A stretch of DNA of 51,175 nt from Pseudomonadota bacterium. GTDB taxonomy: Bacteria > Desulfobacterota > Binatia > Binatales > Binataceae. A model generated the notes under the pieces. It ran no database searches. It was not told the DNA's origin and saw nothing but the letters and a program-made list of their open reading frames with translations. Made by a program: the position numbers and the translations under genes. Below, one piece after another: positions 1 to 51,175 of this stretch. The number at the start of each line of letters is the position of its first letter. The first letter of the stretch is position 1. The stretch is taken from assembly GCA_021325355.1 (NCBI GenBank), contig JAJPHI010000012.1, positions 1-51,175 of the forward strand. The letters are read 5' to 3'.

Positions 1-391
<391 letters not shown>

Positions 392-533
392 AGCTCGTTA
401 TCGCAACGGCTCGCCGTCCTTGCGAACGACTGAACCGATGGACTGACCGCTATTAAAACCAAAGTATCGGTACCGACTTCGACCATGCGCTCCTGCAGAG
501 CGCAGGTTCCCGCCGCCCGATTAAAGGCATGCA

Positions 534-556
534 CTACTATTCAGTTTTCAAAGACC
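534..556 (-). promoter_or_regulatory. boxA-like rRNA leader antitermination element
   Basis: On the minus strand this reads GGTCTTTGAAAACTGAATAG followed by TAGT. The TCTTTGAAAACT core is widespread in bacterial rRNA leaders ahead of 16S or 23S and overlaps the NusB/NusE-binding boxA motif. It lies about 145 bases upstream of the 16S 5' end and downstream of the promoter candidate at 613-639, the expected order. Function is inferred from sequence and position only. Confidence 0.6.
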
Positions 557-612
557 GGGCCTCGACTGACGCCGCCCTTGGACGGTCATCAGCAGCGGGC
601 GCGAACTTTCAA

Positions 613-639
613 ATTATCGCCGACCTTCCCGACTGTCAA
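613..639 (-). promoter_or_regulatory. Candidate rRNA operon promoter
   Basis: The minus strand has a perfect -35 TTGACA (634-639) and GATAAT (613-618) after 15 bases; the overlapping TAATTT gives a 17-base spacer. It sits about 220 bases upstream of the 16S 5' end and upstream of the boxA-like element, a typical leader length. No other perfect -35 is seen in the leader, but further upstream rrn promoters cannot be excluded. Confidence 0.5.
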
Positions 640-876
640 TCGGACGCCGGATTCCGGTCCGCGAGAATTATCAACAATTTCAAGCGACGCGACCTTACGG
701 CACCGTTTACAGCGCGATGCCCTTTTGCAGCCCCCGACAATACGGATGGGAAGGTTCAGCGACGCGAGGCCTCATGATGATCAAAACTCGCGACGATTGC
801 AAGATGGTGCCGGCGGTTTTGCAAAAAAACTTCTCCACAGGCTTGTCGCCCCTGGCGTATCGTCGCCGCGCGGCGG

Positions 877-1488
877 CTATTCGGGCCAGCTCGCCGCGAA
901 ACTCGCGCGCGCCTTCATCCGCGCCCACCACGCCGCAAGATTGGCGAACTCGGGCGGAATCGTGAAGCCCGCGCGCTCAAGATTCGCCAGCGGCGGCACG
1001 AAGGAAATGTCGCCGAGGCTGTACTCGCCAGCGAAGTATTCACGCCCGGCGAGCTCCTTGTCCAGGTAGGCAAAGTGCTGGCGCGCCTCGTTCCAGCCTT
1101 CGTCGATCCGCGCCTGGACGCGCTCGCTCGCGGATTTGCGCAACTCGAAAAAGATCTTGAACAGCGACGGCATCAGGTAGGCGTCGGCATAGTCCTCGAA
1201 CTTCCGCGCCGTCGCCCGGGCGACCGGATCGCGCGGCAGCAGCGGTTTTGCTGCCGGAAACCGGTCCTCGAGATATTCGTTGATAATTGTCGAATCGTGA
1301 ACGATTACGCCGTCATCGATCAGCGCCGGCACCTTGCCGACCGGATTGATCGCCAGATACTCGGGCCGCTTATGCTCGCCCGACGGCAAATCGAGCCAGG
1401 TCGTTTCCCACTTGAGCCCTTTTTCCAAAAGGGCTATGCGCGTTTTCCGCGCGTATGGTCAGGGCTTGTAGTCGAACATGCGGAGCAT
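877..1488 (-). CDS. Glutathione S-transferase family protein, probable selenoprotein (in-frame TGA at 1459-1461)
   Basis: An ATG at 1488, eight bases after a strong GGAGG, opens a frame reading MLRMFDYKP, then TGA, then PYARKTRIALLEKGL, and continues to a stop at 877. Reading through gives 203 residues, the normal GST length: an N-terminal thioredoxin fold (cis-Pro in NPVGKVPALI, substrate-site HDSTIINEYL) and a helical C-terminal domain. The TGA falls where GSTs have the catalytic Ser/Cys before Pro-Tyr, so selenocysteine (Sec10) is the simplest reading. Two hairpins follow at once; the one at 1415-1435 has nine pairs and a GGA loop 32 bases after the TGA, like bacterial SECIS elements. Starting after the TGA (TTG at 1428) would remove strand 1 and the catalytic residue. 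Alternatives are a nonsense mutation or a base error. selA/selB/selC/selD are not in the window. Last gene of a minus-strand run from 3976. Confidence 0.75.
1415..1452 (-). promoter_or_regulatory. Putative bacterial SECIS element inside the GST gene
   Basis: Directly after the TGA the mRNA can form GCGCG-GAAAA-CGCGC (1438-1452), then AGCCCUUUU-GGA-AAAAGGGCU (1415-1435). The second has nine uninterrupted pairs and a three-base loop starting with GG, 32 bases downstream of UGA. Bacterial SECIS models expect a G in the first two apical loop bases, 16-37 bases from UGA. Codons in the stem (CTT TTG, AAA GGG) are untypical of this G+C-rich neighbourhood, suggesting selection on RNA structure. SelB binding is inferred. 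Confidence 0.55.
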
Positions 1489-1561
1489 CGGATTAACCTC
1501 CGGCGGAGTGTTCCTGCAGAACTCTACGTTCAGCCTCCAATTCGCGTCAAGCGCGCGTGTC

Positions 1562-2083
1562 TCAGTATGCTCGAGCGGCGCGCCAGATGCCGCTCTCGAT
1601 CACCGAACCACCGGTCGTTGCGGTATAGCCGCCGCTTATCTGATCGCCGTTGACGACGCGGCCCTGAAAGATCATCCCGGTGCCGTCCGGGCAGCTCACC
1701 CGAATAAAAAGCTGGTTGCCGCTCAGCGTCGCCTGGGTCACCTTGCCGGTCGTGTTCTGCCGAAAGCAGGTCTGATTGCCGTATGAACAGGCGTAGTATC
1801 CGGTCACTCTGCCGTTGTCGTTGCGCAACAGCGTAATCTTGACCTTCTGCTGGGCGTTGCAGCGGCTCGGGTAGGTGTTGACGCCGCAGACCGCAAGCGT
1901 GGTCCCGTCCCACGACGCCTCGAGCGGGTCGCTGTTCGCGTTCGTCGCGCCATCGGCCGCGCCGGCTGCCGGCTGCACGGTCGGCCGATCCGACGACGCA
2001 CAGGCCGCAGGCATCAGCCCCAGCAGGAGCATCAGGAGTGAACCGAGATTCGAGCTAAGGGACCTTCGCGGCGTTCTGCTCAT
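1562..2083 (-). CDS. Small exported cysteine-rich protein, paralogue A
   Basis: A protein of 173 residues whose family I do not recognise. The basic N-terminus and hydrophobic stretch (about 13-24) end in MPAAC with Cys28. This is a possible lipobox, but with Pro at -3, so ordinary signal peptidase cleavage is also possible. A low-complexity Ala/Asn linker (about 35-50) leads to a compact domain opening with WDG and carrying four cysteines shared with the gene at 2117-2626, plus the shared features YPxRC, GYYxC, YGxQxC, PDG and ESG. It probably folds outside the cytoplasm with two disulfides. It starts 33 bases after the paralogue and is probably cotranscribed with it. The ribosome site before ATG is weak. 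Function unknown. Confidence 0.75.
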   Translation of the reverse strand: MSRTPRRSLSSNLGSLLMLLLGLMPAACASSDRPTVQPAAGAADGATNANSDPLEASWDGTTLAVCGVNTYPSRCNAQQKVKITLLRNDNGRVTGYYACSYGNQTCFRQNTTGKVTQATLSGNQLFIRVSCPDGTGMIFQGRVVNGDQISGGYTATTGGSVIESGIWRAARAY

Positions 2084-2116
2084 GCACTAAGTAGGTCTCA
2101 CGAACGATCGCGAGAC

Positions 2117-2626
2117 TCAATAGACGCGTTTCACCTTGAAGACGCCGCTCTCGTAGACGCCGCCGCCCTGCAGACACGAGTAATTGCCGTCGACCGTTTC
2201 GCCGCGGCGCCGACCGGTGAAAAAGCACATCGAGCCGTCCGGATTCATCACCCGCATCCGCACCGTCGACCCGCTGATGGAAGCGTCGCGAATCGTCCCC
2301 GCCTCATTCAGGTTGAGACAGACCTGGGTCCCGTAGGCGCATCGGTAATAGCCGGAAATCCGCGCGCCGTTCTGCAGCATCTGGAATTCGATTTTCTGCT
2401 CGGCATGGCAGCGCTCGGGATACGGCGAAAACGCGCTGCAATCGTCAACGCTTTCGCCGTCCCAGACGCCGGTAAACGGCGCTGACATGGGATCCGCGCC
2501 GGCGGCGATACTCGCAGCGAGTCGCGCCTCCGAAGGATTCCCCGACGACCACGGGTAGGTGTGAATTGAGCCGGTGCAGCTCAGCAGCATCAGCGCTATC
2601 GGCAAAACTCCGGAGCGGTAACACAT
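2117..2626 (-). CDS. Small cysteine-rich lipoprotein, paralogue B
   Basis: 169 residues from the ATG at 2626, which has GGAGG just upstream. A longer frame exists but would run into ispE and lose the signal sequence. The N-terminus ends in LMLLSC, a fair lipobox with Cys17, so an outer- or inner-membrane lipoprotein is likely. The C-terminal domain (about 50-169) matches the neighbouring 1562-2083 product at the WDG motif, four cysteines, YPxRC, QK, GYYxC, YGxQxC, PDG, ESG and the C-terminal R-x-Y. The two look like a tandem duplication that has diverged. It lies 37 bases downstream of ispE, same strand. I recognise no family; function unknown. Confidence 0.75.
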   Translation of the reverse strand: MCYRSGVLPIALMLLSCTGSIHTYPWSSGNPSEARLAASIAAGADPMSAPFTGVWDGESVDDCSAFSPYPERCHAEQKIEFQMLQNGARISGYYRCAYGTQVCLNLNEAGTIRDASISGSTVRMRVMNPDGSMCFFTGRRRGETVDGNYSCLQGGGVYESGVFKVKRVY

Positions 2627-2663
2627 CGGGTCCTCCGCCCCCCGCAGAGCCGTTTTTCCGATC

Positions 2664-3572
2664 TTAAGCGGAGGGCGTGGATCGTGCCAAACGCGCAGGT
2701 CCGGAGAAATCACGGTCGGCAGTCGTCACGGCGGCAAAACTCACGGACGGAAACTGCGCGCGCAGCTCCGCCGCCGCGGCCTCCGCCGCGGCGAGGGTGC
2801 TGAAGATACCGAACGTCGCGCCGCCACTGCCGGTCATCGCGGCTGCCCTTGCCCCGGCGGCAACGAGGCCCTGCTGCAGTTGACCGATAAGCGGATACGC
2901 GGCGCTAGCTGCGGCCGCCAGATCATTGACCAGCAGCGCCGGTTCGATCCGGCCCGCGCCGAGCGCCGCAATCACCGTGTCGGCGGCCGGTCCGCTCCAG
3001 TGCGCGGGCTCGAGCGCGCGAAAAACCGCTGCCGTGGCGACGGCGATCGGCGGCATCGCGAGCACCATTGCCAAAGCGGCAAAGCTGTCGAGGGGTTCGA
3101 TTCGTTCGCCGATTCCGCGCACCCGGGCCGGCCGCGGATCGAGGAAAAATGGCACATCCGCGCCAAGCCTAAGCGCGATCTTCCGCAGGCGCGGCCCGTC
3201 CTCGACCCGGAACAGCTCGGCGAGCATCCGCAGCACCGCGGCGGCGTCGCTGGAGCCGCCGCCGAGCCCCGCGCCAGGCGGGATACGCTTGCGGAGATCG
3301 ATGGCGACGACGGCGTCGATTCCATACTCCGCCATGAAGGCCCGCGCGGCTCTGACCGCGAGATTCTGGTCATCGGGACCGAGCCCATCGGAGTCGCTCC
3401 GCAGATAGACCGCCGGACCGCCCCCTTCACGGAGCGCGAGACCGATGCGATCGGCGAGGCTTATCGGCAGAAAGATCGAATCGAGCTCGTGATAGCCGTC
3501 GGCGCGCCGTCCGGTGACGCGCAGAAAAAGATTGATTTTGGCCGGAGCCGCGGCGCTCAGCAGCTTGACCAT
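2664..3572 (-). CDS. ispE: 4-diphosphocytidyl-2-C-methyl-D-erythritol kinase
   Basis: 302-residue GHMP-family kinase that phosphorylates CDP-methylerythritol in the non-mevalonate (MEP) isoprenoid pathway in the cytoplasm. The N-terminus has the IspE signature AAPAKINLFLRVTGRRADGYH with the substrate-binding Lys, and the ATP loop PPGAGLGGGSSDAA lies near residue 100. The C-terminal MTGSGGATFGIF is the third GHMP motif. Length is normal. Its start shares one base with the stop of the upstream membrane-protein gene (TGATG), so the two are translationally coupled. In many bacteria ispE precedes prs; here two small exported proteins follow instead. Confidence 0.96.
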   Translation of the reverse strand: MVKLLSAAAPAKINLFLRVTGRRADGYHELDSIFLPISLADRIGLALREGGGPAVYLRSDSDGLGPDDQNLAVRAARAFMAEYGIDAVVAIDLRKRIPPGAGLGGGSSDAAAVLRMLAELFRVEDGPRLRKIALRLGADVPFFLDPRPARVRGIGERIEPLDSFAALAMVLAMPPIAVATAAVFRALEPAHWSGPAADTVIAALGAGRIEPALLVNDLAAAASAAYPLIGQLQQGLVAAGARAAAMTGSGGATFGIFSTLAAAEAAAAELRAQFPSVSFAAVTTADRDFSGPARLARSTPSA

Positions 3573-3976
3573 CAGCCGTCCGCCGCCGAGCCTGCCGACC
3601 GCCGCGCACGGCCCTGGGCGGCGCGCGCGGCATCGCGCCGGATGAGGCTCAGGAAGCCGATACAGGTGAGGAGCAGGCCGCCGCCGACAAAGGCATCTCC
3701 AGTCATCACGGTGGCGTGATAGAAGTCCATCCGCGCCGTCGTGTAGGAGGCTTCGCGCTGGCGCCAGGTGAACGGTTCGAGCACGGCATCAGCAGATTCA
3801 AGCTCGTCGAAGCTGCGATAGGAGTCGTCGGCGGCGGCCACGGCCGGCTGTTCGCTGAGCATGCGTCCGTACTGTGCCGTGCGGATTCGCCCGACGCCCC
3901 AATTCGCGCCCCCCAGAGCGATCAGTCCGACGCCCAGTACCACCCGCCAATCATGCGAAAGATCGGTCAGCTTCAT
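3572..3976 (-). CDS. Small membrane protein of unknown function
   Basis: 134 residues from an ATG at 3976 (MKLTDLSHDW). The open frame extends further upstream but into a region overlapping the divergent gene at 4087, and it is not protein-like. Two transmembrane segments are visible, near residues 13-30 (VVLGVGLIALGGANWGVG) and 93-116 (ending LLLTCIGFLSL), flanking a soluble loop with acidic and tyrosine-rich stretches. A basic Arg/Ala tail follows. It overlaps the ispE start by one base and is first in the run of minus-strand genes ending with the GST gene. No family recognised. Confidence 0.7.
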   Translation of the reverse strand: MKLTDLSHDWRVVLGVGLIALGGANWGVGRIRTAQYGRMLSEQPAVAAADDSYRSFDELESADAVLEPFTWRQREASYTTARMDFYHATVMTGDAFVGGGLLLTCIGFLSLIRRDAARAAQGRARRSAGSAADG

Positions 3977-4086
3977 GGCTGGATCAAAGATAACCGCCGG
4001 TGGTCGCGGGAAACAATGGACCCGAGCGCCGTTTCGACGCCGCCGCCCGTATGCTATTGGCGATAGCGCGTAAGCGAGGTGCAGGC

Positions 4087-4530
4087 GTGGCTCATCCAAT
4101 CGGCAGAATCGATCATATCGGTATCGCGGTCCGCAGCATCGCCGAGGCGCGCAAGTTCTTCGAGGGCGTGCTCGGCGCGAGTTTTCTCTACGCCCACGAA
4201 AACCCCGAGGCCGGCTACAAGCTCATCGAGCTCGATCTGAATGGCTTCGTGATCGAACTGCTGGAACCGCTCGGCGAGCAGTCGTTTCTTCACACCTTCC
4301 TCGCAAGACGCGGCGAAGGCGTCCATCACCTTACCCTCGACGTCCCCGACTCGCGGACGAAGATCGCCGAACTCAAGCAGCAGGGGGTGGCCGTGGTCGA
4401 CGAGCGCGATTTTGGTCCGGCGTCCTACGAATGCTTCATCTCGCCGCGCGCCGCGCATGGCGTGCTTTTCCAGTTGGGTTCGGGTTACCCGACGCTGGCG
4501 CGCGCCGCCGAGTGGTTCGCGAAAAAGTAA
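4087..4530 (+). CDS. VOC-family protein, methylmalonyl-CoA epimerase-like
   Basis: 147 residues from a GTG at 4087, seven bases after GAGG; this start puts the conserved IDHIGIAV strand near the N-terminus, as in the family. Two beta-alpha-beta-beta-beta modules are present: the first has the metal-ligand His10 and an FVIELLEP strand, the second has GVHHLTLDV (His81). Methylmalonyl-CoA epimerases interconvert R and S methylmalonyl-CoA in propionate metabolism. Here the last metal-ligand position, normally Glu in GVLIEL, reads GVLFQL, so the exact substrate is uncertain. It is divergent from the membrane-protein gene at 3976 and 14 bases upstream of the cupin gene. Confidence 0.8.
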   Translation: MAHPIGRIDHIGIAVRSIAEARKFFEGVLGASFLYAHENPEAGYKLIELDLNGFVIELLEPLGEQSFLHTFLARRGEGVHHLTLDVPDSRTKIAELKQQGVAVVDERDFGPASYECFISPRAAHGVLFQLGSGYPTLARAAEWFAKK

Positions 4531-4544
4531 CGCGCGCCGCCGCG

Positions 4545-4952
4545 ATGCCGAACCGACGCTTCGCTCCGCAGACGGTCGCGCTCAAGGCCGAGCTCGATCT
4601 GCACGCGCCCGACGGTTCCGAAATCCGTCTGCTGCCGAGCACCGAACGCGGCAGCCTCTGCCACTGCACGCTGCGACCCGGCCAGGTTTCCCGCCCGATT
4701 CGCCATCGTACGGTCGAGGAAATCTGGTACGTGCTGAAAGGCTGCGGCGAGATTTGGCGGAAGTACGCGGAGGACGCAACCATCGCCGAGCTCGCCGCCG
4801 GCGTGAGTCTCACGATTCCGCGGGGCTGCGCTTTTCAATTCCGCAATGGCGGCGGCGAGCCGCTGGAGATCCTGATCATCACGATGCCGCCGTGGCCCGG
4901 TCCCGAGGAGGCCGAGTCGGTTCCCGGTCCGTGGCCGGTCCCCGACTGCTAG
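4545..4952 (+). CDS. Cupin-domain protein
   Basis: 135 residues from ATG at 4545, 14 bases after the VOC gene, so probably cotranscribed. It forms one cupin barrel: motif 1 is around RPIRHRTVEEIWYVLKGCG (about 51-68), with His and Glu as likely metal ligands, and motif 2 is around the proline-rich turn PRGCAFQFRN. Single-domain cupins of this kind can be isomerases, dioxygenases or ligand-binding proteins, and the sequence does not say which. The longer open frame overlapping the upstream gene is not credible because the barrel begins well after residue 39 of that frame. Confidence 0.8.
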   Translation: MPNRRFAPQTVALKAELDLHAPDGSEIRLLPSTERGSLCHCTLRPGQVSRPIRHRTVEEIWYVLKGCGEIWRKYAEDATIAELAAGVSLTIPRGCAFQFRNGGGEPLEILIITMPPWPGPEEAESVPGPWPVPDC

Positions 4953-5009
4953 CGCGTCCGATCGCGTCACGAGCCCGGTCCGCGACGCTCCGGCGCGCGG
5001 CGCGAGCGG

Positions 5010-6149
5010 TCAGCCGCACGCGGCGATCATCTGTGGCAGGCAGCGGCGCGAGTCGAAGAGATCGCACGCCAGTTCCCGCGCCGCCGCCTGATGCCTGCCG
5101 TAATCGCGATCGATTTCGGCGACGGCGGCGCGTGCTTCGTCGAGTGCGGCAAATGCCACCAGCCCGCGGCCGTGCGGCAGCTTCGTCGTAAAGCCGGTAT
5201 CCTCCGCCAGGACCGGACGCCCGGCGGCAAGATAGACCACGCTGCGGTCGCTGAACCATCCGGATCGCAATTCCAGATGGATCGGCTTGGGGCACATGAA
5301 CTCGGCGCGCGATCGCCGGATATAGTCGCGATATTGCTCGGGGGTGGCGGCGACCTCGGCGGGACGGACGAGACGCCATCCGTGCTGCCGGAAATCTGCG
5401 GCGTCGGCCGGGGGCAGGTCGGCGGCAAGTTCGAACGGCCGCTCACTGAATTGCGGCAGCTCGAGATAGCGACGGTATGCGGCGCGTTTCGAGATGCTCA
5501 ACGATCGACCGCGCCATTGCAGAAACTCCCAGGTCCAGTGTGTAACCGACGTAAAGGGCGCCTGGGGACCAGGATCGGGAGTGAACTCACAGGCCGGCAA
5601 ATAGACGAAGGGGCGGAAACTGTGCCATTGCCGGCCTAGCGTCGGCACCCCGCAATCCGGCTCGTTGATATTGAGCCCCACCGTCAGATAGCTGTCGTGC
5701 TCACCGATATCGAGTTCGGGATAGCCGGCGGCGCAGACCTGCAGATGACCCGGATCGACGTCGATGAAAGCGGTGCGGCGAAACTCGTCGAGCAGCGGCG
5801 CCTTGAGGCCATACCAGAAATTCCACAAAAGATCGGCTTCGCCGACAAGCTGCCGCAGACGATCGCGAGTTGCCCCGTAAATCTCGGCCTCCGCGAGATT
5901 CCCGAGCGGCGTCGTCGGAGCGCGCAGCGCGATGACGCGATCGCTTAAGCCGTAGCGGGCAGTCCGCTCGAGCAACGCCTTGATCCGCGCCGCGTCGCGC
6001 GCCGGGTCCTCACTGGCACGCATCACTTCGAGCCAATAGACGTCGTGACCAAGATCGCGCAAGCCCAGCGGATACTGCAGAAACCAATTCCAGTGTCCGC
6101 CGCCGTCGGGATACTGGGCGACCGTCGCATTGGCCAATACGATACGCAT
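5010..6149 (-). CDS. Glycosyltransferase-like protein (GT-B fold)
   Basis: 379 residues if translation starts at the ATG at 6149, 11 bases after GAGG; a GTG twelve bases earlier is also possible. The N-terminus MRIVLANATVAQYPDGGGHW followed by GLRDLGHDVYWLEV is the Rossmann strand, Gly-rich loop and helix of GT-B glycosyltransferases. Near the C-terminus, YLAAGRPVLAEDTGF then LPHGRGLVAF matches the donor-binding region in which a Glu contacts the nucleotide sugar. Substrate unknown. It stands alone on the minus strand, convergent with the cupin gene and divergent from the YciI gene (122 bases). It could add sugars to a surface polymer or a small molecule. Confidence 0.75.
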   Translation of the reverse strand: MRIVLANATVAQYPDGGGHWNWFLQYPLGLRDLGHDVYWLEVMRASEDPARDAARIKALLERTARYGLSDRVIALRAPTTPLGNLAEAEIYGATRDRLRQLVGEADLLWNFWYGLKAPLLDEFRRTAFIDVDPGHLQVCAAGYPELDIGEHDSYLTVGLNINEPDCGVPTLGRQWHSFRPFVYLPACEFTPDPGPQAPFTSVTHWTWEFLQWRGRSLSISKRAAYRRYLELPQFSERPFELAADLPPADAADFRQHGWRLVRPAEVAATPEQYRDYIRRSRAEFMCPKPIHLELRSGWFSDRSVVYLAAGRPVLAEDTGFTTKLPHGRGLVAFAALDEARAAVAEIDRDYGRHQAAARELACDLFDSRRCLPQMIAACG

Positions 6150-6271
6150 CTTTGTTGTCACCTCTTACGCATCAGCAAAATTCGAAAGACGAAAAGCCCG
6201 GCCGACGGACCTGCTTCGCGATCTGACCAATCTCTCTACAGATGGTCGCGGGCCATGTTAAGGATGCAACT

Positions 6272-6541
6272 ATGCTGTTCGTTATAATCGGCTACGACGG
6301 ACCGGACGGCGCGCAACGGCGGCCCAGCGTGCGCCCCGCCCATCTCGAAAACCTCCAGCCCCTGGTCGCGCAGGGCCGCATGATAATCGGCGGACCGTTC
6401 ACCGACGGCAGCGGCAGCCTGATGATCGTCGAGATGGAATCGCAGGCCGCCGCCGAAGAGTTCGCGCGCAACGATCCCTATACGAAACAGGGCGTCTTCG
6501 CGCGCGTCGAAGTGCGGCCCTTTCGCAAAGTCGTCCCCTGA
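6272..6541 (+). CDS. YciI-family protein
   Basis: 89 residues from the ATG at 6272, which has AAGGA seven bases upstream. YciI proteins are small ferredoxin-like folds of about 90-100 residues, often dimeric, with a conserved His-Asp pair. Here the family pattern is seen in LFVIIGYDGPDG, RPAHLENLQPL (conserved His), GRMIIGGPFTDGSGSLMIVE and a C-terminal VRPFRKVV. The biochemical role of most members is unknown. It lies 73 bases ahead of argJ on the same strand, with an A-run between them. Confidence 0.85.
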   Translation: MLFVIIGYDGPDGAQRRPSVRPAHLENLQPLVAQGRMIIGGPFTDGSGSLMIVEMESQAAAEEFARNDPYTKQGVFARVEVRPFRKVVP

Positions 6542-6614
6542 AAAAAAATACCTGCCCCGACTTGGCACGGCGGCGCGCAACGGCTTAAATCGCGCGCGGG
6601 AGGAGGACGTCTGG

Positions 6615-7811
6615 ATGGAGGTACGTCTGGAGCCCGCGCTGGTGCGCGGCTTTCGCTTTGCCGGGGTTGCGGCGGGACTGCGCAGCGAACCGGAACGCAA
6701 AGACCTCGGGATCATCGTTGCCGACGCTCCCGCGACTGCGGCCGGCGTCTTTACCACCAGTCGCGTCAAGGCCGCGCCGGTAATCATCGCCCAGGAACGG
6801 GTGCGCGCCGGGCGACTCCGGGCCGTTGCCGTCAATTCCGGTTCAGCGAACTGCTTCACCGGCAAAACCGGCATGAAGCTCGCGGAGGATTCCGCCGCCT
6901 GCCTCGCCGACGCCCTCGGATGCGACGCCGCACTGGTCGCGCCCGCCTCGACCGGCGTCATCGGTCGCTTGTACGATCTGGAGAAGTACCGCGCGGGAAT
7001 CGCGCAGGCGGTCAGTAAGCTTGCGCCGGAGGGCCTCGCGGATTTTGCGACGGCCATTCTGACCACCGATACCCATCCCAAGATGGCCGCCACGAAGCTT
7101 CGCATCGGCGGTGCAGAAATTGCCATCGCCGGATGCGCCAAAGGCGCCGGCATGATTCAGCCGATGATGGCGACGATGCTGGCTTTTATCGTGACCGACG
7201 CCGCAATCAGCGCCGCGGCGTTGCGCGGCATCATCAGGCGGACGCTGCCCTCGAGCTTCAATGCCGTGACCGTGGACGGTGACATGTCCACCAACGATAC
7301 GCTGCTCGTGATGGCCAGCGGCGCCGCCGCCACCCGATCACTGGCCGGCAGCGCCCTCGCACGCTTCGAAAAGGCCTTCGGCGCCGTCGCCGAAACGCTC
7401 GCGCGCGAATTGGTGCGTGACGGCGAAGGCGCGACCAAGCTGGTCACGATCGAAGTACGCGGCGCACGCAGCGCGCCCGACGCCGAACGCGTCGCGCGGG
7501 CGGTGGCGAACTCACCCCTGGTCAAGACTGCATTCTTCGGCTGTGATCCGAATTTCGGCCGTATCGCGATGGCCGTCGGCAAGGCGGGGGTCGCGATCGA
7601 TCCGGACCGCCTCGAGGTCAATCTGGCCGGCATCCGGATCGCGAGCCGGGGGACGCTGCACGTCGAGGCCTTGCCGCAGGCCGCCGCAAAAATGCGCGAG
7701 CGTGAGTTCAAGCTCGTCATCGATCTCAAGCAGGGCCGGGCGGCGGCGCGCATCCTGACCTGCGACCTGAGCTATGATTACGTCAAGATCAACGCCGAAT
7801 ACACAACCTGA
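6615..7811 (+). CDS. argJ: Bifunctional ornithine acetyltransferase / N-acetylglutamate synthase
   Basis: 398 residues, full length. ArgJ recycles the acetyl group from N-acetylornithine to glutamate in the cyclic arginine pathway and can often also use acetyl-CoA. It is made as a precursor that cleaves itself; the motif KGAGMIQPMMATML places cleavage between Ala186 and the nucleophile Thr187. The C-terminus NAEYTT matches the family. The start is supported by GGAGGAGG just upstream. No other arg gene is nearby, so arginine synthesis genes are dispersed. Whether it is bifunctional or ornithine-only cannot be told from sequence. Confidence 0.96.
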   Translation: MEVRLEPALVRGFRFAGVAAGLRSEPERKDLGIIVADAPATAAGVFTTSRVKAAPVIIAQERVRAGRLRAVAVNSGSANCFTGKTGMKLAEDSAACLADALGCDAALVAPASTGVIGRLYDLEKYRAGIAQAVSKLAPEGLADFATAILTTDTHPKMAATKLRIGGAEIAIAGCAKGAGMIQPMMATMLAFIVTDAAISAAALRGIIRRTLPSSFNAVTVDGDMSTNDTLLVMASGAAATRSLAGSALARFEKAFGAVAETLARELVRDGEGATKLVTIEVRGARSAPDAERVARAVANSPLVKTAFFGCDPNFGRIAMAVGKAGVAIDPDRLEVNLAGIRIASRGTLHVEALPQAAAKMREREFKLVIDLKQGRAAARILTCDLSYDYVKINAEYTT

Positions 7812-7826
7812 TTAACGGACTTCCGC

Positions 7827-8132
7827 ATGAGTCGAATGGTCAAGGTCGCAACGCTGAATCTCATCCCGGAGGGCGCCTGCCGCGTGGTCGAGGTGGAGGG
7901 AACGAAGATCGCCCTTTTCAACTACCAGGCCCGGCTTTACGCGATCGCCAACGCCTGCCTTCACGAAGGCGGTCCCCTCGGTGACGGCGAGGTTTACGGC
8001 AGCCGCGTGGTCTGTCCCCTGCACGGATGGGAATACGATTTCACGACCGGCTGCAGCGTTGATGATCCCGCGATGCGCCTGCGTCAGTATGCGGTCACGG
8101 TCGCGGGCGATGACGTGATGCTCGAAATCTAG
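7827..8132 (+). CDS. Rieske [2Fe-2S] ferredoxin
   Basis: 101 residues, a single Rieske domain with no membrane anchor. The cluster ligands are in CLHEGG (Cys44, His46) and CPLHGWEYDFTTG (Cys63, His66). Such small soluble ferredoxins feed electrons to ring-hydroxylating or other oxygenases or resemble the NirD subunit; no oxygenase partner is adjacent. It begins 15 bases after argJ. Its stop overlaps by four bases the end of the convergent VIT1-family gene. Confidence 0.92.
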   Translation: MSRMVKVATLNLIPEGACRVVEVEGTKIALFNYQARLYAIANACLHEGGPLGDGEVYGSRVVCPLHGWEYDFTTGCSVDDPAMRLRQYAVTVAGDDVMLEI

Positions 8133-8855
8133 CGACCTGCGAAAAAGCGGCCGGCGCCATACGTCACCAGCGCGGCTGCGACACCGATCCCCATGCTCTC
8201 GAGTCCGCTGAGCCACCATCGACGCGCGGTCACCCGGGTCTTTATCGCGCCGACGAGAAACAGAGTGAGGACGGTGGCGATCGCCGAAACCAGGATTCCC
8301 GCCGGCGGCGCGACAATCAGGTAAGGCACCAGCGGCACCGCCACCCACCAGATAGGCCGCGCCGACGATACCGGCCGAACGCGAGGGCGGATCGGTTGCG
8401 TCGGCGCCGAAGCCGAGCTCCTCGCGCATCATGACGTTGCGCCAGCGCGTCTTGTCCGCCGTGATATGGGCGACGATCTGATCCAGCAGCGCGCCGCCAA
8501 AGCCCTTCTGCCGATAGATCGCGCGCACCTCGTCGCGCTCGCGGTCCGGCCAGCGATTGATTTCGTCGTGCTCGCGCTGCTCCTCGCTGCGGTAAAATTC
8601 GTACTGCGCGCGGGCCGAAGCGTAGCTCGCAAGGCCCATCGAGACCGCGCCGCCCAACATCTCCGATAGTCCCGCCATCACCACGACTTTCTGACTCGAG
8701 AAGGCCGCCGCGACCCCGGAAGTTACGGCAAAGGCTGCCACCAGCCCGTCGTTCAGGCCCAGGATCGAATCGCGCAGCCAGGTGCCGCCCGGCGCGTGCG
8801 CCTTCTCGGTATGCTGCTCCGGCCTGCGCCGTGAAATCGCCTGATCCATCGGCAA
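8129..8855 (-). pseudogene. VIT1/CCC1-family iron/manganese transporter, frameshifted
   Basis: The N-terminal part (from ATG 8855) has family features: RDSILGLNDGLVAAFAVTSG (first helix), the GAVSMGLASY helix and the cytosolic metal-binding segment EREHDEI...RDEVRAIYRQKGF. The frame breaks near 8344-8346 in a GGG run. In the next frame the protein continues correctly: VAVPLVPYLIVAP, AIATVLTLFLVGAIK and ESMGIGVAAALVTYGAG, ending at 8129. Ignoring one extra base gives about 241 residues and the expected five helices. Left in frame, the first part runs into nonsense across the Rieske gene. Either the gene is inactivated or a G was gained in sequencing or assembly. The family moves Fe2+/Mn2+ across membranes. 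Confidence 0.8.
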
Positions 8856-8868
8856 ACTTCCCGCGAGG

Positions 8869-9639
8869 CTAAGCGCGCGTCAGATTCCGCGTCGCCCAGC
8901 GCCGTTCGACGCGCGCCCTGATCGCCAGGTAGTCGCGCACGATCCGCCGCGCCTCGCTGCGGCTCGGGCGTGCGCCGAGGTAATTATAAAGAAAACGCAG
9001 GCGCCGCGCGCGTGACACGAACCGTCCGATGCTGCGATCGAGATGCACCAGGTTGGTCAGACGCCGGCGCCACGATACCCGGCCGACCGCGCGAAAATCC
9101 TCGAGATCGACAAAATACAACACGAACCGCTCGCCTGCCCGCTCGACCATCAGATTGGTCTCCTGCATGTCGCGAGTATAGATCCCGGCGTCGTGCAACC
9201 GGCGGATCTCAGCCGCCACCTGACGCGAGGCCTCCTTGCGGAAGGCGGGGGTGTAACGACGACCAAGGGTGGCTTCGCTCAGCACGCGCGGCGCGCGCAG
9301 CGCCTCCGTCACGACGTAAGTTGCGCGGACCGCGCCCCATCGCCGCGCTTCACCGACCAGGAGTGGCCTCGGATGACAGAACTTATCGGCCGCCAGCAGC
9401 GCGGCGCCGCGCAGCGCGCGTCGGCCCCGCGAGCCTGTCAGCCCAACCAGCAGGCCGTGCAGGTAGCCGCGGGTCTTGACCTGTTTGACGAACGCCGCGC
9501 GGCCGTCGACGCAGACCATGCCGGCACGCGTGCGGTCGGTTTGCTTGTTCTGGGCAAAGTGTGGCCCGTCAATAAGCGCGTCCAGCCTCGTCTGCAGCGA
9601 CCGCCATTGCGGGTCGGCGTACAGAATTCGGAACGCCAT
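8869..9639 (-). CDS. Lipopolysaccharide kinase (Kdo/WaaP) family protein
   Basis: 256 residues with a protein-kinase-like fold. Visible elements are a likely ATP-binding Lys (VKQV, Lys52), the catalytic loop RLHDAGIYTRDMQETNLMV with Asp157 and Asn162, and the metal-binding Asp178 in YFVDLED. The basic C-terminal region (RRLRFLYNYL) is usual in this family. Members phosphorylate Kdo or heptose of the LPS core at the inner membrane; kdsB at 38865 shows the cell makes Kdo. Upstream of the VIT1 gene by 13 bases on the same strand. The exact acceptor sugar is unknown. Confidence 0.85.
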   Translation of the reverse strand: MAFRILYADPQWRSLQTRLDALIDGPHFAQNKQTDRTRAGMVCVDGRAAFVKQVKTRGYLHGLLVGLTGSRGRRALRGAALLAADKFCHPRPLLVGEARRWGAVRATYVVTEALRAPRVLSEATLGRRYTPAFRKEASRQVAAEIRRLHDAGIYTRDMQETNLMVERAGERFVLYFVDLEDFRAVGRVSWRRRLTNLVHLDRSIGRFVSRARRLRFLYNYLGARPSRSEARRIVRDYLAIRARVERRWATRNLTRA

Positions 9640-9706
9640 TAACCGCCAGCAGCATCAAACAAATTGATTGGTCTCGCGTCGATAAGCGATCGTCGAGAAA
9701 CCCGGA

Positions 9707-10723
9707 CTAGCCGTTGAACTCCCGGCAGAGGCGCATCCAGTCTTGGTCCTCGAACGCGGTCCGATACGGCAGATACAGCGACACGCGGTCGAGCAGGCCG
9801 TCAAAGCGCTCCCTGAGCTTAGCGCCGATATTCTCGTAAGTGCCGGTCACCGCGTAGGTGTCGAGCATCTCGTCGGTGATCAGTTTCGGCATCGAGGCCC
9901 AATCGCCTTTCGCCGTCATGGCGTTAAGCTGTGCAGCAACGTCGCCCCATCCGTGGGTATCGAGCACGACCTGGTAGGTCCGCGTCGAGGCATAAAAGGA
10001 AATCTGCTGACGGACGCCGGCGCGGGCGCGTTCGAGCTCTTCGTCGTTGCGACCGACGATGCAGAACGCGCTGGTGAAAATCGTGAAATCCTTGCGCGAG
10101 CGGCCGGACTTGCGGAGCCCTTCTTCGACGTGCGGCAGCAGGAACTCGCGCAGATACTTCGGCGAGGTAAACGGATGCGCGTGGAGGCCGTCGCAATGTT
10201 CACCGGCGAGCCGCAGGATATGCTCATTGACGCCCGCTATATAAATCGGAATCGGGTAGTTGTGCGGCTTGGGCGCGAAGAACGGCGTCATCAGCGACAA
10301 ATTGAAGTATTTGCCCTGAAACGACAGCTTCTTGCCGCCCTCCGCCCAGCATTTGAAGATCGCCTTCAGCGCGAGAACATATTCCCGCAGCTTCGGCACG
10401 GGCGCTTCCCATTTAACGCCGTAGCGCCGCTCGATATGCCCCTTCACCTGCGTGCCGAGGCCGAGGATAAAGCGGCCCTTGGACAGCGCCGCGAGGTCCC
10501 AGGCGGTATAGGCGGTGCTCATCGGGCTGCGCGGGAAGGCGATCGCGACGGCCGGACCCATCTTGATGCGGCTGGTGTGCTCCGCAGCGATCGCGAGCGG
10601 CAGGAAACCGTCGTTGCCCGCTTCCATCGACCAGATGGCATCGAAGCCTAGCTGTTCGGCCTTCCTGGCCTCGGCGGCAACTTCACTCAGGTCGCGCGTG
10701 CTGATTCCGGTATCGAGCTTCAT
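9707..10723 (-). CDS. LLM-class flavin/F420-dependent oxidoreductase
   Basis: 338 residues from the ATG at 10723, with GGGAG upstream; a longer frame adds 26 unlikely residues. A bacterial-luciferase-like TIM barrel: LDTGISTRDLSEVAAEARKAEQLGFDAIW at the start, then KMGPAVAIAFPRSP, the signature LSKGRFILGLGTQVKGHIERRYG and PIPIYIAGVNEHILRLAGEHCDGLHAHPF. The pattern is that of actinobacterial-type F420-dependent oxidoreductases; the true cofactor (F420 or FMN) cannot be told here. One of three non-adjacent LLM genes in the window. It may act on xenobiotic or lipid substrates (inference). Confidence 0.9.
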   Translation of the reverse strand: MKLDTGISTRDLSEVAAEARKAEQLGFDAIWSMEAGNDGFLPLAIAAEHTSRIKMGPAVAIAFPRSPMSTAYTAWDLAALSKGRFILGLGTQVKGHIERRYGVKWEAPVPKLREYVLALKAIFKCWAEGGKKLSFQGKYFNLSLMTPFFAPKPHNYPIPIYIAGVNEHILRLAGEHCDGLHAHPFTSPKYLREFLLPHVEEGLRKSGRSRKDFTIFTSAFCIVGRNDEELERARAGVRQQISFYASTRTYQVVLDTHGWGDVAAQLNAMTAKGDWASMPKLITDEMLDTYAVTGTYENIGAKLRERFDGLLDRVSLYLPYRTAFEDQDWMRLCREFNG

Positions 10724-10823
10724 TGGTTGCGTCTCCCGCGATGGCGCATCAGTGGGCGCATCGTAACAGATGAAGCGAAGGTGCGAAAACTTCTCCGCCA
10801 CGCCGCGCCGTTGGTCGGGTGGC

Positions 10824-11633
10824 TCAGGCCGGATGAGGCGCCGCCGCCGCCACTTTCAGCAGTTCGGCGGGATAGTCGCTCATGATCCCATCGACGCCCA
10901 TCTGCAGCAGTTCGCGCATCTGCGACGGTTCGTTGATCGTCCAGACGTGGACTTCGATGCCGCAGGCATGCGCAGCCGCGACCAGCTCAGGCGTGGCTAG
11001 CCGCGCGCCGCGCGCCGCGGGCGGGATCTGTAAGGCGTTGCCGGGCGGCGCATAATGCGCATCCCGCGTCTGCATCGCGGCCACGAACATCGCCACTTCG
11101 GCAGCGGCGAAGTTGGTCGGCACGCCGGGCGCGAGCCGCCGTACTTCGGCCAGCGGCTCCTGATGCTCGCTCGCGATCAACACGCGCCGGCTCATCCCGG
11201 TGCTGTGGATGATGTCTAGCGTCGCCGCGGTGACGCTCGGCGTGACCTGCTTGACCTCGATCACGAAAAACTCCGATCGCAGTTCGCTCAGCACCTCGCG
11301 AAGGGTGGGAATCCTTATCCCCGCGCCGCGAAACGGATGACCGCCGTCCCGAGCGAAATGGTAACCCGCATCGAGCGCCTGTAACTGACTCAGAGTGAGT
11401 TCCTTGAGCAGGCCCTCACGACCGGTGATGCGCTCCAGCTCCGGATCATGAAACACGACGATTTTGCCGTCGCGCGTCATGTGCACATCCAGCTCAATAT
11501 AGGGTGCGCCGAGGCGCGCAGCCGCGCGAAACGCCGGCAGCGTATTCTCAGGGAAGGCGCCGCTATCGCCGCGATGAGCAAAGATGCGGGGCCGTGGCGG
11601 CGCGAAGAAATCGGTTTCGAGTTCCGGCGTCAT
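10824..11633 (-). CDS. Glycerophosphodiester phosphodiesterase
   Basis: 269 residues, a complete GDPD TIM barrel. Catalytic residues are in FAHRGDSGAFPENT (His20, Arg21), YIELDVHMTRDGKIVVFHD (Glu47, Asp49, His62) and the downstream FVIEVKQ strand. It hydrolyses glycerophosphodiesters to glycerol 3-phosphate and an alcohol. There is no signal peptide, so the cytoplasm is likely. AGGAT eight bases before the ATG supports the start. Between an M23 peptidase and an LLM gene on the same strand, each separated by about 70-100 bases. Confidence 0.94.
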   Translation of the reverse strand: MTPELETDFFAPPRPRIFAHRGDSGAFPENTLPAFRAAARLGAPYIELDVHMTRDGKIVVFHDPELERITGREGLLKELTLSQLQALDAGYHFARDGGHPFRGAGIRIPTLREVLSELRSEFFVIEVKQVTPSVTAATLDIIHSTGMSRRVLIASEHQEPLAEVRRLAPGVPTNFAAAEVAMFVAAMQTRDAHYAPPGNALQIPPAARGARLATPELVAAAHACGIEVHVWTINEPSQMRELLQMGVDGIMSDYPAELLKVAAAAPHPA

Positions 11634-11702
11634 CTCGATATCCTACGATGCGGCCGCGCCGATCGCGAGCACGCAGCGCGCCCGGCCGGATAATCGCTCA
11701 GC

Positions 11703-13145
11703 CTAGCGTAGAACGGAGCTGCGGCCGCTGACCGGGAGCAGCGCGGCCGGCGCCCTGGCGAAGCTTTCAGAGGCGGTCGTCAGGCGCGCCGCGCGGCTGC
11801 CGCGCGTCGGGGTATAGGCGGTCGTCAACACCGCGTTACCCGGAGCCTCGGCCGCAGGCAGCGCCACCGCATAGCGCCCGCCGAGCGGGAGCCTTTCGAG
11901 CACGGCGAGGTACTCGCGCCGGAAACTCTCGAAGAGTCCGCGCAAGCGTGGCGAGACCTGATGATGGACGCCCAGCGTCTCGGTCAACGGATTTACGTAC
12001 TGGCCGTCCTTTTCGATCGCATAATGGAGATGCGGTCCGGTAGCGAGTCCGGTGGCACCCACAAGTCCGATCAGCTCACCCACGCTGACGTCTTCGCCCG
12101 GCGCCGTCATGACGCGCGAAAGATGGCCGTAAACCGTAACCACTCCGCCGGAATGCTGGATCCGTACGCACTTGCCGAGTTCGCCGCACCATCCGGCCTG
12201 CTCGACCCGACCGTCGGCAACAGCATGAACCGGCGTGCCATAGCGCGCCGCGAGGTCAACCCCCGTATGTGCGCGGTACTGATGGAGAATCGGATGAAAC
12301 CGATGGTAGCTGAAGCCTGATGAAATGTAATCGAAGTTCAGCGGAAAACGCAGCGCTTCCGCACCGAGCGCGACGCCGTCCGAATTGTAGAGCCGCGGTC
12401 GTCCGTTTTCGTCGGGAAACGCAAAGGCGGTCAGCGTCTTGCCTTGGAAGCTTATCGCCGCGGCTTCGAGACCCGTGGCAAAGCTCGCCGCCCCATCGTG
12501 GCTGACTTTTTCCTGATAGATCAGCTTCACCGCCGCGCCGCGCGGCAGCGAAGTCAATGGATGATAATCGTGAAAAGCGTAGTCGAGGGTGTCGAGAATC
12601 GGCCGTGGTATGGCCTGCCCGCGCGCATCGCGCCAGAAACCGTGGCGCAATTGAAAGGAAATCGCGACGGGGCGCAAAACGTAACGAATCGGTTCCTCGA
12701 CCGTGCGCAAGACCCCTTCGCCATAGGTTTGCTGGCTGACCGCCACCCGCTCATCGAGGGTATAACGCAGACCGCGCAACTCCCCGGTTTCGGGATCGCG
12801 CATCAGCGTCAGCACGTGCCCACGATCGAAGCGCCGGACCTCGGCGCTGCGCGCGAGTGCCGCCGCCCAGCTCGCCGCCGCCTGCCGATCGAGGCCGGCC
12901 TCCTCGAGATACTCCTGAGTCGGCAGACTCCGATCCACGGTCAACGAGATGAGAATCGGCGGCGGCGCCGGATGGGCCGTTACGGGATCATCGATCCAAT
13001 CGCTCTCGATGCGGCCTGCGGTGTCAGGATCGACTTGAGTAATTTGTGATTTACTTGAGCTATCCGGCGCGGGGAGCAAAAGCGTGCGGACCACGGCGAG
13101 CGTCGCCAGGCTTGCCACCACCACCGCAAGGACACACCTACGCAC
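11703..13145 (-). CDS. M23-family murein endopeptidase (MepM-like)
   Basis: 480 residues starting at GTG. One N-terminal transmembrane segment or uncleaved signal (about 5-24) puts the rest in the periplasm. The middle (about 70-270) resembles the OapA/Csd3-type domains of MepM-like proteins. The C-terminal M23 domain (about 275-400) has Zn ligands His293 and Asp297 (HTGVDLA) and His374, with His341 and His372, in YGHLS and GPHLHYAIEKDG. These enzymes cut peptidoglycan cross-links during cell growth. The upstream region is shared with the divergent ruvX. It is not in an obvious operon. Confidence 0.92.
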   Translation of the reverse strand: MRRCVLAVVVASLATLAVVRTLLLPAPDSSSKSQITQVDPDTAGRIESDWIDDPVTAHPAPPPILISLTVDRSLPTQEYLEEAGLDRQAAASWAAALARSAEVRRFDRGHVLTLMRDPETGELRGLRYTLDERVAVSQQTYGEGVLRTVEEPIRYVLRPVAISFQLRHGFWRDARGQAIPRPILDTLDYAFHDYHPLTSLPRGAAVKLIYQEKVSHDGAASFATGLEAAAISFQGKTLTAFAFPDENGRPRLYNSDGVALGAEALRFPLNFDYISSGFSYHRFHPILHQYRAHTGVDLAARYGTPVHAVADGRVEQAGWCGELGKCVRIQHSGGVVTVYGHLSRVMTAPGEDVSVGELIGLVGATGLATGPHLHYAIEKDGQYVNPLTETLGVHHQVSPRLRGLFESFRREYLAVLERLPLGGRYAVALPAAEAPGNAVLTTAYTPTRGSRAARLTTASESFARAPAALLPVSGRSSVLR

Positions 13146-13272
13146 GTTGGATGTTGCCCTTCCCCCGAAGCATCCGGCGCTAGGTTATGTTACCATTCCG
13201 ACCCGATCAAGCAGCGCTTTCTTCCAGGAAATGAAATCGCCTAATATGCGCGATGCCTTGGCATAAGCTGAC

Positions 13273-13683
13273 ATGATCGTCGCCGGGATTGATTATGGTC
13301 GCGCTCGAATCGGCCTCGCGGTTGCTGTCGATGGACGGACCGTGGTGCCGATCGGGGCGATCGCCGAGCGCTCGCGCGCGGCAAGCCTCGAAGTGCTCGG
13401 CCGCCATCTGCGTGAACTTCGCGTCGAGCAGGTGATCGTCGGCCTGCCCCTCAACCGGGACGGCAGCGCCGGACCGCAGGCGCAGGCGGCTGAACGTTTC
13501 GCGGCCGCACTGCGTCAAACCACTGGGCTCCAGATCGCGATGTGTGACGAGCGGCTGACGAGTTTCGAGGCGCGCGAGCGCTTGCGCACCCGGCCCGGCC
13601 GCCCGCGTCGAAACCACGGAACCATCGATGCGATCGCGGCCTGCGCCATTCTGGAGACCTGGCTCGAGAACCACCGCCGATGA
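13273..13683 (+). CDS. ruvX: Putative pre-16S rRNA nuclease / Holliday junction resolvase YqgF
   Basis: 136 residues with an RNase H-like fold. The family signatures are the N-terminal GIDYGRARIGLAV (catalytic Asp7), VIVGLPLNRDGS, the DERLTSFEA strand with a second acidic residue, and NHGTIDAIAA near the end. In E. coli this nuclease matures the 16S rRNA 5' end. It overlaps mltG by four bases (ATGA), a common pairing, and starts the plus-strand cluster that continues to 22587. Confidence 0.94.
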   Translation: MIVAGIDYGRARIGLAVAVDGRTVVPIGAIAERSRAASLEVLGRHLRELRVEQVIVGLPLNRDGSAGPQAQAAERFAAALRQTTGLQIAMCDERLTSFEARERLRTRPGRPRRNHGTIDAIAACAILETWLENHRR

Positions 13684-14684
13684 GACTGCCGGTTATCTTA
13701 CTGGGCCTGGCGACGATCGTCGCGACGGCGCTCACCGCGATTTATCTCGCGAGCCCACCGGCGCGCTTCGCGCAGCCGCGCCGCGTGACCGTTGCGCGCG
13801 GTCAGCCTTTCGGCGCCGTCGCGCGGAACCTGGCGCGCCTCGGCGTCGTTCGCAGCGCCCTGCTGCTCCGATGGTACGCCGAGTGGAAGGGATGCGCGAC
13901 GCAGGTAAAGCCCGGACTTTACGCGTTTGCCGGCGGCGAGGGCTTCGCCCAGGTGCTCGATCATCTGACCCGCGGTGATACGGTTAAAATTGTCGTGACC
14001 ATCCCCGAGGGTATGACGGTCCATCAGATTGGCCAACGCCTGCAGGCGCTCGGCCTGGTTTGCGACAGCGACTTCGACGAGGCGGCCTTTGCCGGACCAC
14101 TGCCGCGGGCTTTGGGCCTCGGCGCCCTCGGCGTCGAAGGTTATCTCTTCCCGGCGACCTATGCCTTTTCACCCGATGCGCGCACCGACGACGTTTTGAC
14201 GGCGATGCTCGCGCGCTTCAACGCCGTACTGACGCCGCGGGTGGCAGCGCGGATGTTCGAGCTGGGTCTCGACGAACGCCAGCTCGTGACTCTCGCCTCG
14301 ATGGTCGAAAAGGAAGCTCAGGTGCCGGGAGAACGCGCGGTGATCGCGAGCGTTTTCCTCAATCGGCTGCACCGGAATATGCCGCTTCAATCCGATCCTA
14401 CGGCGCAATACAATCGCGCAGGCGAGCCGGAACCGGCTCTGAACTCGGTGCATACGGCGTCTGCGTTCAACACTTACTCGATCAGTGGATTGCCGCCGGC
14501 GCCGATCGCCAACCCGGGGTGGCCCTCGATTCAAGCCGTGCTGTATCCAGCGCAAACCGATTATCTGTATTTCGTCGCGCGTCCCGACGGCACCCACATC
14601 TTTTCGCGTACGCTGCGCGATCATGAGGCGGCGATCGCCGCCTTGCGCCGCCTGCGCGCCCGGGAATCCGCCAGGGTCAACTGA
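13680..14684 (+). CDS. mltG: Endolytic murein transglycosylase MltG
   Basis: 334 residues. An N-terminal membrane helix (about 4-25) precedes a LysM-like subdomain and the YceG domain. The catalytic Glu is in LASMVEKEAQVPGER (Glu210 or Glu212), and QSDPTAQYN, NTYSISGLPPAPIANPG and DYLYFVARPDG are family signatures. It cuts nascent glycan strands and so limits their length. Start overlaps the ruvX stop. The last base of its stop is the first base of the next start, so the chain is translationally coupled. Confidence 0.96.
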   Translation: MRLPVILLGLATIVATALTAIYLASPPARFAQPRRVTVARGQPFGAVARNLARLGVVRSALLLRWYAEWKGCATQVKPGLYAFAGGEGFAQVLDHLTRGDTVKIVVTIPEGMTVHQIGQRLQALGLVCDSDFDEAAFAGPLPRALGLGALGVEGYLFPATYAFSPDARTDDVLTAMLARFNAVLTPRVAARMFELGLDERQLVTLASMVEKEAQVPGERAVIASVFLNRLHRNMPLQSDPTAQYNRAGEPEPALNSVHTASAFNTYSISGLPPAPIANPGWPSIQAVLYPAQTDYLYFVARPDGTHIFSRTLRDHEAAIAALRRLRARESARVN

Positions 14685-16192
14685 TGCTGAACCCGATCGA
14701 GTCAATCGCCCGGACCCGCAAACGTCTGGCGCAGCTGGCGGCGACGGAAGCCGCGCTGGTCGGCGTCCTGCCGGTTCTCGCCGCCCTCGCTTTCGCCTAC
14801 TCGACCGACTTTATCGGGGCGACGGCGTGGCAGCGTTGGGGCGTGATTATCCGGCCAGCCGCGGCCAGGAATTTTCATCGGGGCATTCTCGTCCTGGCGC
14901 TCCTCGAACTGATGGCAACCGGATTCCTGATCCTCTTTGCCTGGCGGCGCGCGGCGGGATTCGTCGACGCCGCCGAGAAGGTCGACGAGCTGGTCGGCGC
15001 CCATCAGGAGGTCCTGACTCTCGCGGCTCTGGTCGATCCGTCACATCCGCAGGAGCCGAAGGACCGTTCGCCGCTTTTCGCCCTGCTGTGGCGCCACTGC
15101 ATAAGTCATCTCGAGACCTTCGATCCGCGCCGGGTCTTCAGGTTGGCCATCGTTCCACCTCTTGGCCGCTCAGCGCTCGCCACGCTGGCGATCGCCGCCG
15201 GAGTCGTGCTCACGCTGTTCTTCCTGATGCATCGGCCGACGCCTATCGAAGCCGGGGCTTACGCGCTGCGTGACTTCGCCAATCGCATAGATGTGCCCGG
15301 GGCGAGCAGCGCCGCGCAGCAGATTGCCGAAGCGGCACGCGACGTTGCTAACGATTTGGAAAATCCGCGGGTGCCACCGACTCAGCAGCTTGCCGAACTG
15401 CAGGCGATTCGCCAGGAAATAGCAAAGTTTCAGAACGAGCCGAGCGGTTCGCAGCAGGCCGCGAACGGTTCCGGGGCGGGCAACGGAAACGGCAGCGGCA
15501 ACGGCGCCGGTTCGGGGAACGGATCGGGCAGTGGCAACGGCGGCGGACAGGGTAAAGGTGCGGGCAGCGCGGCCGGCGGCAACGGCGCGGGCACCGGACC
15601 CGGCGGTCAAAACCAGGCCAAAGCGCGCGATCCGCAGTCCGCCCGGATGCAAAAGAGTCTCGATCAGGCGCAGGCGAAGCTCGAGCAGACCGCGACGACC
15701 CAGCAGTCACCGCAGACCGCATCGAATCAGGACAAAAGCGCATCGGGAACCCTCCCGCAGGCCGGCAGTTCGCCGGGAGCGGGCGCCGGCACGAATCCGC
15801 AAGGCAGCGGCCACTCGTTGACGGCGGAAAAAGGCCAACTGGCGCAGAATCAGACGTCGACCAGCGCCGGGACCAATCCCGGCTTTCGCCGCGATTCCGG
15901 CAGCCAGGGCGATACCCACCTCGGCGAGTTTCCGAAACCGGTCAATTACGAACGTTATTACAAACTCGGCGAGCAGGGACCGCCAATCGACCTGAAGGAT
16001 GCCCGATACGTCACCTTCCGCATTCCGGCCGCGACGGTCAGCAAGGGCGGCGAAGGCCGATTGGTCCGCGATAACGGCGCGCCGGTCGCCGCTGCACCAT
16101 ACACCAACGCGCCTTTGAAGCAGGAAGGCAGCCCCGCGACACCGGACGAAGAACAACTGCTGCCACCGCGTTATCGGGACTTGATTCGCTGA
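14684..16192 (+). CDS. Membrane protein with Gly/Asn/Ser-rich linker, MoxR-cluster component
   Basis: 502 residues of no firmly recognised family; gene position and architecture recall DUF4175-like proteins found with MoxR ATPases. Helices are visible near 25-45 and 68-87 and near 165-183 (ALATLAIAAGVVLTLFFLM). After the third helix comes a long periplasmic part: a helical segment with QQLAELQAIRQEIAKF (about 230-245), then about 60 residues of Gly/Asn/Ser repeats (260-310), then Gln/Ser-rich sequence. A C-terminal region (about 420-500) has a more ordered sequence around NYERYYKLGEQGPP. It overlaps mltG and is followed 13 bases later by moxR. It may anchor or present a partner for the MoxR/vWA proteins (inference). 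Confidence 0.7.
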   Translation: MLNPIESIARTRKRLAQLAATEAALVGVLPVLAALAFAYSTDFIGATAWQRWGVIIRPAAARNFHRGILVLALLELMATGFLILFAWRRAAGFVDAAEKVDELVGAHQEVLTLAALVDPSHPQEPKDRSPLFALLWRHCISHLETFDPRRVFRLAIVPPLGRSALATLAIAAGVVLTLFFLMHRPTPIEAGAYALRDFANRIDVPGASSAAQQIAEAARDVANDLENPRVPPTQQLAELQAIRQEIAKFQNEPSGSQQAANGSGAGNGNGSGNGAGSGNGSGSGNGGGQGKGAGSAAGGNGAGTGPGGQNQAKARDPQSARMQKSLDQAQAKLEQTATTQQSPQTASNQDKSASGTLPQAGSSPGAGAGTNPQGSGHSLTAEKGQLAQNQTSTSAGTNPGFRRDSGSQGDTHLGEFPKPVNYERYYKLGEQGPPIDLKDARYVTFRIPAATVSKGGEGRLVRDNGAPVAAAPYTNAPLKQEGSPATPDEEQLLPPRYRDLIR

Positions 16193-16205
16193 TATAGGAG
16201 GATTG

Positions 16206-17230
<1,025 letters not shown>

Positions 17231-17231
<1 letters not shown>

Positions 17232-18130
17232 TGCTCGAGCTGCCGCCGGAACTGACGCCCGCATTCCTCGCTCGTCTCGAACACCTGCGCATCCGTACGC
17301 GGCGCGAATATGCCGGACTCGGCAAGGGTTCCCATCTGTCGCCGCGCCGCGGTTCGTCGCTCGAGTTCAGCGACTTTCGCCATTATGCGGTCGGTGATGA
17401 CTTCCGTTATATCGATTGGGGCCTCTACGGCCGCAGCGACAAGCTCTATATCAAGTTGTTCAAAGAGGAAGAGGATCTGCTGACGTATATTTTCGTCGAT
17501 GCGAGCGCATCGATGGGCCACCCGGGACGCGACCGCAAGTTCGATGCGGCGGTGGCGACGGCGCTGGCAATTGCCTACGTCGCGCTGGCCTCGGGCGACC
17601 GCGTGATGCTGCGCGTACTCGGTGGCCTCGGCACGCCGCCGCCGTCGGCTTTCGTTTACGGCCGCCATCGTATCGTCGAACTCGGCCGCGCTCTGAATGC
17701 GATTAAACCTGCGGGCGAAGTTGATTTCGCTCCCGCTCTCGCCCGCGAACTGATTTCGATTCGCCGCGCCGGCAAGGTCTTCGTCGTCTCGGATTTTCTT
17801 GCCCTGCTGAACTCCGTCGAGCGCGCACTCGGCCTGTTCACCGCCGCCAACATGGACGTCAGCGCGGTGCAGGTCCTCGGCGCGGCGGAGCTCGACGGTC
17901 AGGGTCTCCAGGGCGATGTCGAGGTGGTCGATGCCGAGAGCGGCGAGCGGCTGCGCGTCACGATTGGTCCGCGCGAACGCCGGCAATACCGCGACACCCT
18001 GCTGCGTCTGTCGCATCAGATCCGCGCTTTCTGCACGCGGAGCGGTTTGCGCTATGCGCTCTACACCACTGACCTCGCGTTCGACCGGTTTTTCCTCCAC
18101 GCCGCAACGAGCCTCGGACTGGTTCACTAA
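17231..18130 (+). CDS. DUF58 domain protein (vWA-like)
   Basis: 299 residues. The DUF58 signature runs GSHLSPRRGSSLEFSDFRHY, then GDDFRYIDWGLYGRSDKLYIK and LFKEEEDL. A vWA-like fold carries the MIDAS-type VDASASMG. No membrane segment, so cytoplasmic. The start shares one base with the moxR stop (TGATG), strong evidence of coupling. DUF58 proteins are the commonest MoxR partners. Confidence 0.93.
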
Positions 18131-18185
18131 GGCTGACTCGCCCACGATGACGGCGATGCGGTCCTGCGAGGATTGAGCTGGCGGT

Positions 18186-19985
18186 ATGGGTTTTCTAAGC
18201 CCCGCTTCGTTTTACCTGTTCGCGATTCTGCCGCTCCTGGTGCTGGCATACCTTGCCCGGGAGCGGCCGCGACAGGCGATCGTCTCGAGCGTCCTCGCGT
18301 TCCGCGCCCTGCGCGAGATGCGCGGTGAGCGCTTCGGCGGACGCCCGCGCTTTACCTGGTGGTTCTTCCTCGAACTGCTCATCCTCGCCCTGGCGGTGAT
18401 GGCGCTTGCCGGCCCCTACCTGACCCGGCCGGCGAAGCTGGCCGCGATCGTGATCGATAACTCGGCGCCGATGCAGGCGCGTCAGGCCGATGGTCGAACG
18501 CGCTTCGAAGCCATGGTCGCCGAGGTCAACGATGGGCTGAATCATGGGGAGGGCAACACCCGGGTGAACCTGTATCTGATCGCGCCGACACCGCATCAGG
18601 CGGGCAGCTTCAGCAGTCCGGACGCCGCAGTGGCGGAGCTCGGGCGGATTCATCCGACGGATGCTCCGGCCCCACCCAACGCGATCACGGGACTGGTGAC
18701 TGAATTGCTCGCCGATCGACATGTCGATCATATCATCGTTGGCACCTATCGGCCGTTCGAAGCACCGATCCCGCCGCACGTCTCGCCGGTCGTCGTCGGC
18801 ACCGCGGTCCCGAATTATGCGATCGGATCGTTCAGCATAACGCGCCCCAACCTCGGTACGGATATCGAGGAAGGCCATGTGGAGCTCGGGAACTTCGCAC
18901 GGGACGCCGCGCAGCTAACCGTCACGATCGCGGCGGACGGCAAGCCGGTGGCCAAAGCCCAGGCCCAGGTGGCGCCCGGTGAAGTGACAACGCTGGATTT
19001 CGCCAACCTGCCGGCCGCCCGAGTCTATCGCGCGCAGCTCGAGCCGGCCGACGGATTTCCGCTCGACAACGTGGCCTACGCGGTCGGTACCGCAGCCACC
19101 ACTTTTTCAGTGCTGTTCGTGAGTCCGATAACGACCGACGGTCTTTCGCTGCGCTCGATTCCGGGCGTAACGGTGACCACCCGCACCCCCGAGACGTACA
19201 CGCCCGAAGACCTCGCCGGGGCCGACGTCGTGATCTTCGAGTACACCACGCCGAAAGAGCTGCCCACGACGAATACTTTGCTGGTGATGCCGCCGCCGGG
19301 CGATCCGCTTTTCAACTTTCGCGTGACGCCTTCCGCACAGTTGCGCGTCACCGCGTGGCCGACCACCGACCCGCTGACCGACGGAGTGAATTTTCGCCTG
19401 CTGAACGTGCGTTCCGGCGAATACTTCCAGCAGCATCCGTGGATGCGTACGGTGATTGCCGGCGCCGATGGCGGGCTGCTGCTGACCGGCGAGCGCGGCG
19501 GCCATCGGTTCGTTGCGACCGGCTTCAATCCGTTTCCCTATCTCGGACGGCAAAACCTGCCGATGTCGATCCTGACCCTGAATATGCTCGGCCATCTGGC
19601 GGGCTTCGGCAGCCAGACCGGGATCTTTCGCACGGGCGAACCCTGGATCGTGCCCGCCGGCGTCTCGACGATTGTTTTGCCGTCGGGCAAGAAGCTGCCG
19701 ACCACGGCCGGCGCTGTTTTTACGGCCACCGATGAACAAGGGGTCTATCGCTTGGAAGGCCCGGCAAATGCCTCCACGCGCGCCGTCAACCTGTTCAACC
19801 TCAATGCCTCGGACCTCGAGAATCTGGCCCCGCTCAAGGTCGAAGCCCCTTCGGCAGCCGCGCCGACGACCGCGCCCGCCGTCCGTCAGCCGCTTGCCGC
19901 TTATTTGTTGATCGCCATCCTGGCGCTGCTCACGCTCGAAGGGCTGATGGTTTATCGAGCGCGCAAGCCGCTAATCGATGCCTAA
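18186..19985 (+). CDS. BatA-like membrane protein with degenerate vWA
   Basis: 599 residues. The N-terminal BatA-type region has helices at 5-23 and 58-78 (WWFFLELLILALAVMALAGP), followed by a vWA-like domain whose MIDAS position reads DNSAP instead of DxSxS (91-95), so metal-dependent binding is probably lost. A central region of about 300 residues looks like beta-rich periplasmic sequence, and a last helix is near 575-593 (YLLIAILALLTLEGLMV). It probably acts at the inner membrane with the next vWA protein. It ends eight bases inside the next gene. Confidence 0.85.
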   Translation: MGFLSPASFYLFAILPLLVLAYLARERPRQAIVSSVLAFRALREMRGERFGGRPRFTWWFFLELLILALAVMALAGPYLTRPAKLAAIVIDNSAPMQARQADGRTRFEAMVAEVNDGLNHGEGNTRVNLYLIAPTPHQAGSFSSPDAAVAELGRIHPTDAPAPPNAITGLVTELLADRHVDHIIVGTYRPFEAPIPPHVSPVVVGTAVPNYAIGSFSITRPNLGTDIEEGHVELGNFARDAAQLTVTIAADGKPVAKAQAQVAPGEVTTLDFANLPAARVYRAQLEPADGFPLDNVAYAVGTAATTFSVLFVSPITTDGLSLRSIPGVTVTTRTPETYTPEDLAGADVVIFEYTTPKELPTTNTLLVMPPPGDPLFNFRVTPSAQLRVTAWPTTDPLTDGVNFRLLNVRSGEYFQQHPWMRTVIAGADGGLLLTGERGGHRFVATGFNPFPYLGRQNLPMSILTLNMLGHLAGFGSQTGIFRTGEPWIVPAGVSTIVLPSGKKLPTTAGAVFTATDEQGVYRLEGPANASTRAVNLFNLNASDLENLAPLKVEAPSAAAPTTAPAVRQPLAAYLLIAILALLTLEGLMVYRARKPLIDA

Positions 19986-22587
19986 GCCCGTGGATTGGTC
20001 AACCGCACTACAGAAGCTCCGGATGCCTTCGCTTCAGGGGCTTGCGCTGGCGGAACCACGCGCGCTGCTGCTGTTGATCCCGGTCGGCCTGCTGCTGCTC
20101 TATGGACTCTGGCAGGCGGACGGCCCGAGGCGCTGGCTCGCGCCAATTCTCCGAACACTGACGCTCGTGCTCTTCGTCCTGGCGCTGACGCAGCCCCAAG
20201 CCGTCTCCCATTCCGAGGGCCTGACGCGCCCGGTCGTAATCGACGTTTCGGCGAGTATCACGCCGGCGATGCGGGCCTACACGGTCGCCCTGCTGCGCGA
20301 TCAACTCAAACTGCGCGACCGCGACCCCGCGCTGCTGTTCGCGGGCGGCACCTTGAATACGACGGTTGGGGATGCCGTGAAGATCCTCGAGGGGAGCGGC
20401 TGCAGCGCCTGTCAACCCGAGGCGACGAACCTTGAGAACGCGTTGAACCTGATTGCCGCCGACCCCGCCGCCCACGACGGACCTATCGCGCTCGTAACCG
20501 ACGGCTGGGAAACGCGCGGCAACGTCGCCGCCGTATCCAGCACCCTGCGTGCCGCCGGCATCCAACTCTACGTGTTCACGCCGCCCGGAGCCGCTTCCAT
20601 CCCGAATGTCGCGATGACGCAAATGACGCTGCCGACCGTGCTCGACAAAGCCGGAGCGTTCACGCTCGACGTTACCCTCAATAACCTGAATGCGGGCGCC
20701 GCCGGCGGTGTGATCACCCTCTATCGCAACGGCGCCGTGATCGCGCGGCAGCAGGTCACGCTGCCGCCGGGCGAGACGCGCATCGACTTCCCCGCGCGCA
20801 CCGAGGAGTCGGGGCTGGCCTCGTATCGGGCGGTTTTCAGTCCAGCCAATCCAGCACAGGACATTTACCCCGAAGATGATGCGCTCGAGGGCTGGGTCGG
20901 CGTCGGGGCGCAGCGCAAAGTGCTGATTCTCACCGATTCGGGTCGCGACGCGAGCTACCTGGAAACGGCGGTGCGCCGCCTCGGTCTGGAGCCGACGGTC
21001 GCAACGATCGCCGGCGCGGCAATCAACCCGCGCGGTTACGACGCGGTGATCCTCAACAACGTTTCGCGGGCACGGCTCGGCGCCGCCAACGAGAATACGC
21101 TGGTCAGATACGTCGCCGACGGCGGGTCGCTGGCGATGGTCGGCGGCGATCAGAGCTTTGGCCTCGGCGGCTACGCCGGCAGCGAGCTGGCGAAGATCAT
21201 GCCGGTCGTCATGAAACCGCCCGAGCATCATGAGCGCCGCCGCGCTTTGCTCCTCATCATCGACAAGTCCGGGTCGATGGGCCGCAACGATAAACTCAAT
21301 TACGCCAAGGCCGCCGCGCTCACGGTTACCAAAAGTCTCAAAGACACCGACCTGGTCGGAGTGATCGGGTTTGACTCCCAACCCTTCGTGGTCGTGCCCT
21401 TGTCGCCGCTGGCTCAGGTGCGCCCCTTCTTCGCGCAATCCGTCGACCGGCTCGCCGCTCACGGCACGACCTTTATGCTGCCGGCGCTCGAGGAGGCCGA
21501 CCGTTCGCTCGCCGGTAGCGGGGCCGCGCTCAAGCACGTCGTCGTGCTGACCGACGGCGAGACCGGCGGCACGCCCAACGAGTATTACGATTTGGTTTCG
21601 TCGATGCATATCGACCGCGGCGCGACGATCTCGACCATCGCCGTCGGCCGTGAAGCCAACGTCTCCCTGCTCGAGCAAATCGCGAAGTATGGCGGCGGCA
21701 GCTTCTATCAAACCGACAGCCCCGAGACTCTGCCCGAACTTTTCCTCGAAGATGTGAACCGGCGCGGCGGCGGCGACACCACGATGGTCGAAAAGGACTT
21801 TGTTCCGTTCACAGTAACGCCAGACCCGATCCTCAAGGATCTTGCCGGTCGCCGCCTCGCTCCGCTCAAGGGCTTCGTCGCAACCGATCTGAAACCGGGC
21901 GCGAGCCTGAGCATGTTCGTCGAGAGTAATGGGAACCGTGAGCCGATCCTCGCCAGTTGGCACTACGGCGCGGGCAGGACCCTGGCGCTGACGACCGATG
22001 CGAGCGGCCGATGGTCCGCCGACTGGGTCGGCAACGGCACCTTCAGCGCGTTATGGGATCGGATCATCAACTGGATGGCGCCCGCGACCACCACTCGCGA
22101 CAAGTACGATGTCGCGCTGGGTTACAGCGCCGGTCGCATCACGATGCGACTTACCGATTACAGCGCGAACGCGGGCGTGGCTTCCCGCCCGCTCGATGCG
22201 ATCGTCACCGCGCCGGACCATGCCCGCTTTGAAACTCTCCTCGCTCCCTCGGCTGCGGGCGAGCTGACCGGAAGTTTTGCAGCCCCGCAGCCCGGTACAT
22301 ATACCATCGACTTGAGGTCATCAGGCTCCGGCAGCGCGCTAAACCTGCCGCCGCTCGCCTACACGGTCTCGCCCGCGGTCAACGCCGAATTGCCGCGTCC
22401 CGCCCCTAATTACGGCCTGCTCGAGCAGCTCGCCTCGGCGACCACGGGACGCCTCAACGCGTCGCCCGCAGAGCTGGCACTGTCCCGTCCGATATTTCAG
22501 CAGACCACGTCGCTCGATCCGTGGCTGATCGTTCCGGCGATGCTGCTGATTATCGCCGAGGCCCTGGTGCGCCGCCTGACCTATTAG
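19978..22587 (+). CDS. Large membrane-anchored vWA-domain protein
   Basis: 869 residues. Helices near 28-45 and 57-72; a first vWA-like segment starts at IDVSASI (about 88-94), a middle segment contains a glutamine-amidotransferase-like region (YVADGGSLAMVGGDQSFGLGGY), and a second vWA domain near 425-590 has an intact MIDAS, DKSGSMG, with Thr in HGTTF and Asp in VVLTDGE. A C-terminal helix (about 845-862) follows. This is the arrangement of large MoxR-cluster proteins in many Gram-negatives. It overlaps the BatA-like gene by eight bases and ends the cluster. The cluster's substrate is unknown. Confidence 0.88.
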   Translation: MPKPVDWSTALQKLRMPSLQGLALAEPRALLLLIPVGLLLLYGLWQADGPRRWLAPILRTLTLVLFVLALTQPQAVSHSEGLTRPVVIDVSASITPAMRAYTVALLRDQLKLRDRDPALLFAGGTLNTTVGDAVKILEGSGCSACQPEATNLENALNLIAADPAAHDGPIALVTDGWETRGNVAAVSSTLRAAGIQLYVFTPPGAASIPNVAMTQMTLPTVLDKAGAFTLDVTLNNLNAGAAGGVITLYRNGAVIARQQVTLPPGETRIDFPARTEESGLASYRAVFSPANPAQDIYPEDDALEGWVGVGAQRKVLILTDSGRDASYLETAVRRLGLEPTVATIAGAAINPRGYDAVILNNVSRARLGAANENTLVRYVADGGSLAMVGGDQSFGLGGYAGSELAKIMPVVMKPPEHHERRRALLLIIDKSGSMGRNDKLNYAKAAALTVTKSLKDTDLVGVIGFDSQPFVVVPLSPLAQVRPFFAQSVDRLAAHGTTFMLPALEEADRSLAGSGAALKHVVVLTDGETGGTPNEYYDLVSSMHIDRGATISTIAVGREANVSLLEQIAKYGGGSFYQTDSPETLPELFLEDVNRRGGGDTTMVEKDFVPFTVTPDPILKDLAGRRLAPLKGFVATDLKPGASLSMFVESNGNREPILASWHYGAGRTLALTTDASGRWSADWVGNGTFSALWDRIINWMAPATTTRDKYDVALGYSAGRITMRLTDYSANAGVASRPLDAIVTAPDHARFETLLAPSAAGELTGSFAAPQPGTYTIDLRSSGSGSALNLPPLAYTVSPAVNAELPRPAPNYGLLEQLASATTGRLNASPAELALSRPIFQQTTSLDPWLIVPAMLLIIAEALVRRLTY

Positions 22588-22617
22588 GGCAGCGACCGTC
22601 GCAGCCTTCGCCGCCGC

Positions 22618-23706
22618 TCAGGGCGCCTGCGGATGCTGCTGGGTCAGGCAATGGATGGCACCCAGTCCCCAGACGAGGTCCGTCGACGGGATCGCCACCA
22701 CCTGCCGATTGGGAAACAGCCGCGCCAGCGTCGACGCCGCCACCTGATCCTCGACACAATCGAATGACGGCATGATGACGCCGCCGTTGACGATATAGAA
22801 ATTGGCGTACGAAGCGGGCAGGCGCGTTTTCTCGTAATAGAGCGCCGGCGGCATCGGCAGCGTTTCGATTCGGAACGGCTCCCCGCCCGCATCGCGCATC
22901 GCGCGGAGCCGCGCGAGGTTGTCCTGCAGCACTCGATAGTTGGCGTCGCGAGGGTCCCGCTCCACAACCGTCACGATCGTGTCCGGAGCGACAAAGCGCG
23001 CGAGATCATCGACGTGCCCGTCGGTATCGTCCCCCGCGATACCATCGCCAAGCCAGAGAATCTGCGTTACGCCGAGGTACGCTTTCAGGTACTCCTCGAT
23101 CTCCTCCTCCGCTAGCTGCGGATTGCGATTGCGATTGAGCAGACAACTCCGCGTAGTCAACAACGCGCCTTCACCGTTGACCTCAATCGAGCCGCCTTCG
23201 AGCACGATTCCGGGTTCGATAACCTCGAAGCCGTAGCGCTCGCCCAGCCGTCGCGGCACGCGGTCATCAAGGTCGTAAGGACCGTATTTCTCGCCCCAGG
23301 AATTGAAGTTCCAGTCGAGCGCGATTTGCGCCGTTTCCTCGAGCGGCGCGGTCAGCCGGTTGACGAAGATCGGTCCGTGATCGCGAATCCACGAGTCATT
23401 GGTGTTAATCGGCACGAACTCGATACGTTCGAGCCGCGCCGGCGCACCCGAGGGGGTCGGCGCATCCACGATCAACGCAGCGATCTCTTCGGCGCGGAGA
23501 TGGTCGGCGAGGAGGATCCTGAGCGGCTCGAAATGCGCGATCGCTGCCGCCATCTGCGCAAAGACCTGCGGAATCGGTTCGAATTTTCCCGGCCAGGTGT
23601 CGACATTATGCGGCCAGACGATATAGGTGGCCGCGTGCGGCGCCCATTCAGCCGGCATCCGATAGCCCTTGAGGCGCGCCTTATCCGTCGGTGAGATCAC
23701 ACTCAA
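22618..23706 (-). CDS. aguA: Agmatine deiminase
   Basis: 362 residues of the guanidino-group-modifying (PPAD/AguA) family. It converts agmatine to N-carbamoylputrescine. Visible motifs are NDSWIRDHGP, the EGGSIEVNG loop, GDDTDGHVDD with catalytic His and Asp, and the nucleophile Cys353 in GAIHCLTQQ. The start overlaps the stop of aguB by four bases, so both enzymes are made together and lead from agmatine to putrescine. Confidence 0.95.
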   Translation of the reverse strand: MSVISPTDKARLKGYRMPAEWAPHAATYIVWPHNVDTWPGKFEPIPQVFAQMAAAIAHFEPLRILLADHLRAEEIAALIVDAPTPSGAPARLERIEFVPINTNDSWIRDHGPIFVNRLTAPLEETAQIALDWNFNSWGEKYGPYDLDDRVPRRLGERYGFEVIEPGIVLEGGSIEVNGEGALLTTRSCLLNRNRNPQLAEEEIEEYLKAYLGVTQILWLGDGIAGDDTDGHVDDLARFVAPDTIVTVVERDPRDANYRVLQDNLARLRAMRDAGGEPFRIETLPMPPALYYEKTRLPASYANFYIVNGGVIMPSFDCVEDQVAASTLARLFPNRQVVAIPSTDLVWGLGAIHCLTQQHPQAP

Positions 23707-24572
23707 CTCCGGAAACGGCGCAGCAGGTCGCCGTAAGCATCGATCCGGCGATCGCGCAGAAATGGCCAGTTGCGGCGGGTCTCCTCGATTTTGTCCAGAT
23801 TGCAGTCGGCCAGCAGAATTTCCTCCTCACCGTGATCGGCGCGCGCGATCACCTCACCAAAGGGATCGCTGACGAACGAGCCGCCCCAGAATTCGATCGC
23901 GCCCTCGACGCCGACGCGGTTGACCGCGGCGACATAGACGCCGTTGGCGATGGCATGCGCCCGCTGAATCGTCTCCCAGGCCGAATACATCTTGCGGCGC
24001 AGCTTGTCGGGCATCTCGGCGGTCCATCCTATCGCCGTTGGATAGAAGAGGATCTGCGCGCCCGCCAGCGCCGTGAGCCGCGCGGCCTCCGGAAACCATT
24101 GATCCCAACAGATGAGCACGCCGATCTCGGCGCTGCTCGTGCGATGCGTGACGAAGTCAAGATCGCCCGGAGTGAAATAGAATTTTTCGTAGTAGCCCGG
24201 GTCGTCGGGGATATGCATCTTGCGGTAGAGCCCGGCGATCTGCCCGCGTTCATCGATCACCACCGCCGAGTTGTGATACACGCCCGGGGCGCGGCGCTCG
24301 AAAATCGGCGCAATAATCGTCACCCCGCACCGCGCGGCGACCGCGCCAAGCGTCTCGGTGGTCGGGCCGGGAACCGGCTCGGCCAGATCAAAGTTCGCAT
24401 TTTCTTCCGTCTGACAGGGATACCAGGAGCGGTAAAGCTCCTGCAGACAGACCACCCGGGCGCTGCGCGCCGCAGCTTCCGCGATTCGGGTCGCCGCCTT
24501 GTCGAGGTTTCCCTGCGGCTCGCCGGCGCAGCGCATCTGAATCAGGGCGACGCGTAGATTGCCGATTTCCAT
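23703..24572 (-). CDS. aguB: N-carbamoylputrescine amidase
   Basis: 289 residues from the ATG at 24572, where similarity to nitrilases starts; longer in-frame starts exist and no ribosome site decides. The nitrilase catalytic triad is Glu45 (CLQELY), Lys118 (YRKMHIPDD) and Cys155 (ICWDQWFPE). It hydrolyses N-carbamoylputrescine to putrescine. The overlap with aguA fixes its role: other nitrilase-fold substrates are unlikely. The arginine decarboxylase that would supply agmatine is not in the window. Confidence 0.93.
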   Translation of the reverse strand: MEIGNLRVALIQMRCAGEPQGNLDKAATRIAEAAARSARVVCLQELYRSWYPCQTEENANFDLAEPVPGPTTETLGAVAARCGVTIIAPIFERRAPGVYHNSAVVIDERGQIAGLYRKMHIPDDPGYYEKFYFTPGDLDFVTHRTSSAEIGVLICWDQWFPEAARLTALAGAQILFYPTAIGWTAEMPDKLRRKMYSAWETIQRAHAIANGVYVAAVNRVGVEGAIEFWGGSFVSDPFGEVIARADHGEEEILLADCNLDKIEETRRNWPFLRDRRIDAYGDLLRRFRS

Positions 24573-24718
24573 CGAACGATCTGCTATCAGCATCGGCAGT
24601 GCGATTCCACCACGTATCGCAAAGTCGCGCCGCAATGAACTCTTGGGTCAGGTTTGCGCACCCACGCGTCATTCCACAAATACGCTTTCTCTAAACCATC
24701 ATAGAGTAATTTTTATTG

Positions 24719-24747
24719 TTGATTTAGCTCAGGCACAAGCATATGAG
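24719..24747 (+). promoter_or_regulatory. Candidate sigma-70-type promoter
   Basis: TTGATT (24719-24724), a 17-base spacer and TATGAG (24742-24747) in an unusually A+T-rich intergenic stretch before the exported propeller gene. Predicted transcription start is near 24754, which would leave almost no leader for the TTG at 24756 and so favours the GTG at 24783. Confidence 0.4.
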
Positions 24748-24782
24748 AGTTTAGGTTGAATAATCTGCCATCAGGGTTTGTA

Positions 24783-26336
24783 GTGCGAACTAAACGTCTG
24801 ATCCTTATCGCTGTTTCCTTAGCAGCTTCATTTGCTCTGAGTCTTGCGCTCCGCCCGCCTCGAGTCGACGCGAAAACCGACTGCGCGAAGCTGAAATGGC
24901 AGCCGGCGCCGCTCAAATTCGGTCCGGTCAACATGGGTTCGCAGGTCGCCCGCAGTTTCACGCTGACCAACACTTCGAAGACGCTGGGCGCTGAAATCAG
25001 TTCGATCGCGGTCACAACGGCGCCGATTTTTACCCTCGACGATTCCGCCACGACCTGCGCCGCAGGCGAAATGCCGCCCGGCGCAGAGTGCATCCTGGGT
25101 GTGACCTTTTCTCCCTCGGCGAAGGGCAAGGTCACGGGCAAAGCCACCGTGAGCTTCTCCGACGGCTGCAGCGCGGTGCACCGCAAGGTAACGGGTAAGG
25201 GCATCGCGGCGACGGCAAGCCCGACGCCAACCGCCAGCGCCACGCCGACCCCTACCCCAACTCCGTCCCCAAGCCCGACGCCGACCGGGGCGGCATCGCC
25301 GACGGTTGCTGCCGTTACGGAATACAATAGCGCCGAAGTGGACGTGTTCAGCTTCCCCGGAGTCGCCTCACCCACGGCCAGCCCGAGCAGCGTTCCCAGT
25401 ACTGAGGTGACGCCAACCGTATCGATCGCGGGACCGAGCACCGGTCTCAGCAGCCCGATCAGCGCGGCCTTTGATAGTGCCGGCAACCTCTATGTGGTCA
25501 ATGAGAACGGCGGCATCGAGTATGGAACGACCGGTCAGGGCAGCATCACGATCTATGGACCGCTCAGCGGCAGCGGGACTCAGGATCTTGCGCCGATCGC
25601 CACGATCGAAGGGGAATTCAATCTCGCCTGCACCGCCGCCGCTGTTCCCTATGCGTGCTGTAGCGGACCGGGCACCGGCACCTGCGTGGACAACACCGGC
25701 CTGAACGATCCGTCTGCGATCGCGATCGATCCGGCGACCGGCAATATTTATGTGGCGAACTTCCTGGGCGGGAGCGCCCTGCAGGGCAGCGTCAGCATCT
25801 TCCCGCCGCTCGGCAATCAGACCGGCCTGCTTAACATCGCGCCGATCGCCACCATCGTCGGCGCCGACACCGGTCTCGATACTCCGGCTGGCGTTGCCGT
25901 CCAGGACAACGGATCAATCTGGGTCGCGAACTATCAGAGTATCAACGAGTATCCGCCACTGGGTTCCAGCACTGGCGCATTGGACGAGGCGCCGCTGGCG
26001 AGCATCAGCGGCAGCGCCACCGATATCCTCGGTCTGGCGGGCCTGTTGCTGTATCCGCCGACCGCATCGACCTCGGTGTTCGCCTTCGATAGCTTCAACG
26101 GCGTCCTGCAGTTCCCGACGGCGATTAGCGGCGACGAGAATATTGCGCCGACCACGGTCACCTCCGGCAACGGCATCGCGTCACCCGCGAATGGCGCGGT
26201 AGCGGCCGGAGGCAGTGACGTGCTCGTCACCAACATAAATGGCGGCGTGGTCGAGCTCGACCCGCAGGGCAACGTGGTGCAGACGTTCACCAGTTCGAGC
26301 TTCGACCAGCCGAGCGGAATCGCCGTGCAGCCCTGA
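24783..26336 (+). CDS. Exported beta-propeller-like protein with N-terminal ASH/choice-of-anchor domain
   Basis: 517 residues from the GTG at 24783 (AGGG six bases upstream), which gives a classic signal peptide (MRTKRLILIAVSLAASFALS). A TTG nine codons earlier is possible. After the signal comes an Ig-like domain (about 40-140) with FGPVNMGSQVARSFTLTNTS and the TFSP..GK..G pattern of choice-of-anchor/ASH domains, then a Thr/Pro/Ser linker (about 143-170). Then repeats of the kind SAIAIDPATGNIYVAN and GVAVQDNGSIWVAN, as in NHL or SMP-30-like propellers. No enzyme motif. Likely secreted or surface-located; function unknown. Convergent with the LLM gene at 26361. Confidence 0.78.
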   Translation: MRTKRLILIAVSLAASFALSLALRPPRVDAKTDCAKLKWQPAPLKFGPVNMGSQVARSFTLTNTSKTLGAEISSIAVTTAPIFTLDDSATTCAAGEMPPGAECILGVTFSPSAKGKVTGKATVSFSDGCSAVHRKVTGKGIAATASPTPTASATPTPTPTPSPSPTPTGAASPTVAAVTEYNSAEVDVFSFPGVASPTASPSSVPSTEVTPTVSIAGPSTGLSSPISAAFDSAGNLYVVNENGGIEYGTTGQGSITIYGPLSGSGTQDLAPIATIEGEFNLACTAAAVPYACCSGPGTGTCVDNTGLNDPSAIAIDPATGNIYVANFLGGSALQGSVSIFPPLGNQTGLLNIAPIATIVGADTGLDTPAGVAVQDNGSIWVANYQSINEYPPLGSSTGALDEAPLASISGSATDILGLAGLLLYPPTASTSVFAFDSFNGVLQFPTAISGDENIAPTTVTSGNGIASPANGAVAAGGSDVLVTNINGGVVELDPQGNVVQTFTSSSFDQPSGIAVQP

Positions 26337-26360
26337 AGTCGACGTACCAGCGCAGCGCGC

Positions 26361-27437
26361 CTAGCGCATCAGCGGCATGACCATCTCGGCGAAGTCCCTC
26401 AGCACCTTGCGCTGATACTCCGCCGGCGGCAGCAGCGCGATTCCGCCCAGGCCGTCGCGCTCTTTGGCGCGAAGCTGCTCGGCGATCTCCTCGGGCGTGC
26501 CGACCAGGCAGGTGCCGCGAATCGCGTCTGGCGTGACGAAGACCTCCTCGCCGGTCTGCAGGAAGGTGCAGTGGCCGTCATGAATCTGGCGGAACCGCTT
26601 CTCGGGCGGCAGGCTGAAGCTTGCGACGTGCTCGAGATAGCGGCCCCAGTCGTTGCGAAAGAACGGCGGAATCAGCGCGTCCTTGCGACCCAGGTCGTTC
26701 CAGATTTCATAGGCAAAGTGCAGGATGGCGGTAACCCATGAGCCGGTCTCGAGAATCACCCGCTCGTCGGTCAGTTTTTCGCCGGGCCGCAGCACGCATG
26801 CGCTCGTCAGGACCGTGATCGGAAACGGCTGCGGCAGTTGCCGTCCGATCTTCCTGGCGCCGCTTTCAACCAGCGGCAGCTTCTTGCGGATATCCTCGGC
26901 GCCGGCGGTGATCCAGCCGTCCCCATACATCCCGACCGCCTCGCACGCCTTGGGTCCGTTCGCCGCGACATGGATCGGAATCGGCGTATCGAGATTGATG
27001 TAATGACGGTCGCGATGGAGGAAGGTAATCTCGCGCGTGACGCCGCCGAAGGTATATTCGACCGCTTCGCCGTGGAGCAGCGCGCGCACCACGCGCAAAT
27101 ACTCGCGGAACTCCTTGAGCGGCATCGGATGCTGCCCCATCACGCGCATCGCGGTATGCCCGGTGCCAATCCCGAGGAACACGCGGCCGGGCGCGATCTG
27201 GTTGATCGTCGCGATTGAATGGGCCGTGACGGGCGCGATGCGGGTGCCCGGTATCGACACACCGGTGCCGATCTTGATGCGTTTGGTGGCCTGCGCCGCC
27301 AGCGCCATCGTGGCGTAGCAGTCCGACCAGATCATCTGGGAATCGGGCACCCAGGCGCGGTCATAGCCGAGCTCCTCGGCATACCGAATCAGGTCCCACT
27401 TATCGATGTGTGTATCGACGCAGACGCCGAATTCCAT
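26361..27437 (-). CDS. LLM-class flavin/F420-dependent oxidoreductase
   Basis: 358 residues, a luciferase-like TIM barrel. Landmarks are MEFGVCVDTHIDKWDLIRYAEELGYDRAWVPDSQ, KIGTGVSIPGTRIAPVTAHS, the signature APGRVFLGIGTGHTAMRVMG and PIPIHVAANGPKACEAVGMYGDGWI. The last two are typical of F420-binding members (compare methylenetetrahydromethanopterin reductase). Cofactor and substrate unproven. Single gene; its upstream region is shared with the divergent SRP RNA. Confidence 0.9.
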   Translation of the reverse strand: MEFGVCVDTHIDKWDLIRYAEELGYDRAWVPDSQMIWSDCYATMALAAQATKRIKIGTGVSIPGTRIAPVTAHSIATINQIAPGRVFLGIGTGHTAMRVMGQHPMPLKEFREYLRVVRALLHGEAVEYTFGGVTREITFLHRDRHYINLDTPIPIHVAANGPKACEAVGMYGDGWITAGAEDIRKKLPLVESGARKIGRQLPQPFPITVLTSACVLRPGEKLTDERVILETGSWVTAILHFAYEIWNDLGRKDALIPPFFRNDWGRYLEHVASFSLPPEKRFRQIHDGHCTFLQTGEEVFVTPDAIRGTCLVGTPEEIAEQLRAKERDGLGGIALLPPAEYQRKVLRDFAEMVMPLMR

Positions 27438-27628
27438 GATGGTCTGTCCTCTGTGCCTGAAGTTTCATCCGTGACTTCGACTGGGCCATCAAGATACGCA
27501 ATCTGCGGCGGAGAATGTAGTGCGGCCCGCGCCCTATCGGCGTGTCGCGAAGGGCCGCGACGCCCGGCCTGACCGGCCGGCGACCAGTGCGCGCTTTGAT
27601 GGTGTCGATTTTCGCATCCTCGACACGC

Positions 27629-27655
27629 TTGAACCGCGCGGGAATCTGCTAATGT
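27629..27655 (+). promoter_or_regulatory. Weak candidate promoter for the SRP RNA
   Basis: TTGAAC (27629-27634) and TAATGT preceded by TGC (extended -10 type; 27650-27655), spacer 15. A perfect inverted repeat GTGTCGA-11-TCGACAC (27602-27626) lies just upstream. The match is weak; a promoter is expected somewhere in this interval because no same-strand gene lies upstream of the RNA. Confidence 0.25.
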
Positions 27656-27687
27656 AGGTCTGCTCGGCGGCACTGACTGCCGGCCGC

Positions 27688-27791
27688 TGATAGCCGGGTC
27701 CTGCGCAAGGGCAGGCCGCGAACCCCGCCAGGTCCGGAAGGAAGCAACGGTACCGGTTGACGTCCTGTGCCGCAGGGGCGCCTGGCTATCA
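27688..27791 (+). ncRNA. ffs: Signal recognition particle RNA (small bacterial 4.5S type)
   Basis: About 104 bases. The invariant SRP domain IV core is present: GTCCGGAAGGAAGCAAC with the GGAA tetraloop, closed by flanking helices. The ends TGATAGCCGGG (27688) and CCTGGCTATCA (27791) pair over eleven bases with one G-U. It partners Ffh to target membrane and secreted proteins. It lies 42 bases before dnaX, the common ffs-dnaX-ybaB-recR order. The exact 5' end is inferred from the terminal helix; a precursor may start some 20-30 bases earlier. Confidence 0.93.
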
Positions 27792-27833
27792 TTCGACCGG
27801 CATCGGCGCCGCCGAGCTGGATATAATTGACCC

Positions 27834-29768
27834 ATGGCCGCATCGCCCGCATCCCATCTCGTGCTTGCGCGCAAATGGCGCCCCGAGCGGTTCGAGGAGC
27901 TGGTCGGGCAGGAGCACGTCACGCGCACGCTGATGGCGGCGCTGCGCAGCGGTCGGATCGCCCATGCCTTTCTCTTCACCGGCATCCGCGGTGTCGGCAA
28001 AACCACCGCCGCGCGGATCCTTGCGCGATGCCTTAACTGTGAGCTCGGACCGACACCTGAACCGTGCGGCAAGTGCGCGGCCTGCGTCGAGATTCGCGGT
28101 TCCGGCGCCCTGGATACGGTGGAAATCGACGGTGCCACCTATCGCAAGATCGACGATGCGCGCGCGATTATCGAAAACCTGAGCTATCGACCGGCGCGCG
28201 ACCGCTTCAAAATCTACATCATCGACGAGGCCCATCAGCTCACCGATCAGGCCTTCAACGCTTTGCTGAAGACGCTCGAAGAACCGCCGCTGCACGTCAA
28301 GTTTATCCTCGCCACGACCGAACCGCAGAAGATGCCCGAGACCATCCTCTCGCGGCTGCAGCGCTACGACTTCCGCCGTATTCCGTTCGCAACGATCCTC
28401 GCGCGACTCAGGCAATTGGCCGAGCGCGAACAGATGGCCGTTGATGATGCGGCGCTCACCCTTATCGCGCGTGAGGCCGGCGGCAGTATGCGCGACGCGG
28501 AGCGGATGCTCGAAACGGCCATCGCCGCGCTCGACGGCAATGTTACCGAGGCCGAGGTCGCCGCGATCCTCGGCGTCGCAAGCCGCAGCCGAGTGATCCA
28601 GGTGGCGGAGGCGATCCTCGACAAGGACGCCGCCAAGGCTCTGCTCGCGGTCCGGGAACTGCATCAAGGCGGCGCGAATCTCGAAGCGCTCGGGCGCGAT
28701 ATCCTCGAAGTGTTACGCAATATCGCCACCGCCCGCTTACCCGGATCGGACGGCCCGCAAAGTCCGCTCGCCGACCTGCCCGATCAGGAAGCCGCGGCGC
28801 TGCGCCAATTGGCCACCAAAGCTGGCCTGCGCGATCTCATGCGCCTCTTCCATCTGATGGCGGAAGCGCAGGAACAGTTGATGCGCTCGCCCTTCGCCGA
28901 CCTGATCCTCGAAATGACGGTCGTGCGGATGGCTTCCCTCGCGCCGGTGATGGATGCCGACGAGCTGCTGAAAGCGATCGCCGCGGGGGGCGGCAGCGGC
29001 GGTTCAACTCCGTCCGGCGGCAGCCCCACCAAGCCGTTGCGCAAAGGCCTCGCGGACGCGGGCTCGCCGCCGCCAACTTCAACCACCACGGCTACCTCGG
29101 ACAGTACGGAAAAGACCGCGTCCGCCCCCGCAACCGGCCCGCTGCGCGCCGCCTTCGAGACGGTAAGCGCGGGACTCCCGAAGACGACGACGCGAATTCC
29201 GCTGCGCGGCGAGCTAAAGGTCGATCGCGCATCGCCCGAACCGGCCTTGTCCGAACCGTCCAACGTCGTTCCCGATCTCCCGGACTTGCGCGAATTTATC
29301 CGGAGCAGACGCGCAGCGCTGGCCGGTTTCATGGAACAGGGAGCGGTGCTGCGCCTTGACGATGCCAGCCTGACCGTCACGCCGCGCAACGATATTTACG
29401 TCCGCTACCTCAGCGACAATCGCGCGGTCATCGCCGATCTCGCATCCGAGCTCTACGGCCGCAGGATCAAGGTGGAGATCGGCCCGACGGACGCCGCCGC
29501 GACGCTTCAGCCGCAGCCGGCTGCTGCCGCATCGACCGCAACCAGCCGCGGCGATTCGCCGGCAGCCTTGACCAAACTAAGCGAATCCGTCGACCAGGTG
29601 ACAGTCGCGACCGCCAATCAGGGAAATCAGATCGGGCGGACGGCAGCAGAGACCCGCGAAGCGTTGTATGCTGATCCGGTGGTGCGGCGCATCTTCAATG
29701 AATTCGAGGCCCGCCTGGTTGAAGTGCGCGCCGACCCGTCGCGGACCTCCGCCGACGCGAAGAAGTAG
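27834..29768 (+). CDS. dnaX: DNA polymerase III subunit gamma/tau
   Basis: 644 residues. AAA+ clamp-loader ATPase: Walker A GIRGVGKT (50-57), a zinc module with Cys69, Cys78, Cys81 and Cys84, DEAH (131-134) and the sensor/arginine-finger SRLQ (173-176). Domains I-III run to about 365, then a Gly/Pro/Ser/Thr-rich linker (about 380-460), then a tau-like C-terminal region. I saw no A-rich slippery heptamer with a stem, so gamma by frameshifting is not supported. Starts 42 bases after the SRP RNA and is followed by ybaB. Confidence 0.95.
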   Translation: MAASPASHLVLARKWRPERFEELVGQEHVTRTLMAALRSGRIAHAFLFTGIRGVGKTTAARILARCLNCELGPTPEPCGKCAACVEIRGSGALDTVEIDGATYRKIDDARAIIENLSYRPARDRFKIYIIDEAHQLTDQAFNALLKTLEEPPLHVKFILATTEPQKMPETILSRLQRYDFRRIPFATILARLRQLAEREQMAVDDAALTLIAREAGGSMRDAERMLETAIAALDGNVTEAEVAAILGVASRSRVIQVAEAILDKDAAKALLAVRELHQGGANLEALGRDILEVLRNIATARLPGSDGPQSPLADLPDQEAAALRQLATKAGLRDLMRLFHLMAEAQEQLMRSPFADLILEMTVVRMASLAPVMDADELLKAIAAGGGSGGSTPSGGSPTKPLRKGLADAGSPPPTSTTTATSDSTEKTASAPATGPLRAAFETVSAGLPKTTTRIPLRGELKVDRASPEPALSEPSNVVPDLPDLREFIRSRRAALAGFMEQGAVLRLDDASLTVTPRNDIYVRYLSDNRAVIADLASELYGRRIKVEIGPTDAAATLQPQPAAAASTATSRGDSPAALTKLSESVDQVTVATANQGNQIGRTAAETREALYADPVVRRIFNEFEARLVEVRADPSRTSADAKK

Positions 29769-29803
29769 CGGTCGGCATCAAATTTCCTGCGGGAGTGGCA
29801 CTA

Positions 29804-30154
29804 ATGGCTGAATTTGAATCCCCGTCCTTCGACTTGTCGGGCCTGCTTAAACAGGCACAGGCGATGCAGGAAAAATTCCGCGAAGTTCAGGAGCGCGTGG
29901 CCGAACGCACCGTCGAGGCCGAAGCCGGCGGCGGGCTGGTCAAAGTCGTCGCCGACGGTGCGATGCGCCTGCGCAGCCTCAAGGTCGATCCCGCCCTGCT
30001 CATGGCGAACGATCCGGCAATGTTCCAGGACCTGATCGTTGCGGCGGTCAATGAAGCCCTGCGCCGCGCACAGGCCGTGATGGCCGAAGAGATGAACAAG
30101 CTGGCGCCCTTCGGCGCGATGAATCTGCCGGGTCTGCTCGGCCGCCGGGGTTGA
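29804..30154 (+). CDS. YbaB/EbfC-family nucleoid-associated protein
   Basis: 116 residues from the ATG at 29804, with GGGAG eight bases upstream; a GTG nine bases earlier sits too close to that site. The family pattern is clear: LLKQAQAMQEKFREVQERVAE (helix 1), GGGLVKVVADGAMRLRSLKVDP (strands) and DLIVAAVNEALRRAQAVMAEEM (helix 2). Dimeric DNA-binding protein of the dnaX-ybaB-recR group, thought to shape the nucleoid and affect gene expression. 35 bases after dnaX. Confidence 0.93.
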   Translation: MAEFESPSFDLSGLLKQAQAMQEKFREVQERVAERTVEAEAGGGLVKVVADGAMRLRSLKVDPALLMANDPAMFQDLIVAAVNEALRRAQAVMAEEMNKLAPFGAMNLPGLLGRRG

Positions 30155-30304
30155 TAACCGATGACCGCGCGCCGCGGACCGCATCCATCATCCCATCGAT
30201 CATCATTGCGCCCGATCTTGCCCGGTCGCCGCGCGGATAGTCCTGAAGCCCGCGATCTGGCGCGCGTCAACCGCCCGCGATCGTGACAGGTATCGGCGTC
30301 GGCC

Positions 30305-30928
30305 ATGCCGGAGAATCTCAAGCGCAACGACGGACTGCCGCCGGCGATGACGCGGTTGGTCAAGGAGTTGTCGCGTTTGCCGGGAATCGGCGAAAAGACC
30401 GCCTCGAGGCTCGCTTTCAATCTCCTCAATCGGCCGCGTCAGGAGGTGATCGCCCTGGCGGAGGCGCTGCTCGAAATGAAGGAGCGCGTCGGCCTCTGCG
30501 CCGAATGCTTCGGGCTCTCCGATAGGCCGCGATGCGCAATCTGCGAAGATGCGGCCCGCGAGCATGATCTGATTTGCGTGGTCGAGGGACCGGCCGACCT
30601 GATGGCGATCGAGCGCGCACGCAGCTTTAACGGTGTTTATCACGTGCTTCACGGCGCGATCGCGCCGCTCGACGGTATCGGCCCCGACGACATCAAGGTA
30701 AGCGAATTGATTGCGCGGGTGAGCGGTCCCGCTCCCGTGCGCGAGGTCATAATCGCGACCAATGCGACCGTCGAAGGTGAAACGACCGCCCTTTACCTGG
30801 CCAAGGTGCTCAAACCCACTGAAGTCAAAATTACGCGACTCGCCCGTGGACTGCCGGCCGGCGGCGATCTCGAATACAGTGATGCGGCGACGCTCTCCAG
30901 CGCTCTAAACGGCCGACGGGAGCTCTAG
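30305..30928 (+). CDS. recR: Recombination mediator RecR
   Basis: 207 residues, full length. Helix-hairpin-helix LSRLPGIGEKTASRLAF, the four-cysteine zinc finger CAECF...CAIC (about 59-78), the Toprim domain with VVEGPADLMAIER (Glu and Asp), and a C-terminal Walker B-like segment ITRLARGLPAGGDLEYSD. RecR with RecO and RecF loads RecA at gaps. About 150 bases separate it from ybaB, in the usual gene order. Confidence 0.96.
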   Translation: MPENLKRNDGLPPAMTRLVKELSRLPGIGEKTASRLAFNLLNRPRQEVIALAEALLEMKERVGLCAECFGLSDRPRCAICEDAAREHDLICVVEGPADLMAIERARSFNGVYHVLHGAIAPLDGIGPDDIKVSELIARVSGPAPVREVIIATNATVEGETTALYLAKVLKPTEVKITRLARGLPAGGDLEYSDAATLSSALNGRREL

Positions 30929-31117
30929 ATCGATGTGCGTTGCCCATCATCCCGTTCGACCCCCGGGGCGCGTTTAGCTCATCCGCGAGCAGCGACGAGA
31001 GGTGAGTCAACGGTCGAGCTTGAATCGATGATATGCGGCGACTAGCCTCTTGTGGCGTATCACTCTCAACTTCTATCCGGGCACCGCGATCGTGTCCGCA
31101 AGCGAAAGGATAAGCGT

Positions 31118-31702
31118 ATGGCCTTTACACTACCGAACCTGCCCTATGCCATTGACGCGCTCGCACCCCATCTGAGCAAGGAAACCCTCGAATTCCATCA
31201 TGGCAAGCACCATGCGGCGTACGTCAATGTCCTGAACGAGATCACCAAGGGCACCAAGTACGAGACCATGAAGCTCGAAGAGGTGGTCAAAACGGCCGAG
31301 CCGGGGCGGATGTTCAATCAGGCCGGCCAGCATTACAATCACAGCTTCTACTGGACCTCGATGAAACCCAAGGGCGGCGGCTCGCCGAGCGGCAAGCTCG
31401 CCGACGCCATCAACAAGGCCTTTGGCGACTTCGAGGCGTTCAAGAAGAAATTCCAGGAAACCGCAGTCGGCCACTTCGGCAGTGGATGGGCCTGGCTGGT
31501 GCAGAACGCCGACGGCTCGCTCGCGGTCGAAGCCACCCATGATGCCGGTTGCCCGCTGACGCAGAACAAGAACCCGATCATCACGTGCGACGTCTGGGAG
31601 CACGCCTATTACATCGACTACCGCAACCTGCGGGCGAAGTACGTCGAGACGTTTCTGAACAATCTGGTGAATTGGGAATTCGCCGCATCGAACCTGAAAT
31701 AG
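31118..31702 (+). CDS. Superoxide dismutase, Fe type
   Basis: 194 residues from the ATG at 31118 (AAAGGA upstream); the longer frame has an implausible N-terminus. Metal ligands are His27 (EFHHGKHH), His75 (QHYNHSFYW), and Asp and His in DVWEHAYYIDYRN. Gln71 before the second ligand (AGQHYNH) is the position that in Fe-SODs holds the metal-tuning Gln, so Fe is more likely than Mn. No signal peptide, so cytoplasmic. Single gene with a long leader from recR. Confidence 0.94.
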   Translation: MAFTLPNLPYAIDALAPHLSKETLEFHHGKHHAAYVNVLNEITKGTKYETMKLEEVVKTAEPGRMFNQAGQHYNHSFYWTSMKPKGGGSPSGKLADAINKAFGDFEAFKKKFQETAVGHFGSGWAWLVQNADGSLAVEATHDAGCPLTQNKNPIITCDVWEHAYYIDYRNLRAKYVETFLNNLVNWEFAASNLK

Positions 31703-31839
31703 GTCGACGCGTCCGGAGGAGGGCTGCGGCGCCGCCCTCCCCCGCCTCTTTCTCTGCAAGGCACCCCTCCACTCGTGCGTCGGAGCGATTCCGCCCGACC
31801 TACCGACCGGTTTCGCGCGATCGTGAACGCCTGCCGTTC

Positions 31840-32178
31840 GTGGCCGCTCTCTCGCTTCTGCTGATAGCCGCGTGCGCCAAATCGCCGCCGCCAGCGCGCA
31901 CTCCGGTGAGTGAAGGACGGATGGTCTATCTGGTCAATTGCGCCTCATGCCACAACGCCGATCCGCGTCTGCCCGGCAGCGTCGGTCCACCGATAGCCGG
32001 TTCGCCGCGCGCGCTGGTCGAAGCGCGGGTGCTCCATCGCTCCTATCCACCGGCGTACGTCCCCAAGCGCTCGACCCATCTGATGCGTCCGATGCCGTGG
32101 CTGGCGCCGCAGATCGGCAACCTCACCGCGTATCTGCAGGCCGCGGCAACCGGCGACACGGCTGACGACCCACGGTGA
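31840..32178 (+). CDS. Small c-type cytochrome, probable lipoprotein (start uncertain)
   Basis: About 112 residues from the GTG at 31840. The heme site is CASCH within VYLVNCASCHNADPRLPG, and a likely distal ligand Met lies in HLMRPMPW. The hydrophobic segment ALSLLLIAAC before it fits a lipoprotein signal with AAC. The N-terminus is a problem: no ATG, no ribosome site, and the GTG start lacks the positive N-region; the upstream in-frame codons (RDRERLP, with CTG) would supply one but have no standard start. The frame also runs back over the sod gene, where it is a shadow. Convergent with the OsmC gene, nine bases apart. Confidence 0.68.
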   Translation: MAALSLLLIAACAKSPPPARTPVSEGRMVYLVNCASCHNADPRLPGSVGPPIAGSPRALVEARVLHRSYPPAYVPKRSTHLMRPMPWLAPQIGNLTAYLQAAATGDTADDPR

Positions 32179-32187
32179 GCTTCACCG

Positions 32188-32721
32188 TCAAATCTTTTCG
32201 AACTCGGTCACGATCTGCGTCGGCCGCGCCACCGTCTGGGTAACTGGCGAACCGTCGATCGCCGCCTGCCATAGCTCGCGCAGGGTCTTTTCATCGGCGT
32301 CGGCCCGCACGAAGCATTTGGCCTTCACCGACGGATAGCCGGGGTTGCCCGAAGGGCTGTGACCGGCCCACTTAAGAATATTGTCGAAATTGCCTTCGAG
32401 CGCGATCTCGAGGTCGTGGATTTTGATGCCGCGCTTGGTCGCATTGAGCACGTAGCCGACCGTCAGGCAACTGCCGATGGCGGAGAGGAGCTGCTCGTGC
32501 GCGCTCGCCGCCGAGTCGCTCGCATCAAGGCCTTCGGGCTCGTCCATCTGCACGACATGCTTGCGCATGTAGGCCTTGGCTTTGAATCCGCCCTGCCAAA
32601 CCACGCGCGATTTCCATGGTCCGGTGACGGCCTTCAGCGTGGCGGGATCGTCACGCATCGAATCGAGAATCGCGGTAATTTTATCGACCCGCAGCCCGTT
32701 GAGTTCTTTTTCTTCGGCCAT
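32188..32721 (-). CDS. OsmC-family protein
   Basis: 177 residues with the OsmC/Ohr fold. The conserved cysteine is in LLSAIGSCLTVGYVLNA, followed by the helix of conserved small and hydrophobic residues. The second cysteine of classical Ohr peroxidases is absent: the corresponding place reads SPVTQTVARP. It may therefore be a YhfA-like thiol protein rather than a two-cysteine organic hydroperoxide reductase. Isolated gene, convergent with the cytochrome. Confidence 0.88.
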   Translation of the reverse strand: MAEEKELNGLRVDKITAILDSMRDDPATLKAVTGPWKSRVVWQGGFKAKAYMRKHVVQMDEPEGLDASDSAASAHEQLLSAIGSCLTVGYVLNATKRGIKIHDLEIALEGNFDNILKWAGHSPSGNPGYPSVKAKCFVRADADEKTLRELWQAAIDGSPVTQTVARPTQIVTEFEKI

Positions 32722-32867
32722 CAGTCAGCTCCTTCCACGAAAGCAGCGTTGCGATGCCAAAACCGTGTCACGCGTGGAGTGATCGCCGCGCCTTCGCAAC
32801 CGTACGCAATTACCGCACTGCCCCCGGCGATACCCAGAGTTCGACGTCACGAGATGCGGTGCGTTGA

Positions 32868-34034
32868 TTATGCATACTCGCGACGCAGCAGCGCCGCCGC
32901 CGCGCTGACCGCCTGCAGTTTGCGATAGGCAATCTCGGGCGTGTTGACGCAGCGCTCCGCGAAGGTGCCGAACCCGCAATCGGGGTTGAGAAAGATCTTT
33001 GAGGGATCGAAGTGCTGCAGCACTTCCTTGACGCGCGCGACAATCTGCTCGGGCCGCTCGATTTCGTCTGTCCGCGGATTCACCACGCCCAATCCGAGTT
33101 CCTTTTCGTTGCGATATTCCTTGAAGACCTCGACCTCGCCGGCGCGTGGCGTCGCCATCTCGAGCACCAGTTGGTGCACGTTCATCCGCATCAGCCAGGG
33201 CAGCAGGGGACCGTAGTTGCCGCTCAAGAGGACGTCCTCCTTGCGGCTCCAGTTGCCGCGGCAAACGTGGACGCCGAAGCGCACGCCGCTGAAACCGGCC
33301 ACCGTCTCATTGACGAGCCGAACGGCGAATTCGAGCTCGGTCGTCGGATCGGCGCGCGAGCCGAGCGCGGCGCACATAAAGGTCTGCTCGGCTTCATCCC
33401 CGTAAACGACCTGCGAGATTGACGGCTCATCAAGCTGGATAAAATCGATGCCGAGCCGGATCAAACCCTCGATCTCCTTGCGCAGAAGCTGCACGACGTC
33501 CTTCGCCAGGTCTTCTCGCGTCGGATACGCTCGGTCCGACAGGCCCTCGAACCAGCTCGACCGCGTGAGCAGGTAGGGGCCCGGGATCGGCACCTTGGTC
33601 TGACGCCCAGTGTGCGCTTTGAGAAAGGTTGCTTCGTCGAGCGCGATCCCCTCTTCACCACCGCGAATTTTCTCCGTCGCGATCGGACTCTTGATGGCGA
33701 ATGCGGGAACGTCGAGCGCGCGCAGAATTTCTTCGAAACCCGCGCGGTCCTTGATGTAGTCGAGCAGCTCGGACAGCTTCATCAGGCGCATCCCCGACAG
33801 CTTCTCGACCACGAACGAATAGAAGTTGTCGCGGCGCATCTCACCGTCGGCGACGATATCGACCCCGGCGTCCTCCTGATACTTGATCGCCGCCAGTACT
33901 GCATCATCGGCGATCCGCGAGAACTCCTCGAGGCTGATCTCGCCGGCTTGCCGGCGTCGGAGCGCCTGCACCAGCCATTGCGGACGCGTCCACGAACCTA
34001 CGACTGTGACCGGAAAAAGCGTACCGTTCGCCAT
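32868..34034 (-). CDS. MetE-core (cobalamin-independent methionine synthase) family protein
   Basis: 388 residues from the ATG at 34034 (a GTG four codons earlier is also in frame). It resembles the C-terminal half of MetE: LFPVTVVGSWTRP at the start, FIQLDEPS, the zinc ligands His256 and Cys258 (GVHVCRGN), Glu292 (VLEMATPRAG) and Cys353 (NPDCGFGTF). It lacks the N-terminal half of full MetE (about 750 residues), like core-MetE proteins. Such proteins may use a methylcobalamin-type or other methyl donor; full MetE function should not be assumed. Single gene. Confidence 0.88.
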   Translation of the reverse strand: MANGTLFPVTVVGSWTRPQWLVQALRRRQAGEISLEEFSRIADDAVLAAIKYQEDAGVDIVADGEMRRDNFYSFVVEKLSGMRLMKLSELLDYIKDRAGFEEILRALDVPAFAIKSPIATEKIRGGEEGIALDEATFLKAHTGRQTKVPIPGPYLLTRSSWFEGLSDRAYPTREDLAKDVVQLLRKEIEGLIRLGIDFIQLDEPSISQVVYGDEAEQTFMCAALGSRADPTTELEFAVRLVNETVAGFSGVRFGVHVCRGNWSRKEDVLLSGNYGPLLPWLMRMNVHQLVLEMATPRAGEVEVFKEYRNEKELGLGVVNPRTDEIERPEQIVARVKEVLQHFDPSKIFLNPDCGFGTFAERCVNTPEIAYRKLQAVSAAAALLRREYA

Positions 34035-34190
34035 GTGTTCATTCACCCGCGAGCAATTTAGGGTTCGAGCTTCGCAGCGAACGGATGCCTGCGCAAGCCC
34101 GCGTCAGGTTACGATGCCGGAGGTCGCCGGCGGTCGGCGCCGACCCGGGGAGCCGCTGGCGCGACAGCCGGCTCCCGCCGGTCCCGAGGG

Positions 34191-34850
34191 TCACTTCGGC
34201 TGTTGCACGTATCTCAAGTAAGGCTTTAAGGTTTTGTAACCCTGGGGATAGGTCTTCTTCGCTTCCTCTTCCGAAACCGACGGTGCGATTATCACGTCCT
34301 CGCCCGGCTTCCAATTGACCGGCGTCGCGACCTTGTGCTTTGCCGTCAACTGGATCGAGTCGATCACCCGCAGCACCTCGTCAAAGTTGCGCCCGGTGGA
34401 CATCGGATAGACCAGGATCAATTTGATCTTTTTGTCGGGTCCGATCACGAAGACGTTGCGCACGGTGAAGTTGTCGGCAGCCGTCCGCTGAGAGGCGTCG
34501 CCACTCGATGAGGCCGGCAACATGTTGTAGAGCTTCGCGATGCGGAGGTCGGGATCGCCGATTATCGGATAGTTGGGCGCAGCGCCCTGAGTCTCCTTGA
34601 TATCGTTGGCCCAGCGACTGTGATCGTTGACCGCATCGACGCTCAAGCCGATGATCTTGACGTTGCGCTTATCGAATTCCGGCTTGATCCGGGCCATGTA
34701 GCCCAGTTCGGTGGTGCACACCGGAGTGAAATCCTTCGGATGGGAGAAAAGGACGGCCCAGGAGTCGCCAATCCATTCATGGAATCGGATGCGTCCCTGG
34801 GTGGTCTCGGCTTCAAAGTCCGGAGCGGTATCGCCTATCTGCAAGCTCAT
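34191..34850 (-). CDS. 1-Cys peroxiredoxin (Prx6 type)
   Basis: 219 residues, the usual length. Peroxidatic Cys45 is in FSHPKDFTPVCTTELG, with Thr42/Pro43 and the Arg in the later VRNVFVIGPDKK strand. The C-terminal region VNWKPGEDVIIAP is typical of the Prx6 class, and no resolving cysteine is visible. It reduces hydroperoxides. It has a very strong ribosome site (AAGGAGG) and an A+T-rich upstream region, suggesting high expression. Confidence 0.95.
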   Translation of the reverse strand: MSLQIGDTAPDFEAETTQGRIRFHEWIGDSWAVLFSHPKDFTPVCTTELGYMARIKPEFDKRNVKIIGLSVDAVNDHSRWANDIKETQGAAPNYPIIGDPDLRIAKLYNMLPASSSGDASQRTAADNFTVRNVFVIGPDKKIKLILVYPMSTGRNFDEVLRVIDSIQLTAKHKVATPVNWKPGEDVIIAPSVSEEEAKKTYPQGYKTLKPYLRYVQQPK

Positions 34851-34978
34851 GATTGCCTCCTTAAATCTGTTTGCGCGGCGGAATTCTGTACTTAGATGAC
34901 TTCTTTTATCATATATTTTTCGCCGAGCAATAGCCCTGCGACCGCATGCGCCTCGGCGTCAGCGCCGCTTCCTGTCAG

Positions 34979-35797
34979 CTAGCGGCGGATACGGCTCAGG
35001 TCCGGTTTGCGTTTCTCAATAAACGCGCTCACGTACTCCTTGTGCTCGGCGCTGCGCGAGCACTTCTCGAGCGCAAAGTTTTCGAACGTCATGGCATGAT
35101 CGAGGGTGCCGTCGAGCCCCTGGAAAAGCGCCTGACGCGTCAACTCGACAGACATCGGCGAGCCTTCGGCGATTTCTGCAGCGATCGCTTGCGCCTTCGA
35201 AAGGGCCTGACCGGTGGGCGCGACGGTGCTCACCAGACCCATCGCGAGGCACTCCTGCGCCTTGTAGCGACGCCCGGTCAGCATCATTTCCGCAGCGCGC
35301 GAAGCCCCGACCAGGCGCGGCAGAAAATAGGTCGAACCCAGCTCGGCCATCAGGCCGACTCGCGCGAAGATAAACCCCACCTGGGCGTCCTCGGCGATCA
35401 CCCGGATGTCGCACGGCAGGCACATTGTGATGCCGACGCCGAGGGCATAGCCGTTGATCGCCGCGATCGACGGCTTGCGCATCGCGCGCACCAGATGGGG
35501 AAACGCGAGCATCGTTTGATCGGTGGGCGGAGGCGACTGCGGCCGATGAGCCGCGCTGCGCTCAGCCTCTTTGCTCTCCTCGGCCACCGCCGCGAGGTCG
35601 AGGCCGGCGCAGAAGGCGCGGCCCGCGCCGGTCAGGATGACGCAGCGCACGTCGGGATCGCGATCGGCTTCGCGAAAAGCCGCGACAATCTCGCGGCCCA
35701 TCTTCATCGTGAAGGCGTTCAGCTTGTCCGGACGATTGAGGGTGACGGTCGCGATCTCCCGATCGATCTCATAGGTCAGGGTTTCGTAGTGCATCAT
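34979..35797 (-). CDS. Enoyl-CoA hydratase/isomerase family protein
   Basis: 272 residues with crotonase fold. The oxyanion-hole strands are FCAGLDLAAV (about 62-72) and ALGVGITMCLPCDIRV; the catalytic Glu region is GLMAELGSTYFLPRLVG. The LDLA pattern and the loop of about 25 residues after it (SAAHRPQSPPPTDQ) vary among family members, so the acyl substrate is unknown. The start follows the small ORF at 35805-35912 by seven bases and may be coupled to it. Two Met codons are adjacent at the start. Confidence 0.93.
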   Translation of the reverse strand: MMHYETLTYEIDREIATVTLNRPDKLNAFTMKMGREIVAAFREADRDPDVRCVILTGAGRAFCAGLDLAAVAEESKEAERSAAHRPQSPPPTDQTMLAFPHLVRAMRKPSIAAINGYALGVGITMCLPCDIRVIAEDAQVGFIFARVGLMAELGSTYFLPRLVGASRAAEMMLTGRRYKAQECLAMGLVSTVAPTGQALSKAQAIAAEIAEGSPMSVELTRQALFQGLDGTLDHAMTFENFALEKCSRSAEHKEYVSAFIEKRKPDLSRIRR

Positions 35798-35804
35798 GAG
35801 CTTC

Positions 35805-35912
35805 TTACGCGCGCTTCTTTTTCTGCGTGCGCGCCTCGCGGATACGTGCCTTCAACCGCTTTTCGCGACGCTTGCGGCGGCGCTTGATTTCCTTCTGTCG
35901 TTCCGACGCCAT
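35805..35912 (-). CDS. Small highly basic protein (35 aa), hypothetical
   Basis: ATG at 35912 to TAA at 35805, lying between the esterase and the crotonase on the same strand. It has 19 Lys/Arg in 35 residues and four Glu, with a pattern like MASERQKEIKRRRKRREKRL: one amphipathic basic helix, no hydrophobic core. Nearest Shine-Dalgarno-like sequence (AAGGAG) is 15 bases upstream, further than usual. It could be a nucleic-acid-binding peptide or ribosome-associated tail; it could also be chance. The snug fit between two co-directional genes is the main support. Confidence 0.45.
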   Translation of the reverse strand: MASERQKEIKRRRKRREKRLKARIREARTQKKKRA

Positions 35913-35933
35913 CAGTGTCTGGTCGAGCTCCTT

Positions 35934-36869
35934 CTATTTGGTTGCGAAAGCCTGGCGCAGAGCGGCGCAGGCCTCATCCATTGCCTGCCTACCGCGATCA
36001 AGAATATGGCCCATGGTGAAAAATCCGTGGATCATGCCGTCATAAGCACTGTGCACGACCGCGACGCCGGCCGCGCGCAGTTTCTCGGCATAGGCCCGAC
36101 CTTCGTCGCGCAGGGGATCAAATTCCGCGGTGATCACGAGGGCGGGCGGCAGCTTGGCGAAGCTGGCGGCGCGCAGTGGCGAGGCATAGGGATTCGCCCC
36201 GTCGCGTTCGGAATTCAGGTAATGGTTCCAGAACCACTGCATCGCGGATTTGGTCAACAGATAGCCGTCCGCGTTGCTCTGATAAGACGGCGTATCGAAG
36301 GCATAGTTGGTGACCGGATAGACCAGGAGCTGGAACACAATTCCCGGACCACCGCGGTCGCGCGCCATCTGCGCCACGACGGCGGAGAGATTCCCGCCTG
36401 CGCTGTCGCCGCCGACCGCGATCCGCGTCGGATCGCCGCCGAGTGAACGGGCGTTGTCGGCAACCCACTTAACCGCGCGGTAGCAGTCCTCTGGACCGGT
36501 CGGAAACTTGTGCTCCGGGGCCAGTCGATAATCGACCGACACCACGATGCATCCCGTGCCGTTGGCCAGTCGGCGACAGGGGATATCGTAGGTTTCGATA
36601 TCCCCGATAACCCATCCGCCACCGTGCAGGTAGACCAGGACGGGCAGCGGACCGGAAACTGCTGGTGAATAGATGCGCACCGGGATCTGCGCGCCGTCAG
36701 CCTCGACGACGCGGTCTTCAATCCGGCCCACCGTTTCGCGCTCGCCGGGCGGGGCAAAGAGCTCGCGAATGAACTTGCGCGCTTCCGCGACCGGCAACTG
36801 GTCCAGCGGTGGCGCACCCGACGCCGCGGCCTGTTTCAGAAACGCTTCCGCCTGTGGATCGAGCGGCAT
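35934..36869 (-). CDS. Alpha/beta hydrolase, HSL-family esterase/lipase
   Basis: 311 residues. Oxyanion motif HGGGW (82-86), nucleophile Ser156 in GDSAGGN, acid Asp251 (AEFDPLRDEG) and His281 (YDGMIHGF) complete the triad. No signal peptide, so a cytoplasmic carboxylesterase acting on short or medium acyl esters. The cap region (about 1-50) starts with DPQAEAFLKQ. It heads a possible three-gene unit with the small basic ORF and the enoyl-CoA hydratase. Confidence 0.95.
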   Translation of the reverse strand: MPLDPQAEAFLKQAAASGAPPLDQLPVAEARKFIRELFAPPGERETVGRIEDRVVEADGAQIPVRIYSPAVSGPLPVLVYLHGGGWVIGDIETYDIPCRRLANGTGCIVVSVDYRLAPEHKFPTGPEDCYRAVKWVADNARSLGGDPTRIAVGGDSAGGNLSAVVAQMARDRGGPGIVFQLLVYPVTNYAFDTPSYQSNADGYLLTKSAMQWFWNHYLNSERDGANPYASPLRAASFAKLPPALVITAEFDPLRDEGRAYAEKLRAAGVAVVHSAYDGMIHGFFTMGHILDRGRQAMDEACAALRQAFATK

Positions 36870-37010
36870 TAGAGTTCCTCCAGCATTGCGTCATTCCTAA
36901 TACACCGGATCGGCGTGCGGTTGAAGGGATCGCACTCCGTCACGCCCCCGCGTCCACGGTGATCGGCACCTGCCGCCGACCGCGCGCAATGGGTCCCACC
37001 GCGAACCTAT

Positions 37011-37046
37011 GCAGCCGGACAAACTTGCGCAGCCGGGCAAACTTGC
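37011..37046. repeat. Two tandem copies of an 18-base unit
   Basis: GCAGCCGGACAAACTTGC (37011-37028) is followed directly by GCAGCCGGGCAAACTTGC (37029-37046), one mismatch. It lies upstream of the CocE/NonD gene in a 242-base intergenic region. It may be a duplicated operator or simply slippage. Confidence 0.6.
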
Positions 37047-37111
37047 AGAACGACGCGCGGCGGCGCTAGAAGCATCCCAGCGGCTGCCTGGCGATCAAAG
37101 GAGCGAAGGCG

Positions 37112-38848
37112 ATGGGAGCGAAGGTCATTTTCGAGCGTGATATCGAAATCCCGATGCGCGACGGCTGTGTTCTGCGGGGCGATCTGTTTCGTCCCGATAC
37201 GCCCGAGCGGCTGCCGGTGCTGCTCAATCGGACGCCCTACGACAAGAAATTTCCGCAGATCAACTTTAATACTCTCGATGTGATGCGGGCGGCGCAGCGC
37301 GGCTATAACGTCGTCTTTGTGGATACCCGCGGCCGCTTCGCCTCACAGGGGACCTTCACCTGCTTCCTCGATGATCAACTCGACGGCTATGACACGATCG
37401 AGTATCTCGCGCGGCAGCCGTGGGCGGACGGCAAGGTCGGGATGTTCGGCGCCTCCTACATGGGCGCGACGCAATGGCTTGCGGCCACGCAGTCACCACC
37501 GTCGCTCAAGGCGATGGTACCGTCGATCACCGCCAGCAACTACCACGAAAACTGGACCTACCAGGGCGGCTGTTTCGCGCTCTTCTTCAACGTCAGTTGG
37601 CTGATGGGCAACCTCGCGCTGGCGCGCCTGATGCGCGAGCGCGAGGACAAGGAAGAGGCCCGCAGAGAGCTCGCGCTGGTCATGAGTCAGATGGATTCGA
37701 TGCGCGAGGTGGTCAAGCACACGCCGCTCAAGGACTTTCCGCTTTTCCGCACGGGCGCGCCCTACTTCTTCGACTGGCTCGAGCATCCGTACTACGACAG
37801 TTATTGGAAGCAGATCTCCATCGAGGAGTATCACCACCGCATCGACGTGCCCACGCTTAACTTCGGCGGATGGTACGACATCTTCGCCGGCGGCACCGTG
37901 CGCAACTACGTCGGCATGCGGGCCAAAGCGCCCGGCAACGGCCGCAACGCGCGGCTAGTGATGGGGCCCTGGTATCATACCCTGCCCCTCGGCAGCCTTG
38001 TCGGTCAGGCCGATATGGGTTATCGAGCCGGCCACGTATCGATTGATTACGACGGCATGCAGCTCGACTTCTTTGACCAATGGCTCAAAGGCCTGAATCG
38101 CGGCGCCCCCGCGCCGGTGCGCATCTACACCATCGGCGCCGCCGACTGGCGCGACGAAAAGGACTGGCCGCTGCCAGGCACCGAATGGCGGCGCTACTAC
38201 CTTCACAGCCGCGGCAGGGCTAACACCCTCGACGGCGATGGCGTGCTTGCGGGCGAACCGCCCGATAATGAACCACCTGACGTATTTCTCTACAATCCGC
38301 TGAATCCGGTGCCGACCAACGGCGGCGGCCTCTGCTGCTATCACAATGCCGTGCCGGGGGGCGCCTTCGATCAGACCCCCGTCGAGCGGCGCGCCGACGT
38401 GCTGGTCTACACCACCGCGCCGCTGGCCGAGGACACCGAAGTCACCGGGCCGGTCTCCTTGACGCTTTATGCGTCGTCGTCGGCGCCGGATACCGATTTC
38501 ACGGCGAAGCTGGTGAGCGTCGGCCCCTGCGGATGCTCGGCGATGAACCTGACCGACGGCATTATCCGCGCGCGGGTGCGGGAGTCGAAATCCGATCCGA
38601 AACTGATCACACCGGGCAAGGTTTACGAATACACTATCGACATGTGGTCAACTTCGGTCCTGTTCCGCAAGGGCGACCGTATTCGTCTCGAGATCAGTTC
38701 CTCCAATTTTCCGCGCTTTGATCGGAACCCCAACACCGGCCATGATCTTTTTGTCGACGCCGAGACGCAGCCGGCGATCCAGACCGTCGTGCACGATCGC
38801 CATTATGCGTCCTACCTGACCCTGCCGGTGATTCCCGCGCGGCGCTGA
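37112..38848 (+). CDS. CocE/NonD-family hydrolase (X-Pro dipeptidyl-peptidase-like)
   Basis: 578 residues. N-terminal alpha/beta hydrolase with TPYDKK near 40 and nucleophile Ser115 in GASYMGATQ; acid Asp in GGWYDIF and His in GPWYH complete the triad. The C-terminal jelly-roll (about 370-575) holds VLVYTTAPLAEDTEVTGPVSLTLYASSSAPDTDF, typical of S15 proteins. Members hydrolyse esters or amides; here no cocaine-like substrate can be inferred. Ribosome site AAAGGAG upstream of the ATG. 16 bases before kdsB, but functional relation is unclear. Confidence 0.94.
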   Translation: MGAKVIFERDIEIPMRDGCVLRGDLFRPDTPERLPVLLNRTPYDKKFPQINFNTLDVMRAAQRGYNVVFVDTRGRFASQGTFTCFLDDQLDGYDTIEYLARQPWADGKVGMFGASYMGATQWLAATQSPPSLKAMVPSITASNYHENWTYQGGCFALFFNVSWLMGNLALARLMREREDKEEARRELALVMSQMDSMREVVKHTPLKDFPLFRTGAPYFFDWLEHPYYDSYWKQISIEEYHHRIDVPTLNFGGWYDIFAGGTVRNYVGMRAKAPGNGRNARLVMGPWYHTLPLGSLVGQADMGYRAGHVSIDYDGMQLDFFDQWLKGLNRGAPAPVRIYTIGAADWRDEKDWPLPGTEWRRYYLHSRGRANTLDGDGVLAGEPPDNEPPDVFLYNPLNPVPTNGGGLCCYHNAVPGGAFDQTPVERRADVLVYTTAPLAEDTEVTGPVSLTLYASSSAPDTDFTAKLVSVGPCGCSAMNLTDGIIRARVRESKSDPKLITPGKVYEYTIDMWSTSVLFRKGDRIRLEISSSNFPRFDRNPNTGHDLFVDAETQPAIQTVVHDRHYASYLTLPVIPARR

Positions 38849-38864
38849 TCATGGAGGACCCGCT

Positions 38865-39605
38865 TTGAATGAACATCCGGCGGTAATCGCCGTAATCCCT
38901 GCACGGTACGGCTCCTCACGCCTGCCGGGCAAGCCGCTTGCCGACGTTCAGGGTACGCCGATGGTCGTGCGCGTGTGGCGGCAGACCAAGCGCGCGCATG
39001 CGGTCGCCGAAGTGATCGTTGCGACCGACGATGAACGGATCGCCGCGGTCGTGCGCGAAGCGGGCGGACGGGCGGAAATGACGTCACCGGATCATGCAAG
39101 CGGCACCGACCGCGTGGCTGAAATCGCCCGCCGCTTCCCCGCCGAAATCTATCTGAACGTGCAGGGTGACCTGCCGTTCATCGCGCCGCAGGACCTCGAC
39201 GCGCTGATTGCGCCGATGCGCGCCGAACCGTCGGTCATGATGGCGACCATCGCCACGCCGATTATCGACGAGCGCGAGTGGCAGAATCCGAACGTTGTCA
39301 AAGTGGTGCGCGACCAAAATGGCGACGCGCTCTATTTCTCGCGCAGCCCCATCCCGTTCTGGCGCGATCATCAGGGTCCGCCTGGTTCGGCGCTGCGGCA
39401 TATCGGAGTCTACGGCTATCGGCGAGCTTTCCTGTTGGAATTCGCCGCGTGGCCCCCGGGTCAGCTCGAACAGATCGAGAAACTGGAGCAGCTACGCGCG
39501 ATGGAGCGCGGCCATCGGATCCGCGTGGTGCGCTCGGTCGCGCCCTCAATCGAAATTGACACGCCGGAGGATTTGGCGCGCGCCGCCAAGGTCGCCGAGC
39601 CGTAG
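38865..39605 (+). CDS. kdsB: 3-deoxy-manno-octulosonate cytidylyltransferase
   Basis: 246 residues from a TTG at 38865; GGAGG seven bases upstream makes this unusual start credible and no ATG is available in frame nearby. IPARYGSSRLPGKPL is the nucleotide-binding loop; ATDDERIA, SGTDRVAEIA and LNVQGDLPF are KdsB signatures; SRSPIPFWRD and HIGVYGYRRAFL are in the C-terminal half. It activates Kdo as CMP-Kdo for LPS assembly. Confidence 0.96.
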   Translation: MNEHPAVIAVIPARYGSSRLPGKPLADVQGTPMVVRVWRQTKRAHAVAEVIVATDDERIAAVVREAGGRAEMTSPDHASGTDRVAEIARRFPAEIYLNVQGDLPFIAPQDLDALIAPMRAEPSVMMATIATPIIDEREWQNPNVVKVVRDQNGDALYFSRSPIPFWRDHQGPPGSALRHIGVYGYRRAFLLEFAAWPPGQLEQIEKLEQLRAMERGHRIRVVRSVAPSIEIDTPEDLARAAKVAEP

Positions 39606-39640
39606 AGTTCGGATCGCCGCTCCGCGCGGGCCTTCAGCAA

Positions 39641-40735
39641 TTAGTCAGCGACACGAAGGCCGTCCGCCACCGCGAGCAGATCCCGAATCGAGGACGGCTC
39701 GCGACCCACATCACTCGCGATCAGGATGCGGGTGGCCGGCGGAAGGGTTCCGCGCAACTGCTCGAGCGCGCGGCTCTCACGCGCCCGCTCCACGTTGTAG
39801 CTCTCGAGGCATCTCCGCAGTTTGTGGGCGAGCGCTGCCGGCAGGTCACCCTGCTCGATAATCGACGGATCGCCGAGCCGGGGCATCGCGCGATTGACAA
39901 TGACCGCATTGATCCGCAATCCGCGTTGGTCGAGCACTGCAGCAAACTCCTGAATTTCCGCGATGCGCTTCTCGTCGGTTGTGGACACGAGCACGATGGC
40001 CGTCGCGCGATCATGCAGCAACGCGGCCGCATCGGCAGCGCGGGACGCGAAGCCTTCGTACATGCCGTCAAAACTGCGGACGAATTCCTGCACGTCGGCC
40101 AGAAGATGCAGACCGCTGAAGCGATCGAACAAGCCAAGGACGGCGCGGGCCGCCGAATCGAGGAGTCCGAACGGCCCGCGGGCGGCGGTTCGCGTCGCGC
40201 CCAGCAGGGTCAGCGCCCGTGACCCGATAAGTTCGAGCATCCGGCGCGGAGCGTCGAGAAAATCCAGCGCGGCGCGTGCCGGCGGCGTATCGAGAACAAT
40301 GAGATCGGCGCCCCCGTCGCGAGACAGTGCGAGAACGCGTTCCATCGCCATGTAATCGGCCACCCCGGCCATGGCGTTGGACAGATTCTGATAGATCCGC
40401 CCGCGCAGAATCGCGGCGGCTGCCGCCGGCGTCGGCGCATAGCGCGTGACGATTTCGTCGAACGTCGCCTTGGGATCAAGACGCATCGCCCGCAGAGTAC
40501 CGGCGTCGCCTGAAGCGAGCGGTGCCAGATCGACGGCATGCGGCTCGGCGGCATCCTCGCCGAGGCCGAGCGCATCAAGCAGCCGCGGCGCCGGATCGAT
40601 CGTCATTACGTCGACGACGCGACCCGCGACCGCCGCCTGCAGCGCGAGGGCCGCGCTGACCGTGGTCTTGCCAACGCCCCCGGGTCCGACGCAGACAATC
40701 AATCGCCGCCCGTCAAGATCGCGAGCGGATGTCAT
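39641..40735 (-). CDS. ArsA/GET3-like ATPase, paralogue lacking the signature lysine
   Basis: 364 residues from ATG at 40735, overlapping the end of the upstream paralogue by four bases (ATGA). Its P-loop is GPGGVGKT (17-24); the Lys of the usual GKGG is replaced by Pro. Downstream, MTIDPAPRLLDALGLGE resembles the switch/ArsA DTAPTGHTLR region and VLDTPPARAALDFLDAP matches the second switch. Mycobacterial ArsA pairs have a similar split of one full and one altered P-loop. No arsB or arsenic operon is nearby, so arsenite efflux is unlikely. Confidence 0.85.
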   Translation of the reverse strand: MTSARDLDGRRLIVCVGPGGVGKTTVSAALALQAAVAGRVVDVMTIDPAPRLLDALGLGEDAAEPHAVDLAPLASGDAGTLRAMRLDPKATFDEIVTRYAPTPAAAAAILRGRIYQNLSNAMAGVADYMAMERVLALSRDGGADLIVLDTPPARAALDFLDAPRRMLELIGSRALTLLGATRTAARGPFGLLDSAARAVLGLFDRFSGLHLLADVQEFVRSFDGMYEGFASRAADAAALLHDRATAIVLVSTTDEKRIAEIQEFAAVLDQRGLRINAVIVNRAMPRLGDPSIIEQGDLPAALAHKLRRCLESYNVERARESRALEQLRGTLPPATRILIASDVGREPSSIRDLLAVADGLRVAD

Positions 40736-41643
40736 CGCGATGCGAGAATTTCCGCCATGCAATCGGCCAGCATCTCGAGCTCCGCTCGACCGGTAATTGA
40801 ACGATCAAGTCGCGGCGCCTCGACCGTCGGGAGGCCGAGACGTCGCAGGCGGCGCCGGGTCGCCTCAGTCGCGACGTGCCGCTGTTGATGGAGCCGCGCC
40901 AGTTGGTCCAAGGCCGGATATCGTGCGACGCGGGCGATTTCGGCTGGTGAGAAGTGCAAATCGCTCGCGCCATTCACCAACATCCCGGCGCAGGCGATTC
41001 CCGCCGTTTCGAGCGCGCCGCGCGTGCACAGCGCCTCGCTCAGGGAGAGTTCTTCGGGACGCAGCACCACGGCCACCCGGAAGCGCGTCGGGTCGCGCAG
41101 GAAATCCACCAATCCGGCGGCCAGTCGATGCAGCGTTCCGACCGGGGCGAGCCGCGTCAGCCGCGTCGGCACCGCCAGCAGCTCGAGCGCACCGCCGCTC
41201 GCCGGGCCATCGACGACGAGGCGTTCGTCCGGCCCAAGCCCGTCGGCGATGAGGCGAATCCGCTCGAGGATCAGAAAGGCTTCGAGCCCCGGCAACGCCG
41301 CCGTGACGAAGGCGAAGGTGCGACTGTTCAGCATCCGCCGCGCGATCATGCTGATCGGCACGATGCGCTCGATGAAGGCTTGAAGCTCGCCGTGCGGACT
41401 GAGCGCCAGCAGTCGCAGGTTGGGATGGATCAGCGCCTCGCGAAGCCCCTCGGCGAGGGCTCCGCGACGGTCGAGATCAACCAAAGTAACCCGGTGGTGG
41501 CGCTGCGCCAGCGCCAAAGCCAGCGCGGCGGCGAGCGTCGTCTTGCCGCTGCCGCCCTTTCCGGTGATGAAGGAGGTCTGGACCAGCGTCGGGCGCCGCG
41601 GGGCCGCGGTTCTGGTTGCGCGCCGGTTAGCCGATAGCGTCAT
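40732..41643 (-). CDS. ArsA/GET3-like ATPase, paralogue with intact P-loop
   Basis: 303 residues. P-loop GKGGSGKT (28-35) with the signature Lys29; LVDLDRRGALAEGL follows; VVDGPASGGALELLAVPTRL is the ArsA second-switch region. It is translationally coupled to the second paralogue, consistent with a heterodimer. Its start codon lies only nine bases from that of the divergent DUF4911 gene. Confidence 0.85.
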   Translation of the reverse strand: MTLSANRRATRTAAPRRPTLVQTSFITGKGGSGKTTLAAALALALAQRHHRVTLVDLDRRGALAEGLREALIHPNLRLLALSPHGELQAFIERIVPISMIARRMLNSRTFAFVTAALPGLEAFLILERIRLIADGLGPDERLVVDGPASGGALELLAVPTRLTRLAPVGTLHRLAAGLVDFLRDPTRFRVAVVLRPEELSLSEALCTRGALETAGIACAGMLVNGASDLHFSPAEIARVARYPALDQLARLHQQRHVATEATRRRLRRLGLPTVEAPRLDRSITGRAELEMLADCMAEILASR

Positions 41644-41652
41644 AATTCCCGT

Positions 41653-41892
41653 ATGACGCAGGATCGCCGCCGTCCGGCAACCATCACATTAACGATGCCC
41701 CCCGAAAACATCGCGCTGTTCAAAGCCATCGTCGAATCCTACGACAATCTCGCGACCTTGCGGACTGAAGATCCGAATCGGCATCACCTGAAGCTTTACT
41801 TCACGGAAGAATCCGCCAATGAGCTTCGCGAGTTGCTCGCCTCGCTCGGTCCGCACTTTTCGCTCCGCATCGTTCAAGAGCGTTACGGGTGA
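41653..41892 (+). CDS. DUF4911-domain protein
   Basis: 79 residues. Matches DUF4911: TLTMPPENIALFKAIVESYDNLATLRTED then HHLKLYFTEESANELRELLASL. Members are small, often in Desulfobacterota-like genomes, and of unknown function. It starts nine bases from the divergent ArsA-like gene and ends ten bases inside the convergent GH15 gene. Confidence 0.85.
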   Translation: MTQDRRRPATITLTMPPENIALFKAIVESYDNLATLRTEDPNRHHLKLYFTEESANELRELLASLGPHFSLRIVQERYG

Positions 41893-44279
41893 ACATCAAT
41901 CACGAAGTCGCGACCCTCCCAGCGATTGTCCTCGCGCCACAGGAAGGTGAAGCGTATCGGTGAAACGTCGGCGTTCGAAGTTTCGAGATCGACGAAATAG
42001 AGTCCGAGACCGGTCGCCGTCGAGGCGGTATTCGTGGGGTTCAGCCATTCACCACGCGCCCAATGGAGCATAAACGGCGCTCTCGCGATGATCCGCACGG
42101 TCGCTCCCGCTTTGACTCCCGGCACCTGGCGATTGAATTTCCACACCTCGAAGCGCTTGCGCCGGGTAAAGCCGAGGTAGCGGTCGGCCACTTCGGAAAT
42201 TCGATCAAAGACTTCGCCGGCGGCCACCGAATGCAGCAGCTTGATATATTCCGCGTGCGCCCACATGAGCGGCATCGCGGCGCCGGTGGGCTTACCGTAA
42301 TACATCAAGGCCGGCGCGATATCAGCCTGATCCCAGATCTGCTCAGGGAGTAAGCGGGTCGGCGTGGCGAAGTTCTCCAGGGCGTGGATATAGGTCGTCA
42401 CGTCGCGGCCGGCCGCGAGTTCATAATGCGCACGCTCACCGGTTAGAAGCGGCCAGGGTCGGCCGCGCCCCCAGGATATAAACGGGCCGCCGTCATCACG
42501 CTGACCATAGCCATCGTGGTTGTAGCGCCGCCAGCAGGGCCCCGCTGGAAAGTCGGTTTTCAGTACCGCATCGACCACCCTCAGCGAATCTTCGATCAGC
42601 GTGTCGCCCGGCTTGCGGATACCGTAACGCACCAGTTCAAGGAAGCCCGCATCGACCACCTCCCGGGCCGGAAAGTCGCATCGTGCTCCGGGCGGCTGGT
42701 TCTTGATCGTCAGGATGCCGTGATCCGGGTCTTCGTTCGGCATCGACGAATTCGGATCCGCGGGCGCAATGCGGATATAGTGCCGGCGGATCTCCGGCAC
42801 CAAGGTGCCCTGTCGAGTCACGGTCCAGTCCTCGACGTGCGCTTCGACGAAATCCGCGAATTCGAGCAGAAAGGTCGCCAGCGGACCGTCGCCGCGCTCG
42901 CGGGCGAACGCCGCCGCGCATACCAGCGCCGTGATGATACTGGCCAGCGTGGACGGCGAATAGCCGCTATTCTCCTCCCATCGCTCCTGTGGCGTAACGC
43001 AGCCGCGATCGACCAGGAATCCGGCCGCGGCCTTGACCATCGGATACGGGTCGTAGTCACGCAACCCGTCAGCGCGTCGCAGGCGCCAGGCCAGCATGAT
43101 CGGGAAGGCGATTTCGTCGAGCTGAAGCCCGGTCCAGTACGGTTCGCCGTTCACCCAGAAGTTCTGCGGAAAACTGCCATCGGCGAGCTGCGAACACGCC
43201 AGATAGATCAGCGCGCGCAGGGGCGTGGTCTGATCGCCCGCCGCCAGCAGTCCGGTCGCGCTGTTGACCATGTCGCGGGTCCATACCAGATGATAACCGC
43301 CGAGATCGTCGTCGCCGTGGGCTTCACCCCACGGGATGCTCAGCGAGGCGATGAGGGCCCCGGCATAGCCCTTGTCCTCGTGCGCGAGGATCAATTCCCG
43401 ACTGCGCCGATAAAGCAGTCCGCCATCGCCGCTCAACTTTTCGAGAGGTTTCAGCCCGCCGCAGGCGCGCGTCCATTGTTCGAGGAAGCGTGTCCGATGA
43501 TGCTCGAACGGCTGACCAAGCGCCTGGAAAACGTTGGTCACCGCCCGATGGAGCGTGTGGCCGAACCCGAGCGCCAATGTATGACCAAAGCCCCGGGTCA
43601 AATCGATCTCGCCTATCAGCGCGATATTGCCGTCGCTCGCGGAGGCGTACTCCGCGTCAAGACGGAAATCGCGGGCCAGATCCTGCCAGCCGTCGGTGGT
43701 TCCGACATAGCCGCATGAACGCTGCAGAAAGGAGGCGTCGGCCATCAACGCCAGCCAGACACCGTTCTTATGCGCGGTCAGAAACTCGCGACCGGCCGTG
43801 CGCGTCACGTTGCCGTTGTTGCCCCATCCGCCGACGTTCAGATGCGGCGCCAGCAATGCATAAAGATGCAGCCGGCGAAGAAAATCCGCATCGCCCTCGA
43901 GCACCGTGTGCAGCAGCAGGCACGGCTGATGGGGATCCGTGATGGCCTCGATCACCAGCCGATAGCGCTTCTCGGGATCGCTGTTGATTATCCGCACACC
44001 GAGCCCATGCTCGCCCAGGTACTCGATCGCCGTGTTGAGACTACGATGGGCGTCGTGGAAGAAGGTGGCGCCGTCGGTGATCAGATACTGCAGGTCGCGG
44101 ATCTGCGGACGGTCCAGCGTCGGATAATAGACCTCGCTGATGACCCCGTCCGAAACCGTAAACCATACGTGGCTCGAAGTTGAGTAGGCGGTGCCGACGA
44201 CGTCCTTCGCGCTATGCGTCCAGCGCGGCTCAATCCCCGGACCGCCCTTGGCGGCAGGCGCGTATTCGAGTATCGCCAT
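41883..44279 (-). CDS. Glycoside hydrolase family 15 protein (glucoamylase/glucodextranase-like)
   Basis: 798 residues, no signal peptide. N-terminal super-beta-sandwich (about 1-270; DGVISEVYYPTLDRPQIRDLQYLITDG) and an (alpha/alpha)6 barrel after it (GGYHLVWTRDMV, DGSFPQNFWVNGEP). The general acid is the Glu in RWEENSGYSPST (Glu435/436) and the general base is in the later RPWPLLTGERAHYEL. It releases glucose from alpha-glucans, here probably inside the cell. A last all-beta domain (about 690-798) is attached. Its tail overlaps the DUF4911 tail by ten bases. Confidence 0.93.
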   Translation of the reverse strand: MAILEYAPAAKGGPGIEPRWTHSAKDVVGTAYSTSSHVWFTVSDGVISEVYYPTLDRPQIRDLQYLITDGATFFHDAHRSLNTAIEYLGEHGLGVRIINSDPEKRYRLVIEAITDPHQPCLLLHTVLEGDADFLRRLHLYALLAPHLNVGGWGNNGNVTRTAGREFLTAHKNGVWLALMADASFLQRSCGYVGTTDGWQDLARDFRLDAEYASASDGNIALIGEIDLTRGFGHTLALGFGHTLHRAVTNVFQALGQPFEHHRTRFLEQWTRACGGLKPLEKLSGDGGLLYRRSRELILAHEDKGYAGALIASLSIPWGEAHGDDDLGGYHLVWTRDMVNSATGLLAAGDQTTPLRALIYLACSQLADGSFPQNFWVNGEPYWTGLQLDEIAFPIMLAWRLRRADGLRDYDPYPMVKAAAGFLVDRGCVTPQERWEENSGYSPSTLASIITALVCAAAFARERGDGPLATFLLEFADFVEAHVEDWTVTRQGTLVPEIRRHYIRIAPADPNSSMPNEDPDHGILTIKNQPPGARCDFPAREVVDAGFLELVRYGIRKPGDTLIEDSLRVVDAVLKTDFPAGPCWRRYNHDGYGQRDDGGPFISWGRGRPWPLLTGERAHYELAAGRDVTTYIHALENFATPTRLLPEQIWDQADIAPALMYYGKPTGAAMPLMWAHAEYIKLLHSVAAGEVFDRISEVADRYLGFTRRKRFEVWKFNRQVPGVKAGATVRIIARAPFMLHWARGEWLNPTNTASTATGLGLYFVDLETSNADVSPIRFTFLWREDNRWEGRDFVIDVHP

Positions 44280-44313
44280 GCCTTATCCGTATATCCGCTG
44301 CTTCGGTAAGTAA

Positions 44314-45117
44314 CTAGTTCGCGGGCGGTACTTCGGCCGGCACCGGTGACGTCTCCGGCCGGATCCGGAACAGGTAGGCCACAGCGATACTCACGCCATA
44401 GAGCGCCAGCAGCGGGATAGCCAGCAGAAAGGGTGAAACCATATCCGGCGGCGTGAGCGCCACGGCGATAACAAAGACCACCAGCACCGCATAGCGCAAC
44501 TGTCGGATCATCAGCCGGTGGTCGATTAGTCCCAGACGGGTGAGGAAGAAGGCGAAGGTCGGCATCTCGAAGGTGATACCGAAGGCGAGCAGGAGCTTCG
44601 CCGAGAAGGCCAGGTATTCGCTGATGCGCAGAGTCGGCGTAACGCCGATACTGGCGTACTGGGCGAGAAAGAAGGCGTAGCCGATACGAAACACCACGGC
44701 CCAGCAAAAGTAACCGCCCGCAACGAAGAACAGCGTCGAGCAAAGCACGAACGGGACGGCCAGCCGCCGTTCGGATTCATACAGGCCCGGCGCGATGAAC
44801 TTCCAGATTTCGAGGAAAACCACCGGACTCGCGATAAACAATCCGGCAATCAGCGCCACCTTCAGCTTGGTGAAGAACGCCTCGCCGATGCCAGTACCGA
44901 TAAGCAGCACCTTGCCGCGCGCAGCCTCGCGCAATGGCTCGGTAAGCGCAGCGAACAGCGGATCGGCAAAAGCGTAGGCCAGCGCAAAGCCAATCACCAC
45001 CGCAATCACGGCGCGAATCAGGCGGGTGCGCAACTCCGCCAGATGGTCGAGCAGCGGCATCCGCCCTTCCTTGTCCGCGCCCAGTAGTCCGAGCGTCCTG
45101 GGATCCTGATCAATCAC
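44314..45117 (-). CDS. tatC: Twin-arginine translocase subunit TatC
   Basis: 267 residues, six predicted membrane helices. Family features: PLLDHLAELRTRLIRAV, FFTKLKVALIAGLFIASPVVFLEIWKFIAPGLYE with the conserved Glu, FAFGITFEMPTF-like stretch and TPPDMVSPFLLAIPLLALYG. Recognises twin-arginine signals and forms the core of the Tat receptor. Start overlaps tatB by eight bases. A Pro/Val-rich tail. Confidence 0.95.
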   Translation of the reverse strand: MIDQDPRTLGLLGADKEGRMPLLDHLAELRTRLIRAVIAVVIGFALAYAFADPLFAALTEPLREAARGKVLLIGTGIGEAFFTKLKVALIAGLFIASPVVFLEIWKFIAPGLYESERRLAVPFVLCSTLFFVAGGYFCWAVVFRIGYAFFLAQYASIGVTPTLRISEYLAFSAKLLLAFGITFEMPTFAFFLTRLGLIDHRLMIRQLRYAVLVVFVIAVALTPPDMVSPFLLAIPLLALYGVSIAVAYLFRIRPETSPVPAEVPPAN

Positions 45118-45379
45118 GATGCGGCAAGGTTGACGGGGTGGCTTCGGATGCCGCGATCGCTGGCGGCTCAGTGATTGCGGGCTTCGCGATAGCGCTCGGC
45201 GGACGGTTCACCGCCGACGGATCGGCTATCGAATCGGTCAGCTCGCGAACCACCGTGTTACTCGCCAAGCGCAACTCACGCATCACCTTGCCCACCGTCC
45301 GCATCACCTCCGGCAACTTCTCCGGTGGGATCACGATAAGGGCGATGACACAAACGACGAATAACTCAGCAAGGCCCAC
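45110..45379 (-). CDS. tatB: Twin-arginine translocase subunit TatB (TatA/B-type)
   Basis: 89 residues from a GTG at 45379, which places the TatA/B helix MGLAELFVVCVIALIVIPPEKLPEV at the N-terminus; longer frames are not family-like. The hydrophobic segment carries a Glu near its start, as in TatB, and an amphipathic basic helix (VGKVMREL) follows, then a Pro/Ala tail. Eight-base overlap with tatC shows an operon. The ribosome site is weak. A separate tatA is not seen here. Confidence 0.85.
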   Translation of the reverse strand: MGLAELFVVCVIALIVIPPEKLPEVMRTVGKVMRELRLASNTVVRELTDSIADPSAVNRPPSAIAKPAITEPPAIAASEATPSTLPHRD

Positions 45380-45447
45380 GTTTCGGCGGCAACCTTTCAA
45401 CCCCGCGGCTGCTACAATCTTCGTGGACACCCCGCGGAGAGTCAACG

Positions 45448-46482
45448 ATGACGCGCACTGCAATCGTCGCCGACCGCCGTTTCATGGCCCATGTTGCCGG
45501 CCGCCACCATCCCGAGCGCCCCGAGCGGATCGCGGCGATGATCGAGATGACCGAGCATCTGAACCGCGCCAATCTCAAGCGGTATCTGCCGCGCGAAGCC
45601 ACACCCGCCGAGATCGAGCTGTGTCATTCCAGGGCCTATATCGGCGAGGTTGAGCGCACCGCGAGGCTCGAACACTTCGATTTCGATCCCGATACGCATA
45701 CCTCAGCGGCCACGTGGGAGACCGCGCGGCTTGCCGTCGGCGGCGTGCTGACGGCAGTCGAGGCGGTTGCTGACGGTGACGTCGAGAACGCCTTCGCCAT
45801 TGTCCGCCCGCCCGGCCATCATGCGCGCCCGGATCAGGCGATGGGTTTTTGCTTCTTTAATAACGTCGCTGTCGCGGCGCAGTGGCTGGCGACCCATCAC
45901 GGCATCAAGCGGATTCTCATCCTCGACTGGGACGTGCATCACGGCAACGGCACGCAGGAGATGTTCTACGCGTCGCCGGAAGTGCTGTACATGTCGCTGC
46001 ATCAGTACCCGTTTTACCCGGGCACCGGATGGTTCGACGAAGTCGGCGTCGGGCGCGGGACGGGCTTCACCATCAACGCGCCGATCCCCGCCACCTTCGG
46101 CGATCCCGAATATCTGCAGATCTTCGACGCCGTGCTGCTGCCGATCGCCCGTCAATTCGCTCCCGACTTTGTCCTGATCTCGGCCGGTTTTGACTGTCAT
46201 TTCCGCGATCCCCTGGGCGGCATGCGCGTCACCGAAAATGGCTTCACCGCGATGACCCGGCGGCTTCATCGGCTCGCCGCTGAAACGTGCAACGGCAAAC
46301 TGGTCGCGGTGCTCGAGGGCGGCTACGACCTGGAGGGATTAGCCGCCGGTGGACGCTCGGTCATCGAGGAGCTTGGACGCGATCCCGACGAGCGAATCGC
46401 TGCGGCCGAGGGCGCACAACGCGCGCTGCCACTGATCGAACGGATGCGTCACTATCTCGAGCCTCACTGGCAGCTTCCGTGA
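45448..46482 (+). CDS. Histone deacetylase-superfamily amidohydrolase
   Basis: 344 residues. Zinc ligands Asp162, His164 (DWDVHHGNGTQ) and Asp248 (SAGFDCH); charge-relay His124/His125 (RPPGHHARP); a Tyr-containing Gly-rich loop (EGGYDLEGL). In bacteria such enzymes deacetylate proteins, acetylpolyamines or acetoin-related substrates. The polyamine-forming aguB-aguA pair is elsewhere in the window, so an acetylpolyamine substrate is possible but unproven. Divergent from tatB by 68 bases. Confidence 0.93.
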   Translation: MTRTAIVADRRFMAHVAGRHHPERPERIAAMIEMTEHLNRANLKRYLPREATPAEIELCHSRAYIGEVERTARLEHFDFDPDTHTSAATWETARLAVGGVLTAVEAVADGDVENAFAIVRPPGHHARPDQAMGFCFFNNVAVAAQWLATHHGIKRILILDWDVHHGNGTQEMFYASPEVLYMSLHQYPFYPGTGWFDEVGVGRGTGFTINAPIPATFGDPEYLQIFDAVLLPIARQFAPDFVLISAGFDCHFRDPLGGMRVTENGFTAMTRRLHRLAAETCNGKLVAVLEGGYDLEGLAAGGRSVIEELGRDPDERIAAAEGAQRALPLIERMRHYLEPHWQLP

Positions 46483-46573
46483 GCTGAAGCAGCGGATATC
46501 GGCAGGGACGCTGACGCACCACACCTACAGAGAGATGCGCGCAGAGATATCCCAAAGGTCGGCGTGAGCTTTA

Positions 46574-46602
46574 TTGAAAAGTATCCAACGCTGCGCAAGA
46601 AT
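46574..46602 (+). promoter_or_regulatory. Candidate sigma-70-type promoter for the FHA-CAP gene
   Basis: TTGAAA (46574-46579), 17-base spacer, AAGAAT (46597-46602), four of six consensus bases in each of the two boxes or better. It is 36 bases before the GTG start at 46639, in a 156-base intergenic region. Untested. Confidence 0.35.
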
Positions 46603-46638
46603 CGCAATCGCTAACTCTAGATGGCGTAGCAAGGCCCG

Positions 46639-48021
46639 GTGAAGACGGCAAAACTGATCACCCGTTATTCGGGCGAACTGCGCAGCTACACGCTCTCGAA
46701 GGATACGACCACCATCGGTAGCGCCGCCGCCAACGACTTCGTGCTGGAAGATAGTTCAGTCTCGCGCAGCCACGCCCGCGTGGACCGCATCGACGACGGG
46801 TTCCAACTGGTTGATCTCGAGTCGACGAACGGCACCTACGTCGGCGGCCGACGGTTGCACGCGCCGCATCGACTTCAGGCGGGTGACGAGATCCGTCTTG
46901 GTCGCGTCGCTCTGCGCTTCCAGGCGGCGCAAACTTCCGCGACCGCGCCGGCCGCATACGCGACCCCGTATCCTATCGCGCCAGAGCCGAAACGACGTTA
47001 CATGAATCCCGCCGTCGCCGCTCTCGCGACTCTCGTTCTGGTTATCCTGGGCTTCGGAGCGGCGATGTTCGTGATCAATTTCGATCGCATGGACCGCGCC
47101 ACTCCGGGGACTGCGCCAGCAGATCAGGGCACCGTCCCAACCGATACCCTGAGCGGCGATCGATTCAGCTCTGCGGTCGACTCAGCGCAACTCGACGCCG
47201 CAACCTCATCGCTCAACTATTATCGCGGTCTCGCCGGACTCACCCCGGTGCGTATCGATCCGGCGCTGAGCACTGCCGACGAGGCCCACGCTCGTTATCT
47301 CGTCCGCAACTACGCGGACTTCATCAGGGTCGGCAAACTTGGCGCCGAGGTCCGTACCGAGGATCCATCGTTGCCGGACTACACGCCCGAGGGCGCCAAA
47401 GCTGCGGCCGAGAGCGACATTGACGAGGGTTACGCTTCGCCGGGATTGCCGATGCCGTTCGCACCGCCCGGCGTGATCGACGACCTTATTGGCGGTCCGT
47501 TCCATCGCATGACGCTGCTGAGCCCGCGGCTGACGCGTATCGGGTATGGTCAATACTGCGCCGACAATGTCTGCGCGGCCGGAGTGAACGTCAACAGCCA
47601 GTTTGCCGAGGTTTCGATGACTTCGGCGCGCACGCCTGCACCGATAGAGTTCCCGCCGAACGGCTCACATCTGAAAATGCGCAGCTTTCACAGTGAGTGG
47701 CCCAATCCGTTGAGCGCGTGTCCGGGCTATTCGGCACCGACCGGGCTGCCGATAACCCTGCAACTCGGTCCAGGGGCTCCGGTCCGGTTGGGCGGCTACT
47801 CGCTGACGCTCAACGGCTCCCCGCCGGCGGCGATGGAAAGTTGCGCGTTCGATGCAGGCACCTACGTTAATCCCGACCCGATTCAGCAGCAGCGCGGCCG
47901 CGACGGCCTGCTGGCCTATGGCGCGGTCGTTCTGATTCCGCGCCAACCCCTTACCGCCGGCAGCTATACGGCGACGATCGTTGCTGATCGCCCCTATACC
48001 TGGACGTTCAGCATCGATTGA
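46639..48021 (+). CDS. FHA domain - transmembrane - CAP-like domain protein
   Basis: 460 residues from GTG at 46639 (AAGG five bases upstream). Residues 1-100 form an FHA domain with IGS (26-28), SRSHARVD (42-49) and STNGTYV (62-68), which reads phosphothreonine. A Pro/Ala linker is followed by one transmembrane helix (125-147). Outside, residues about 185-330 resemble a CAP/SCP domain (YYRGLAGLTPVRIDPALSTADEAHARYLVRN), and the last 130 residues look like a beta-sandwich (NPLSACPG...LTLNGSPPAAMESCAF). The orientation links a cytoplasmic phospho-reader to an external CAP module. No Ser/Thr kinase gene is in the window. Confidence 0.85.
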   Translation: MKTAKLITRYSGELRSYTLSKDTTTIGSAAANDFVLEDSSVSRSHARVDRIDDGFQLVDLESTNGTYVGGRRLHAPHRLQAGDEIRLGRVALRFQAAQTSATAPAAYATPYPIAPEPKRRYMNPAVAALATLVLVILGFGAAMFVINFDRMDRATPGTAPADQGTVPTDTLSGDRFSSAVDSAQLDAATSSLNYYRGLAGLTPVRIDPALSTADEAHARYLVRNYADFIRVGKLGAEVRTEDPSLPDYTPEGAKAAAESDIDEGYASPGLPMPFAPPGVIDDLIGGPFHRMTLLSPRLTRIGYGQYCADNVCAAGVNVNSQFAEVSMTSARTPAPIEFPPNGSHLKMRSFHSEWPNPLSACPGYSAPTGLPITLQLGPGAPVRLGGYSLTLNGSPPAAMESCAFDAGTYVNPDPIQQQRGRDGLLAYGAVVLIPRQPLTAGSYTATIVADRPYTWTFSID

Positions 48022-48102
48022 CGAAAAATCGGAGTGACGTTGAGTACGGCGCCGTCTCCATGGTATGCGATATCAGTCGGAGCCGCCTAGAGGGATGCGT
48101 TC

Positions 48103-49374
48103 ATGAAAATTTCGATGTTTCATCTGATGCCGTATCGGGAACTGCGGCAGGATTTCGAGAAGAAATATCACTCGGTGTGGGTCGATCCGCCGTATTGGGA
48201 GCTCGCGGATTCGTCCAAAGTCGGACAGTTCTACAACTGGACTCTCGACGAACTGATCTATGGGGCCAAGGCCGGCATGGACGGCATCTGCGTCAATGAG
48301 CATCATCAGAATGCGTACGGCTTCATGCCCAGTCCGAACCTGATGGGATCGGCCCTGGCGCGCGCCACCAACGGACTCAACTGCGCGGTGGTGCAGATGG
48401 GCGCGACGCTGCCGACCACGATCCCACCGATTCGCGTCGCCGAAGAATACGCAATGCTCGATTGCATCAGCGGCGGGCGTCTCGTCGCCGGCATGCCTCT
48501 CGGCACCCCGATGGATGCCAATCTCTGCTATGGCATCACGCCGATCGAGCATCGCGAACGCTACTATGAGGCTCACGACCTGATTCTGAAGGCGTGGCAG
48601 GCAAAGGAGATCTTCGCCTGGAACGGGAAGTACTTCAAATTGCCCATGGTCAATCTCTGGCCGCGTCCGATCCAGCAGCCCTATCCGCCGGTATGGGTGC
48701 CCGGTCAAGGCAGTCTCAGCACCTGGGACTTCTCCGCCCGCAACGACCATTGTTATTGCTTCCTCAGCTACTACGGCAACAATCTCGGCAAACGCGTGAT
48801 GGACGGCTTCTGGGATTTTGTCGACAAGGCGGGCGTTGATCACAATCCGTATCGCGCCGGGTTCCTGCAACTGGTGGTGGTCTCGGAAACCGACGCCAAG
48901 GCGGAGGAGGAATACTATCCGCACATCCGCTTCTTCTACGACAAATGCCTGCACATCCTGAACGAGTACCAGATGATCCCGGGAAACCAGGATTACAAGA
49001 GTCTGGCCAATAGCGTGAAGAATCTGCTGCCGATGCAGCTCGGCCTGATGAACGCGATTCCCAACTGGAAGTACAAGGATTTCGTCGAAAACCAGTTCGT
49101 CATCGGCGGCAGCCCGGCAAGCGTGCGGGATCAATTGATGGAAGCCGTCAAGAAGCTGCACGTCGGCAACCTCATGGTGCTGTTGCATATCGGCTCGATG
49201 CCGCACGAGCTGACCCTCAAAAACATTGACTTGTTCGCGCGCGAAGTTAAGCCGCACTTCCGCAACCTCTGGGACGATCAGTGGGAGAACAAATGGTGGC
49301 CGCATGCTCTGCGCGGCAAGGAGGCCTTTCGCGCGGCGGACTATGGCGCCGCGGAGACGCGCGCCGCAAAATAG
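48103..49374 (+). CDS. LLM-class flavin-dependent oxidoreductase
   Basis: 423 residues, a long luciferase-like TIM barrel. N-terminal MKISMFHLMPYRELRQDFE, the NEHHQNAYGFMPSPN loop characteristic of this family, GATLPTTIPPIRVAEEYAMLD and the RLVAGMPLGTP strand. The ISGGRL motif is also present. This member differs in sequence from the two other LLM proteins here. A GAGGG site precedes the ATG. It lies ten or so codons upstream of an alpha/beta hydrolase, possibly the same operon; a monooxygenase-hydrolase pair would suit a degradation step (inference). Confidence 0.92.
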   Translation: MKISMFHLMPYRELRQDFEKKYHSVWVDPPYWELADSSKVGQFYNWTLDELIYGAKAGMDGICVNEHHQNAYGFMPSPNLMGSALARATNGLNCAVVQMGATLPTTIPPIRVAEEYAMLDCISGGRLVAGMPLGTPMDANLCYGITPIEHRERYYEAHDLILKAWQAKEIFAWNGKYFKLPMVNLWPRPIQQPYPPVWVPGQGSLSTWDFSARNDHCYCFLSYYGNNLGKRVMDGFWDFVDKAGVDHNPYRAGFLQLVVVSETDAKAEEEYYPHIRFFYDKCLHILNEYQMIPGNQDYKSLANSVKNLLPMQLGLMNAIPNWKYKDFVENQFVIGGSPASVRDQLMEAVKKLHVGNLMVLLHIGSMPHELTLKNIDLFAREVKPHFRNLWDDQWENKWWPHALRGKEAFRAADYGAAETRAAK

Positions 49375-49515
49375 CGGAGAAGCATGCGCGAGCGTGAGCT
49401 GCAACTCAGGTTCGCGCTGATCGATCAAGGACAAACACGTGATCGCAGGCGAACTTCCGGCTCGGAGGTTCGCCGCAACCTTACTCAAGATTCTGCGAAG
49501 GACGACCAATCCAAC

Positions 49516-50298
49516 ATGCCGGCGACATCCGAGCGCACCGTCTCTCTCTGGGAAAACAGAGTTACCGCACACGTTAAAGTGGCCGGACAGGGCCAGCCAC
49601 TGGTCTTTCTGCACAGCGGCTACGGCCTCGTCTGGAATGACTTCCTGGATGAGCTGGCCGGCAGCTTCACGGTTTACGCGCCTGAACATCCGGGCACCAG
49701 CGAGGGTGACCCTGACGCGATCAAGCCGCTCGATGATGTCTGGGATCTGGTTCTTTACTACTACGAGCTGTTCGACAAGCTCGGTCTCGAAGCGCCGGCG
49801 GTCGTCGGTCACTCATTCGGTGGAATGGTGGCGGCCGAGCTCGCCGCGACCAATCCCAGACGTGTCGGCAAGCTGGTCCTGATCGATGCGCTCGGCGTTT
49901 GGCGCGACGACGCGCCGATCAAGAACTACATGGTGACGCCGCAGGCCGAGCTCGAGCCTCTGATGTTCCATGATCCGAATCATCCAGCGCGCAAACTGGT
50001 GTTCATGAATCCTGAGGAGCCCGATTCGGTGATTCGCGTGACCTGGGCGCTCGGATGCACCGGCAAGTTCATCTGGCCGCTTCCGGACAAGGGTCTGCGC
50101 AAGCGGGCCCATCGGATTGCCGCTCCGACCCTTATCATCTGGGGTCAAGATGATGCGCTAACCCGGCCGGTCTATGCTGAAGAGTTCAAAAAACTGATTC
50201 CGGGGGCGCGGATCGAGATGGTTAAAGATGCGGCGCATATGGCGCCCTTCGAACAGCCGGCGGCGGTGGCGGGTCTAGTCAGGAGTTTCCTGAAATAA
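49516..50298 (+). CDS. Alpha/beta hydrolase
   Basis: 260 residues from the ATG at 49516; the longer frame has an unlikely N-terminus. HSG at 33-35 is the oxyanion loop, Ser100 in GHSFGGMVAAELA is the nucleophile, IIWGQDDALTRP holds the acid, and DAAHMAPFEQP the His. Substrate unknown. It follows the LLM gene on the same strand (141 bases). Its 3' end overlaps the convergent trmB by 24 bases. Confidence 0.93.
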   Translation: MPATSERTVSLWENRVTAHVKVAGQGQPLVFLHSGYGLVWNDFLDELAGSFTVYAPEHPGTSEGDPDAIKPLDDVWDLVLYYYELFDKLGLEAPAVVGHSFGGMVAAELAATNPRRVGKLVLIDALGVWRDDAPIKNYMVTPQAELEPLMFHDPNHPARKLVFMNPEEPDSVIRVTWALGCTGKFIWPLPDKGLRKRAHRIAAPTLIIWGQDDALTRPVYAEEFKKLIPGARIEMVKDAAHMAPFEQPAAVAGLVRSFLK

Positions 50299-50943
50299 CG
50301 GCGGTTTCTTCCCGATGACGAACGCGCCCGCGAAAACGGCGCGCCCCTCGGCGATAAATTTACGCGCATAGCCGGTTGCGCTCGCGCCGGGCACCGCTTC
50401 TGCAACGCGGGCAAAGCCGCCCTCCTCGAGCATCGCGAAAATGCCCTCGGCGTACGCGGCGACGTCGGTCGCAACGTACAGGCGGGCACCATCGCGCAGA
50501 ACGCGCTTAAGACTCGCGACCAGCGTCGGCGTGAACAGGCGATGTTTCGCCTGACGCTCCTTCGGCCATGGATCAGGAAAATAGATGTGGCAGGCGCTGA
50601 TGCTGTCCGCGGGCAGCATCAGGTTCACCAACGGCCGCGCGTCCATCCGCAGCACGCGGAGATTAGTGAGTCCGTGGCGGCCGGCGCGCGCCGCCATCAC
50701 TGAGCTCACCTGTCCCGCGAGCTCGACTGCGAGAAAATCGTGCGCGGGGATGCTTGCCGCGCGCGCGATTATAAAGTCGCCGCGGCCGGCGCCAATCTCG
50801 AGTTCGAGCGGCGCCTCGCGGGCGAAAATCTGGCGTGGATCGACGGCGAAGTAACCGTCGCACCCGGCCACCACCAGGCGCGATATCGCGGCACGCGCAT
50901 CGTCGCGACGCAATAATCGCGACGCCTTCCTCATCCGCGCCAT
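50275..50943 (-). CDS. trmB: tRNA (guanine-N7-)-methyltransferase
   Basis: 222 residues. SAM-binding ELEIGAGRGDFIIARA, then FLAVELAGQV, LRVLRMDARPLV, and the TrmB signature HIYFPDPWPKERQAKHRL. It makes m7G46 in tRNA variable loops. The C-terminus overlaps the convergent hydrolase by 24 bases. The start ATG is preceded by weak ribosome-site sequence; it lies 41 bases downstream of the terminator of the next gene upstream, so it needs its own promoter or read-through. Confidence 0.95.
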   Translation of the reverse strand: MARMRKASRLLRRDDARAAISRLVVAGCDGYFAVDPRQIFAREAPLELEIGAGRGDFIIARAASIPAHDFLAVELAGQVSSVMAARAGRHGLTNLRVLRMDARPLVNLMLPADSISACHIYFPDPWPKERQAKHRLFTPTLVASLKRVLRDGARLYVATDVAAYAEGIFAMLEEGGFARVAEAVPGASATGYARKFIAEGRAVFAGAFVIGKKPPLFQETPD

Positions 50944-50979
50944 CGATTCTCAATCGCCGGGCTGCTTTCTCGATCCGGT

Positions 50980-51012
50980 AAAAAAAGCCGGACGGCCGCG
51001 ACCGTCCGGCTT
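50980..51012 (-). terminator. Intrinsic terminator of the amidohydrolase-like gene
   Basis: Perfect 11-base stem AAGCCGGACGG (50985-50995) / CCGTCCGGCTT (51002-51012) with a six-base loop CCGCGA. On the minus strand the stem is followed by a run of seven T (complement of the A run at 50980-50986). It is 22 bases past the stop of the gene at 51035-51175, pointing to that gene, and it lies ahead of trmB. Confidence 0.85.
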
Positions 51013-51034
51013 CCAACCCATTTGCGCAGTCGGT

Positions 51035-51175
51035 CTAAGCGGCAGCGCGACCGTGGCGCAGCAGTTTGCCCGGGGTCGCGCCCGTGCATTTGCCTTCGCT
51101 GAAGGTCTCGACGCCGTTCACGAGGATCGACTTGTAGCCCTTCGGCCGCTGCACGCGACGCCATTCGCCGCCCGG
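51035..51175 (-). CDS. 3' end of an amidohydrolase / D-aminoacylase-like gene (partial)
   Basis: The last 46 codons, entering from the right edge: PGGEWRRVQRPKGYKSILVN, GVETFSEGKCTGATPGKLLR, then HGRAAA and TAG at 51035. The pattern VNGVETFSEGKCTGATPGKLLR is typical of the C-terminus of N-acyl-D-amino-acid deacylase / amidohydrolase family 3 enzymes, where the strand VNG.....G..TG..PG.LL closes the small beta domain. The catalytic part is outside the window. A strong terminator follows at 50980-51012. Confidence 0.85.
   Translation of the reverse strand, partial: PGGEWRRVQRPKGYKSILVNGVETFSEGKCTGATPGKLLRHGRAAA

Follow-up and report, generated by a model that had tools for sequence, protein, structure and literature searches.

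A probable selenocysteine-containing glutathione S-transferase from Binatia with a candidate bacterial SECIS hairpin downstream of its in-frame UGA

The window, i.e., the whole stretch of 51,175 nucleotides that was analyzed, is contig C31 of a Binatia genome of 3.36 Mb (35 contigs, 95% complete). Near its start, on the minus strand, lies a gene of 203 codons for a glutathione S-transferase (GST; 877–1488), which runs from an ATG at 1488–1486 to a TAG stop at 879–877, has a Shine-Dalgarno GGAGG (1497–1501) 8 nt upstream of the ATG, and contains in the same frame, at codon 10, a TGA (1459–1461; TCA on the plus strand) that is the predicted selenocysteine codon (Sec, U10). The frame translates as MLRMFDYKP-TGA-PYARKTRIALLEKGL...SWPE. 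With the TGA translated as Cys, the product matched Pfam GST_N_2 with 80.8 bits (cut-off 25) and was likewise over the cut-off for GST_N_3, GST_N, GST_C, and GST_C_2; all five Pfam matches at E ≤ 0.001 were to GST families and none was to the GPX family. These coordinates and matches confirmed what a sequence-only reading of the window had described, namely a full-length, 203-residue GST with its own ribosome site and a TGA exactly where GSTs carry their catalytic Cys/Ser and where homologues indeed have a Cys or Ser codon.

The AlphaFold2 model (pLDDT 96.3, pTM 0.91) comprises a whole GST, in which a strand (residues 2–6) is followed by U10 (modelled as Cys) and then by a helix (residues 11–22). 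Together with the Pfam GST_N and GST_C matches, the model has the architecture of the GST superfamily, a thioredoxin-like N-terminal part and an all-helical C-terminal part. Structure comparison gave Z ≥ 8 for 998/998 aligned chains, the nearest solved fold being the Phi-class GSTF9 6f05 (Z 26.9, rmsd 1.7, 199 aligned) with others tied within 1 Z, and the nearest Foldseek hits were LigF, 4glt, and a Nu-class GST. Phi, Nu, Tau, and Delta GSTs as well as the beta-etherase LigF were among the nearest solved folds. GSTF9 and the Nu GST 6tah share the fold over the whole length of the window protein, but they are 24% and 29% identical to it, respectively, and contain no selenium.

A pattern scan for homologues with one genome per species (84,980 species) returned 110 relatives. 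Among the best 80 of these 110 loci, which were retained, the codon aligned with the TGA was TGA in 8, Cys in 39, and Ser in 26, while 7 alignments began downstream of it, i.e., Cys or Ser was encoded in 65/65 of the other alignable loci. The 8 TGA loci were the 8 top rows (67–78% identity), and the top match among named genomes was a Candidatus Binataceae MAG. When 148 genomes of the class were searched, 12 (the window's own genome included) had an orthologue at E 1e-92 or better among the matches listed, and a single internal TGA was present in 12/12. This set, referred to as group A, falls within one family (12/41 genomes) and 8 genera, with 67–79% identity between the other 11 orthologues and the window protein; the 8 TGA loci of the species-wide scan are a subset of it and add no further cases. 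Since no match had an identity between 67% and 49%, and the next ones were at ≤ 49% (148 class genomes, among the matches listed), a sense-codon orthologue appears to be absent from this set. The checks proposed in the sequence-only reading, whether the TGA aligns with Cys/Ser of homologues and whether other genomes also have it, thus both came out positive, and its view that a random nonsense mutation would be improbable at this residue was borne out. In 29 of the 41 genomes of the family, among them the only congener examined, the gene was not detected, which makes the Sec-GST dispensable.

More distant TGA-GSTs of the class may exist beyond the 12 of group A among the matches listed, and two further groups were recovered. 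In total, 30 genomes carried a TGA-GST (group A 12, group B 15, group C 3). In the 148 class genomes, the group-B query had 15 matches at E ≤ 1e-60, all with TGA and from 15 of the 16 members of one family (f2), and the group-C query identified 3 TGA genes (72–100% identity). When 391 relatives, which include at most 148 of the class, were searched with the group-C protein, the 75 genomes with a match at E ≤ 1e-45, a threshold at which weaker relatives are invisible, all belonged to the class. The U-P pair occupies the same column in every group (UPYA, UPYV, UPFA, or UPWA in A, UPFA or UPYA in B, and UPWC in C). In a GST tree with 111 rows that covered 25 of the 30 Sec sequences, 3 changes of the Sec label were required, and well-supported branches forced at least 2. 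A single Sec clade for all groups was also considered and is disfavored, both by this tree and by the AU test (p 0.027), which used a quick tree of 99 rows and groups that had been named with the first tree already in view; the Sec residue was masked in it, and 8 named rows as well as all rows unalignable at codon 10 were left out. Given the two further groups in the class, Sec probably entered the GST fold two or three times, the exact number being uncertain due to long branches in the tree, with one gain followed by losses as a less favored possibility. The replacement of Cys by Sec has been described as a general trend (PMC1794560). As a separate observation, a UxxC redox pair, which group A lacks, is formed by the UPWC of group C (L129, L139, L146), and both L129 and the Cys-type L037 had a weak, below-cut-off similarity to the model of the Uxx-star glutaredoxin-like selenoprotein.

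The machinery for Sec insertion, which the sequence-only reading had suggested looking for in the rest of the genome, is present: tRNA-Sec (Rfam 70.5 bits, gathering 47; identified as SeC with anticodon tca (UCA) by ARAGORN), SelA (512.7 bits), the SelB wing domain (72.3 bits, within a 653-codon open frame), and SelD (376.6 bits), which has an in-frame TGA of its own. In the latter gene (L141, G000 C29:60086-61012), a GGC-loop hairpin (−7.4 kcal/mol) stands 17 nt past the TGA, and the two together indicate from within this genome that it reads UGA as Sec. Among the 30 TGA-GST genomes, SelA was examined in all and SelB in part. SelB was detected in 17/19 further genomes examined, among them all 11 other group-A genomes, and the two genomes with neither a SelB nor a SelA match (G018, G022) are not TGA-GST genomes. 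SelA was over the cut-off in 125/148 class genomes, i.e., in 29/30 TGA-GST genomes vs. 96/118 others (one-sided Fisher p 0.027), a co-occurrence that lends weak support to Sec, as SelA is common in the class. The TGA-GST genome in which SelA was not found (G055, locus L106) does have SelB, consists of 430 contigs, and is 92% complete, and the missing SelA is probably an assembly gap.

Two hairpins follow the UGA on the coding strand. The candidate bacterial SECIS hairpin (AGCCCUUUU-GGA-AAAAGGGCU, 1415–1435) has its GGA loop at 1424–1426, 32 nt from the UGA, and a first hairpin (GCGCG-GAAAA-CGCGC, 1438–1452) stands between the two. All five pairs of the first hairpin are kept in 12/12 orthologues, three of them with one U-G, and this hairpin may, as a guess, shorten the distance from the UGA to the SECIS loop. 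The stretch in the window folds at −20.9 kcal/mol compared with −10.2 ± 2.7 kcal/mol when shuffled (0/200 shuffles as good), and six of the seven copies folded were at z −2.45 to −3.97, the remaining one (L016) being no better than shuffles (z −1.16, 30/200 as good). As given in a figure legend of a recent review, bacterial SECIS (bSECIS) elements have a loop of 3–9 nt, a stem of 4–16 bp, a G in the first two loop positions, a distance of 16–37 nt from the UGA, and an MFE ≤ −7.5 (PMC13188914, Fig. 2 legend). By these rules the window hairpin, GCCCUUUU-GGA-AAAAGGGC, passes with 9 bp, a GGA loop, −10.5 kcal/mol, and a loop distance that at 32 nt is far and still within the range.

A scan based on the same rules (unbroken stems only) was passed by 12/12 genes of group A, 14/15 of group B, 0/3 of group C, and 2/77 sense-codon GSTs, the control being the 77 distinct sequences > 450 nt among 88 alignable ones; with a GG/GU loop pattern, 1/77 of the control and 31/1200 (A), 9/1500 (B), and 0/300 (C) synonymous shuffles passed. 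The cut-off is strict, as the SelD hairpin of the genome itself (−7.4 kcal/mol) misses it by 0.1 kcal/mol. One group-B gene falls short of it by 0.7 kcal/mol and the group-C hairpins (−6.3 to −7.2 kcal/mol) by 0.3–1.2. At −6 kcal/mol, the passes were 12/12, 15/15, and 3/3 for groups A, B, and C, and 8/77 for the sense-codon GSTs. Codon usage points to the same region in group A: at codons 20–26, the codon was identical in 0.952 of same-residue pairs vs. 0.561 gene-wide (rank 1/202 windows; reached in 0/20,000 seven-column draws), compared with 0.498 (rank 134 of 208) in the Cys-type control (11 rows) and 0.497 (rank 83 of 196) in the Ser-type control (17 rows). Group B (11 rows) had no such peak, with 0.634 at codons 20–26 and at best 0.688 near the hairpin; its overall codon identity was 0.578 and its top window (0.791) was elsewhere than the hairpin. 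Compensatory changes were sought in the group-A hairpin and none was found, and they were seen in 3/9 hairpin pairs in groups B and C (11 + 2 rows). Rfam had no match over the gathering score around the gene, and the five sub-threshold ones, none of them at the hairpin, were taken as chance. The Cys/Ser-type GSTs of the class, e.g., a paralogue in the same genome (G000 C19:285946-286536, 42% identical), belong to the same family and have their residue in the same column, but they differ by a Cys or Ser codon, by having no over-cut-off SECIS-type hairpin in 75/77 cases, and by the lack of synonymous constraint in this region. Separately, a Cys-type GST from a Hyphomicrobiales MAG (L083) has GCGCUUUUGGAGAAGGGCGU at ~35–55 nt past its catalytic Cys codon, which passes the bSECIS scan at a distance of 32 nt, as in the group-A SECIS; it may be chance from similar codons or the remnant of a former Sec gene.

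The sequence-only reading had called selenocysteine probable, and the machinery, the retention of the TGA in relatives, and the SECIS-type hairpin 3′ of it all support this. On this genomic evidence, the window gene is almost certainly a true selenoprotein, a GST with Sec at residue 10 inserted at UGA. SelB carrying Sec-tRNA would bind the GGA-loop hairpin (1415–1435) as the ribosome arrives at the UGA (1461–1459), leading to Sec insertion, while translation without selenium would end with the release of a peptide of nine residues. Such a Sec-GST with SECIS-directed insertion and a glutathione-dependent role is, very probably, the best explanation overall.

With regard to function, 12/12 group-A proteins have zero cysteine residues, thus a selenol at U10 would be without an internal thiol partner and could not form an internal Se-S bond, and oxidized selenium would need an external thiol. 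Cys-poverty alone is not unique to group A, as 14/43 Cys-type rows have no Cys other than the catalytic one; group-B proteins have two or three distant Cys, and group-C proteins have one at +3. A glutathione synthetase (GshB) is encoded in the genome, so the host probably makes glutathione. The N-terminal thioredoxin-like half would hold glutathione, U10, located directly ahead of helix 1, would attack an oxidized substrate (a hydroperoxide, a disulfide, or another electrophile), and the oxidized selenium would be resolved most simply by two glutathiones (Se-OH -> Se-SG -> Se-). The shift towards peroxidase or redox activity that the sequence-only reading had suggested for a selenol at this position is plausible in view of published engineered seleno-GSTs, and we lean slightly towards a GST-fold enzyme that acts as a glutathione peroxidase/reductase rather than one of conjugation or dehalogenation. 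In GPX selenoenzymes, Sec is likewise placed in a thioredoxin-like fold and glutathione is the reductant. This is also described in PMC10812501; what may be shared is the chemistry only, as these enzymes are a different family and membership is not implied.

The main alternative accepts the Sec protein as real and assigns it to glutathione conjugation, dehalogenation, or thiol transfer, with the selenol acting as a stronger nucleophile. The structural neighborhood fits it, as several of the nearest folds (Phi, Nu, Tau, and Delta GSTs, LigF) are conjugating or ether-cleaving enzymes, and so does the residue found at alignable sense-codon loci (Ser 26/65, Cys 39/65, best 80 of 110). We consider it a serious possibility, although not the probable one, because most uncharacterized selenoproteins are likely redox proteins (PMC13188914) and because a Ser-to-Sec change in GSTs, whether chemical or genetic, confers glutathione peroxidase activity (PMC10812501, PMC9944854).

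Other explanations concern the TGA itself, and all of them were rejected based on TGA conservation, codon variation, machinery, and SECIS. It is very unlikely that translation begins past the TGA, with codons 1–9 forming a leader peptide: an ORF from TTG 1428 (183 aa) does exist and was the one called mechanically, but its product would be without strand 1 and the catalytic residue, inspection by eye shows an SD-like stretch ahead of most genes in a list of 25 TGA-GSTs, and codons 1–9 of group A encode the same residue in 496/594 pairs, 187 of these through a different codon, which indicates that they are translated. Reading of the UGA as Trp or Cys, through readthrough or a changed code, has an equally small chance of being correct; the frame would be open under such a code, but TGA is also an ordinary stop, since it terminates mltG (14682–14684), as the sequence-only reading had correctly noted, and 6/12 group-A GST genes, and the genome has tRNA-Sec, SelA, SelB, and SelD together with a SECIS-type hairpin 3′ of the UGA. 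Error, pseudogene, and chance are very unlikely sources of the TGA, as 12/12 orthologues from 8 genera share it with intact frames. For a nonsense mutation that broke the GST at codon 10, which is less probable still, the sole point in favor is that the standard code would end the frame there, and against it the residues on either side of the TGA are kept while their codons vary. A sequencing or assembly error at 1459–1461 is the least probable of all, given the identical TGA in 12 separate assemblies, several of which come from the same study.

Returning to the Sec-GST with a glutathione-dependent role, a more comprehensive reading can be put forward tentatively, and we would sooner doubt than accept it as a whole: Binatia would have made natural glutathione peroxidases from GSTs by placing Sec at the catalytic Ser/Cys two or three separate times, each with its own SECIS, the cysteine-free lineage of the window having become a one-selenol enzyme served by glutathione alone, in which the first hairpin brings the distant SECIS loop within the reach of SelB.

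Selenoproteins of this kind are already known, a point absent from the sequence-only reading. GST-like selenoproteins were predicted in 2005 from four Sargasso Sea sequences (PMC1088965), 12 Sec-containing GSTs were predicted in GOS (PMC2398784), and a ‘GST-like protein, PF13409’ is given, with no motif, in the table of a 2026 review (PMC13188914), MEK9676863.1 being one accession from that source; as presented in these sources, the natural proteins are computer predictions only, and the review regards the biological functions of such selenoprotein families as largely uncharacterized. Like the Sargasso and GOS proteins, the window protein belongs to the GST superfamily, has a single predicted Sec that is not part of a UxxC motif, and matches PF13409, the family name given to the published GST-like selenoproteins (PMC13188914). 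The set described here differs by its Binatia origin and by the cysteine-free group A, the likeness being drawn from published counts and the Pfam/COG name. In the open-access papers searched, we found neither the Binatia lineage, the repeated Sec gain, and the cysteine-free form of a Sec-GST nor any paper on selenoproteins or selenocysteine in Binatota, the one match for the latter being a paper that just cites a selenocysteine review; these three features are thus what is added here. Engineered seleno-GSTs (rat GST T2-2, human GST Z1-1, SeSh14) are similar in that an active-site Ser is replaced by Sec and glutathione peroxidase activity results (PMC9944854, PMC10812501), but they were obtained by chemistry or auxotrophic expression, in contrast to the natural UGA decoding proposed for the window gene, which could be a natural version of these laboratory-built enzymes. 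With 30 genomes, intact genes, the machinery, and Cys/Ser counterparts at hand, the role of Sec in a GST is directly testable.

The gene neighborhood is a loose link to the Sec-GST. Upstream of it on the same strand, two genes (1562–2083 and 2117–2713, both minus) encode small proteins that are related to each other, begin like lipoproteins as judged by eye, and had no NCBIfam match at E ≤ 0.001; relatives of them are likewise located upstream of the Sec-GST in L010, L017, and L108. A VOC protein resembling methylmalonyl-CoA epimerase (TIGR03081 85 bits, below the cut-off of 115) is encoded at 4057–4530 on the plus strand, 2.5 kb upstream of the Sec-GST and on the opposite strand to it, and relatives of this protein lie on the same strand as the Sec-GST and within ~1.3 kb of its start in 7/12 group-A loci (L011–L017; e.g., 2733–3191 in L011 and 3652–4101 in L013).
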